NCBI GenBank assembly: GCA_016793535.1 | Contig: JAEUHA010000393.1 | Location: forward strand, 1-38,356 | Length of the DNA stretch: 38,356 bases | DNA from: Opitutaceae bacterium | GTDB lineage: Bacteria; Verrucomicrobiota; Verrucomicrobiia; Opitutales; Opitutaceae | Reading direction: 5' to 3' | The notes under the pieces: model-generated | Seen by the model: only the letters and a program-made list of their open reading frames with translations | Database searches by the model: none | What the model was told of the DNA's origin: nothing | Position numbers and translations under genes: made by a program | Shown here: piece after piece, positions 1-38,356 of the stretch | Numbering within the stretch: position 1 is the first letter of the stretch | How the letters are laid out: each line of letters starts with the position of its first letter

Positions 1-305
1 TCAACTGGTTCGGCAGCCGCCAGGCCGAGGCCGCGATCGACAACGGGCTGCGTCGTCGTGTCACGGGCCGCTTCAAGGCTGATTTCTCCCAGCGCTTCGT
101 CGTCAACACCGCGATCGGCCTCAAGCGCAAGATCGCCGGGCGCGACTGGAACTTCCGCCTCAACGTGAACAACCTGCTCGACGACCAGAAGGACGAGCGG
201 ATCGTTTACAGCGGCACCGTCGGCACGTCGACCGCTGCTCCCGCGCGTTCCCTCGTTTACTACAATCCGCGCACCTGGCAGTTCTCCGTCGGCACGAAGT
301 TCTGA
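1..305 (+). CDS. TonB-dependent receptor, C-terminal fragment
   Basis: The frame beginning at base 3 is open from the window edge to TGA at 303-305, giving about 100 residues. It contains alternating beta-strand segments, the motif FRLNVNNLLDDQ (the 'N-N-L-F/L-D' turn typical of the last strands of TonB-dependent receptor barrels) and ends in the outer-membrane signature ...WQFSVGTKF with a terminal Phe recognised by the BAM machinery. In this lineage such receptors import glycans, siderophores or other ligands across the outer membrane; the substrate cannot be told from this fragment. The plug and most of the barrel lie upstream of the window. It is transcribed toward a convergent small membrane protein, with the heptad inverted repeat between them. 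Confidence 0.85.
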   Translation, partial: NWFGSRQAEAAIDNGLRRRVTGRFKADFSQRFVVNTAIGLKRKIAGRDWNFRLNVNNLLDDQKDERIVYSGTVGTSTAAPARSLVYYNPRTWQFSVGTKF

Positions 306-361
306 ACGGCGGAGCCGCCTGTCTCGCGACGGTGGAACGCGCCGCCCGGCGTTGGCCGCTT

Positions 362-376
362 TCCGGCTTAGCCGGA
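362..376. other. Short perfect inverted repeat downstream of receptor
   Basis: TCCGGC-TTA-GCCGGA, a 6-bp perfect stem with a 3-nt loop, lies 57 bases after the receptor stop and just before the first heptad array. A second small stem GGCGG-AG-CCGCC directly follows the stop codon region near 307-318. Neither is followed by a T tract, so a role in transcription termination is possible but not shown. Confidence 0.4.
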
Positions 377-383
377 GGCATGC

Positions 384-548
384 AGTTGAAAGTTGAAGGT
401 TGAAAGCTGAAAGTTCCGAACCAGGCGGTAGGAACAATGGGTAGGCAGACGGAAGGCGAATGCACTTTTCGGTGCGAGCTGCCGGCTGGCAGCGATTCCA
501 GCCCGCGCCCGGGTCCGTCTCTCAACTCTCAACCCTCAACTCTCAACT
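384..548. repeat. Heptad inverted-repeat element, copy 1
   Basis: The left arm (384-411) is four head-to-tail 7-bp units of consensus RGTTGAR (AGTTGAA, AGTTGAA, GGTTGAA, AGCTGAA). The right arm (521-548) is four units of the reverse complement (CTCAACT, CTCAACC, CTCAACT, CTCAACT). Read inward, each arm has its G-initial unit third. Position 7 is A in the left arm and G in the right, so pairing in a minus-strand transcript would use G-U wobbles, while a plus-strand transcript would have A-C mismatches. The spacer of about 109 bp carries its own hairpins (GCTGCC-GGCT-GGCAGC at 478-493; GCAC...GTGC at 462-475). It fills the gap between the convergent receptor and the 562-1062 gene. No ORF is credible here. 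Confidence 0.85.
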
Positions 549-561
549 GCATGAGCCCGCC

Positions 562-1062
562 TCAGGCGGCGGGTTTGAGGGTGGGCAAGCGTTCCCGTTC
601 CGCTGCGGCCAGGGTCTGGACGTAGCGGGTGAAGTCCTCGTCTTCGCCCTGCAGGAGTTCCGGCAGCGCCTCGATGAAATCGGGGCGGCGGACCCATTCG
701 CGGATGTAGTCCTCCCACGACTTCCAGAGCCGGCGGGTCTGCTTGTCCATTTTCTCCTCGTAGACCAGCAGGTAGGCGCGTTCGAAGAGGGACACGAGAA
801 TGCCGAAGATCGCGAAGCGCCGCTCGCCCTGCTCGGGCGTGAGGTCGCGGCGGCCGCCGTCGCGTCGGAGCAGTTGCAGGTCGGAGTTGTCGAGGACGAG
901 CTTGAGGAACTCGCGGTACTCGTCCGAGAGCCGCTGGTAGATCTCCTCCTGCTCGTTCAGCCGGTTCTTGCGTTGTTCGAGGATGAACACGATGAGGGCG
1001 AACGGCAGGCCGACCACCGTGACGACGTAGCTCAGGAGCTCCCACGTTTCACGCATCTGCAT
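562..1062 (-). CDS. Small single-span membrane protein of unknown function
   Basis: The protein is 166 residues when started at the Met pair MQMRETW; the frame extends 16 codons further upstream (to 1110), but that stretch is polar and places the membrane segment unusually late. An N-terminal hydrophobic span (about residues 9-28, SYVVTVVGLPFALIVFI) is followed by a charged helical cytoplasmic part (EQRKNRLNEQEEIYQRLSDE onward), with a second weakly hydrophobic helix around FAIFGILVSLFERAYLLV. This layout occurs in many uncharacterised bacterial proteins; I do not recognise a named domain or active-site motif. It is divergent from rnhB and convergent with the receptor fragment. A role in membrane signalling would be a guess. 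Confidence 0.75.
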   Translation of the reverse strand: MQMRETWELLSYVVTVVGLPFALIVFILEQRKNRLNEQEEIYQRLSDEYREFLKLVLDNSDLQLLRRDGGRRDLTPEQGERRFAIFGILVSLFERAYLLVYEEKMDKQTRRLWKSWEDYIREWVRRPDFIEALPELLQGEDEDFTRYVQTLAAAERERLPTLKPAA

Positions 1063-1160
1063 GGGGCAACGGAACGCATCCGGGGAGAAATTGCCACTCG
1101 GGTCGCGCAAGGCGCGCGCTTGCCACGACCCCCGGGGTGGACTTGATCGGGTCCCGACCT

Positions 1161-1916
1161 ATGAAGCGCCGCCAGTTGCGTGGCTTCGACCTGAAGCAAA
1201 TCCAGGGAGTGACCCACCTGATCGGCGTCGATGAGGTGGGGCGCGGGGCGTTTGCCGGACCCGTGGTGGCGGCGGCGGTGGTGGTGTCGCGGGACTTTTT
1301 GGAGAGCCGCTGGGCCGTGGCGAAGAGCGGACGCGTGAACGACTCCAAGGCGCTGACCGCGGAGCAGCGCGAGGAGTTGTGGGTCGAGTTCGAGGAACTC
1401 GCCGCGGCCGGCAGCATCCATGCGCAACACGGGCTGGCGACGGTGGACGAGATTCAGGAGTTGAACATCCTCGGGGCGACGAAACTGGCGATGCGCCGCG
1501 CGCTGGAGGCCCTGTACCCGCCGGAGGCGTTCGAACGCCAGCGGGAGGAACCCGATTTGTTTTCCAGCTTCGAGGAGCGGCGCAGTTTCCAGCCGGCGGT
1601 GTCGGCCCGGGTGATCGTTGACGGGCTGCCGCTGCGCGGTTTCCCGTATCCGCATGCGGCCTTTGTGCACGGGGATGCCCGTTCGCTCTGCATCGCGATG
1701 GCGTCGATCATCGCGAAAGTGACCCGTGACCGGATGATGGTGGAATTCGAGGCGAAGTATCCCGGCTACGGTTTCGCGCGCCACAAGGGGTACGGCACCG
1801 ACGAGCACCGGGAGGCCGTGCTGCGCCTGGGCCGCTGCCAGGAACATCGCGAGGCGTTCCTGCGCAAGCTGCTCGCGGTGCGCGTCGATCCGGCGCAGAT
1901 GAACCTGCTTGAATAA
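1161..1916 (+). CDS. rnhB: Ribonuclease HII
   Basis: RNase HII cleaves the RNA strand of RNA-DNA hybrids and starts removal of misincorporated ribonucleotides in the cytoplasm. The signature IGVDEVGRGAFAGPVVAAA near the N-terminus supplies the catalytic Asp-Glu pair; NDSKAL follows at about residue 60. The VIVDG strand and the SIIAKVTRDR helix carry the other metal-binding aspartates, and YGFARHKGYGT closes the domain. At 251 residues it is longer than the usual 190-220, because of a roughly 35-residue insert (around PPEAFERQREEPDLFSSFEE) before the VIVDG strand. I chose ATG 1161; GTG 1137 is in frame 8 codons upstream. Its last codons overlap the TTG start of the downstream histidine kinase by 8 bases, suggesting coupled translation. 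Confidence 0.95.
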   Translation: MKRRQLRGFDLKQIQGVTHLIGVDEVGRGAFAGPVVAAAVVVSRDFLESRWAVAKSGRVNDSKALTAEQREELWVEFEELAAAGSIHAQHGLATVDEIQELNILGATKLAMRRALEALYPPEAFERQREEPDLFSSFEERRSFQPAVSARVIVDGLPLRGFPYPHAAFVHGDARSLCIAMASIIAKVTRDRMMVEFEAKYPGYGFARHKGYGTDEHREAVLRLGRCQEHREAFLRKLLAVRVDPAQMNLLE

Positions 1917-3105
1917 ACCCCGCAAGACCGTGGCTGGAAAAAAGAACTCCTCGCTCGACCGCGTGCTCGGCCGGCTCGACACGCTGGATTCGGTCAACCT
2001 GGCGAACCTGGTGCAGCGGCTGGCGCGGGAACGCGCGGTCTTCGAGGAGATTTTCAACACGCTGCAGGAGGGCATCCTGGTCGTCCGCGACGACGGTGCG
2101 ATCGACTATGCCAACGCCGCGGCGTACCGGCTGATCGGCCTCGGCGGCGACGATCTCGCGGGGCAGACGTTGTGGCGGCTCGTCCCGGGACTGCGCAACT
2201 CGCTCGGCGCGGTGCTCGACCACGAATCGGGCGGCGGCGTGGCGCCGGTCGTGGCGCGGGAGTTCGAACTCACCTATCCGGAGCCCCGGCTGGTGCGGTT
2301 GTACATGGTGCCGTTTCGTCTGGCCGGGTCGACCCCCGCGCGGCGGTTTGCCGTGATCCTGTCCGACGTCACAAAGGAGAAGCAGTCGACCGAAGAGCGA
2401 ATCGAGAACGAACGCACGTCCTCCATCCTGCTGCTGGCCGCCGGGGTGGCCCACGAACTCGGCAATCCGCTCAACTCCCTGACGATTCACCTGCAGCTGA
2501 TGGAGCGGAAGCTGAAGAAACTGAAGTCGCAGAAGGACGTCGATTCCCTCGCGGAGTCCGTGCGGATCTGCCGCGACGAAGTGACCCGGCTCGACGGCAT
2601 CATCAGCAATTTCCTCGAGGCGATCCGGCCGCGTCCGCCGGACCTGGCGGAGACGGACTTGAACGACGTGCTCACCGAGGTGCTGCGCTTCCAGCATCGG
2701 GAGCTGGCGGACCGCGGCATCGAGGTCGAGGCGGAGACGCTGGACATCCCGCTCGTGCTTGCGGACCGGAACCAGATCAAGCAGGTCTTCTTCAATCTCA
2801 CCAAGAACGCCATGGAGGCGATGCGGCCCGGCGGAAAATTGAAGATCAAGTCGCGGGCAGACGATGATTCCGTGTACCTGTTGTTCGCCGACACCGGCAG
2901 TGGCATCAAACAGGAGGACCTGATGCGGCTGTTCCAGCCCTACCAGACCACGAAATCGGGCGACCACGGGCTCGGCCTCATGATCGCGCAGCGCATCATG
3001 CGCGAGCATGGCGGGCAGATCGGCCTGGAGAGCAAGGAAGGCATCGGCACGATCGTGACCCTGCAGTTCCCGCGGAAGGACCGGCGGGTGCGGATGCTGC
3101 AGTGA
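1909..3105 (+). CDS. NtrB-like cytoplasmic PAS sensor histidine kinase
   Basis: The protein is 398 residues with no membrane segment or signal peptide. A PAS domain spans about residues 42-160 ([20 protein letters not shown]). The dimerisation/phosphoacceptor helix has [11 protein letters not shown] with His182 as the likely phosphorylated residue. The ATPase domain shows the N box ([14 protein letters not shown], Asn296 and Asn300), DTGSGI (G1) and a GLGL motif (G2). This matches the NtrB/AtoS class, which usually partners with sigma-54-dependent NtrC-type regulators. The nearest such regulator is 2.6 kb downstream (5678-7057), with a second kinase at 8924-10300. The TTG start at 1909 overlaps the rnhB stop; GTG 1930 is an alternative. 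The stimulus is unknown. Confidence 0.9.
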
Positions 3106-3115
3106 CGGGCGGATG

Positions 3116-3234
3116 AGTTGAGAGTTGAAAGCTGAGAGTTGAGAGACGGCGTAACTCGGTAGCACCGTCGGCCTGCAAGCGTTGCCTGCCCCTCCTGGAT
3201 CGGTCTCTCAACTCTCAACCCTCAACTCTCAACT
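3116..3234. repeat. Heptad inverted-repeat element, copy 2
   Basis: Left arm 3116-3143 is four 7-bp units AGTTGAG, AGTTGAA, AGCTGAG, AGTTGAG, followed by AGACGG. Right arm 3207-3234 is CTCAACT, CTCAACC, CTCAACT, CTCAACT, the same units in the same order as the right arm of copy 1; with its flanks (3202-3235) it is identical to copy 1 over about 33 bp. The 63-bp spacer has an inner GACGG...CCGTC pairing. The element sits between the convergent kinase (ends 3105) and lipoprotein (ends 3245) genes, starting 10 bp after one stop and ending 10 bp before the other. Confidence 0.87.
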
Positions 3235-3244
3235 GATCCGGTCC

Positions 3245-3973
3245 TCACCTCTGCGCGTTCTCGAATTCCTTGCGGAGCGACGCGGCGAGGATGTTTTTCA
3301 CCACGACGACCTGTTGCTCGCGTTTGCCGCCGGTGCGGACGGCGAGCTTGAGCGGGATCTCGTCGCTGGTCACGCCGAGCTGGGAGATCATGGGGTCGAG
3401 CAGGGCCTTCTCGCCGGGAGCGATCGTGAGCTTGGGCGGACGGACCGCGAAGTTGCCGAGGTCCGAATTGACCTCGGTCACCTCGAGCTCGATCGGTTCG
3501 GTGCCCTTGTTTTCGAACAGGACGCGGAGCGTGACCGGCGGCATCGGACTGCCCGCGGCGCGGCGGGCCCGGGCCTGCCGGATGTAGTCCTGCATGGCTT
3601 CCTTCTGCTCTTCTTCCGAGTCGCCGTAGCCGCCAATGTTGTAAACTTCGGTAAAAGCACCGACGTCATCGCGGCGCTTCCGGCGTTGGTCGTCGTAGAT
3701 GTTGTCGTCGGGGTTGAGCCGCTTGCCGCGCCCGCCCGGTCCGCGGTCGCCGCGATCGAAGCCGCGGCTCACGGTGACCAGCGCGGCCACCTTGCCCTCG
3801 AGAAACGTGCTTTCGCCGCGCATGGCGACCGGGCGTTCCACGGGCTGGCGGGTCGCCTCTTCCATCATCAAGTCGCGGGGGGTGGCCCCGGTGCCGCAGC
3901 CCGCGGCGGCCAGCAGGCCGGTTAGGAGAGCAGCGATCGAGAGGATCTGGGGAGAGTACGCCGGGAGCTTCAT
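3245..3973 (-). CDS. Exported lipoprotein with C-terminal Ig-like (DUF1573-like) domain
   Basis: The protein is 242 residues from the Met beginning MKLPAYSPQ. A signal peptide (ILSIAALLTGLLAAAGC) ends in a lipobox, so Cys at about residue 25 should be acylated; the frame extends 45 codons upstream, but only this start puts the signal peptide at the N-terminus. The middle is charged, with a Gly/Arg/Asp-rich stretch (DRGDRGPGGRGKRLNPDDN). The C-terminal about 90 residues (VTLRVLFENKGTEPIELEV... to KNILAASLRKE) look like a beta-sandwich of the DUF1573/HYDIN type: 'fall-off' strands with NKGTEPI followed by IAPGEKALLDP. It is divergent from the ECF sigma operon, so it may belong to the same envelope response, but this rests only on position. 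Confidence 0.8.
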   Translation of the reverse strand: MKLPAYSPQILSIAALLTGLLAAAGCGTGATPRDLMMEEATRQPVERPVAMRGESTFLEGKVAALVTVSRGFDRGDRGPGGRGKRLNPDDNIYDDQRRKRRDDVGAFTEVYNIGGYGDSEEEQKEAMQDYIRQARARRAAGSPMPPVTLRVLFENKGTEPIELEVTEVNSDLGNFAVRPPKLTIAPGEKALLDPMISQLGVTSDEIPLKLAVRTGGKREQQVVVVKNILAASLRKEFENAQR

Positions 3974-3974
3974 G

Positions 3975-3990
3975 GGAACGTCGTTCGACG
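3975..3990. promoter_or_regulatory. Inverted repeat in the lipoprotein / ECF sigma divergent region
   Basis: GGAAC (3975-3979), which resembles the -35 element of many ECF promoters, overlaps a perfect inverted repeat CGTCG-TT-CGACG (3979-3990). It lies directly next to the lipoprotein start codon and 103 bp upstream of the sigma-factor start. No convincing -10 partner is seen at the usual spacing, so this is only a weak candidate control site. The rest of the 119-bp divergent gap shows nothing clear. Confidence 0.25.
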
Positions 3991-4092
3991 CCAAGCGGAG
4001 GCGAAGGTTGCGGCTAAGGCAAGGACGGGCATGGCAACCCTGAATCTTTCTGGCCTTTCCTGCGTCTTGCTGCTCACACGAATGCGCTCCGC

Positions 4093-4641
4093 ATGGAATC
4101 CACTTCACCGACTGCCCTGGCCGACCTTGTGCGGCGGGCTCAAAAGGGCGACGAGGCCGCCCAGCGGGAACTTGTGGTCAGTTACCAGCACCGGGTGGCG
4201 GGCTTCGTTTACGCCATGACCGGCCGAAGCGATTACGTCGAAGATCTGTCGCAGCAGGTGTTCATCAAGATGATCCGCGCGATCGATCGCCTGCAGGCTC
4301 CGGCGCAGTTCGAGTCGTGGCTCTTCCGGCTCGCGCGCAACACCTGCATCGACCAGCTGCGGCGGCAGAAGCTGCGCCGGATCTTCCTTCCGTTCGGCGA
4401 GGAGCACGAAAACATTCCGGAACCGCCGGGAGCGGTGGATTCGGAGGAGCTCGACGCCCTGCAGCATGCCCTGGCCCAACTGCGCCCGCAGGACCGCGCG
4501 CTGCTTGCCTTGGTGCAGGAAGGGCGTAGTCATGCGGAAATCGCTGAAACGCTCGAAACCAGTGTCGCCGCGGTGAAGGCTCGCCTCCATCGCGCCCGGG
4601 AACACCTTCGCGAGCATTACCAACCTCCCCATGAAACCTGA
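4093..4641 (+). CDS. RNA polymerase sigma factor, ECF subfamily
   Basis: The protein is 182 residues, usual for extracytoplasmic-function sigma factors. Region 2 spans about residues 8-80: LVRRAQKGDEAAQRELV, then YVEDLSQQVFIKMIRAIDRL and FESWLFRLARNTCIDQLRRQ, which cover core binding and -10 recognition. Region 4 spans about 125-175: LQHALAQLRPQDRALLALV followed by the helix-turn-helix HAEIAETLETSVAAVKARLHRARE for -35 recognition. The stop overlaps the start of the next gene by 11 bp, which fits a sigma/anti-sigma pair. Such factors are normally held by the neighbouring membrane protein and released by an envelope or oxidative signal. Confidence 0.93.
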   Translation: MESTSPTALADLVRRAQKGDEAAQRELVVSYQHRVAGFVYAMTGRSDYVEDLSQQVFIKMIRAIDRLQAPAQFESWLFRLARNTCIDQLRRQKLRRIFLPFGEEHENIPEPPGAVDSEELDALQHALAQLRPQDRALLALVQEGRSHAEIAETLETSVAAVKARLHRAREHLREHYQPPHET

Positions 4642-4999
4642 AGAACACGCCTGGCAGGAACTCCAGCGGCGCGCCTCGGCGCAGCTCCGCGGTGGATTTG
4701 CGGATCGCGTGGTGCGCACCGCGCGAGGCCCCCAGGAGGATTCGTGGCGCGCCCTCTTCTCCGTCGGCGCACGCCAGCTGCGGCCGGGTTTTGCCGAACG
4801 GGTGCTGCGGGCCGCGCGCGCCGCCGCGGAAATGCCGTCCCTGGCCAGCCAATTCGCGCTCAGTGCCGCCACCGCAGCGGTGTGTCTCGGCGCCGTGCTG
4901 TTCGTCCACCATCAGACGGTCGAGGCAGCGGATGAACGGAACCTCGCGGAATGGCAGGCGATCGTGGCGGTCGCCGAGGACGATGCGGCGGGCCTATGA
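4631..4999 (+). CDS. Putative anti-sigma membrane protein with duplicated motif
   Basis: The protein is 122 residues, starting 11 bp inside the ECF sigma gene. The N-terminal cytoplasmic part contains a clear internal duplication: QLRGGFADRVVRTARG (about residues 18-33) and QLRPGFAERVLRAARA (about 51-66). A membrane segment (FALSAATAAVCLGAVLFV, about residues 77-95) leaves a short acidic C-terminal tail outside. Overlap with the sigma gene, size and topology suggest an anti-sigma factor, but I see no zinc-binding HxxxCxxC motif or other named anti-sigma domain. The duplicated helix might be the sigma-binding part. It ends in ATGA, overlapping the next start. Confidence 0.75.
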   Translation: MKPEEHAWQELQRRASAQLRGGFADRVVRTARGPQEDSWRALFSVGARQLRPGFAERVLRAARAAAEMPSLASQFALSAATAAVCLGAVLFVHHQTVEAADERNLAEWQAIVAVAEDDAAGL

Positions 5000-5625
5000 C
5001 GCAGCGGGTCTTCGTTGCCCTTCTGACGGTCGGGGTGTTTCTCGCCGGCTATTTTGCGCGGGTCTGGACCGACCGGCGTGAGGCGGTGCCGGCTGCTCCG
5101 GCAGCGCTCGCCAAGGAATATGTTCGCGCCGACACGAAGTCGACGAACAAGACGAAGTCCGACAGCCAACTCGACCGCGCCAAGCTGGTCGCGGAGATCC
5201 AGAAGCTCCGGCCGCACATCGACGCTTACAGCACCCAGCTGGATGAGATTCAGGCCGAATTTGATCGCGAGTTCCTGCACTTGCTCACGCTCCCGCAGCG
5301 GGACAAGTTTGCCGCCAATCAGAAGAAACGGGCGGAGCGCGACGCGAAGCGCCAGGCGGATCGCACGCCGCTCTCCGACGAGGATATCCAGCGGGCGAAG
5401 GACCGGCCGCTCACTTCGATCTACTGGTATGTCGTCGTCACTCCGCATCTCGAGTGGATGACAAAGGAGTACGGACTCGATGCGAATCAGCAGACGCAGG
5501 TTCGGGCCCTGCTTGCCCTGCGCCGCAACAAGTTCATCGCCCTGGTCGATTCCACCCAGCATCCGTCGATTCGGCTGAGCAAGCTGGCGCCGTTGATCGA
5601 GCGGATGGGAACGCCGGCGAAATAG
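4996..5625 (+). CDS. Membrane-anchored helical envelope protein of unknown function
   Basis: The protein is 209 residues from the ATG overlapping the previous stop (ATGA at 4996-4999); the frame opens earlier, but this start gives an N-terminal anchor or uncleaved signal (VFVALLTVGVFLAGYFARVW). The rest is highly charged and helical: KLVAEIQKLRPHIDAYSTQL, FDREFLHLLTLPQRDKFAAN, a Lys/Arg/Asp-rich linker and a C-terminal helical domain (YGLDANQQTQVRALLALRRN). The 'LTLPQRDKF' and 'LDANQQTQVRALL' segments recall heavy-metal-sensor and Spy/CpxP-type periplasmic proteins. This is a resemblance only, with no diagnostic LTxxQ pair assured. As third gene of the sigma operon it may be a sensing or target protein on the outer face of the membrane. 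Confidence 0.75.
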   Translation: MTQRVFVALLTVGVFLAGYFARVWTDRREAVPAAPAALAKEYVRADTKSTNKTKSDSQLDRAKLVAEIQKLRPHIDAYSTQLDEIQAEFDREFLHLLTLPQRDKFAANQKKRAERDAKRQADRTPLSDEDIQRAKDRPLTSIYWYVVVTPHLEWMTKEYGLDANQQTQVRALLALRRNKFIALVDSTQHPSIRLSKLAPLIERMGTPAK

Positions 5626-5677
5626 CCCGCGCGGAAATTTTGGTGGAGCGGCGCGATCGGAGCCGCAATGTCGCGCC

Positions 5678-7057
5678 ATGGCCAAATCTCCGCTCGCTGG
5701 ACTCAGTGTGCTGCTCCTCGACGACGAAGTCGTCCTGCGCAAGCGGCTCGCGGGTTACCTCGAGCGGGAAGGAGCGGAAGTGACGGCCGTCGCCAGCCTG
5801 GCCGCGGCGCGGCAGGTGCTCGAATCGATGTCGTTCGAGGCGGCCGTCATCGACGTCAACCTGCCGGATGGGCGGGGGACCGATTTATTGCGGGACAAAG
5901 TTTTCCCTCCCACCACCAACGTGATCGTGATGACGGCGGGTGGAAACGTCGCCGGCGCCGTGGAAGCCCTCCGCGCGGGCGCGGCCGACTACCTCGTCAA
6001 ACCCTTCGATCCCGAGGAACTGCCGCTGCGGATCGCACAGGCGCGGCGGAGCCGGCAGGCGCGTCGGGCGGATGAGTTTCGCCGCGGCCAGGACTCGGGC
6101 CTCGTTTTCGGCGAGAGCCTGGCCGGCGTCCGCGAGCAACTCGCCAAGATCACCGCCGCCGACCGGCGGCTGAGCGGCTCGCTGCCGCCGATCCTGATCG
6201 AGGGCGAGACCGGCACGGGCAAGACGGCGATCGCGCGCTGGATCCATCGTCACGGTCCGAGAGCCGAGGAACCGCTCATCGAGCTCAACTGCTCGGCACT
6301 GCCGGAGGCGCTGGCCGAAGCGGAACTTTTCGGCCACGAGCGGGGTGCGTTCACGGACGCCAAGACGGCCCGCATCGGGCTGATGGAGGCGGCCGACGGC
6401 GGGACGCTCTTCCTCGACGAACTGCCGAGCCTCTCGCTCCCGCTCCAGGCCAAGCTGCTCACCGCCATCGAGGACCACAGCCTGCGCCGCGTCGGCGCCT
6501 CACGTCATATTCCGGTCGATGCCCGCGTCATCGCGGCCACCAATGCCGACCTCGGCGCCCTCGTTGCCGTGGGCAAGTTCCGCGAAGACCTGCTGCATCG
6601 CCTGGACCTGTTTCGCGTGCGCCTGCCCCCGCTCCGGGACCGCGGCGGCGACATCATCGTCCTCGCCGAGGAACTGCTAATCCGCGTGTGCCGACGCTAC
6701 GGGCAAAAGGTCCCGGTGATTCCTCCCGACGGAAAAAGCCGGCTGCTGGCGCATCGCTGGCCCGGCAATGTGCGCGAGCTGGCGCACGAGATCGAGCGGG
6801 CCGTGGTGTTCGGGGGCGAGCAGGGACTGGCGTTTCCTCACCTCGGCACCGCCGACGGCGACGCAGCGGCGCGCTCGTGGATGCGGCGGGACTTCGTGTT
6901 TCCCGAAACCGGGTTTTCTCTGGAGTCGGCGATCGACGAGATCGTCGCCCGCGCGATGAAACAGGCGGGTGGAAACGTCTCCGCCGCCGCTCGTCTGCTC
7001 GGCGTGTCCCGCGATGTGGTTCGTTACCGGCTCAAAGGGGGCCGATCCACCGAGTAG
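5678..7057 (+). CDS. Sigma-54-dependent response regulator, NtrC family
   Basis: The protein is 459 residues with the full three-part layout. The receiver domain (1-120) has acidic pair Asp15/Asp16, phosphoacceptor Asp59 (VIDVNLPDG) and Lys108 (LVKPF). The AAA+ domain (about 143-370) has Walker A GETGTGKT (Lys182), the sigma-54-contacting loop GAFTDA (223-228), Walker B GGTLFLDEL and the arginine-finger segment FREDLLHRL. The C-terminal Fis-type helix-turn-helix is GGNVSAAARLLGVSRDVVRYRL. The GAFTDA form (GAFTGA in most family members) keeps the loop but has Asp in place of the second Gly, as in several natural NtrC-like activators. Cognate kinase candidates are at 1909-3105 and 8924-10300. 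A sigma-54-type promoter lies 126 bp after its stop. Confidence 0.95.
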   Translation: MAKSPLAGLSVLLLDDEVVLRKRLAGYLEREGAEVTAVASLAAARQVLESMSFEAAVIDVNLPDGRGTDLLRDKVFPPTTNVIVMTAGGNVAGAVEALRAGAADYLVKPFDPEELPLRIAQARRSRQARRADEFRRGQDSGLVFGESLAGVREQLAKITAADRRLSGSLPPILIEGETGTGKTAIARWIHRHGPRAEEPLIELNCSALPEALAEAELFGHERGAFTDAKTARIGLMEAADGGTLFLDELPSLSLPLQAKLLTAIEDHSLRRVGASRHIPVDARVIAATNADLGALVAVGKFREDLLHRLDLFRVRLPPLRDRGGDIIVLAEELLIRVCRRYGQKVPVIPPDGKSRLLAHRWPGNVRELAHEIERAVVFGGEQGLAFPHLGTADGDAAARSWMRRDFVFPETGFSLESAIDEIVARAMKQAGGNVSAAARLLGVSRDVVRYRLKGGRSTE

Positions 7058-7161
7058 GCTGGGGAATTGTGCGCGGGCTTCAGCCAGGGATGGGATTTTT
7101 TCCCCACTTTACGCAGCGAACGCGGACGATACCTTTCTGGCTTAAACGTTGAAAACAAAGG

Positions 7162-7176
7162 GCAAACGCGATTTGC
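7162..7176. promoter_or_regulatory. Inverted repeat upstream of sigma-54-type promoter
   Basis: GCAAA-CGCGA-TTTGC, a 15-bp element with 5-bp perfect arms, lies 7 bp upstream of the -24 box at 7183. A dyad here could be a binding site for the Fis-type domain of the regulator encoded just upstream. NtrC-type sites are usually farther (about 80-150 bp) from the promoter, so another factor may use it. Confidence 0.4.
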
Positions 7177-7182
7177 TGAGCT

Positions 7183-7198
7183 TGGCATGCGAGGTGCA
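7183..7198 (+). promoter_or_regulatory. Candidate sigma-54 (-24/-12) promoter
   Basis: TTGGCATG-CGAG-GTGCA matches the sigma-54 consensus YTGGCACG-N4-TTGCW at all but two positions and has the invariant GG (7184-7185) and GC (7196-7197) exactly 10 bp apart. Transcription would start near 7209, only about 9 bases before the ATG at 7218. This would leave the AAGGAG at 7199-7204 outside the transcript, so translation would depend on a near-leaderless mRNA. It follows directly on a sigma-54 activator gene. Confidence 0.6.
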
Positions 7199-7217
7199 AA
7201 GGAGAATCATCCTCCGC

Positions 7218-7580
7218 ATGTCGCGTCCTTCCATCGCTTCCCGACTCCTTGCCACGGCGCTTTGTGCCCTGGCTTTGGGCATGGGAACGGCGCAAGGCGC
7301 GGAAAGCAGCACGGCCGCCCGGGAGCGGGCGAAGAAAGGGGCCACTACGGCCGCTGATCTCAAGAAACTGCTCGATGAGGCTGGCAAGCAGCGCGACGCG
7401 CTGATCGCCGATTACGAAGCCCTCCGGAAAGAGCTCGTGGCAGCGACCGAGGAGCAGAAGCAGGCGATCCGGCAGAAGATGGAGGAACGCAAAAAGGCGT
7501 TCGAGGAAATGACCATCGCCCTGCACAAGCAGATCCGCGACGAGCAGCGCAAACAGCGGGCCGGCGCGGCGAAACGGTAA
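7218..7580 (+). CDS. Small exported coiled-coil protein
   Basis: The protein is 120 residues. A clear signal peptide (SRLLATALCALALGMGTAQGAES, cleavage probably after AQG) is followed by an almost entirely charged helix (LKKLLDEAGKQRDALIADYE through EERKKAFEEMTIALHKQI) with heptad-like spacing, so it is predicted to be a periplasmic coiled coil. ATG 7218 is chosen because it starts the signal peptide; the frame is open 23 codons further upstream. It is a single-gene unit, bounded by the -24/-12 promoter and the terminator at 7628-7657. I do not recognise a family. Its isolation next to the NtrC-type regulator makes it the best candidate target of that regulator. Confidence 0.8.
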   Translation: MSRPSIASRLLATALCALALGMGTAQGAESSTAARERAKKGATTAADLKKLLDEAGKQRDALIADYEALRKELVAATEEQKQAIRQKMEERKKAFEEMTIALHKQIRDEQRKQRAGAAKR

Positions 7581-7627
7581 ATCCAGATTTTTGGCGTAAT
7601 TGTTATTTCGGCGTAATGTCAGTCAAA

Positions 7628-7657
7628 GGGCGGTCGCTTCGGCGGCCGCCCTTTTTT
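7628..7657 (+). terminator. Rho-independent terminator with cUUCGg tetraloop
   Basis: GGGCGGTCGC (7628-7637), loop TTCG, GCGGCCGCCC (7642-7651): a 10-bp stem with one G-T pair, closed by the very stable C(UUCG)G tetraloop and followed by six T (7652-7657), with AAA before it. It ends the unit of the 120-aa coiled-coil protein and separates it from the outer-membrane gene at 7739. Confidence 0.95.
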
Positions 7658-7738
7658 CGTCCGCACTCCCCGTGAACATGACTTGAGTGCCGGGGTCTGT
7701 CGACCCAGCCTCCCTCGTCAACCCTTCCTGTTTCGGTC

Positions 7739-8908
7739 GTGATTTCCCTGCCACGTTTTGTCCTGTCGTCCGCCGCCTTCCTGGCCGCGGCGGGTGGAAC
7801 AGTTCAGGCGCAGGGTGACCCGGCCGCGTCCGCGCCTGCGTCGAAATCGGCGGACCTCGCCGCCCTGCTCGCGTCGTTGCCCCAATGGAGCGTGTCGACG
7901 TCGGTGCGGGCCGGTTACGGCTACAAGGACAACCTGCTGTTGAGCTATGCGGACGAAGAGCGCAGCGCGTTCGTGCGGAGCGGGTTGGAGCTGCTGGTGC
8001 TGCGGGTGCCGCAGGGGAAATTCGAGTTCTCGGGTTTCGCCGAGACGGAAGGGACACATTACTTCTCGGCCCGCACGTCCGATCAGGAGTCGAAGGTGTG
8101 GCTGCAGGTCGAGCCTGCGTACCGCCTCAGTGACGCGGTGAAGGTGGCGCTGCCGCTCACGGGTTTCTATTACGACCAGGTTTTCGATGTCTCGGATACC
8201 GACGTCGAACGCCGCGTGGCCGAGCTCAAGGTCAGGGGTCTCATGGCCGGGCCGACCGTGCGTTGGGACTGGCATCGGGCCTGGTGGGTCGAGGCCCAGG
8301 GCAGCGGACAACGGAAGCGCTTCGACGACGGGGCCAACGACGGCCGGTTGGGCGAAGGCGCCGTGCGCGTGGGCTGGCACCCCGGCGGGCGTTTCGAGGC
8401 GCGCGTGATGGGTGCGCAGCGGTGGCGGACGTTTGATCGCCGCGCCCAGTACTCGGCGTCAGGGCGCGAACTGCCGGACACTGCGCTCAAGATTGCGGAA
8501 CGCGAATGGGAGGCCCGGGCGGGCGTGACGTGGGACGAAGCCGGACACTGGCAAACCAGCACGCGCCTCAGCCTCCTGCAGTACCGGGACAACGGTTCGG
8601 GCTATTTCAATTACCGCGAACAAAAGGTGGGCCAGGAAGTCGAGTGGCGCACCGAGGCGTGGCTGGTTCGACTCGGCGGCACTGCGAGCCGGCTCGATTT
8701 CGATGTTCAGAAAGCCGGCATCAGTATCGACCCGCCGGCACGCCTGAAAGATGAGTTCACGCTGGACGTGCACGTGGAACGGCGGCTCTCCGTGCGCTGG
8801 ACGCTGTACGGCTCCTACTTCTGGGAACGCTCCCGTTCCAACGATGCGTATGCATCCTACCGGGTGAACGAAGGCTTGCTTGGACTGCGGTGGAGTTGGG
8901 AAAGATAG
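7739..8908 (+). CDS. Probable outer-membrane beta-barrel protein
   Basis: The protein is 389 residues from a GTG start. The signal peptide FVLSSAAFLAAAGGTVQAQ is followed by an Ala/Ser-rich linker. From about residue 49 alternating strands (WSVSTSVRAGYGYKDNLLLS, VWLQVEPAYRLSDAVKVALP, WRTEAWLVRLGGTASRLDF, WTLYGSYFWERSRSN) run to the C-terminus LLGLRWSWER. Dense aromatic and alternating polar/nonpolar residues, the 'GYKDNLLLS' entry strand and no cytoplasmic motifs fit an outer-membrane barrel of 14-18 strands. The last residue is Arg rather than Phe, so the usual BAM signal is imperfect. It lies 15 bp ahead of a membrane histidine kinase, which suggests co-transcription and perhaps a sensing role. 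Confidence 0.75.
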   Translation: MISLPRFVLSSAAFLAAAGGTVQAQGDPAASAPASKSADLAALLASLPQWSVSTSVRAGYGYKDNLLLSYADEERSAFVRSGLELLVLRVPQGKFEFSGFAETEGTHYFSARTSDQESKVWLQVEPAYRLSDAVKVALPLTGFYYDQVFDVSDTDVERRVAELKVRGLMAGPTVRWDWHRAWWVEAQGSGQRKRFDDGANDGRLGEGAVRVGWHPGGRFEARVMGAQRWRTFDRRAQYSASGRELPDTALKIAEREWEARAGVTWDEAGHWQTSTRLSLLQYRDNGSGYFNYREQKVGQEVEWRTEAWLVRLGGTASRLDFDVQKAGISIDPPARLKDEFTLDVHVERRLSVRWTLYGSYFWERSRSNDAYASYRVNEGLLGLRWSWER

Positions 8909-8923
8909 TCCCACCCGCCTGCA

Positions 8924-10300
8924 ATGCCCGCCCCCGCCGTCCCGCCGTCATCCGGCCGCATCACCCGCCTGAGCGTGCTCGGAGTGACGGTGCTGGTGTT
9001 CGGCGCGGTGGTGGCGGCGATGACGCAGCAATTGCGCGACGGCCTGCGTGAACAGATCCTGCGGCGCGAGGCCGAGATGCTCGCCGCGATCGCCTCGATG
9101 CAGCTCGACGACGCGGCCGAGGACGTGCCGGCGGCGAAGTTCATCGCCGTGCTCAAGACCCAGAAGCTGGCGGGAGTTTCCGGGTTGCGCATCTACGACG
9201 CCGAACGCCGGCTCAATGGCACCTATCTGCTGCCCCCCGCGGCGTCACCACCGCCGGACACGCTCTGGCAGCGCGTGGCGGCCGGAGAGGCGATCGGACG
9301 GCTGTTTCGCGATTTGTCCGGCGATCCCGACGCCGAGATCATTCCGACGTCGGCGGCCGACGCCGCGTTCGAAGCCTGGGTGCCGCTGCGCCGGAATCGC
9401 TCCTCGGCCTTCATCGGCGCCGCCCAGTTTTGGGTCGAGGCCGACCAGTTGCTCGTGGAGCTCGGCGCTCACGACCGCCGACTCTGGACGCAGGCGGCGA
9501 TCGCCTGGTTTGCCGGCTCGCTCGTCATCGTCTCGACGTTGGGCTGGGCGTTCCGCCGGCTGGATGCGGCGAACCGTGCCCTCCGCGCGCGCAGCGAGGA
9601 CCTGCTCCGCGCCAATCGCGAGCTGGTGCTGGCGGCCAAGACGTCGGCCCTCGGTACGGTCGCGGCGCACCTGATGCATGAAATCAAGAACCCCCTGGCG
9701 GGCCTCGAGTCGATCGTGGCGGCGCAAGCCGAGGCGGCCGGGCGCACCGAGCAGCGCGATGGGGAACTGGCCGCGGCTTCCGAATTGACGCGGCGTCTGC
9801 GCACGATGGTCAACGACGTGGTGGCCGTCCTGCGCGACGAGCAGTCGGGCGTGGAGTATGAGCTTTCGAGCGCGGACATCGTGGAAGTCGTGCTCGCGAA
9901 AGTCCGGGCCGACGCCGCGACCCGTGGCGTCAGGATCGAGACCGTCGCCCCGCCCGAAATCACCTTGTCCGGGCGGCGCGCAAACCTCGTCACGCTCGTG
10001 TTGCGCAATCTCGTGCAGAACGCGCTGGAGGCCACGCCTGCGGGCGGAACCGTGCGCCTCCGCGGCGGCCGGGATCCGGGTGGCGGCATCGAATTCCTCG
10101 TCGAGGATACCGGCGGTGGTCTGCCCGCGGCGGTGCGCGAACGGCTCTTTCAACCCTGCACGAGCACGAAGGTCGGCGGCAGTGGCCTTGGGCTCGCGCT
10201 CAGCCAGCGCCTCGCGAGCCAGGCCGGCGGACGGATCGAACTGGTGCGAAGCGAGCCGGGCGTGACGTGCTTCCGTCTTGTGTTGGAGCCGGAGGCATGA
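8924..10300 (+). CDS. Membrane sensor histidine kinase
   Basis: The protein is 458 residues. Transmembrane helix 1 is at about 14-34 (LSVLGVTVLVFGAVVAAM), a periplasmic sensor of about 155 residues follows (KLAGVSGLRIYDAERRLNG...), and transmembrane helix 2 is at about 190-210 (AAIAWFAGSLVIVSTLGWAF). A short coiled linker leads to the phosphoacceptor helix HLMHEIKNPLAGLE (His252). The ATPase domain shows LRNLVQNALEATPAGG (N box), EDTGGGLP (G1) and GGSGLGLALSQRLA (G2). It lies 1.9 kb downstream of the only response regulator here and is a second candidate partner for it, since no other regulator is adjacent. The sensed signal is presumably in the periplasm. Confidence 0.92.
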   Translation: MPAPAVPPSSGRITRLSVLGVTVLVFGAVVAAMTQQLRDGLREQILRREAEMLAAIASMQLDDAAEDVPAAKFIAVLKTQKLAGVSGLRIYDAERRLNGTYLLPPAASPPPDTLWQRVAAGEAIGRLFRDLSGDPDAEIIPTSAADAAFEAWVPLRRNRSSAFIGAAQFWVEADQLLVELGAHDRRLWTQAAIAWFAGSLVIVSTLGWAFRRLDAANRALRARSEDLLRANRELVLAAKTSALGTVAAHLMHEIKNPLAGLESIVAAQAEAAGRTEQRDGELAAASELTRRLRTMVNDVVAVLRDEQSGVEYELSSADIVEVVLAKVRADAATRGVRIETVAPPEITLSGRRANLVTLVLRNLVQNALEATPAGGTVRLRGGRDPGGGIEFLVEDTGGGLPAAVRERLFQPCTSTKVGGSGLGLALSQRLASQAGGRIELVRSEPGVTCFRLVLEPEA

Positions 10301-10381
10301 TTCGAGCGCAGCCTGCAATTGATTCGCTCCATTCTCCGGGCGTTTGCCGCAGACGGAACCCTCCGTGTGCTCGTTAGGGTG

Positions 10382-12358
10382 ATGGCCGGACGCTGGCTCG
10401 CCGCCGGTCTCTTGCTCGTCATGGTCGAGGCGCGCGCCCAGGACGGAACGCGGCAATGGGCCCTCAACGTCGGCGGTGCCGGCGGCGGGTATGTTTCGTA
10501 TTCGTCGCCGGCTCTCAGCCCCGACGGCACCACGATCTACATCGGGGTCATTCGCGGCTCCGGCGGCCGCATCATCGCCGTCACGCGCGAGGGAACGGTC
10601 AAGTGGGTGCGGGACCGCACCGCATTCGTGGACGCGTCTCCGGCGGTCGCCGCCGACGGCACGGTCTACATCGGCTGCGGCGACGGCCAGCTCTATGCCC
10701 TCAACCCGCTCGACGGCAGCACGAGGTGGGCCTACTCCGCCGGCACGTTCATCACCAGTTCGCCCGCGATCGGGCCCGACGGCACCGTTTACTTCGGTGC
10801 GGCGGATGGGCGCCTCCACGCCGTGACGCCGGCGGGAGCGGCGCGCTGGACCTTCGCCGCGGGTGACATCATCGACTCCTCGCCCGCGGTTGCCGCGGAC
10901 GGCACGATCTACGTGGGTTCCTACGACCGGTACCTCTACGCGATCACGCCCGAGGGCACGGAGCGCTGGCGGTTCGCGACCGGCGGCCGGGTGTTTTCCT
11001 CCCCCGCGCTCGGCGCGGATGGCACGATCTACGTGGGGTCGGCCGACCAGCGGCTCTATGCGATCGCCCCTGACGGCACCCGGCGGTGGGATTATTTCAC
11101 GAACGGCGACATCCAGTCGTCGCCCGCGCTCGGCGCGGACGGCACCGTGTACTTCGCGGCGGACGTGAGCTTCTACGCGCTGCGACCGGGAGACGGGGAG
11201 GAACGTTTGCGCTGGCGCACCGGGATCAACACGGCGTCCGCGTCGACCGCGGCGGTGCGGGCGGACGGGACGATCATCTTCGGCGCCGATGACGGCATCG
11301 TGCGTGCTTTGAATCCGGATACGGGTTCGGTCCGCTGGGTGTTCGACACCCGCACGGGAGTCGGCAACCTGATCGAGTCTTCGCCGACGGTGGCGGCCGA
11401 TGGCGCGATCTACATCGGTTCGCTCGACGGTTTCCTCTACAAGATCAACGGCAACGGCTCGCCGCTTTCGTCCTACTCGAGCTGGCCCTCGTTCCGGCGC
11501 GATCACCGGCGCACCGGCCGGGCCGCGCCGGCGCGGAGTCCGGCGGCGCGGCTCGCGAACATCGCCACGCGCGCGCTCGCCGGCGGGAACAACAACCTCG
11601 TCGCCGGCTTCGTGGTGCAGGGGCTGACGGAGCGCACCTACATGGTGCGGGCGGTGGGGCCGGGGCTCGCGCCGTTGGGCATCGCCGGCTACATGACCGA
11701 CCCGCGGCTCGATGTGTACTCGGGCCCCGCGGTCCTGCAGTCGAACGACAACTGGCGCCTCTCCGACGAAGTCTCGAATTTCTCGATCGTCGACACGGCG
11801 GCGGGCGTGGGAGCGTTTCCGCTGCAGCCCGGAAGCAAGGACGCCGCGATCGTGCGGGCGCTGCCACCGGGCTCCTTTACTGCGCACGTGGGCAGCAGCG
11901 ATGGTCAGGGCGGAGTCGCCCTGGTTGAGGTGTACGATGCGCGGGGTGGCGACACTTCCGGCCGGATCATCAACCTTTCCACCCGCGGCTACGTCGGCAC
12001 CGGCCAGGATATCCTCATCGCCGGCGTCGTCGTGGGCGGCAGCGGCAACCTGCGCCTTCTGGTTCGAGGCATCGGTCCCAGTCTGGCCCAGTTTGGCGTG
12101 CCGGGAGTCCTGGGGCGGCCACGTCTCGAACTTTTCCGCGGACAAGTCCCGCTCGGGGTGAACACGGGCTGGAGTGACAACGGTGTCGGCGCCGACCTCA
12201 CCGCGGCGGCGGCGGCGGTGGCGGCGTTTCCGCTCGCACTCGGCAGCGCGGACGCCGCGCTCGTCTTCGAAGCCCAGCCCGGAGAATACACCGTGCAGAT
12301 TTCCGGCGTCGGTGGAACGACCGGCGAAGCCATGGTGGAAGTCTATTTGCTGCCTTGA
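10382..12358 (+). CDS. Secreted PQQ-type beta-propeller protein with GPG-VEVYD double domain
   Basis: The protein is 658 residues. A signal peptide (WLAAGLLLVMVEARAQ) fixes the start at ATG 10382, 21 codons inside a longer frame. Residues about 22-360 hold eight repeats of the pattern SSPA(L/V)xxDGTIYxGSxDxxLYAI..G..RW, an outer-membrane-assembly/PQQ-like propeller. The W-containing blade ends are present, but no PQQ-dehydrogenase catalytic motifs, so it is probably a binding scaffold. After a proline/arginine linker come two about 120-residue domains, each running from 'RAVGPGLAPLGI' or 'RGIGPSLAQFGV' through a DPRLxxY/LF segment to 'GGVALVEVYDA' or 'TGEAMVEVYLLP'. The same pair ends the unrelated protein at 20019-22823, so it may be a cell-surface or sorting module. 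Confidence 0.85.
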   Translation: MAGRWLAAGLLLVMVEARAQDGTRQWALNVGGAGGGYVSYSSPALSPDGTTIYIGVIRGSGGRIIAVTREGTVKWVRDRTAFVDASPAVAADGTVYIGCGDGQLYALNPLDGSTRWAYSAGTFITSSPAIGPDGTVYFGAADGRLHAVTPAGAARWTFAAGDIIDSSPAVAADGTIYVGSYDRYLYAITPEGTERWRFATGGRVFSSPALGADGTIYVGSADQRLYAIAPDGTRRWDYFTNGDIQSSPALGADGTVYFAADVSFYALRPGDGEERLRWRTGINTASASTAAVRADGTIIFGADDGIVRALNPDTGSVRWVFDTRTGVGNLIESSPTVAADGAIYIGSLDGFLYKINGNGSPLSSYSSWPSFRRDHRRTGRAAPARSPAARLANIATRALAGGNNNLVAGFVVQGLTERTYMVRAVGPGLAPLGIAGYMTDPRLDVYSGPAVLQSNDNWRLSDEVSNFSIVDTAAGVGAFPLQPGSKDAAIVRALPPGSFTAHVGSSDGQGGVALVEVYDARGGDTSGRIINLSTRGYVGTGQDILIAGVVVGGSGNLRLLVRGIGPSLAQFGVPGVLGRPRLELFRGQVPLGVNTGWSDNGVGADLTAAAAAVAAFPLALGSADAALVFEAQPGEYTVQISGVGGTTGEAMVEVYLLP

Positions 12359-12507
12359 ACGTCCCCGGGCCGGGTGCAACGGCAATCGCCGCGTTCCAGC
12401 CCCATCTGTGACGGTGCCGTGCGGGCCGGGAAACTGCTTGCCACTGTACCGGCACCGCCGACACTGCGAAGCGCTTACGAGCGCGCATTTGATACCAAGC
12501 CAACCAC

Positions 12508-12524
12508 GCGGGTAACACACCCGC
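12508..12524 (+). promoter_or_regulatory. Hairpin just upstream of the RG-rich protein gene
   Basis: GCGGGT-AACAC-ACCCGC, a perfect 6-bp stem followed by TTTCCCC, lies 15 bases before the ATG at 12539. It could end transcription from the propeller gene weakly or shape the translation start; neither is shown. The rest of the 180-bp gap (12359-12538) has no clear promoter that I can support. Confidence 0.35.
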
Positions 12525-12538
12525 TTTCCCCGGACTAC

Positions 12539-14557
12539 ATGGACGACAACGCTCCCAAGGAGAATCCGCCTGCGGATTTCAACAAACTCGATTTGAGCCA
12601 GCTTCAGGGCTTCAGCTTCGGCACGCAGTGGACTCAGGAGAAACCGTCCACGTCTGACCGGCGCGACCGTGACGCGGGCGGGGATCGTCCGCGCCGCGAA
12701 GATCGCCGGGATGGTCCCGGCGGCATGGCTGATCGGCGGGATCGTCGTTCGTTCCGGCGTCCGGCCGGTGGTCCGGGTGAAGAACCGGGTGCGGCTCCGG
12801 CCGGTCCGGCCGGCGGTCCGGGCGGCGATCGCCGTCCGCGGCGCGAGGGCGGCGGCGGTGAATTTCGCGGCGGTCCCCGGCGCGAGGGCGGCTACAGCGG
12901 CGGTGGCGACCGCGGTCCGCGTTTTCAGCAGGGTGGCCAGGGCGGCTACGGCGGTCGCGGCTCGTTCCAGGAGCGCGGGCCGTACGACAGTCCCTACTTC
13001 AGCGTCACGTTCTATCCCGAGGACACCAGTTTCAACACGCTGGTGCAGACGATCCGCAAATCGTGCCGGACGGTCGAGCTGTTCGAGATCGCGCGCACGG
13101 TGGTGGCCAAGCCCGACCGTTTCGTCGTCGTGGTCGCACCCAAGTCGCCCGGCGATGCCGGATTCGCGAGTGGATCCCGGCCACCCGTCGGTGGAGAAAC
13201 CGCCGCGGCCGTCCCGGCCAAGCCGGCGCGCCCCGTGTTCCATATCGCAGTGCCCGACGGGCTGCCGTTCGAGAGCGACGAGGCGGCTGTCGCCCATGTG
13301 ATGAGCCGGCACCTCGACAAGTTCTTCGACACGGCCGAAGTCGAGGTCGACCCGCCCAAGGGGAACTTTCAAGTCATCAACCGGTGTGGCATCACCGGTG
13401 AGTTGCTCGGGCCGCCGAATTATCATCGGTACAACCAGATTGTGCAGCAGCACTACGCGGCCAAGGTCGCGTCCCGCGTCGGCTTCGAGGCCTTCCGCGC
13501 CCGGATCGAAACCGTCCGCGACCCGGAGGTCGTGAACCAGTGGCTGGCCAAGATGAAGAAGACCACGCGTTACACGTGGAAGCTGGCCGTCCCCGGCGCG
13601 CAGCCTGCGGCGCCCGCGGCGGAGGCGGCGACGCCCGCCCCGGAAGGGGAGGCCGCCGCCCCGGCCGAGGCCCAGGCGCCGGCGACACCGGCGATTTCAA
13701 CGACTCCGACCTTCGACACCCTCGAAGATGCGCGGCTCTATCTGCTCACGCAGGCGCGCGACAAGGTGGCGCGCACGTCCGAGACCGCCCGCTTCCACGG
13801 CAAGGTGGTCGAGACGATTCCCCCGGGTGAAATCCGTCGTGCCATCGACGGCGCCCTCGAGCGTCAGCGTCGTTTCCCGCTGGATACCGCCAACGCCCTG
13901 CGCGGCCGCCTGCGGCGCGAGCATCTCACGATCTTCAAGAAGGGCTCCAAGGGCGTGTCCTACGTGTGCGCGGTGAAGCGGAAGTTCCGCGTGCCGGGCC
14001 AGACGTTCTCCGACAGCATCGGGGCGTTGATCTCGTACATCGAGTCCAACCCGATGGTGCGCGCCGGCGAGCTGCCGACGAAGTTCCTCGGCATCGCGAT
14101 GGTGCCGGCCCCGCGCCCGGTCGAAGCTGCGCCCGCGCCCGACGCCCCCGCTGCCGCCGAGGCCGGTGCCGCTCCGGCACCCGAGGCACCCAAGCCGGAA
14201 CCGAGCCTGTCGATCGACGACCGCGCGCGGATCTCCCGCCTGCAAGGGGACCTGATGTGGCTCGTGCGCGAAGGCTACGTGACCGAGTTCATCGACGGAC
14301 GTCTCTTCGCCCCGCCTCCCATGGTGGAGGCGCGCAAGAAGGAGATCGAAAACGAGGAACACGATCCCGAGAATTTCCCCGAAGTGCCGGCCTCGGCCGA
14401 GGCTCCTGCCGCGGAAGCGCCGGCGCCCGCCGCGACGGACACTCCCACGGCGTCCGAGCCGGTGGCGGAATCCGCCCCCGCGGAGTCCGCGGCTCCGGCG
14501 GAACCGGCGCCCGGGGAGAAACCGGCCGATCCCACGGCTCCCGCTCCGGGAGCGTAA
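12539..14557 (+). CDS. Arg/Gly-rich and Ala/Pro-rich conserved protein, possibly RNA-binding
   Basis: The protein is 672 residues from the ATG giving MDDNAPKENPPADFNKLDL; the frame extends 55 codons upstream into non-coding-looking sequence. Residues about 37-155 are a disordered Arg/Gly/Asp tract (RRDRDAGGDRPRRED, then EFRGGPRREGGYSGGG and GGQGGYGGRG) resembling eukaryotic RGG boxes. Two folded blocks follow: YFSVTFYPEDTSFNTLVQTI...FHIAVPDGLPFESDE..., then a block with FQVINRCGITGELLGPPNYH and RARIETVRDPEVVNQWL. After an Ala/Pro/Glu linker comes a helical block (LYLLTQARDKVARTSETARF to ISYIESNPMVRAG), and the end is Ala/Pro/Glu-rich. I recognise no catalytic motif. RNA or ribosome association is inferred only from the RGG-like tract. 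Confidence 0.8.
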   Translation: MDDNAPKENPPADFNKLDLSQLQGFSFGTQWTQEKPSTSDRRDRDAGGDRPRREDRRDGPGGMADRRDRRSFRRPAGGPGEEPGAAPAGPAGGPGGDRRPRREGGGGEFRGGPRREGGYSGGGDRGPRFQQGGQGGYGGRGSFQERGPYDSPYFSVTFYPEDTSFNTLVQTIRKSCRTVELFEIARTVVAKPDRFVVVVAPKSPGDAGFASGSRPPVGGETAAAVPAKPARPVFHIAVPDGLPFESDEAAVAHVMSRHLDKFFDTAEVEVDPPKGNFQVINRCGITGELLGPPNYHRYNQIVQQHYAAKVASRVGFEAFRARIETVRDPEVVNQWLAKMKKTTRYTWKLAVPGAQPAAPAAEAATPAPEGEAAAPAEAQAPATPAISTTPTFDTLEDARLYLLTQARDKVARTSETARFHGKVVETIPPGEIRRAIDGALERQRRFPLDTANALRGRLRREHLTIFKKGSKGVSYVCAVKRKFRVPGQTFSDSIGALISYIESNPMVRAGELPTKFLGIAMVPAPRPVEAAPAPDAPAAAEAGAAPAPEAPKPEPSLSIDDRARISRLQGDLMWLVREGYVTEFIDGRLFAPPPMVEARKKEIENEEHDPENFPEVPASAEAPAAEAPAPAATDTPTASEPVAESAPAESAAPAEPAPGEKPADPTAPAPGA

Positions 14558-14579
14558 GTCGGGTTCCTTGCCTGCTGAG

Positions 14580-14621
14580 GGCGGGATGCAGTTGGGTATC
14601 CGTTTTTCGGTTACTCCCGCC
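14580..14621. terminator. Nested hairpin between convergent genes
   Basis: GGCGGGA (14580-14586) pairs with TCCCGCC (14615-14621). Inside, GTATCCG-TTTTT-CGGTTAC (14596-14614) forms a second stem with one mismatch. It is the only structure in the 71-bp gap between the RG-rich gene and the convergent tsaE, so a bidirectional transcription stop is likely, although T tracts outside the stem are missing. Confidence 0.5.
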
Positions 14622-14628
14622 GCCGCGT

Positions 14629-15075
14629 TCAGGTCCGCAGCCGCAGGGTGTGCCGTTCGTCGGGCGTGATCCCGAGGTCGAGGTGGAGCGTGCCCGCGGG
14701 CAGCCAGGCAGCGACCTTGTCCGGCCACTCCACGGCCAGGCACCAGGGCGGGATCATGAAGTCGCTCAGCAGCAGGTCCTCGACCTCGCGGGCACTGCCG
14801 AGGCGATAGGCATCGAGGTGCAGCAGGTTGGTCCGGCCGCGGTGCAAGGTGAAGATGTTGAAGGTCGGACTCGTCACCGCTTCGTTGATCCCCAGGCCGC
14901 GGGCCAGTCCCTGGACGAAGGTGGTCTTGCCCACACCGAGATCGCCATGCAGGGCGAGGGTCGCTGCGGGCGGCAACTCCGCCGCGAAAGCCGCCGCTAG
15001 CGTGCGTGTTTCCTCCGCCGAGGTGGTCGTCACGCCGGCCTGCAGGCGTTGGAAAATCGGGGCTTCGGACGGCAT
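14629..15075 (-). CDS. tsaE: tRNA threonylcarbamoyladenosine biosynthesis ATPase TsaE
   Basis: TsaE is the ATPase that works with TsaB, TsaC and TsaD to make the universal t6A37 modification in ANN-decoding tRNAs. At 148 residues it has family length. It shows Walker A GDLGVGKTTF (residues 44-53), the SPTF motif (69-72), HLDAYRL (86-92) and VEWPDK (115-120), all typical of the family. The frame is open far upstream inside thiL, but ATG 15075 shares one base with the thiL stop (TGATG), a normal coupled junction. It is the last gene of a CPBP-thiL-tsaE minus-strand unit. Confidence 0.95.
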   Translation of the reverse strand: MPSEAPIFQRLQAGVTTTSAEETRTLAAAFAAELPPAATLALHGDLGVGKTTFVQGLARGLGINEAVTSPTFNIFTLHRGRTNLLHLDAYRLGSAREVEDLLLSDFMIPPWCLAVEWPDKVAAWLPAGTLHLDLGITPDERHTLRLRT

Positions 15076-16004
15076 CACCGGAGGTGTTCGTAGCCGTGGT
15101 AGCCGGCGAGACGGAAGGCGCCCGGAATCGCCTCTCCGTTCCGCGCGAAGCGGCCGATGCAGGTGAGCAGGGTGCGGGGAAATGCCCGCCGCCACGCCGT
15201 CTCGAGCCCGGCGCGGTCTGCGCCCCGCGCCACGGCGAGCACCAGTTCGTAGTCCTCGCCGTCCGTCAGCGCCGCCCGGAGGTCCGCGCCCGACCGGCGG
15301 GGCAGGGCGTCCGGGTCCAGCGCGGGCCAGCACCGCGCGGGCGTCAGCGCATGCAGGTCCTTCGCCAGCCCGTCGCTGACGTCCATCATCGCCCGGACCT
15401 CGGCGCGGCGGGCCAGCCAGGTGCCCTCGGCCAGGCGCGGCGTGAAGCGGAAATGGTGCCCGGTCGCCAGGCTGCGGCCCAGCCGGCCCGTGACGAAAAT
15501 CCAGTCGCCCGCGCGGGCTCCGGTGCGCGTGAGCACGCGGGGCCCCGCGGCCTCCCCGAGCAGCGTGAGGCTCGCGGCCAGCACGCCGTCGGCCTGCGTG
15601 ATGTCGCCGCCCACGATCGGCACGCCGTAGCGGCGCGCACAGGTGGCGAGCCCGCGGTAGAAGGCCTCCAGCCACGCCTGCCGCACGCGGCCGTCGAGCG
15701 TGAGGGCGAGCACGGCGGCGGTGGGACGGCCTCCCATGGCCGCAAGGTCGCTGAGGTTGCGCTTGAGCAGCTTGGCGCCCACGGCCCGCGGTGTGACCCC
15801 GGCGTCGAAGTGCCGGCCGAACACCACCGGATCCACGGTGATCAACTGCCGCCCGCGCGAGGCGGGCAGCACGGCACAATCATCCCCGATCCCGAACGGG
15901 GCCCGCGGCGACGCGTTGCCGAGCCAGCGCCGGATCGAGCGGATCAGGCGCTCCTCGCCCCAGGCGGCGACCGACGCGGCGGATTGGGCGGTGAACGGTT
16001 GCAT
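15075..16004 (-). CDS. thiL: Thiamine-monophosphate kinase
   Basis: ThiL phosphorylates thiamine monophosphate to the active cofactor thiamine diphosphate. The 309-residue protein has the AIRS/PurM-like fold: FGIGDDCAVL (metal-binding Asp41/Asp42), VDPVVFGRHFD, KRNLSDLAAMGGRPTA, PIVGGDITQADG and MMDVSDGLAKDL, then TDGEDYELVLAV. VDPVVFGRHF has Pro and Phe where most homologues have VDTLVEGVHF, a conservative departure near the substrate site. The N-terminal GEERLIRSIRRWL is the usual 'E..LI..I' helix. It overlaps tsaE by one base and starts 4 bp after the protease stop, so the three genes form one unit. Confidence 0.95.
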   Translation of the reverse strand: MQPFTAQSAASVAAWGEERLIRSIRRWLGNASPRAPFGIGDDCAVLPASRGRQLITVDPVVFGRHFDAGVTPRAVGAKLLKRNLSDLAAMGGRPTAAVLALTLDGRVRQAWLEAFYRGLATCARRYGVPIVGGDITQADGVLAASLTLLGEAAGPRVLTRTGARAGDWIFVTGRLGRSLATGHHFRFTPRLAEGTWLARRAEVRAMMDVSDGLAKDLHALTPARCWPALDPDALPRRSGADLRAALTDGEDYELVLAVARGADRAGLETAWRRAFPRTLLTCIGRFARNGEAIPGAFRLAGYHGYEHLR

Positions 16005-16008
16005 GCGG

Positions 16009-16836
16009 TCAGAGTCCGACGCCCGAAAAGATGAGCACGATCGTATTCAGGTTGAACAGGGCGTGCGCCACGATCGCGGTGCCGATCTGTCCCGTGCGCT
16101 CGTACGCGAGGGAGAACAGCACCGCGAGGACCGCCAGCGGCGCCAGGCTGGTCAGGCCCTGCAGCGTACTCCAGTTGACGTGCAGGCAGGCGAAGAAAAG
16201 CGCCGGCGCCGTGAGCGCGAGCCAGCGTGGAATCCGTGTGCGCAGGTAGCGAAACAGCCCGGCGCGAAACACGAATTCCTCGGTGAGCGGGGCGATGACC
16301 ACGGCGAGGGTGACCATCACCGCGAGCAGCCAGGGCGAATCCGCGTTGGCGAACATCGCGATCAGGTCCTGGCGCTCCACCGGCAGACCGAAGGCGAGCA
16401 GCACCTTCTCCCAGACCGCGGCGGTGACGAGCATCACCGGCAGGCACATGAGAAACGTCGCGGCTCCGGCGATGACCACGTTGCCCCGCGCCGGCGTCGA
16501 TCCGGCGACCGGCGCGGTGCGCGAGCGGTAGAACAACACGCCGGCGAGCATGCCGAACTGGGTGGCGGCGCCGCTGACCACCGTGACGGCGTCACCCCGG
16601 AGATGGAGCTGGCGCAGCGCGAGGCTGGCGGCGGCGCCGAAAAAGAGGCTGCCGCCGATGATGAACAGGATGAACACGAGGAACTCGGGGACGGACACCT
16701 CCCAGGCCGCAAGGCGCGGCCCGGTGGCCCGGGCCCGCGCCGCCGGTCCGAGCACCAGCCGCCAGAGCAGCACCAGGCCGGTGGCGGCCAGGGCCACCTC
16801 GAGGGTTGCGACCAGATTCTCTGCGCTCAGCGGCAT
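16009..16836 (-). CDS. CPBP-family intramembrane metalloprotease
   Basis: The protein is 275 residues from MPLSAEN, with about seven or eight membrane segments. The CAAX-protease/bacteriocin-processing (CPBP, Abi) motifs are all present: EEFVFRAGLFRYL with Glu186, Glu187 and Arg191, then FACLHVN with His219, and AHALFN with His258 and Asn262. These form the metal site within the membrane. Bacterial members cleave small peptides or membrane proteins, or act as immunity or protein-quality factors; the substrate here is unknown. It lies directly upstream of thiL (4-bp gap) and 72 bp downstream of pyrC. The frame is open 15 codons further upstream, but there it reads as a polar, Arg-rich stretch. 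Confidence 0.9.
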   Translation of the reverse strand: MPLSAENLVATLEVALAATGLVLLWRLVLGPAARARATGPRLAAWEVSVPEFLVFILFIIGGSLFFGAAASLALRQLHLRGDAVTVVSGAATQFGMLAGVLFYRSRTAPVAGSTPARGNVVIAGAATFLMCLPVMLVTAAVWEKVLLAFGLPVERQDLIAMFANADSPWLLAVMVTLAVVIAPLTEEFVFRAGLFRYLRTRIPRWLALTAPALFFACLHVNWSTLQGLTSLAPLAVLAVLFSLAYERTGQIGTAIVAHALFNLNTIVLIFSGVGL

Positions 16837-16908
16837 CGGAACAGTCCACGCAAAGTTCCGCCGTGCGCAAGGTCGCAGCAAGACCGCCGGGGCCCGGCCG
16901 GACGGCGC

Positions 16909-18204
16909 TCAGCGCTCGATGATCCTGCCCTGGTCGAACACGATGCGGCCGCCCACGATGGTGGTCTTGACCCGCCCCCTGAGGGTCTGGCCCGACCACG
17001 GCGAATTGCTCGACTTGCTGAAGCCGGCCTTGGCGTCGTAGCGCCACGTCTCGTCGGGGTCGAAGAGGCAGATGTCGGCGTCGGCTCCATCGGCCAGCGT
17101 GCCGCCGGGCAGCTTGATGAGCTGCGCCGGCCGGCGCGTCATCAGGTCGATCACGTACGGCAGCTTGAACCGGCTGCGCCGCACGAGCACGTCGAGGGTG
17201 ACCGGCAGGGCTGTCTCCAATCCGAGGATACCGTTCGGCGCGTAGTCGAACTCCTTGTCCTTTTCGTAGTCGGTGTGCGGCGCGTGGTCGGTCGCGATGA
17301 TGTCCAGCGTACCGTCGCGCAGCCCCTCGATCAGGGCGAGGCGGTCGGCCTCGGTGCGCAGCGGCGGGTTCATCTTGAAATTCGTGTCGTAGGTCGCGAG
17401 CGACTCGTCGGTGAGGGCGATGTGATGCGGCGTCGCCTCGGCGCTGATGCGGGCGCCGCGCTGCTTGGCGCGGCGGATGACGTCGACCGAGAACTTCGAG
17501 GAGATGTGCTGGCAGTGGATGTGGGCGCCGGTGTACTCGGAGAGGATGACGTTGCGGGCGACGATGAGGTCCTCGGCCGCGTTGGGCCAGCCGCGCAGCC
17601 CGAGGCGCGTGGACATCACGCCCTCGTTCATCACCGCGCCCTGCGTCATCGAATGGTCCTGGCAGTGGTCCATGACCGGCAGGTCGAACATCCGGGCGTA
17701 CTCGACCGCGCGGCGCATGAGATCGTTGGACTGCACGCAGTCGCCGTCATCGGTGATCGCCACCACCCCGGCGCGCCTGAGCGAGCCGATGGGGGCGAGG
17801 GCCTGGCCCTTCATGCCGACCGTGATGCAGCCCGTGGGCAGCACCCGGACGACGGCGTCGCGGGCGACGACATCCTTGATCAGCTGGATGGTGCCGGCGT
17901 TGTCCGCGACCGGCGACGTGTTGGGCATGCAGACGACCGTGGTGAAACCACCCGCCGCCGCCGCCCGCGAGCCGGTGCCGATCGTCTCCTTGTGCGTCTG
18001 GCCCGGTTCGCGGAAATGGACGTGGACGTCGACCAGGCCCGGGCAGGCGACGAGCCCCTCGCCGTCGATGACCTTCGCGCGCTTCCGGGCCGCCGCGGGC
18101 AGGGAGTCGACGATCCTGCCGTCGCGCACGTAGAGGTCGCCGACGCCGTCGCGTTTGGTCGCGGGGTCGATGATGCGGGCGCGTTTGATCCAGAGGGAAG
18201 GCAT
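16909..18204 (-). CDS. pyrC: Dihydroorotase
   Basis: Dihydroorotase interconverts N-carbamoyl-L-aspartate and dihydroorotate, the third step of pyrimidine synthesis. The 431-residue protein is a class I (type I, long) enzyme: GLVDVHVHFREPGQTHKET carries the two metal-binding histidines (61 and 63), followed by MPNTSPVAD, MDHCQD, HCQHIS, NPPLR and the ATDHAPH motif with the catalytic Asp at about residue 312. It is third in the order pyrR-pyrB-pyrC, separated from pyrB by 117 bp that contain the heptad-type repeat rather than an intergenic promoter I can identify. Confidence 0.96.
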   Translation of the reverse strand: MPSLWIKRARIIDPATKRDGVGDLYVRDGRIVDSLPAAARKRAKVIDGEGLVACPGLVDVHVHFREPGQTHKETIGTGSRAAAAGGFTTVVCMPNTSPVADNAGTIQLIKDVVARDAVVRVLPTGCITVGMKGQALAPIGSLRRAGVVAITDDGDCVQSNDLMRRAVEYARMFDLPVMDHCQDHSMTQGAVMNEGVMSTRLGLRGWPNAAEDLIVARNVILSEYTGAHIHCQHISSKFSVDVIRRAKQRGARISAEATPHHIALTDESLATYDTNFKMNPPLRTEADRLALIEGLRDGTLDIIATDHAPHTDYEKDKEFDYAPNGILGLETALPVTLDVLVRRSRFKLPYVIDLMTRRPAQLIKLPGGTLADGADADICLFDPDETWRYDAKAGFSKSSNSPWSGQTLRGRVKTTIVGGRIVFDQGRIIER

Positions 18205-18213
18205 AGGAGGAAA

Positions 18214-18312
18214 AGTATCAGGTATCAGGTCACAAGTGACAGGATGGGTGCGGCCTCGATGTTGGTTGCCTGGTACTTGTTACTTGGAACTTCGAATTCG
18301 GAACCTGGGATT
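18214..18312. repeat. Diverged heptad inverted-repeat element between pyrB and pyrC
   Basis: The left arm (18214-18241) is four 7-bp units AGTATCA, GGTATCA, GGTCACA, AGTGACA. The right arm (18271-18312) keeps the same 7-bp period for six units (TGGTACT, TGTTACT, TGGAACT, TCGAATT, CGGAACC, TGGGATT), whose complements begin RRT or AAT and mostly end in CA/CG. The arms are partly complementary (e.g. CCTG..ACTTGT.AC.TG). The unit sequence differs from the RGTTGAR copies, but the period, unit start (RGT) and inverted layout match. Unlike the others it lies between two same-strand genes. Confidence 0.65.
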
Positions 18313-18321
18313 CGGCACGGG

Positions 18322-19287
18322 TTAACTGGACCTTGCCCCTTCGTCACCCTGAGCGGTGACGGCTTCCGGCTGGCCGCCGGCGCACAGGTAGAGCACCGCC
18401 ATGCGCACGGCGATGCCGTTGGTCACCTGCTCGAGGATCACGCTGCGATCGCCGTCGGCGAGTTCGCTGTCGATTTCCACGCCCCGGTTGATCGGGCCCG
18501 GATGCATGATGATCGCCTTGGGGTTGAGCCAGGAGGCGCGGGTCTTGTTGAGCCCGAACATGCTCGTGTACTCGCCGAGCGACGGGAACAGGCCGGCCGC
18601 CTGCCGTTCGTGCTGTATCCGGAGCAGCATCACGACCTCGGCGTCGGCGAGCGCCGACTTCAGGTCGTGCGACACCTTGACGCCCATCGCGGTGAACCAG
18701 TCCGGCACGAGCGTGGAGGGTCCGACCAGCGTGACGGCGGCGCCCATTTTCGTCAGGGCGTGGATGTTCGAGCGCGCGACGCGGCTGAAGAGGATGTCGC
18801 CGAGGATGACGACCTTGCGGTTGCGCAGGCTGCCCAGGTGTTCCCGCATCGTGAACGTGTCGAGCAGGCCCTGCGTGGGGTGCTCGTGCGCCCCGTCGCC
18901 GGCGTTGATGACGGGGATGCCGAGGATCCGGGAGAGGTACAGCGGCGAGCCGGCGGCGGCGTGCCGGATGACGATCATGTCGGCCTGCAGCGCCTCGATG
19001 TTCTCGGCGGTGTCGCGCAGCGTCTCGCCCTTGGTCGTGCTGCTGCTTGCACCGTCGAGGGAAATGACATCCGCGCTGAGCCGCTTGGCGGCCATGTCGA
19101 ACGCCATGCGCGTGCGCGTGCTCGGTTCGAGGAAGAGGTTGACGATCGTCTTGCCGCGGAGGGCGGGCACTTTGCGGACGCTGCGGCTGAGCGTGCGTTT
19201 GAAGGCGACGGCCGTCGCGTGGATCTGTTCGATCTCTTCGAGCGACAGTTCCTCGAGGGTCAGGAGGTGGCGGCGGGTCCAGGGCAC
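18322..19287 (-). CDS. pyrB: Aspartate carbamoyltransferase, catalytic subunit
   Basis: PyrB joins carbamoyl phosphate to L-aspartate, the committed step of pyrimidine synthesis. The 321-residue protein shows the carbamoyl-phosphate loop FLEPSTRTRMAF (STRTR at residues 56-60), the swinging loop around SSSTTKGET, HEHPTQGLLDTFTM (about residues 135-148), and the aspartate-binding HPGPINRGVEID near the C-terminus. The start is GTG at 19287, 34 bp after the pyrR stop. No pyrI regulatory-subunit gene is next to it, so activity is likely not CTP/ATP-allosteric here, though pyrI could be elsewhere. Confidence 0.96.
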   Translation of the reverse strand: MPWTRRHLLTLEELSLEEIEQIHATAVAFKRTLSRSVRKVPALRGKTIVNLFLEPSTRTRMAFDMAAKRLSADVISLDGASSSTTKGETLRDTAENIEALQADMIVIRHAAAGSPLYLSRILGIPVINAGDGAHEHPTQGLLDTFTMREHLGSLRNRKVVILGDILFSRVARSNIHALTKMGAAVTLVGPSTLVPDWFTAMGVKVSHDLKSALADAEVVMLLRIQHERQAAGLFPSLGEYTSMFGLNKTRASWLNPKAIIMHPGPINRGVEIDSELADGDRSVILEQVTNGIAVRMAVLYLCAGGQPEAVTAQGDEGARSS

Positions 19288-19321
19288 GGGGAAGGTCGAG
19301 TTACGATCGGGGCAGGGCGGT

Positions 19322-19870
19322 TCAGGAGATTGGGCGGGCGGCTCGTTCCTGGGGTGCGGGTTCGATGCGGATCGAGTCGCGGCGGTCGGAGAGGGGGTCG
19401 AGCGTGACCCGCACCTTCTTCGTCCCGGCGATCACGAGGTCGAGGCCGACGTAATCGGCGGACACCGGCAGTCGCCGGCCGCCGCGGTCGACGAGGACGG
19501 CGAGTTCGACCTTGCCGGGCCGGCCATGGTCGAAGAGCTCGTCGAGCGCCGCCTTCACGGTGCGGCCGGAGAACAGCACGTCGTCGATCAGGATGATGGT
19601 CGCGCCCTGCACGTCGGCCGGAATCTGCGTGGGCGCGAACTCCTTCGGAATCGGGTGGCGGCCGATGTCGTCGCGGTGAAAGGAGATGTCGACGGTGCCG
19701 GCCCGGCAGCGCAGGCGTTCCGCGAGCCGGCGGGCCAGCTCGATGCCGCCGTTGGCGATGCCGAGCAGGAGGAGCCCGGAGGGTTCCGGGTGCCGGGCGG
19801 AAATGGCGTCCGCGAGCCGCGTGATTGCAGCGTGAATCTCCCCGGGACCAATGGTCTTTGATGCGGCCAC
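19322..19870 (-). CDS. pyrR: Bifunctional pyr operon regulator / uracil phosphoribosyltransferase
   Basis: PyrR proteins bind UMP or UTP and pyr mRNA to reduce pyrimidine gene expression, and can convert uracil and PRPP to UMP. The 182-residue protein has the usual length and the PRPP-binding loop ILIDDVLFSGRTVKAAL (about residues 93-108), plus LLGIANGGIELA and DISFHRDDIG, the latter matching the family's (Y/F)RDD segment. It is first in pyrR-pyrB-pyrC. The start is GTG at 19870. No standard PyrR RNA-binding element (an AGAGAGG-like loop) is visible ahead of it. A hairpin that includes the start codon (19865-19894) may control it instead. Confidence 0.93.
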   Translation of the reverse strand: MAASKTIGPGEIHAAITRLADAISARHPEPSGLLLLGIANGGIELARRLAERLRCRAGTVDISFHRDDIGRHPIPKEFAPTQIPADVQGATIILIDDVLFSGRTVKAALDELFDHGRPGKVELAVLVDRGGRRLPVSADYVGLDLVIAGTKKVRVTLDPLSDRRDSIRIEPAPQERAARPIS

Positions 19871-19894
19871 CGGGTCTCGTTGTGACGGGTGGCC
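19865..19894 (-). promoter_or_regulatory. Hairpin enclosing the pyrR start codon
   Basis: On the minus-strand mRNA, GGCCACC (complement of 19888-19894) pairs perfectly with GGTGGCC (complement of 19865-19871) over 7 bp with a 16-nt loop. The second arm contains the GTG start codon (19868-19870). Folding would hide the start from the ribosome. A control of translation through this structure is inferred, not shown. Confidence 0.45.
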
Positions 19895-19934
19895 CGGGTC
19901 GTGGGAAGAAATTTATGAAGCCCAGACAAACGAA

Positions 19935-19964
19935 AACCCCCGGCGCCCTGCGGCACCGGGGGTT
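19935..19964 (-). terminator. Strong hairpin terminator downstream of the LamG/Ig protein gene
   Basis: In the minus-strand transcript AACCCCCGGTGCC and GGCGCCGGGGGTT pair over 13 bp (one G-U), with a GCAG loop, and the stem is followed by TTCG (its own last TT makes a short T run of four). It lies 54 bp after the stop of the 20019-22823 gene and 64 bp ahead of pyrR. It fits an intrinsic terminator of the former; the tail is weak. It could also attenuate read-through into the pyr operon. Confidence 0.75.
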
Positions 19965-20018
19965 CGCTTCAGGTTCCGATCCGAGCTGGCTGCAACGGAT
20001 CGAAGGTGGGGCGGCGGC

Positions 20019-22823
20019 TCACGGCACTTCGTAGATCTCCACCAGCGCCTCGCCGGTGGCGGTGCCGCTGCCGGCGGTGATTTGCATCGTGTAGCTGCCC
20101 GGGTCGAGCAGCGCGAGGGTCGAGGCATCGGCCGAACCGCCGTTGAGCGGAAACGCGCCGACAAACTCGCGCGCCTGCAGCATCTCGGTCACGAAGTCGG
20201 CGCTGTTCCAGTCGTTGTTCACGAGGACCGAGCGCTGGTTGCCGTCGAAGATCTCGAGCTGCGGATCCGCGATCGTGTTCGACACGCCGAAGGCCGCGAG
20301 CTGCGGACCGATGCCGCGGGTGAGCAGCGTGCGCTTGCCCTGACCGGCCAGGTTGAGGCCGAGGATCAGCGTGCTGTCACCGGCACCGGTGGGGCCGCGG
20401 ACCGACACGTTGGTGAACTTGCTGGCCCCGGTGACGTTGCCGGCGTCGTACACCTCGAAGAGCACCACGCCGCCCTGGCCGTTGTTGCTCGAGACCTGGA
20501 TGGTGTAGCCCTTGTTGGCGTCGAGTTCGATCACCGCGGCGGCGTCGAGGCTGTTGGCGGGGAGGCTGAAGGCGCCGACGGATGCGAACACCGGGGCGAT
20601 GGCGGCGCTCCAGTTGTTGTTCTCGGCGATCTTGGTCTGGCCGTCGTACACCTCGAACTTCGGGTCCGGCATCGTGCCGCCGACGCCGAGGGCGGCGATG
20701 CCGGGGCCGATGGCGCGGATGAGCACGCGTTTCTTGCCGCTGCCCGAGATGAAGAAGGCCGGGATGACGGTCTCGCTGCCGCCGATGGCGATGCGGCCCG
20801 AAAGGTTGCTGAGCCGCGAGGCGTTGGGATTGAGCGTCACGGTCGCGGCGCTGGAGGTGACCGTGGAGCCGCCGCCGGTGATGCGGACGCTGTACTGGCC
20901 GGCGTCCGCGGCGTTGACGTTCTGGCGGAGCAGGATCGGGCCGTTCTCGCCGGCGAGGATGGCGCCGTTGCGCAGCCACTGGTAGGTCATGCCCGTGCCG
21001 ACGGCGGAGGTCGCGAGGGCGAAGGTGCCGCCCGGCGAGACGATCTTGTCGAAGGGCTGGAGCACGATCTGCGGCGCGGTGGCCGTGGCGGGGACGGTGA
21101 GCGAACCGGCGGTGAAGGTCTGCGTGCCGCCCGGGCTCGTGACCCGCACCGTGTAGGTGCCGGCGGCCGCGGCGGTGACCGTGTTGAGCACGTAGGGATT
21201 CGCGGTGGCGCCGGCGATGGCCACGCCGTTCAGGAACCACTGGTAGGTGAACGGACCCGTGCCGGTGATCGAGATCGGCAGCACGAAGCGTCCGCCCGGA
21301 ATCACATTGAGGCTGGCGGGAATGTAGCCGGCGGGCAGGGAAGGCGCGACCGCGGTGCCGCCCGCGAAGGCGGTGCCGGTGGAGCCGGCGAACGAATAAC
21401 TGCCGCCCCACGAACCCCAGGACGCGGACGTCACGCCGTTGCGGGTGGAGCTGGGATAACTGGCTTGGCCGGGCAGGATCGTGACCGTGACGGTCTTGGT
21501 TTCGCCGACCGCGATCACGCCGGCGTGCACGGCGGCGCGCGCGACGGTCGAATCGTCGGTGTAGACGTCAGTGCCCCAGACCGCACCGGAACTGGAACCG
21601 GTGAGCGTGAATTCAAACGACTGGCCGACGCGGTTGCGGTAGCCGGTCAGGTTGACGGGAGCGGCGATGACGTTCGGGGGCAGCACGGCCACCGTGTTGA
21701 CGCCGGACGCCGCGGTGCCGACCGAGCCGCCGGAGCTGAGGGTGGTGACTTCCGCGGCGGTGAGGGCGCGATTGTAGATGCGCACTTCGTCGAGGTCACC
21801 CTGGAAGAGGTCGAGACCGTTGTCGGAGCCGGCGATCATCATCATCGCGGAGCCGAACGACGTGAGGGCGCGGCCGGTGTTCACGGTCGAGTCGAGCTGG
21901 CCATCACGGTAGATGCGCAGCGTGCCGGCTTCGAACGTCATGGTGACGTGGGTCCACACGTTGTTGTCGATCCGCCCGGTGCTGTTCTGCTGCTGGGCGA
22001 TCTGCGTGTTGGCGAGAAACGCGACGCGGCGCGACGCGGTCAGGCCGTCGAGGAACATGCCGTAGTAGTGCGCGGACTGGCCCGGAAAGCCGATCGCGAC
22101 GAGCCGGGGGTTCCAGTTGCCCGGACCCGTCGGGCGGACGAACGCGGCGATCGTCATCGCCGCCGTGCTGAACGTGTTGTTCACGAGCGCGCGCAGGCGT
22201 ACGCCGTTCGTGCGGAGCGCGCCAGCGCCGGCGCGACCGTCGACGCGTGTGACCGTGCCGCCGACGGGAGACAGCGTGAACCCGCGACCCGAGTCGTCGC
22301 GCAGGAGATTGGCCGCGTCATTGAACGAGTAATACGCCAGCAGTTCGCCGCCGGTCGCACCACCGCCGCCGCCGCCACCGCCACCACCCCCACCGCCGCC
22401 CCCGCCGCCGCCACCCCCGGAGGAGGTGAAGGACGAACTCGGGTTCAGGCGGAACTGGGTCGTGCCGTTGCCGAGCAGGTCGCCGTAGGCGGAACTCAGC
22501 TGGTTGTTGGCGATGGTCGCGGTCCGAATGCCGAGTGCGGCGAAGCCGGCCGATCCCGTGTTGAACGTGACCGCGCCCGAGGCCGAGACGGTGCCGGTCA
22601 GGCCCGAGACGTTGATCGTGCCATCCGCGGAGACCGTCGCGATGTAGGCGCCGGCGCCCGACTCGATCGTCCCGACCACCGGTACGGTCACGCGGGTGTT
22701 GATGGACCCGATGTACGTCCCGGCAAACTGGGCCTGGGCGTGCAAATCGGGGCGGACGCAGAGTGAAACGGCGCACACGGCACCGGCGGTGAAGAGACTT
22801 CGGATTCGGGAGTAAGCGTGCAT
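20019..22823 (-). CDS. Large secreted LamG / Ig-like protein with polyglycine hinge
   Basis: The protein is 934 residues from MHAYSRIRSL, with a signal peptide ending near HAQAQ; the frame runs 31 codons further upstream. Residues about 25-135 are a beta-rich domain (FAGTYIGSINTRVTVPVVG, then TGTVSASGAVTF). Next is an uninterrupted run of 20 glycines (bases 22359-22418), then a LamG/concanavalin-like domain (ELLAYYSFNDAANLLRDDSG to GDLDEVRIYNRALTAAEV). Two immunoglobulin-like domains follow, marked by FTYQWFLNGVAIAGA and MTYQWLRNGAILAG with AGTYTVRV and AGQYSVRI. The end is the double GPG...VEVYD domain shared with the propeller protein. It is probably an adhesin or glycan-binding surface protein. 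Confidence 0.88.
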   Translation of the reverse strand: MHAYSRIRSLFTAGAVCAVSLCVRPDLHAQAQFAGTYIGSINTRVTVPVVGTIESGAGAYIATVSADGTINVSGLTGTVSASGAVTFNTGSAGFAALGIRTATIANNQLSSAYGDLLGNGTTQFRLNPSSSFTSSGGGGGGGGGGGGGGGGGGGGATGGELLAYYSFNDAANLLRDDSGRGFTLSPVGGTVTRVDGRAGAGALRTNGVRLRALVNNTFSTAAMTIAAFVRPTGPGNWNPRLVAIGFPGQSAHYYGMFLDGLTASRRVAFLANTQIAQQQNSTGRIDNNVWTHVTMTFEAGTLRIYRDGQLDSTVNTGRALTSFGSAMMMIAGSDNGLDLFQGDLDEVRIYNRALTAAEVTTLSSGGSVGTAASGVNTVAVLPPNVIAAPVNLTGYRNRVGQSFEFTLTGSSSGAVWGTDVYTDDSTVARAAVHAGVIAVGETKTVTVTILPGQASYPSSTRNGVTSASWGSWGGSYSFAGSTGTAFAGGTAVAPSLPAGYIPASLNVIPGGRFVLPISITGTGPFTYQWFLNGVAIAGATANPYVLNTVTAAAAGTYTVRVTSPGGTQTFTAGSLTVPATATAPQIVLQPFDKIVSPGGTFALATSAVGTGMTYQWLRNGAILAGENGPILLRQNVNAADAGQYSVRITGGGSTVTSSAATVTLNPNASRLSNLSGRIAIGGSETVIPAFFISGSGKKRVLIRAIGPGIAALGVGGTMPDPKFEVYDGQTKIAENNNWSAAIAPVFASVGAFSLPANSLDAAAVIELDANKGYTIQVSSNNGQGGVVLFEVYDAGNVTGASKFTNVSVRGPTGAGDSTLILGLNLAGQGKRTLLTRGIGPQLAAFGVSNTIADPQLEIFDGNQRSVLVNNDWNSADFVTEMLQAREFVGAFPLNGGSADASTLALLDPGSYTMQITAGSGTATGEALVEIYEVP

Positions 22824-22880
22824 GAGGCTGAAGCGAAAGGTTTGACGGGTGAGTCTAGCGGTTTCCCATCGATCTGAGGA

Positions 22881-22896
22881 TACGCATAGATGCGTA
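22881..22896. promoter_or_regulatory. Palindromic operator-like site upstream of the LamG/Ig gene
   Basis: TACGCAT-AG-ATGCGTA, a perfect 7-bp inverted repeat with a 2-bp spacer, lies 58 bp upstream of the start codon at 22823. A related partial motif, TACGTAATTTATGCG, is at 22929-22943. The position and symmetry suggest a dimeric regulator site; the regulator is unknown. The remaining gap sequence (22824-23101, 278 bp) also holds a terminator-like stem at 23042-23061. Confidence 0.45.
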
Positions 22897-23041
22897 GAAC
22901 ACCCCGGTCCCACCACAGGTGAACGCCCTACGTAATTTATGCGGCGCAGGTTCCGCGGCGCCCAACTGTCACCGCGCGCGTCCGCGCCGGGTTATGGTCG
23001 AAAGGTTCGGCCCGCGATTCATTGCCTTCGCCACGGTCGAC

Positions 23042-23061
23042 GCGGGGTGAGGGCACCCCGC
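23042..23061 (-). terminator. Terminator-like hairpin after the phosphodiesterase gene
   Basis: GCGGGGTG-AGGG-CACCCCGC is a perfect 8-bp stem with a 4-nt loop, 40 bp downstream of the stop of the minus-strand gene at 23102. There is no T tract after it, so termination strength is uncertain. Confidence 0.5.
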
Positions 23062-23101
23062 CCACAGGCGAGCCCAAGCGGGCCGATTCCGCGGCGCCCG
23101 A

Positions 23102-24469
23102 TCAGCGCGCGGGCTCGAGAATTTCCTCGAGCGCGCGGCCGTCGACCGGACCGAGGTCGAGCCCGAGGAGCCGCGCGATGGTCGGTGCGACGTCGATGTT
23201 GCGCACGCGTTCCACGCGGGTTCCGGGGCGGATGCCGGCGCCGCTGGCCACGAAGAGCCCGTCGAGTTCGTTGTCGGTGTTCGGGTAGCCGTGGGAGCCG
23301 CCGTAGTTGACCGACGGCCCGCTGGCGACCTCACCGGTCACGGCGGAGGAAAAGGAGTAACCGGCTTTCGGATACAGGATCAGTTCGCCCATGCCCTGGT
23401 TTTCGGCCGGGGTCGGCATGCCGAGGGTGTGCGCCTCGGCCGCGTCGATCACGCGTTCGACGCCCGGCGCGCCGGCGAACAGCGTCTTCAGGCGCGGCAG
23501 CAGTTCGGCCTTTCGCGCCGGGTCGAGGATGTACACGAACGCGATGCCGCCCTGCGTCATGGTGTAGGCGTCGCACTGCGTGACCGTCGGTCCGGCGGCC
23601 TTCACCAGCCCGGCCTGCTTGAGCACGACGTTCGGGTAGGCGAACTGCGTGACTTTCTTGAAGCCGTGGTCGGTGGTGATGATGAACGTGGTCCGGGCGC
23701 GCAGGCCGCTCTCGTCGACCGCGCGGACGAGATCTCCGAGCAGGCGGTCCGCGTAGGCGAGCGCGGTGTAGCCGGGGTCGGTTTCCGGTCCGTAACGGTG
23801 GTGGATCCCGTCGGTGTTGAGCGTGTGATACAGGAGCAGGTTCGGCTTGTGCTGCTTGAGCATGTAGATCGCCGCGCGGGTCCAGATGTTGTCCCGCCAG
23901 AGCGTCGTCTTGCGTCCGCCACCGGGCTGCATGGCACGCAGGTCCTCCGCGGTGAGCAGGCCGGCGGCGACCATTTCCTTTTCCACCGGGCCTTCCGGGT
24001 TGGGCACCTCCCCGAAACTCCAGGTGATCGTGCCCGTCCGCGTCACGGCGACCCAGTCGGATTCCGCGGTGGTCAATCCGGCGGCGTGGGCGCGGTCGTA
24101 GATCGTCGGGAAAAACACCAGCCGGCTCTTGTCGACCCAGGGTTCGACCTTCGGCGGTTTGCCGGCGCCCTGGCGCACGAGCAGGCCGTTGAACAGGACG
24201 CCGTGTTTCTGCGGCGTGACGCCCGTCACGAGCGTGGTGTGGGTCGGCCAGGTGATCGACGGATTGGACACGGTCATGGCATCGGCCGAGGCACCGGCGG
24301 CGGCCAGCTGCCGCAGTACCGGCAGCGGCAGCATCGGATCGCGCCAGAGACGGGCCGGGAAACCGTCGATCGTGACGAGGATCACATGGCGATCCTTGTG
24401 TGCCGCGCAGAGCGGCGAGGCGACGAGGCAGGCGACGAGAAGGGGCAGCAGCGCACGCATGACGCTCAT
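23102..24469 (-). CDS. Exported nucleotide pyrophosphatase / phosphodiesterase-like enzyme
   Basis: The protein is 455 residues, alkaline-phosphatase superfamily, NPP (type I phosphodiesterase) branch. A signal peptide (LLPLLVACLVASPLCAA) is followed by HVILVTIDGFPARLW, which gives a metal-binding Asp at about residue 35. ITWPTHTTLVTGVTPQKHG carries the Thr nucleophile (about residue 73), and TDGIHHRYGP, FIITTDHGF and NYGGSHGYPN provide the other metal Asp and His residues. Family members hydrolyse phosphodiester or pyrophosphate bonds of nucleotides or lipids outside the cytoplasm. The substrate is not evident. The start is the ATG pair at 24469/24460; the frame is open upstream into the TPR gene, which is not coding there. 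Confidence 0.92.
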   Translation of the reverse strand: MSVMRALLPLLVACLVASPLCAAHKDRHVILVTIDGFPARLWRDPMLPLPVLRQLAAAGASADAMTVSNPSITWPTHTTLVTGVTPQKHGVLFNGLLVRQGAGKPPKVEPWVDKSRLVFFPTIYDRAHAAGLTTAESDWVAVTRTGTITWSFGEVPNPEGPVEKEMVAAGLLTAEDLRAMQPGGGRKTTLWRDNIWTRAAIYMLKQHKPNLLLYHTLNTDGIHHRYGPETDPGYTALAYADRLLGDLVRAVDESGLRARTTFIITTDHGFKKVTQFAYPNVVLKQAGLVKAAGPTVTQCDAYTMTQGGIAFVYILDPARKAELLPRLKTLFAGAPGVERVIDAAEAHTLGMPTPAENQGMGELILYPKAGYSFSSAVTGEVASGPSVNYGGSHGYPNTDNELDGLFVASGAGIRPGTRVERVRNIDVAPTIARLLGLDLGPVDGRALEEILEPAR

Positions 24470-24515
24470 GATCTCGGGCCAGTTCTTCCGCGAAGCCGAG
24501 CGTAAACCGATTGGC

Positions 24516-27272
24516 TCACCTCGAGAGCAGTTGTGCGATCGTGTGGTGGAGCTGGTTGAGGTCTGCCCGCAGATGGTCCGGCAGGTTGGTGCCCACATCC
24601 TGTAGGACCTGCTGGGCGCCCCGAGCGTCGCCGGTGGCAACCAGTTCTCGCGCGAGAAGGAGTTGGGCCTCCGCCGCGGGCGCGCCCGCCAGACCGCTGA
24701 AATTCGAATCGCCCCGTGCATTCCCGATCCGCGGCATGCCGGCCAGGCGCAGCGGGCCGAGCCGCGCGGCACTGCGGTACTGGGCGATCGCCTCGTCCTT
24801 CCGGCCCGACGCCGCGAGCAGCTTGCCCGCGCGGAGGTGGGCCTCGGCGACCAGCGTGGCGGCGTTGTCCGGCTGGATCACGACCGCTCCCCGGGCCGGC
24901 TTCTGATCCGGCCAGAGCGCCGTGAACATCTGCCGCGATTCAAAGCCGGGCTTCATCCGGCCGGCATAGCCGAGCGCGGTCCGGTACAATGCCAGCGCTT
25001 CCGCGGGACGGGACTGCCGCTCGTGTCCGCGCGCGAGGTGGAACGCCGCCTGGATCGCCAGACCGAAGTCCAGGGCGTCGCGCGGGAGGGGCTTGCCTGT
25101 GACCACGACCGGCTCGTCCAGGCGGAGCCGGGCTTCTTCCAGGGCAAGTGCCGCCCGGTACGCCCGGGCGGCCAGCTCCGGCTTGTTCTCGGCGTCGTGG
25201 CTGACGCCCAGCATCGCCCGCGCGCGGGCGTCGAGCGGGTCCAGCACCCGCGCCCGGTTCAGGTAACCCCGGGCCCCGTCCCAGGCGGTCCGGTCCAGGC
25301 GCCGCCAGGCGAGGCGGAGGAGGGGCGCCGCAGTGGTGTGCAGGAGTTGGCGGGCGACGGCCTGGTGTTCGTCCGCCTGATCGGCGCGGCCGTTCCGCAC
25401 GAGAAACAACCCCAGCTGGTCGTGCGCTTCGATCGACTTGGGATCGAGCTTGAGGGCGCGATCGAAGGCCGCCTGCGCGGCGTCGAGTTTGCCGTCCCAC
25501 TGGTGGAGGTCCGCCTCGATCAGGGCGCCTTCCACGGTGCCACGCGTCACTTTGACGGCGGCCTCCATCGCGGCGCGCGCCTGCCGGCGCAGCTGCACGG
25601 CCTGGGCTTCGAGTTGGGACGCGCGGTTGAGATCAGCCGGGGTCGGCGGATAGGTGGTGGTCGTCGTAACTTCGTAGACTCCGTCGGAACGGTTCTCGGT
25701 GCGGGTCGACGATGTGGTGCGTTCCTGGCGCAGTCCGAAGGCTTCGCCGCTGAGTTGATTGGCGCGCATCGCGCGGAAGCGGCCGTAGAGCCGGAGCGCG
25801 TCCGGCTGGTTGCCCCCGAGTGCGAGCGTTTGCTCGGCGACCTTCTCGGCTTCGGCGTAGCGCCTGAGCGCGGTCAACGTGAGCGCCTTTTGCGCCAGAC
25901 CCGCCACGTGGCGCGGGTTCGCGGCGAGTGCGCGATCCGCCGCCTCGAGAGCGCGCAGGCGCTCCTTGTCCGGAGATTCCTGGAAGCGATACCATTGCAA
26001 CTCACGCCGCGGCTCGACCACTTCGCCGCGGTTGTCGGCTTCGCTGAGAAGAAAGGCCGACAACCGCACCCAGGGGTCGGGATTCTTCGGTGCCGCGCGG
26101 GTCCCTTCCTCGAGCATCCGCAGGCGATCCTGATAGTATTCGTCGTACCGCAGCCGTCGCGGCGCGGCGGCGAGGTGGAGCTGGCGTGCAAGCTCGATCA
26201 GTCGATCGAGCGGCGCGCCTGCGTCCACCGCCCGATCGAATTCCGCTGTCGCCGCCTCGAGGCTCGCGCCGGCTTTGGCTTTCGCACTCTCCGCCTCGAT
26301 TGCCGTCCGCGCAGACTTCGTGGCCGCCGGGTCGAGTTTGCCGGCGATTTCCAAGTCGGCCTGGGCGCGACGACCGTCACCGAGCCGGGCGGCGGCGCGC
26401 GCCCGCCCGAGGTAGCCGGCGGCCAGATCCGTCCGCGCGGTCAACGCGATCGTGAATTCGCGTCGCGCCGTCGCGGGACGGCCCAGCGCAAGCCAGGCTT
26501 CGCCGGCCTTGAGCCGCAGTTCCGGGTCCGCCGGCCGCGCGGCGAGCGCCCGCTCGACGTCGCGCAGCGTGGCGCCGAAATCCTGGCCGGAGAAGGCTTG
26601 CCTGGCGCGCGCCAGATTGGCGGCCGCCAACTCCGGCCGCTTCAGCCAGCGCTCGGCAAACAGCTGCCCAGCCTTGCGCAGGGCCTCGCGCATCGGCGCG
26701 CCCTTCACTCCGGCGGGGTTGCCGTTGCCGCCCAGATCCACGGGCAGACGGAAGTTTTGGTACTCCATGCCGACCCGGTACACGATGAACGATCCATACT
26801 CCGTGGTGTAGTCGTTGCCCCCTTGGGCGACATGGCCCGGGATGCTCACGACCACCGGTTGAGGGCCGCGGTTGCGGCCGCCGCCGAGGGCGTGATCCGG
26901 ATGGATGACGATTCCGCTCATGGCTTCGGCGGCGTAGGTCCACAACAGGGCTTCGCGTCCGCGCAGCCCCAGTCGCGGGGCACGTTCCAGGTCCTTGAGT
27001 GCCGGTTCAAATTGCTCCGCCAGGACGTGTGCCACGCCGCGCGCGAGCACGAAGGTGGCGTCGTCGGGCTTGCGTTCGAGCGCGCGGGAAAAGGCCGCGA
27101 CGGCCTCGGACCAGCGGCCTTCGTTCAGGGCATCCAATCCATCGAGGTAGGGCGTGAAGCCGGGGTTGGTGCCCTGGGCCAGCGTCACGATCGTTCCGGC
27201 GAGCAGCGCCCAACCGGCCAGGCAAATCCGCCAGCCGCGGACTCTGCGCGGCGATGAAGGGGAGGTGCTCAT
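24516..27272 (-). CDS. Large exported TPR-repeat protein
   Basis: The protein is 918 residues with an N-terminal signal or anchor (WRICLAGWALLAGTIVTLAQ). About ten to fifteen tetratricopeptide-like repeats fill the protein (e.g. ALNEGRWSEAVAAFSRALER, AADRALAANPRHVAGLAQKA, FDRALKLDPKSIEAHDQLGL, ALALYRTALGYAGRMKPGF), with Ala- and Arg-rich helical stretches. A Ser/Thr-rich break (TTSSTRTENRSDGVYEVTTT) lies around residues 500-520. Two non-repeat blocks occur: SIPGHVAQGGNDYTTEYGSF and a segment near VVVTGKPLPRD. A scaffold or interaction role in the periplasm is inferred. It starts 92 bp downstream of the 318-aa membrane protein stop on the same strand and ends 46 bp before the phosphodiesterase start. 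Confidence 0.85.
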   Translation of the reverse strand: MSTSPSSPRRVRGWRICLAGWALLAGTIVTLAQGTNPGFTPYLDGLDALNEGRWSEAVAAFSRALERKPDDATFVLARGVAHVLAEQFEPALKDLERAPRLGLRGREALLWTYAAEAMSGIVIHPDHALGGGRNRGPQPVVVSIPGHVAQGGNDYTTEYGSFIVYRVGMEYQNFRLPVDLGGNGNPAGVKGAPMREALRKAGQLFAERWLKRPELAAANLARARQAFSGQDFGATLRDVERALAARPADPELRLKAGEAWLALGRPATARREFTIALTARTDLAAGYLGRARAAARLGDGRRAQADLEIAGKLDPAATKSARTAIEAESAKAKAGASLEAATAEFDRAVDAGAPLDRLIELARQLHLAAAPRRLRYDEYYQDRLRMLEEGTRAAPKNPDPWVRLSAFLLSEADNRGEVVEPRRELQWYRFQESPDKERLRALEAADRALAANPRHVAGLAQKALTLTALRRYAEAEKVAEQTLALGGNQPDALRLYGRFRAMRANQLSGEAFGLRQERTTSSTRTENRSDGVYEVTTTTTYPPTPADLNRASQLEAQAVQLRRQARAAMEAAVKVTRGTVEGALIEADLHQWDGKLDAAQAAFDRALKLDPKSIEAHDQLGLFLVRNGRADQADEHQAVARQLLHTTAAPLLRLAWRRLDRTAWDGARGYLNRARVLDPLDARARAMLGVSHDAENKPELAARAYRAALALEEARLRLDEPVVVTGKPLPRDALDFGLAIQAAFHLARGHERQSRPAEALALYRTALGYAGRMKPGFESRQMFTALWPDQKPARGAVVIQPDNAATLVAEAHLRAGKLLAASGRKDEAIAQYRSAARLGPLRLAGMPRIGNARGDSNFSGLAGAPAAEAQLLLARELVATGDARGAQQVLQDVGTNLPDHLRADLNQLHHTIAQLLSR

Positions 27273-27364
27273 GCGCGAATCGCGTCGACCGAGCTAGGGA
27301 CCGATCCGGATTCAGCGCAAGCGCGCGTCGCGTTGCTTCGCCCGGGTGGCGCCCGCCGCCAGAT

Positions 27365-28321
27365 TCAGGTGGAACGGTTCGCCAGCATCCGGGGGGACAG
27401 GTTGGCCCTCACGTGCTCGAGCAGGCGGGCTTCGAGCCGGTCCAGGAAGCGCTGCAGGCGCACTTCGTGCAGGCCGAGGGATTGGTACAGGGGATCGAGG
27501 AGCGCGTGCAGCAACAGACTCAGGACGGCGACGCCCAGCATAATGACCGCGGTGCCGATCCAGATCTGCGCCTGGGTGGGATGCGTGGGAAAGAGATCGT
27601 AGTACAGGCTGCCGAGCTTCTGGTCCACCTTGGGTCCGAAGTGGATCGGCCCGAGCGAGAACTTCCGCACGGCCTCCTCGCGCACCGACTGCCGGGCGTA
27701 CTGTTCGCCCATCCCGAAGACGCTCAGTGCGGCCCGGCCGAAGAGAAACCAGCCTGCGGCCAGCGTGGCGCCGCCGCTGGCAAGATCGGCGGCGGCGGAA
27801 CGCTCCGCGGCATCGGCCCGCAGCTCGTTTTGCCAGAGTTCGGGCGGGGTGTGCAGCAGCGACTCCCACTCCGGCTGGCCGCGCAGGCCGCTCAACTTCG
27901 GGTGGCGCAGGAATTCCTCGGCCAGGCCTTCGCGGGATGCCTGCCAGCTGCCGTGACCATACGGCAGCTCGAGGACTTCCGTGATGAGCAGCCATTCGAT
28001 CCGCTTCTGCGAACCGGTCTTGAACTTGGCCGGGACCGACTTGAACCACTCGCTCGGCGCCAACCAGCCGAGCCTGCGAATCCACTCCACGGCGCTGCGG
28101 AGGAGGGCGTACGGCAACGCCCACAGGAGATTGAGGGGATTGGTGACGAAATCCTCCTTCACCGACTCGGAGTGAATTCTCCACATGCCGCGCCAGCCAT
28201 GATGCCGCTCACAGAAGTCGCCGATGCGCCCGCGGCGTTCCGCCGTGTAGCGGCGAATCGACTCTTCCATCGCGGCCCAGATCTCGAGGATCTCGGCGGG
28301 GTCTTTGGACGGTACCGTCAC
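27365..28321 (-). CDS. Multi-span membrane protein of unknown function
   Basis: The protein is 318 residues. Hydrophobic segments are seen at about 62-78 (PLNLLWALPYALLRSAV), about 190-210 (GGATLAAGWFLFGRAALSVF) and about 250-275 (IWIGTAVIMLGVAVLSLLLHAL). The N-terminal half has a charged helical part with ERHHGWRGMW, and the C-terminus is Arg/Leu-rich (LQRFLDRLEARLLEHVRA). I do not recognise a named domain or active site. It lies between flotillin and the TPR protein on the same strand; sharing their regulation is possible but not shown. Confidence 0.72.
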   Translation of the reverse strand: MTVPSKDPAEILEIWAAMEESIRRYTAERRGRIGDFCERHHGWRGMWRIHSESVKEDFVTNPLNLLWALPYALLRSAVEWIRRLGWLAPSEWFKSVPAKFKTGSQKRIEWLLITEVLELPYGHGSWQASREGLAEEFLRHPKLSGLRGQPEWESLLHTPPELWQNELRADAAERSAAADLASGGATLAAGWFLFGRAALSVFGMGEQYARQSVREEAVRKFSLGPIHFGPKVDQKLGSLYYDLFPTHPTQAQIWIGTAVIMLGVAVLSLLLHALLDPLYQSLGLHEVRLQRFLDRLEARLLEHVRANLSPRMLANRST

Positions 28322-28400
28322 TCGTCAGAAGGGGAGAGCGTTGGCGACGGAGGCAGGGCTGGTTTCGAACCGATCGACCGCGGGTGGACCGTTGTCGGCC

Positions 28401-29885
28401 TCAACTGTGCTTGGGCGGCTCTGCTTTCGGATCGGCCTTGGGCTCGCCCGCCGGAGTGCCGAGAAACGCTGGCAGGTTCAACCCGACGCTCCGCGCGACT
28501 TCATTGATCGGCAGCACGCCCTTGTAGAGATCCTGCACGAACTGGCCGGCGCCCGCGTTCGTGCCGTTGCCGCCACCCATGACGACGATCTTCTCGAACT
28601 GCAGTCCCTTGATGGCTCCGGCCTGGATCTCCGCGATGCGCACAATGTTCTCCGCGACGAGCAACTGCGTGGCACCGGACGTGCCGTCCGCCACCTGGAG
28701 CAGTTTCTCGAAGCCCTGCGCCTTGGCGTCGAGCAGCGCGCGCGTGCCCTCGGCCTCGGCCGTGAGCTTGGCCTGGATGCCGCTCGCCTCGGCGCCGAGC
28801 TTGGCCTTGATGCCCTGCGCTTCGCCTTCCGCGACCCGCCGGATACCCTCGGCTTCGGCTTCCTTCTGAATGATGTAGGCAGCGGCCTGGCCCTCCTGAA
28901 TGATCTTGGTCTGCGCGGCCTTCGCCTCGGCATCGATACGGATGCGTTCCTTGTCGATCTCCGCCTTCACGATCTGCTCCGCCTGCAGGTGGGCTTTCTC
29001 CATCAGGGCGCGCGCGACTTCGGCCTCCTGTTCGGCCTTGTAGCTCTCCTGCAGGGCGCGCGCCTCGGCCACCTTCTGCGCGGCCTCGGTCCGGCGTTTC
29101 GCCTCGGCCTGTTCCATGGCCAGGTCGGCGTTCGACTTGGCAATCACCACCTGCGCGGTGTTTTCGCCCTTGCGCGCCTCGGCCTGGGCGGTGGCGACGC
29201 GAATCGCCTGCTCGCGCTCGGCCTCCGCCTTGCCGACCGCACCGCGCTGGTTTTCCTGCGCCACGCGAATCTGCGCGTCGTTGATCGCCTTCGCCGCCGC
29301 CTCCTTGCCGAGCGCGTCGATGTAGCCGGAGTGATCCTTGATGTCGCGGATGTTGCCGTTGATCATCCGCAGGCCCACCTTGTGCAGCTCGACCTCGACG
29401 CCCTTGGTGATGAGGGCGATCAGCTTTTCACGGTCGTTGTTGATTTCCTCGATCGTCATCGAGGCAAACACGACGCGCATCTGGCCCATGATGATTTCCG
29501 AGGCGAGCTGCTCGATCTCGGCCATCGTGCGGCCGAGGAGTCGCGTCGCGGCGTTCTGCATCACCTCGGGATCGGTCGAGATGCCGATCGTGAACGACGC
29601 CGGCGTGTCGATGCGGATGTTCTGGCTGGAGAGCGCGCCCTTGAGCTCGATCTCGATGTTGATCGGGGTGAGGTCGAGGTAGCCGTAGCTCTGGAAGAAC
29701 GGGATCACGAACGTGCTTCCGCCGTGGTAGCAGCGCGAGGAGAGCCCGTTCGCGAGCTTGCCATAGACGACGAGGATGCGGTCCGGCGGGCACATCCGGT
29801 AGCGCGAGATCAGCGTGAGGACGACGATCAGCAGGAACAGGACGAGCAGCGAAACGGCGATGATTTGGACGGTCATGGCGGGCAT
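28401..29885 (-). CDS. Flotillin-family SPFH/band-7 membrane-scaffold protein
   Basis: The protein is 494 residues, typical for flotillins. An N-terminal membrane hairpin (about residues 7-28, IIAVSLLVLFLLIVVLTLIS) is followed by the SPFH domain: RILVVYGKLANGLSSRCYHG, NIEIELKGALSSQNIRID and MRVVFASMTIEEINNDREKL. A long coiled flotillin domain (about 220-400) carries repeated Glu/Ala motifs such as KAEAEREQAIRVATAQAEAR and GEAQGIKAKLGAEASGIQAK. The C-terminus has VMGGGNGTNAGAGQFVQDL. Flotillins form membrane microdomain scaffolds and often pair with NfeD-like proteins, as seen here, where the NfeD gene lies 53 bp upstream on the same strand. MPAM or the Met at 29876 may be the true start. Confidence 0.95.
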   Translation of the reverse strand: MPAMTVQIIAVSLLVLFLLIVVLTLISRYRMCPPDRILVVYGKLANGLSSRCYHGGSTFVIPFFQSYGYLDLTPINIEIELKGALSSQNIRIDTPASFTIGISTDPEVMQNAATRLLGRTMAEIEQLASEIIMGQMRVVFASMTIEEINNDREKLIALITKGVEVELHKVGLRMINGNIRDIKDHSGYIDALGKEAAAKAINDAQIRVAQENQRGAVGKAEAEREQAIRVATAQAEARKGENTAQVVIAKSNADLAMEQAEAKRRTEAAQKVAEARALQESYKAEQEAEVARALMEKAHLQAEQIVKAEIDKERIRIDAEAKAAQTKIIQEGQAAAYIIQKEAEAEGIRRVAEGEAQGIKAKLGAEASGIQAKLTAEAEGTRALLDAKAQGFEKLLQVADGTSGATQLLVAENIVRIAEIQAGAIKGLQFEKIVVMGGGNGTNAGAGQFVQDLYKGVLPINEVARSVGLNLPAFLGTPAGEPKADPKAEPPKHS

Positions 29886-29938
29886 GGGAGGGTTGAAGAG
29901 GGACGCTGAAAGACCTTGGGTCGCGCGCCGCGCGCGGG

Positions 29939-30529
29939 TCAGAGCCGCACGACGAGCACCGTGCGACTGTCGATGAGGCTGACGACCGAGACCTTTTCGC
30001 CGCTGGCGATGGGTCGGTCGGAGCCGCTGATCGCGGCGAGTGTCTCCTGCCGGCCGCCGAAATTGACGATTACCTGCCCGCCGGGCGCCTTGTGGGGAGG
30101 CACGGTGACATAGACCGTGCCGACCGCGCCGACCGCCTGCTTGATCTGCACCGTGCCATCGCTCCGCATCGAGAGAATGGCGCGAAACATCGCGACGACG
30201 ATCGCCATGATGGCGCCGCCGGCACCGAAGGCGATCAGCAGCGCGGCGCCGATGGGGAGACCCGCGTCGAGCGCGATGCCACCGGCCCAGCCAAATCCGA
30301 GGAAGAAACCCGTGAGCGGCTTGATCGAAAAAATGCCACCGCCGCCGTGGTCGACGCCGGCGACATCGACAGCGTCGACTGCATCCGTGTGCTCCATCCC
30401 GATGAAACCCAGAATCGCCAGGACGATTGCGATGAGCCCCGCCACCATCCCGATGCCGTAGAAGAGCTGCTTGGCCTGAGTGAGACTCTCCCACCAGCCG
30501 GAAATCTGATCGATGAGCGCGAGGGTCAT
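29939..30529 (-). CDS. NfeD-like membrane protein with C-terminal OB-fold domain
   Basis: The protein is 196 residues with membrane segments at about 22-42 (FYGIGMVAGLIAIVLAILGF), 70-88 (KPLTGFFLGFGWAGGIAL) and 92-117 (PIGAALLIAFGAGGAIMAIV). It has a soluble C-terminal OB-like domain, about residues 125-196 (TVQIKQAVGAVGTVYVTVPP to SVVSLIDSRTVLVVRL). This matches the short NfeD type without the N-terminal protease domain, as in the YuaF protein that accompanies flotillin in Bacillus. Its place immediately upstream of flotillin on the same strand supports this assignment and a joint role at membrane microdomains. Confidence 0.9.
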   Translation of the reverse strand: MTLALIDQISGWWESLTQAKQLFYGIGMVAGLIAIVLAILGFIGMEHTDAVDAVDVAGVDHGGGGIFSIKPLTGFFLGFGWAGGIALDAGLPIGAALLIAFGAGGAIMAIVVAMFRAILSMRSDGTVQIKQAVGAVGTVYVTVPPHKAPGGQVIVNFGGRQETLAAISGSDRPIASGEKVSVVSLIDSRTVLVVRL

Positions 30530-30557
30530 AGGGGTAGGGGACGCCCTTCGCAGATAC

Positions 30558-30570
30558 CGCGGGTTCCGCG
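30558..30570. promoter_or_regulatory. Small dyad ahead of the NfeD-flotillin unit
   Basis: CGCGG-GTT-CCGCG, flanked by TAC and TA, lies 29 bp upstream of the NfeD start codon. It could be an operator or a leader hairpin; no sure promoter boxes are seen near it. Confidence 0.3.
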
Positions 30571-30701
30571 TATTACAATTCTGTTTCCCATCTCATGACT
30601 CACTTGGGTCACCGGCCGGCTCCCTTCGCGGATCGGAACCACGCGGCCGGAATGGCGGCGCCAGCATGGATGCGAGAAGAAAGGGTGCAGCCAGACGCGG
30701 A

Positions 30702-30743
30702 GCGCTGCGCTTCGTCGCAGCCAAGGCGCTGACGAAGCAGCGC
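30702..30743. terminator. Long imperfect hairpin downstream of the ceramidase-like gene
   Basis: GCGCTGCGCTTCGTC (30702-30716) and GACGAAGCAGCGC (30731-30743) pair with a 2-nt bulge around a 14-nt loop. It is the main structure in the 250-bp gap between the ceramidase-like gene stop (30780) and the NfeD start (30529). It may stop transcription of the former or be a dispersed repeat. No T tract follows it on the minus strand. Confidence 0.45.
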
Positions 30744-30779
30744 CTTTCGATTCACGACTCCATCGTGCGGGAGACCGCA

Positions 30780-32069
30780 CTAACGCGAGGAGCGATGCGC
30801 CCGCAACTGCCGCAACGCGGAGGCGATCATGAAGCCGCCGGCTTCGTCGGTCGCGCGGCCCACCACGCTCATCTCGTATCCGCCCAGGGGCTTCTCGCCC
30901 GGCAGGCCGACGTATTGCGCGCCGTCGCCGTTGGAGTAGCCGAGCACCAGCGTGTGGGGAAACGGCGAATCCTTCTGGATGGCCTGCGAGAGTCCGATCA
31001 GCGGTTCACCGGGCAGCGCGACGAGCGCGAGGTCGCCCATCGTCATGACTTGGATCTCGGCGTCGAGGGTGGGGCGCTGGAGATGGTCGGCCGCCTCCTT
31101 GATCAAGGGCAGGCCGATGATGGCCTGCGAAACGGCCAGTGGCGCCGGCGGCAGCGGGTGGGCCTGGGCCGCTGCCTGCGTGGCGCGAGCCGCGATGAAG
31201 GCGCCCATCTCCCGGGCCGATTCGAGTCCGCGCCGGGCCGGGACGATGTCTCCGCCGCAGCCTTGCACGAAGAGCACTTCGCCGCCCAGCGCCGCCTTGA
31301 GGCTGCGGCACGCCGCGCCCGGCCAGTCGGCGGAGATGCCCTTGTTGGTCGGATAAACCGACACCGCGTGGCAGGCGAGATGCAGCAGGGTCACCACCGG
31401 CTGGCCGGTCGCGCCGCGAAAACAGAGCACGGTGGCGGTGGCGTCCACGGGTCCAAAGCGCAGTCCGCCGGGCAGGGTCGTGGGATCCGCGGGTTGCGCC
31501 ATGCTTTGCACGGTGCCGTCCGGCCGCAGGGGCCGCCGATTGAAAAGCCACTCGGCGACCGAGGCGCGGCCGATGGCAAGCGTCACGGGTTGCCGCGCGG
31601 CATCCGCCTGCCGGGCCGCCTGCGCGCAGTGTCCCGGCAGGTCGCGCGCCCATTTTTCCAGATGCTCGTCGGTGTATTTTCGTTTGGCGGGAATCCCGAT
31701 CCAGCGGTAGCCGGCGGAGAGGGGACCGGAGTGGGTGTGGGAGGCGTTGACGAGAATGTGGCCGGGCGGGATGCCGGTGGCGCCGGCGATGGCGGCGCGA
31801 ATCGCGGCCACGTCGGACTCGTTGGTCTCGGTGATGTCGAGGGTCACGAGCGCAATGCGCTTGTCGGCCGAGGCCAGGACCAGGACGCGGGCGTGCAGCG
31901 GATCGATGACGTGGCCGTAGGGTCCGGTACCGGCCCAATTGTGGGCGGCGACGGAAGGAGTGATATCGACGACGGCCGCGCCGGCGCTGAACGCCGGTGG
32001 CGTGGCCGCGGGCAGCGGGGGCAGCACGGGAGCCGCGAGGAGGGCGCCGAGGAGGAGAAACGCACGCAT
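30780..32069 (-). CDS. Exported neutral/alkaline ceramidase-like hydrolase
   Basis: The protein is 429 residues. A signal peptide (AFLLLGALLAAPVLPPLPAA) gives the start at ATG 32069. The N-terminal domain has VVDITPSVAA and GHVIDPLHARVLVL, and NASHTHSGP (about residues 108-116) gives zinc-binding histidines, as in the neutral-ceramidase family. HLACHAVSVYP and FVQGCGGDIVPARRG continue the pattern. Enzymes of this family cleave N-acyl bonds of ceramides, but many bacterial homologues have no tested substrate. At 429 residues it is shorter than the 650-700-residue ceramidases and appears to lack their C-terminal Ig-like domain. It is divergent from a phosphodiesterase-like gene. Confidence 0.85.
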   Translation of the reverse strand: MRAFLLLGALLAAPVLPPLPAATPPAFSAGAAVVDITPSVAAHNWAGTGPYGHVIDPLHARVLVLASADKRIALVTLDITETNESDVAAIRAAIAGATGIPPGHILVNASHTHSGPLSAGYRWIGIPAKRKYTDEHLEKWARDLPGHCAQAARQADAARQPVTLAIGRASVAEWLFNRRPLRPDGTVQSMAQPADPTTLPGGLRFGPVDATATVLCFRGATGQPVVTLLHLACHAVSVYPTNKGISADWPGAACRSLKAALGGEVLFVQGCGGDIVPARRGLESAREMGAFIAARATQAAAQAHPLPPAPLAVSQAIIGLPLIKEAADHLQRPTLDAEIQVMTMGDLALVALPGEPLIGLSQAIQKDSPFPHTLVLGYSNGDGAQYVGLPGEKPLGGYEMSVVGRATDEAGGFMIASALRQLRAHRSSR

Positions 32070-32171
32070 GGTAGGGCCGCGAAGGGCGAACGCGAAGACG
32101 GTGGCGGGCGCGGGCCGTGGCGGTCGAGGATCTTTGTTGGCGTCGCGCGGCCGGGAGTTTGCACTGCGGCC

Positions 32172-32984
32172 ATGCGTTGTCGCGTGTTCCTCCTGGCCCT
32201 CTTGACGCCTGCGGTGGTGATGGCGGCCGACCCGGTGCCGCTTGTCCGCGCCCACGCGCACAACGACTATGAGCACCCGCGTCCGCTGCTCGATGCGCTT
32301 GAACGCGGCTTCGGCAGCGTCGAGGCGGACATCTATCTGGTCGAGGGTCGCCTGCTCGTGGCGCATGACCGCAAGGACGTGAAGCCCGAGCGCACCCTGG
32401 AGGCGCTCTACCTCGAGCCGCTGCGGGCGCGCGTGCAACGGAACGCCGGCCGCGTTTTCCGCGGCGGGCCGGCGCTGACGCTGCTCGTCGACGTGAAATC
32501 GGAGGCCGCGTCGACGTACGCCGCGCTCCACGCCGTGCTCCAGGGCTATGCGGAGATGCTGACGACGTTTCGCGCGGCGAGCATCGAGGAGCGGGCGGTG
32601 ACGGTGATCGTGTCCGGCAATCGCGCCGTGAAGGAGATCGCCGCGCAGCCGATCCGCTTCGTGGCGGTGGACGGCCGTCGCAGCGATCTCGAGCAGAACC
32701 CCTCGCCGCTGCTCGTACCGTGGATCAGCGAAAACTGGCGGTCGGTCTTTGCCTGGCGCTGGGAAGGGGCGATGCCCGACAGCGAACGGGAGGCGCTGCG
32801 GCAGTGGGTCACGCGCGCCCACGCGCAGGGGCGGAAGGTGCGATTCTGGAACACGCCGGATCGCGCCGAGGCGTGGCGGATTCTGAGCGAGGCCGGCGTC
32901 GATGTGATCGGCACCGACGACCTCAAGGGGCTGCAGGAATTTCTTCTGCCCTGGGAGCGCGGCCGTCCCCGGCCGCCGGAATGA
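32172..32984 (+). CDS. Secreted PI-PLC / glycerophosphodiesterase-like protein
   Basis: The protein is 270 residues, with signal peptide MRCRVFLLALLTPAVVMAAD. The TIM-barrel phosphodiesterase motifs begin with VRAHAHNDYEHPRPLLDAL (His28, His30, Asn31), then VEADIYLVEGRLLVAHD (Glu51, Asp53, His65), LTLLVDVKSEA, and RKVRFWNTPDRAEAW near the end, with GVDVIGTDDL closing the barrel. The HAHNDYEH form is typical of the bacterial group annotated as PI-specific phospholipase C or GDPD family; substrates are uncertain. Its last codons (RGRPRPPE) are encoded by one arm of an inverted repeat (32953-33018), suggesting the tail came from a mobile repeat. It is divergent from the ceramidase-like gene (102 bp gap). 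Confidence 0.88.
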   Translation: MRCRVFLLALLTPAVVMAADPVPLVRAHAHNDYEHPRPLLDALERGFGSVEADIYLVEGRLLVAHDRKDVKPERTLEALYLEPLRARVQRNAGRVFRGGPALTLLVDVKSEAASTYAALHAVLQGYAEMLTTFRAASIEERAVTVIVSGNRAVKEIAAQPIRFVAVDGRRSDLEQNPSPLLVPWISENWRSVFAWRWEGAMPDSEREALRQWVTRAHAQGRKVRFWNTPDRAEAWRILSEAGVDVIGTDDLKGLQEFLLPWERGRPRPPE

Positions 32985-33018
32985 AACGTTCGCGGCGGAC
33001 GAGGGCGTCCGCGCTCCC
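32953..33018. repeat. Long inverted repeat overlapping the end of the PI-PLC/GDPD-like gene
   Basis: Left arm 32953-32978 (GGGAGCGCGGCCGTCCCC and on) and right arm 32993-33018 are complementary at about 22 of 26 positions with one bulge. The 14-base loop contains the TGA stop at 32982-32984. The left arm encodes the last residues of the protein. It lies in the convergent junction with the TonB-dependent receptor and could serve as a transcription stop for both genes; no T tract is present. Confidence 0.75.
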
Positions 33019-33035
33019 CGGGCAAAGAACCGCGC

Positions 33036-35405
33036 TCAGCGGCGTCCCGCCGTGCGACCGAGCGTGTAGGTGAAGTACACCGCGCGCTCCTCGCCGAGTT
33101 GGCGATTGGCCCGCAGGTAGTCCACGTCGAAGACATTGTTCACGTTGACCGCGAGGGTGTGGTCGTAGCGGCCGGTGTTCGGCAGCCGATAGCGCACGCC
33201 GAGATTCCAGAGCGTGTACGACGGCACGCGCAGCCGCCACTGGTACGTGGTGCGCGTGAGCACGCGCTGGCCGGTGGCGGTCGTGGTGTAGGTGTCGCCG
33301 GCGTTCGGCGCCTCCGTCGGCGTCGACGCCACGTGCGTCACGCCGAGGTTGGCGGAGAACCCGCGCAGGCGGCCCGCGATCGGAGCGTACTTCACGTAGG
33401 CGCCGCCGTTCTGCGGGGAGATGCCGTTGACGCGGCGGCCGACGGAGAGCGGAAACGCCGAGCCGAAGTCGGTGTAGATCGAATACACGTGGCCCCAGCT
33501 GCCGCCGACCTGGAGGGACTCGGTGGCGCGCCAGTTGAGATCGATCTCGAAGCCGCGGACGAGCTGGTTGCCGTCGCGGCGCTGGAACGTGACATAGTTG
33601 CCCGAGCCGATCGGCTGTTCCTCGACGTCGGTGACGGACACGTTCTCGCGGATCGCGTAGAAGCCGCTGACGGTGAAGTTCAGGCGGTCGTTGAAGAACG
33701 CGCCCTTGAAACCGTAGTCGTATCCGGCGGCGACCTCGGACTTGTAGTCGCTGGCGGCGACGATCGCGGGATTGTCGGCCTGCGGGATGAAGTAGCTTTC
33801 GCTGTAGTTGGCGAAGACGCGGAGATTCGACGTGAGCTTGTAGTTCACGCCGAGGTTCGGCTTCAGCTCGGACATGGTCTTGTCGAGCATCTGGCCCGGC
33901 ACGAAGCCGGCCGGCGGGGCGGTGAAGTCGCGGTGGCGGAAGCGGACCGTGTCGTAGCGGGCGCCGGCGTAGGCGAGCAGGCGGCCGTCGAAGAGCGCGG
34001 ACTGCTGGCGGATCAGGCCGCCGAGCACCGTGGCGCGCATCTTGCGGATGCGGGTGGAGACTTCCTGTCCGAACTGGAACCACTTCGGAAAATACGCGAC
34101 CGCGTTGATCGGTTCGAGATTGCGGTTGAGGGCGACGGTCCGGACGGAGTTCCAGGCGACGATGTCGGGATTGGTCGCGCCGGCGTAGTTCCGGCTCGGG
34201 TCCCAGCGGTAGTAGTCGTTGATGTCGATCGTCGCGAGCGTGCGGTGCTCGATCGAACGGTTGTTGGTCCAGTAGTGCGCGAGGATGTCGCCCTGGAAGC
34301 CGCCGCCGTCCTCGAAGATGAGACCCTTGCTGGGAGTCGCGCCGCGCGCGCTCGTCACCGCCGTGGCGGGGTTGGCGGGGTTGATGTTGATCGCGCCCCA
34401 CCCGGTGTTCTGGTTGTAGTCCCAGCGCCGGACCTTGTAGTAATTCGCCGACGCGCGGGTGCTCCATACCGAGCTGAGCCGCTTGTCATAGTTGGTGGTG
34501 ATGCCGGAGTAGCCGCGGTTGAGCTCACTGTTGGGGCCGAACGCGTTGTAGCGCGCGAGATTCCTGGCATAGCCGATCGCCTCGTCGTCGGTGTTCGCGG
34601 CCGTGCCCTTCAGGTCGACCACCAGCGGAGCGGCGCTCGGCGGCGCGTGCCGCATCTGGAGCAGGTACTCGGCGGCCACGAGCAGATTGGAGTTGTCGGG
34701 AAACGTGTGCTTGAGCGCGAGGTAGTACTCGGTGTTCCGGTTGCGCGCGTACTCCTGGTTGAAATCGCGCTGGTAGTGGCTCGCGGTGAGGATGTACGAC
34801 GTCTTGCCGAGCGAGCCCTCACGCACCGGCCCCGTCGACTCGAAGGTCACGCGCTCGGTGCCGTAGTCGCCGTAGTTGAGCATCAGCCGCTGGCTCTCAC
34901 GGGTCTTGGGTGCCTTCGAGATCATGTTCACCATGCCGCCGGGCGACGTGCGGCCATAGATCGCGGCGTTCGAGCCCTTGATGATCTCCATGCGATCGAT
35001 GTTGCTCGAGCCGTAGCGGCCGAGCCGGAAGAATCCGTCGCGCAGCTGATACGAGGAGCTGAACCCGCGCAGGTTGAAGCCGCCGCCGATGTCGAGGCCG
35101 GTGAAGCTGCCGATCTGCACGATGTTGTCCGCGAGCTCGAAGATCCCGAAGTCCTCGAAGAACTCGGCGGTGAGCACGTTGACCGTGTACGGCAGGTCGA
35201 TGATCTTCGTCGCGACGCGCGTGCCGGTCATCGTCTCGGACGGGGCATAGCCACGGTTGGGATCGGCCGTGACGGAAAATTCAGTCAGCGTGACGACATC
35301 GTCCTGCGGCGCCCGGGGCGTCGGCGCGGGTTGGGCGCCGGCGAGGGAGGCCAGGGCGAGCAGGGCGGTGGTGGACGCCCGGAGTGAGGTTTGGGTTCGG
35401 TTCAT
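33036..35405 (-). CDS. TonB-dependent outer-membrane receptor
   Basis: The protein is 789 residues. A signal peptide (MNRTQTSLRASTTALLALAS) fixes the start at 35405 (the frame extends 23 codons upstream). A TonB-box-like segment DDVVTLTEFSVTAD precedes the plug (about residues 40-170), which has TGTRVATKIIDLPYTVNVL, FNLRGFSSSYQLRDGFFRLG and IIKGSNAAIYGRTSPGGMVN. The rest is a 22-stranded barrel (e.g. KLSSVWSTRASANYYKVR... by pattern) ending in VYFTYTLGRTAGRR, without the usual terminal aromatic. The plug resembles siderophore-type receptors, but in this lineage a divergent LacI-family regulator more often marks glycan or sugar uptake. It is divergent from the LacI gene, with repeated CGGTTG sites between them. 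Confidence 0.93.
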   Translation of the reverse strand: MNRTQTSLRASTTALLALASLAGAQPAPTPRAPQDDVVTLTEFSVTADPNRGYAPSETMTGTRVATKIIDLPYTVNVLTAEFFEDFGIFELADNIVQIGSFTGLDIGGGFNLRGFSSSYQLRDGFFRLGRYGSSNIDRMEIIKGSNAAIYGRTSPGGMVNMISKAPKTRESQRLMLNYGDYGTERVTFESTGPVREGSLGKTSYILTASHYQRDFNQEYARNRNTEYYLALKHTFPDNSNLLVAAEYLLQMRHAPPSAAPLVVDLKGTAANTDDEAIGYARNLARYNAFGPNSELNRGYSGITTNYDKRLSSVWSTRASANYYKVRRWDYNQNTGWGAININPANPATAVTSARGATPSKGLIFEDGGGFQGDILAHYWTNNRSIEHRTLATIDINDYYRWDPSRNYAGATNPDIVAWNSVRTVALNRNLEPINAVAYFPKWFQFGQEVSTRIRKMRATVLGGLIRQQSALFDGRLLAYAGARYDTVRFRHRDFTAPPAGFVPGQMLDKTMSELKPNLGVNYKLTSNLRVFANYSESYFIPQADNPAIVAASDYKSEVAAGYDYGFKGAFFNDRLNFTVSGFYAIRENVSVTDVEEQPIGSGNYVTFQRRDGNQLVRGFEIDLNWRATESLQVGGSWGHVYSIYTDFGSAFPLSVGRRVNGISPQNGGAYVKYAPIAGRLRGFSANLGVTHVASTPTEAPNAGDTYTTTATGQRVLTRTTYQWRLRVPSYTLWNLGVRYRLPNTGRYDHTLAVNVNNVFDVDYLRANRQLGEERAVYFTYTLGRTAGRR

Positions 35406-35451
35406 GAGAGGTGACGGCTTGGTGGTCAAAGAGCCTGACGACCGACAGGAA

Positions 35452-35471
35452 CCCCGGCGGGTGGACCGGGG
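35452..35471 (-). promoter_or_regulatory. Leader hairpin upstream of TonB-dependent receptor
   Basis: CCCCGG-N8-CCGGGG, a perfect 6-bp stem, lies 46 bp upstream of the receptor start codon and would be in its mRNA leader. Its function is not known. Confidence 0.35.
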
Positions 35472-35478
35472 CAAGGTT

Positions 35479-35497
35479 CAACCGAGAATTCCGGTTG
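35479..35497. promoter_or_regulatory. Operator-like inverted repeat CAACCG-N7-CGGTTG
   Basis: Perfect 6-bp arms with a 7-bp spacer (AGAATTC) lie in the 134-bp gap between the receptor and LacI-type genes. The half-site CGGTTG recurs at 35518-35523, and its near-complement TAACCG at 35534-35539 makes a second looser dyad ending at the regulator start codon. These are good candidates for autoregulatory operator sites of the LacI-family protein. Confidence 0.55.
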
Positions 35498-35517
35498 CGC
35501 GGGTAGACAAAAGCCTG

Positions 35518-35539
35518 CGGTTGCTTTCATCCTTAACCG
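35518..35539. promoter_or_regulatory. Second CGGTT...AACCG dyad abutting the LacI-family start codon
   Basis: CGGTTG (35518-35523) and TAACCG (35534-35539) are inverted with a 10-bp spacer. The second half-site ends one base before the ATG at 35540. With the dyad at 35479-35497 this makes four copies of the same half-site in 61 bp of the divergent control region. Confidence 0.45.
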
Positions 35540-36592
35540 ATGAGCAACGGCGTTACGATGAAGGTGATCGCAGCGCAGGCCGGCGTCACGCAGGCCACGG
35601 TCTCGATGTGCCTGGCCAACAACCCGCGGATTCCGCCCGCGACCCGGGAGCGGATTCAGGCGCTGGCGCGAAAACTCAACTACCAGCCGAATCCGTACGT
35701 TTCGACCCTGATGCGGATCCGGCGGCAGGGAAAGCCGCTCAACGAGAAGCCGGCCCTGGCGCTCGTCTGTGCCCAGCGCACGGCGAGCGGCTGGCGCGAT
35801 CATCCCGCCCCGACGATCCGGCACATGCGGGAGGGCGCCCTGGAACGCGCCACCCTGCGCGGGTACCGCGCGCAGGAATTCTGGCTGCACCGCGACGGCA
35901 TGTCGAACGAGCGGTTCTCCGCCATGCTCCACGCGCGTGGCATCCAGGGGCTGCTGATCAGCCCGCTCGCGGAGGGTGATCCGAATCCGAACCTGCGCTG
36001 GGACTATTTCGCGACGGTGTGCCTGAGCGTGCCGCTGCCATCGCTCACGATCACGACGGTCTGCAACGACCACTACTTCTCGAGCCTGCAGATCATGCGC
36101 GAGTGCCACCAGCGGGGTTACCGGCGTCCGGGCCTGGTCCTGCGGCGGGCGCACCAGCTCCGGTTTCAAGGTCGCTGGGAGGCGGGCTACCTGCTGGGCG
36201 GCGAGATGCTGCCGGGCATGCGACTGGCGAAGCCGCTCTACGGCGACGATTGGGCCGAGGGGGGCCGTCTCCTCGGCTGGTTGAAGCGGGAGAAGCCCGA
36301 CGTGATCATCACGCCGGCGGCCGATGTGATTGCCGGGACGCTGCACGCCGCCGGCTGGCGGATTCCCGATGACATCGGACTCGCGTTGCTCGCCTGTCCG
36401 GAACGCGGCGATCCCCACAGCGGCGTCTACCAGAACGGGCGGTTGATCGGTGCCCTCGCAATCGACACCCTCATCAGCCGGGTGGAGCGCCACGAGCGCG
36501 GCCTCCCGGAGCAGGCCACGACCCTGATGGTGGAGGGGCAATGGAACGAAGGGCGGACGTTGCCGCCGCGCGCCGTGGGCGCACGGGGTTGA
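35540..36592 (+). CDS. LacI-family transcriptional regulator
   Basis: The protein is 350 residues. The N-terminal helix-turn-helix is MKVIAAQAGVTQATVSMCLANNPRIPPATRERIQALARKL (about residues 7-46), in which TQATVSMCLAN matches the LacI recognition-helix pattern. A hinge follows (NYQPNPYVSTLMRIRRQGKP, less standard than the usual L-A hinge). The periplasmic-binding-protein-like effector domain runs to the end: IQGLLISPL, ITTVCNDHYFSSLQIM, RRPGLVLRR and PDVIITPAADVIAGTLHAAG. The ligand is probably a sugar. It is divergent from a TonB-dependent receptor and its stop codon lies inside the first unit of the downstream heptad repeat. It may control the receptor and itself. Confidence 0.94.
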   Translation: MSNGVTMKVIAAQAGVTQATVSMCLANNPRIPPATRERIQALARKLNYQPNPYVSTLMRIRRQGKPLNEKPALALVCAQRTASGWRDHPAPTIRHMREGALERATLRGYRAQEFWLHRDGMSNERFSAMLHARGIQGLLISPLAEGDPNPNLRWDYFATVCLSVPLPSLTITTVCNDHYFSSLQIMRECHQRGYRRPGLVLRRAHQLRFQGRWEAGYLLGGEMLPGMRLAKPLYGDDWAEGGRLLGWLKREKPDVIITPAADVIAGTLHAAGWRIPDDIGLALLACPERGDPHSGVYQNGRLIGALAIDTLISRVERHERGLPEQATTLMVEGQWNEGRTLPPRAVGARG

Positions 36593-36707
36593 ACGTTGAA
36601 GGTTGAAAGGTGAAAGACCGACCCGGATCGATGGGTGACCAGGGAGTCTTCGCCTGCGAGGCGCCTCAACTCCCAGCGTCTTTCAACCTGCGACTTTCAC
36701 CTATCAA
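36587..36707. repeat. Heptad inverted-repeat element, copy 3, with nested hairpin
   Basis: Left arm 36587-36614: GGTTGAA, CGTTGAA, GGTTGAA, AGGTGAA, then AGACCG. Right arm 36680-36707 complements to AGTTGAT, AGGTGAA, AGTCGCA, GGTTGAA, then AGACG. Between them lies a two-level stem: GGGAGT (36642-36647) with ACTCCC (36669-36674), enclosing CGCCT-GCG-AGGCG (36651-36663). The first unit contains the LacI-gene stop codon (TGA at 36590-36592). The element fills the gap to the convergent araH. Confidence 0.82.
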
Positions 36708-36719
36708 CTGCGGCGCGCC

Positions 36720-37691
36720 TCAGCTGCGCCGCTTCCAGCGGTCGAACAGCACCGCCGCCAGCAGGATGAGTCCGCGCGCGACGTACTGATAAAACGTCGG
36801 CACGTTGAGGAGGTTCATCGCGTTCTGGACGATGCCCATGATGAGCACGCCCGCGATGACGAAACCCATGCTGCCGATGCCGCCGGTCAGTGAAACGCCG
36901 CCGAGGACGCACGCGGAAATCACCTCGAGTTCGAACCCGAGCGAGGCGTTGGGCTGGCCGCTGGTCATGCGCGCGGCCAGCACGATTCCGGCGAAGGCCG
37001 CCATCAGCCCCTGCAGCGTGAAGATCACGATCTTCACCCGCGCGACCGGGATGCCGGCAAGATGCGCGGCCTCGGCGTTGCCCCCGACGGCGAGCGTGTC
37101 GCGGCCGAAGACCGTCCGGTTCAGCACGAAGGCGAACACCGCGAAGCAGGCGACCGTGATCCACACCGGCGTCGGCACGCCGAGCAGCGCGGAATTGCCG
37201 AGGGCGAAGAAACCCTCCTGCGCGATGCCGACCGCCTTGCCGTCCGAGATGATGAAACCGAGCCCGCGCACGATCTGCATGGTGGCGAGCGTCGTGATGA
37301 GCGCGTTGATCCCGAGTCGGGCCACCACGAAGCCGTTCGTGAAGCCGGAGGCCGCGCCGAGTCCGAGTCCGGCCAGGACCCCGAGCGTGATGCTCCCGGT
37401 CCGGGTCATGACCACGGCCGCGAGCACGCCGGCGCAGGCGACGACCGAGCCGACGGAAAGGTCGAAGTCACCCGCGGCCAGGCAGAACAGCATCGTGCAC
37501 GCGACCATGCCGATCGTGGTGACCGCGAGGGCGAGGCCCTGGAGATTGCGCCACGAGAGAAAATTTTCCACGAACAGCGCGCAGCCGGCAAACAGGAGCA
37601 CGAGCACGAGCAGCATGCCCGCCCGGTCGAGGAAGGCGGCGAGCGGGGAGCGTGCCGCAAGGGCGGCGGGAGGGGGCGGGGCGGAATCCAT
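36720..37691 (-). CDS. araH: L-arabinose ABC transporter permease
   Basis: The protein is 323 residues with about eight to ten membrane helices. The sequence is strikingly like the AraH permease of enterobacteria, by memory of that protein: MLFCLAAGDFDLSVGSVVAC, NALITTLATMQIVRGLGFI, SDGKAVGIAQEGFFALG, SACVLGGVSLTGGIGSMGF and a C-terminal YVARGLILLAAVLFDRWKRR. It would form the inner-membrane channel of the AraFGH arabinose importer. It follows araG by 14 bp on the same strand. The closely related ribose and xylose permeases are less similar in these blocks, but substrate specificity cannot be proven from the permease. Confidence 0.9.
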   Translation of the reverse strand: MDSAPPPPAALAARSPLAAFLDRAGMLLVLVLLFAGCALFVENFLSWRNLQGLALAVTTIGMVACTMLFCLAAGDFDLSVGSVVACAGVLAAVVMTRTGSITLGVLAGLGLGAASGFTNGFVVARLGINALITTLATMQIVRGLGFIISDGKAVGIAQEGFFALGNSALLGVPTPVWITVACFAVFAFVLNRTVFGRDTLAVGGNAEAAHLAGIPVARVKIVIFTLQGLMAAFAGIVLAARMTSGQPNASLGFELEVISACVLGGVSLTGGIGSMGFVIAGVLIMGIVQNAMNLLNVPTFYQYVARGLILLAAVLFDRWKRRS

Positions 37692-37705
37692 GTCGGTCGT
37701 CCGGA

Positions 37706-38356
37706 TCAGGGCGGCGCGGCCGACTCCAGCGGCAGCGCGAGGCGCAACAGGGTTTCCTCGGTCGCCGCGGCCCGGTCAACCACGGCGGCGAGCCGGCCCT
37801 CGCGCATGACGGCGATCCGGTCGGCCACGCCCAGCACCTCCGGCAGGTCGCTCGACACGAAGATCACGCCCACGCCGTCGCGGGCGAGGTTCTGGATCAG
37901 GGTGTAGAGCTCGCCCTTGGCGCCGATGTCGATGCCGCGGGTCGGCTCGTCGAGCAGGAGCACGTGCACCGGCTCGGACAGCCAGCGGCCCAGGATCACC
38001 TTCTGCTGGTTGCCGCCCGAAAGGTGGCGGATCAACCGGCCCGGCTCCGGCGGGCGCACGCGCAGCCGCTCGATCTGCGTGCGGGCGTTGGCGGTCTCCC
38101 AGGTATCATCGATCAGGATACCGGCGCGGGCCCGCCGCCGGCGGGCGCTCAGGTTGAGGTTCTCCAGCACGGAGCGGACCGGGATGATGCCGTCCTTCTT
38201 GCGGTCCTCCGGGCACAGCACGACGCCCGCGGCGATGGCGGCGCGGGGGGAGTCGAGGGCAACGTCGCGACCCCGGACGCGCACGCGGCCTCCGGTGCGC
38301 AGCACCGTCCCGAAGATCAGGCGCAGAAGTTCGCTCCGACCGGCGCCGACGAGCCC
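37706..38356 (-). CDS. araG: L-arabinose ABC transporter ATP-binding protein, C-terminal part
   Basis: The gene is cut by the window edge; 216 codons plus the stop are visible, about the last 40% of a protein usually near 500 residues. The visible part is the second ATPase domain: GLVGAGRSELL at the start, CPEDRKKDGIIPVRSVLENL, the ABC signature HLSGGNQQKVILGRWLSEP, Walker B VLLLDEPTRGIDIGAK and the switch FVSSDLPEVLGVADRIAVMREG. It matches AraG-type fused ATPases, in which this second domain is partly inactive. It lies 14 bp ahead of araH. The periplasmic binding protein gene araF is expected beyond the window. Confidence 0.88.
   Translation of the reverse strand, partial: GLVGAGRSELLRLIFGTVLRTGGRVRVRGRDVALDSPRAAIAAGVVLCPEDRKKDGIIPVRSVLENLNLSARRRRARAGILIDDTWETANARTQIERLRVRPPEPGRLIRHLSGGNQQKVILGRWLSEPVHVLLLDEPTRGIDIGAKGELYTLIQNLARDGVGVIFVSSDLPEVLGVADRIAVMREGRLAAVVDRAAATEETLLRLALPLESAAPP

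Follow-up and report, generated by a model that had tools for sequence, protein, structure and literature searches.

The gaps between genes in the stretch of DNA analysed here (the window, 38,356 nucleotides, contig C350 of the host assembly) raise the question of how inverted arrays of 7-bp units came to lie there and what keeps them in place. An earlier note, made from the letters alone, had described three such elements, and in their location and arms the description holds: each consists of a pair of inverted arms with four 7-bp units apiece, and the window contains 13 matches to three heptads (at most three mismatches) against 0.01 expected from 100 dinucleotide shuffles. Chance cannot account for these arrays. 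No Rfam family exceeds its gathering score within the window. The parts of the three elements are as follows (the classes are defined below).

367-371, no strand: left flank of copy 1, CTTAG (class I consensus CTNAG), read from the sequence
371-383, plus strand: outer terminal inverted repeat of copy 1, GCCGGAGGCATGC, common to class I copies
384-411, plus strand: left arm of copy 1, AGTTGAA AGTTGAA GGTTGAA AGCTGAA (A-type)
412-520, no strand: spacer of copy 1, with homologues in 13 further copies of the sampled genome (class I)
521-548, minus strand: right arm of copy 1, four heptads, G-type
549-560, minus strand: right outer terminal inverted repeat of copy 1, GCATGAGCCCGC (class I)
561-565, no strand: right flank of copy 1, CTCAG, within which the minus-strand gene at 562-1110 has its stop codon (562-564)
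3116-3143, plus strand: left arm of copy 2, AGTTGAG AGTTGAA AGCTGAG AGTTGAG
3144-3206, no strand: spacer of copy 2, with edges AGACGG and CGGTCT, unrelated to all other spacers
3207-3234, minus strand: right arm of copy 2, four heptads
36587-36614, plus strand: left arm of copy 3, A-type, the first heptad containing the neighbouring gene's TGA
36615-36681, no strand: spacer of copy 3, with edges AGACCG and GTCT, a single occurrence in the genome
36682-36709, minus strand: right arm of copy 3, degenerate, TTCAACC TGCGACT TTCACCT ATCAACT

Copies 1 and 2 have a 33-bp stretch in common in their right arms, GTCTCTCAACTCTCAACCCTCAACTCTCAACTG, as had been observed. AGACSG follows most arms, as had been stated, but the left arm of copy 1 is followed by AGTTCCG instead. 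The LacI-family gene at 35540-36592 has its TGA stop supplied by the first heptad of copy 3 (36587-36592).

A dispersed family with a fixed arm design

The host assembly is a 6.6-Mb draft of 702 contigs, 86% complete. A genome-wide search for three heptads at two mismatches or fewer yields 503 raw matches, a figure that is not an element count because overlapping registers are counted repeatedly and the reversed-pattern control is partly the same repeat. From 80 stretches read together with the window (~0.85 Mb, mostly picked for holding an array) we extracted 70 paired elements. The proposed family of dispersed arrays does exist: the host carries well over a hundred arms, with inverted pairing in nearly all, and elements are dispersed by the hundred in the intergenic DNA of the host and of some relatives.

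Four units is the modal number in both arms (left 46/69, right 44/69), and the slot consensus is AGTTGAR-AGTTGAR-GGTTGAR-AGTTGAR followed by AGACCG, with the third slot fixed as GGTTGAR or AGCTGAG across the genome-wide copies. The final R of the unit is mostly all A or all G within one arm, and its state is correlated between the two arms of an element (r = 0.83). The two arms of a pair run in the order GTTGA...TCAAC rather than the reverse at 70:3 in the host genome. One locus (L218:3158-8143) holds four lone right-hand arms in 5 kb, each 3-14 bp upstream of a plus-strand gene.

Two classes of element

The three copies had been taken to share one design, and here the description fails, since copy 1 is of another kind, a 14-copy family with a shared spacer of ~110 bp and extra inverted ends. 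Of the 54 elements first extracted whose spacers were long enough for comparison, 14 share a spacer of ~100-113 bp (class I, including the window element at 384-548), and the remaining 40 spacers have no mutual similarity (class II, including 3116-3234 and 36587-36709). The extra inverted ends of class I read GCCGGAGGCATGC ... GCATGAGCCCGGC, with CTNAG at most outer borders, and the TNA inside CTNAG matches in about five copies with both flanks (read by eye). These ends, borders and matches are as expected of a young MITE, and a target-site duplication in class I is only hinted at. Class II elements consist of arms and ~62-bp spacers, of which nothing but a fading AGACCGAACC/AGACCGATCC edge is kept; the flanks of copy 2, where we looked for a duplication, contain none. 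Terminal inverted repeats, many dispersed copies and empty sites in relatives are all present, as in MITEs, and the homologous interior that marks a MITE is found in the 14 class I copies and is absent from the 40 class II spacers.

The spacers had been described as structured, but those of class II fold like shuffled sequence (mean z -0.15, n = 39). None of 43 spacers has a second copy anywhere in the draft genome, and we therefore reject captured genomic DNA as their source. Pairwise similarity among spacers is 13.18 against 12.70 in mononucleotide shuffles (sd 0.09), a weak excess that may leave room for a distant common origin. A long autonomous element bounded by such ends was likewise rejected, as none was seen in the sampled stretches and the 372-bp inner stretch of one locus (L063) contains no obvious enzyme by eye. 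Insertion in the middle of an already existing palindrome, of which the copy 2 flanks gave a hint, is not general (flank complementarity 2.76 versus 2.65 of 8). At L058:5734-5933 and L067:6167-6360, near-spacerless, shortened class I copies are found within class II elements or immediately next to them, which suggests insertions that are nested and internally deleted.

Placement relative to genes

With genes called by a purpose-made codon-usage caller, all three window elements lie between convergent genes and occupy three of the five convergent junctions there, in agreement with the placement originally given. Across the sampled stretches, that placement is not exclusive: the 58 element-bearing junctions comprise 20 convergent, 34 tandem and 4 divergent ones, and convergent-only placement arose by chance from there being just three copies in the window. 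Relative to all junctions of each kind (convergent 20/80, tandem 34/389, divergent 4/85), elements favour convergent junctions (odds ratio 3.8, P = 4 × 10-5), the stretches being chosen for arrays in a way that inflates overall density and should not favour one orientation. The spread is therefore not blind to gene orientation. The deficit at divergent junctions has, taken alone, a Fisher P of 0.08 (4/58), and elements adjoin gene 3' edges in preference to 5' edges (78:42 versus a background of 475:517, P = 5 × 10-4).

The elements nearly fill their gaps (median residual ~25 bp), the median gap minus the element being 23-26 bp where the genes are convergent or tandem, versus 87-107 bp at such junctions without an element. 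At the host's own loci arms nearly always point inward from the gene, the 5' end of an array being the one closer to the gene edge (115:8). The same polarity is seen in lone arms, both upstream of start codons and after stops, and some elements sit between co-oriented genes, 0-20 bp upstream of start codons. The placement rule is thus one of adjoining gene edges while avoiding promoters, and is not specific to convergent genes.

Gain and decay in related genomes

In many genomes of the same genus, the genes flanking copy 2 are adjacent across a 12-30-bp gap without an element, and for other elements the corresponding gaps in relatives measure 0 to about 50 bp, also without an element. Because relatives show such empty sites, whole elements are gained, and the gain is recent. 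The junctions bearing elements include some that we take to be ilvN-ilvC, hom-lysC and fliP-fliQ, the names being our reading of the sequences. We rejected the spacer as ancestral intergenic DNA to which arms were added, since the 63-bp spacer of copy 2 is longer than the entire 12-30-bp gap of the relatives.

Two relatives, G006 and G008, share orthologous elements between flanking genes that are 85-97% identical. Over six pairs, the arms are identical at 358/399 positions (90%) and the spacers at 246/331 (74%), and gap columns make up 3% of the arms versus 14% of the spacers [for identity and gaps alike, P about 5 × 10-8; the comparative base is a draft genome, six orthologous pairs and an array-enriched sample]. 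One of the pairs has had its spacer mostly replaced, with the arms still alike. The arms outlast the spacers in orthologous elements, and are therefore constrained or homogenised after insertion; gene conversion among copies could be an alternative cause of this conservation.

Distribution and other heptad words

The four-heptad string is found in 22 of 57 relatives (two mismatches or fewer) and in 55 of 388 genomes of the phylum (one mismatch or fewer). Its occurrence is patchy, with rich and empty species within one genus, and the same arm string occurs in other genera of the host's family. Among the matches listed in an exact scan of named genomes are Bacteroidota, Verrucomicrobiota, Cyanobacteria, Fibrobacterota, Planctomycetota, Acidobacteriota, Chloroflexota and others; a few of these cross-phylum matches are possibly binning contaminants. 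At the listed loci of other phyla, pairs run GTTGA-then-TCAAC at 32:0, and the array's 5' end is nearer the gene edge at 90:20 (lone arms 48:12, paired arms 42:8).

A second dispersed heptad family, AAACCGG, is present in G006, G008 and G018 (e.g. G006:C110:21840-21874), with variants AATTCGG, AATGCGG and AGACCGG and with ~120-280 raw matches per genome compared with 1-8 for a control pattern. AAACCGG arrays are absent from the window's genome. One orthologous gap contains, depending on the relative, AGTTGAG, AGCTGAG or AAACCGG, or else a purine-rich inverted repeat unrelated to them. Among the lags that are not multiples of 3, 7 comes top in gene-selected stretches of relatives, and with GTTGA arrays masked the period-7 excess is small in both the own-genome and the relatives' sets. 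Many heptad words are found across many phyla. A single architecture spanning several phyla, with a 7-bp step, about four units, inward-facing arms and a word swapped between lineages at shared sites, whose boundary marks coevolving readers or a 7-nt copying enzyme would maintain, strikes us as quite improbable. In one relative (L305, G015), the gap orthologous to L072:1171-1253 holds a GGAG/CCTCC-rich inverted repeat with a roughly 9-bp step in the place of the heptad elements of other genomes.

Reading of the arms

Four letters of the heptad hardly ever change, namely G2, T4, G5 and A6 (.99,.95,.96 and.97), and positions 1, 3 and 7 vary (A1.75, T3.84). Because conservation is concentrated in this way, the arm letters appear to be read as sequence, favouring this over selection for a hairpin. 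Partner arms show no covariation by identity within a type (G-type partners 0.849, shuffled partners 0.850), and the duplex energy of true partners is no better than that of shuffled partners of the same type (-40.6 vs -41.7 kcal/mol). We reject a stem maintained through compensatory change, as neither measure gives a sign of it. Strong compensatory evolution is excluded, and weak selection on pairing is compatible with these values because long stems tolerate mismatches.

A heptad-reading protein, as had been suggested for these arrays, is possible by analogy with omega/ParB of pSM19035, which reads contiguous heptads and needs at least four units for full ParA activation (PMC9499535). The heptad word differs among lineages at one site, and a single conserved reader would on this ground seem unlikely unless it coevolves. 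The omega-repressor family was above the cut-off in 0 of 57 genomes, a search that covers the omega family among the RHH families and a host draft that is 86% complete. A RAYT/Y1 transposase was rejected as the mover: among relatives, Y1/RAYT gene counts do not track array number (G008, among the array-richest, has 1 Y1_Tnp gene, and G003, with few arrays, has 23), and no heptads lie beside the Y1_Tnp genes at the 5 loci examined. Neither of these searches brought up a protein that binds or moves the elements.

Relation to known repeats

A literature search for papers quoting the heptad string itself returned none that was relevant. The earlier note considered a 7-bp period unusual, which it is not, since heptamer intergenic repeats are known from Xanthomonas, Nostoc, Calothrix and Beggiatoaceae (PMC4692102, PMC4679880). 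The GGGAATC arrays of Xanthomonas prefer four units, include 70-75 inverted pairs in which each strand carries one array (Rehm 2015, PMC4692102), lie near ORF edges with the sense strand past stops and the antisense ahead of starts, are rare between divergent ORFs and in coding DNA, and vary among close relatives. The host elements resemble these GGGAATC and GGGGA(C/T)T repeats of Xanthomonas and Nostoc (PMC4692102) in being a non-coding, tandem 7-bp unit dispersed genome-wide with about four units preferred, and resemble those of Xanthomonas further in their inverted pairs, strand rule at gene edges, few divergent sites (4/58) and variation among relatives. They differ in an unrelated word, nearly universal pairing, a ~60-bp spacer, a fixed slot pattern, an AGACCG inner edge and convergent enrichment. 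The four-unit preference in Xanthomonas was linked to G-quadruplexes (PMC4692102), whereas 0 of 138 host arms have even four GG tracts. Thus the family shares the Xanthomonas-type architecture but falls outside the G-quadruplex repeat class, and as the same layout occurs here with a unit of no such potential, G-quadruplexes are not the general cause of the four-unit preference. The inverted four-heptad layout was known already; the other word, the near-universal pairing and the lack of G-quadruplex potential are new.

Other known repeats share part of these properties. The TAACTGA repeats of Beggiatoaceae and cyanobacteria (PMC4679880) and the cyanobacterial heptanucleotide STRR are likewise intergenic heptamers, patchy among lineages and with indels in 7-nt steps, but the Beggiatoaceae arrays are direct, lie mostly just upstream of starts and include scarcely any inverted pairs (MacGregor 2015, PMC4679880). 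ERIC, NEMIS/Correia, RUP and other bacterial MITEs, some of which have stop codons in all frames, are also 100-170-bp intergenic palindromes with empty sites (PMC2229807); unlike them, the host elements have arms of direct heptad repeats, and class II has mutually unrelated spacers and no clear target duplication. The parS heptads of pSM19035, contiguous 7-bp units in direct or inverted order bound by the ribbon-helix-helix omega/ParB (PMC9499535), are few plasmid sites of another sequence over promoters, and the omega family exceeds its cut-off in none of the 57 relatives. Both REP/BIME with RAYT and the host elements are extragenic, but Y1_Tnp genes have no heptads beside them and their counts are not correlated with the arrays. 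REP/BIME are extragenic palindromes that avoid divergent promoters, as the host elements do.

Explanations of the elements

Our reading, held tentatively and with somewhat less than even confidence, is that of a dispersed MITE-like intergenic element with heptad-built ends that are read by a protein. The comparisons show that elements are dispersed, that they enter short intergenic gaps whole, with two arms and a spacer, that they keep to a given placement and polarity, and that afterwards the arms are conserved and the spacer drifts or is replaced. The heptads would form a sequence-specific binding array, read cooperatively and unit by unit by a candidate protein that moves or preserves the element, possibly also bringing its two facing arms together; we infer such protein-read ends of a mobile-like element as the mechanism. 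Effects on neighbouring genes, through a co-transcribed hairpin or the separation of adjacent transcripts, would be secondary, and this would account for the avoidance of promoters and coding regions and for the preference for 3' ends. A possible but less probable explanation makes these effects primary, with a co-transcribed stem of ~30 bp and a free loop of ~60 nt, which would shield or process 3' ends and keep neighbouring transcripts apart, as has been proposed for REP, ERIC and NEMIS, so that the stem and not its letters matters. A placement typical of gaps that are transcribed and untranslated, the preference for 3' edges, the depletion of divergent gaps, the strong folding of copy 2 on both strands (z -6.9 and -8.8) and the nearly constant order of the arms, among the listed matches of other phyla as in the host, are consistent with it, but partners match no better than shuffles of the same type (which a 28-bp stem would tolerate), conservation within the heptad is uneven, and lone arms of the same polarity stand before starts as well as past stops. 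We think it rather unlikely that the heptads are neutral or selfish repeats, born of slippage or carried by MITEs and tolerated in gaps with neither a reader nor a function; the variety of words and phyla, the patchiness among sister species and the slippage hypothesis for heptamer abundance (cited in PMC4692102) point that way, whereas a slot pattern fixed across elements and genera is not expected from free slippage, and the arms outlive the spacers at orthologous sites.

The two remaining explanations concern the ends of genes. The earlier note had proposed a bidirectional intrinsic terminator specialised for convergent genes; the convergent enrichment agrees with this, but only 20 of 58 junctions are convergent, T-rich tails occur in only 4 of 55 elements tested, window positions 1-5000 have no terminator-like match at an element, and elements lie before the start codons of co-oriented genes, including the presumed fliP-fliQ, so that termination as the main role is very improbable. 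It is harder still to believe that the elements are three-frame stop cassettes, in which the TGA of each 7-bp unit closes all frames from either side. About a dozen sampled flanking genes, including that left of copy 3, were called as ending inside an arm, with overlaps mostly of 6, 13, 20 and 27 bp, but the stop slot of variant units in the host genome is not biased to other stop codons (TAA 3 versus CGA 5, TGG 5 and AGC 10) and the AAACCGG dialect has no stop. We therefore reject the three-frame stop as a selected trait, and the stop codons in the heptads are probably a side effect, one that keeps insertions at gene ends from doing harm.

Reports of heptameric intergenic repeats go back decades and assign them no function, and the present family offers a tractable comparative system, with rich and empty sister species, arms that outlast their spacers and one site where the word has been swapped. 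In L281 and L290, another palindromic repeat, GGGCGGGTCTTTGACCCGCCC, occupies the gap between hom-like and lysC-like genes where the host has a heptad element.

Follow-up and report, generated by a model that had tools for sequence, protein, structure and literature searches.

A putative two-component sigma-54 circuit conserved in Opitutaceae, with a small exported product and a short predicted leader

ZraP is a helical hairpin, and the zraP arrangement is divergent. In the enterobacterial ZraPSR system, a small periplasmic protein is under sigma-54 control and the regulator has a very small regulon, according to passages of PMC7657598. For the Opitutia, predicted sigma-54 regulons list motility genes and CXXC-pair proteins as targets (excerpts of PMC12316311). 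Within the phylum, sigma-54 circuits have mostly been predicted one gene at a time. A search of the literature on GAFTDA, leaderless sigma-54 messages, Verrucomicrobia, Opitutia and PrsKR gave no recognised description of the module considered here.

The module lies in a window of 38,356 nucleotides (the whole stretch of DNA that was analysed), which makes up a single contig in an assembly of 6.6 Mb from the Opitutaceae, a family with members in water and soil. It would represent a complete, testable sigma-54 circuit in which a stretch of 2 kb takes in the regulator, a pair of enhancer sites, the promoter, the one product and the terminator, with a kinase and an outer-membrane barrel alongside. 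It appears to work most like ZraPSR, yet its proteins fall short of the Zra family models. The best explanation overall, and a probable one, is a self-contained two-component sigma-54 switch; taken separately, the regulatory circuit is highly probable and the ZraP-like role of the small protein rather doubtful.

The gene block and its regulator

The response regulator (5678..7057, plus strand) consists of a receiver (PF00072), an AAA+ sigma-54 domain (PF00158) and a Fis-type HTH (PF02954), and these three domains, together with a tandem upstream enhancer, place it among the NtrC-type enhancer-binding proteins. The original prediction termed it the only sigma-54 activator here, which holds for the window; ten further matches in the genome run through the AAA+ part. 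The genome also carries rpoN, as a partial match to PF04552 (C-terminal domain or fragment) that is over the cut-off.

Three further genes of the block are also on the plus strand. An outer-membrane beta-barrel (7739..8908; AlphaFold2 pLDDT 85) matches PDB porin-type barrels. It is followed by a membrane histidine kinase at 8924..10300 (Pfam HATPase_c over cut-off, HisKA just below), the presumed partner of the regulator, and by an exported beta-propeller protein at 10319..12358 (Pfam Beta-prop_ACSF4 and PQQ_2). A search of 95 genomes, the window's own included, found the small exported protein that is encoded between regulator and barrel in 26. Regulator orthologues are 61-82% identical in all 25 fetched regions, each of which has the kinase and the propeller, and regulator, barrel, kinase and propeller are adjacent and collinear in every one; the small gene was found by tblastn in 23 of these regions and by a more sensitive search in the other two.

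The regulator is also present in 12 distant regions, one of which (G059) is among the 26 as well. The strict promoter described below occurs in nine of the 12, a promoter with one mismatch plus tandem palindromes in two, and no such promoter in L145. At the distant loci the first product is again exported and mostly helical-looking, and often longer. Regulator, barrel, kinase and propeller are side by side in distant copies too, and the arrangement appears to be maintained through a large part of the order. A long class-wide DNA pattern, which was too strict, was matched in one of 188 genomes, at the same module, and a search of plasmids gave nothing but matches below 60% identity.

Two other parts of the window can be mentioned. 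Just 5' of the regulator, at 4093-5625, genes for an ECF sigma factor and for two proteins of no assigned function are conserved in 14 of the 25 regions. On the minus strand, at 20019-22916, the list of open reading frames includes a long predicted protein in which some twenty glycines follow one another.

Is the loop of the regulator that of an ordinary activator? It reads GAFTDA, not GAFTGA, in all 25 readable orthologues; six of the seven paralogues in the same genome read GAFTGA or GSFTGA, and the seventh gave no script match. DVU2106 of Desulfovibrio has GAFTDA and assigned target operons, and passages of PMC4641369 count GAFTDA as a permitted variant. GAFTDA looks like an ordinary loop variant, because it is compatible with activity in the Desulfovibrio list and is found in 21 of 71 outside relatives of the regulator. 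VfmH offers a contrary hint, as with GAFTDA it failed to pull down sigma-54 (part of PMC10714721).

Promoter and upstream sites

The sigma-54 -24/-12 promoter TGGCATGCGAGGTGCA is at 7183-7198 on the plus strand, with GG at 7184-7185, N10 and GC at 7196-7197. A GG-N10-GC promoter had been noted after the regulator and is present there; its location downstream of the regulator stop holds, and the distance of 126 bp is corrected to a measured gap of 125 bp from the end of the stop at 7057. The strict form, TGGCAY-N6-TGCA, has a single match in the window, both strands counted. Transcription is predicted to start at 7209 (plus strand), 12 bp past the -12 C (C7197).

Might the motif be a chance match? 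The looser TGGCAY-N6-TGCW has 27 matches in the genome vs 84 for a reversed control, so that single matches mean little. The motif, however, is kept at every orthologous locus while the spacers are poorly conserved, and chance has next to no probability. The strict promoter is directly 5' of the small gene at 25 of the 26 orthologous loci; the remaining locus, in G046, has two copies in tandem, of which the second is the matched gene, and there the promoter and one palindrome come before the first copy. The motif is thus conserved upstream of the orthologues at all 26 loci, the check proposed with the original prediction. Elsewhere in the 86,130 bases of the loci there is one strict promoter on the same strand and none on the opposite one, and among 71 less related regulators outside the group, which served as a control, five are followed by such a promoter at a distance of up to 320 bp. 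Pairwise identity of the promoter 16-mers averages 76% vs 35% for the two flanking spacers, which indicates selection, not recent descent. The -24/-12 observation is confirmed as real at the sequence level.

Two palindromic sites of the TGGGGAAT type are centred near -141 and -110. In the window these are the distal enhancer half TGGGGAATTGTGCGCG (7060..7075, plus strand; centre -141), an imperfect palindrome, and the proximal enhancer palindrome TGGGATTTTTTCCCCA (7091..7106, plus strand; centre -110). All 25 loci have sites of the types TGGGGAATAnTCC and TGGG...CCCA between the last codons of the regulator and the promoter. Relative to the start their centres, each placed at the best match in a range of a few bases, are at -140 to -143 and at -109 to -112, and their spacing is 30-32 bp. 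A score of at least 10 of 14, reached at 23 of 59,324 background positions, is found for the distal site in 22 loci and for the proximal site in 15, the latter being weak (7-9 of 14) in 10; none of the 25 loci lacks a site with such a score. The regulator stop codon is part of the distal site in many relatives, or the site sits in the last codons of the regulator, and the 3' end of the regulator gene would there carry part of its own presumed binding site; in the window it starts 3 bp past the stop. The palindrome pair, which the original prediction did not pick out, is likely the enhancer of the regulator.

A dyad close to the promoter, GCAAA-N5-TTTGC, had also been singled out originally. 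It exists, at 7162-7176, but is not conserved as an operator: in the remaining 24 orthologues whose promoter could be aligned, just 2-4 of its 5 arm pairs are kept, and because of this it is judged to be a chance occurrence. The tandem palindrome further upstream, not the dyad, is supported as the putative operator.

Between the palindromes and the promoter is an A+T-rich conserved element, TTAAACGTTGAAAACAAA (7142..7159, plus strand), at -67, which is a possible DNA-bending site. Its best match is at -67/-68 in 18 of 25 loci, by a pattern drawn from the same alignment. The IHF consensus has a mean best score of 7.24 vs 6.72 for shuffles, which is barely higher.

The small exported protein and its message

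The 120-aa exported protein (7218..7580, plus strand) has a signal peptide followed by two long helices, which AlphaFold2 predicts to form a hairpin (helices 45-75 and 78-118, turn ATEEQ, mean pLDDT 76). No Pfam family is over cut-off for the protein, and a PDB fold search with the model gave weak, generic matches and none at E <=0.001; ZraP is among the weak ones at E 2.3, with the ZraP entry 3lay listed. A profile search of PDB sequences gave one match, at E 0.11, which was disregarded. A chaperone role finds no supporting Pfam, NCBIfam or PDB match for this protein. L097 (G046) and L144 (G077) show either a tandem duplication of the small gene or a pair of -24/-12 sites in the stretch from regulator to barrel.

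Where would the message end? A strong terminator was expected after the small protein, and an intrinsic terminator is found at 7625-7657 (plus strand; stem -24.3 kcal/mol); a terminator-like hairpin plus T-run is kept at all 26 loci, 25-45 nt past the small-gene stop. Rfam gave zero matches within the window. It is conceivable, though somewhat unlikely, that the promoter drives one long operon of small protein, barrel, kinase and propeller, in which the hairpin would attenuate in part and the small gene would be the first cistron of an autoregulated loop. The collinearity and conservation of all four genes would fit such an operon, but the strong hairpin after the small gene at every locus argues against it.

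The predicted leader of this message was counted from the predicted transcription start to the first in-frame start codon at or after it. In the window it runs from 7209 to the ATG at 7218 and is 9 nt, in line with the approximately 9 bases first predicted. Short leaders are conserved in orthologues: by this measure, which favours them, they are 1-14 nt at 23 of 25 loci, and 41 and 45 nt at two. The start codon is sometimes GTG, at +2 or +3. A further ATG comes slightly later at L014, L022 and L032, still at 12 nt or less, and at the other loci later start codons would cut the signal peptide. A Shine-Dalgarno match of at least 4 bases before the start is missing at 18 of the 25 loci. Leaders are mostly 23-58 nt in the distant copies, which come from other families and genera or are second copies in two genus genomes; the exceptions are one of 6 nt and G059 with 12 nt, and the short leader would thus be a derived shift.

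An independent gene with an unambiguous start, flhB, bears on the same question. It has a conserved -24/-12-like element scoring 13-15 of 16 and a predicted leader of 5-9 nt at all 11 genus loci (L149-L159). If the near-leaderless message is real, it would link transcription gated by an enhancer with leaderless translation. Tentatively, and with something short of an even chance, sigma-54 promoters in this Opitutaceae branch may feed directly into leaderless or near-leaderless translation, coupling enhancer-gated transcription to SD-free initiation. Could a longer read-through transcript be translated instead, with AGGAG at 7200-7204 as the ribosome site, a real motif and a minor sigma-54 output? 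AGGAG is 13 nt before the ATG and upstream of the predicted start, as such a reading would have it, but the 18 loci that have no Shine-Dalgarno match of this length make it quite improbable.

The McsA-like gene (L173-L202), tried as a third test of short leaders, gave a mixed answer. Several genus loci of this gene keep GCACTTGCCAG...TGTGGCAT without the -12 part, a combination that may be another promoter type partly mimicking -24/-12 in part of the genus. The gene is left uncounted because such a promoter type may act there.

The proposed circuit and known systems

Comparison of sequences establishes that promoter, tandem palindromes, terminator and gene block are conserved. How might these parts work together? 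Phosphorylation, binding, looping and the start site are what we infer. The kinase (8924-10300), as putative partner, would phosphorylate the regulator (5678-7057), which would assemble at 7060-7106 on both palindromes; a loop would form in the DNA and the AAA+ ring would open RNA polymerase-sigma-54 at 7183-7198. The output would be a single-gene message of ~450 nt with a leader of ~9 nt, ended by the terminator at 7625-7657 and encoding the small exported helical-hairpin protein. The product might be plentiful in the periplasm and serve there as a chaperone or feedback subunit, protecting the barrel and holding back the kinase in the manner of ZraP towards ZraSR. Conservation gives good support to a putative circuit of known type, whose product is unexplained and whose predicted leader is unusual.

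Does the regulator have a single dedicated target, as the original prediction proposed? A strict tandem-enhancer pattern was searched for in 57 genomes, and in the seven genus genomes with a match it is found at this locus only, which agrees with the proposal within the reach of a pattern that would miss looser or single-site targets. Three other family/order genomes, without the module, have one match each. The window's own palindrome pair misses the strict pattern, and a related pattern has two matches in its own genome vs three for the control; as this is no better than the control, support for a single target comes from the relatives.

One might also think of a circuit of the PEP-CTERM type (PrsK/PrsR) with surface or exopolysaccharide proteins under its control, as PrsR and PrsK models match the regulator and the kinase and two of 26 barrel members match EpsL (TIGR03014; best E 4.3e-8); PrsR targets, too, have an enhancer and a -24/-12 element in the portions of PMC1569441 that describe them. 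The matches are, however, far below the family cut-offs (TIGR02915, TIGR02916), with 288 vs 502.6 for the regulator and 94 vs 300 for the kinase, and the genome's own PrsK is elsewhere (G000:C510:533-2596, 397 bits, over the family cut-off). In those portions of PMC1569441, moreover, start codons lie on average 71 nt, and never less than 23 nt, from the promoter motif. Such a circuit is very improbable here.

How, then, does the self-contained switch compare with what has been described? The predicted Opitutia regulons come from the same class of bacteria, but neither the module nor leader lengths are mentioned in the excerpts of PMC12316311. PrsK/PrsR shares an NtrC-type regulator, enhancer and -24/-12 element and exported targets (parts of PMC1569441 and PMC9850573), yet the proteins of the module are below the family cut-offs and a true PrsK is present elsewhere in the genome. 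With respect to Zra, the small protein has no match to ZraP/LTxxQ families among the matches listed (one listing being the best 25 of 117), and the ZraS and ZraR equivalog cut-offs are not reached (99 vs 479 and 260 vs 760 bits). The target here is downstream of the regulator, not divergent, and there are extra barrel and propeller genes. The likeness to ZraPSR is in the combination of a histidine kinase, an NtrC-type regulator and a sigma-54-controlled small periplasmic protein, as outlined in passages of PMC7657598.
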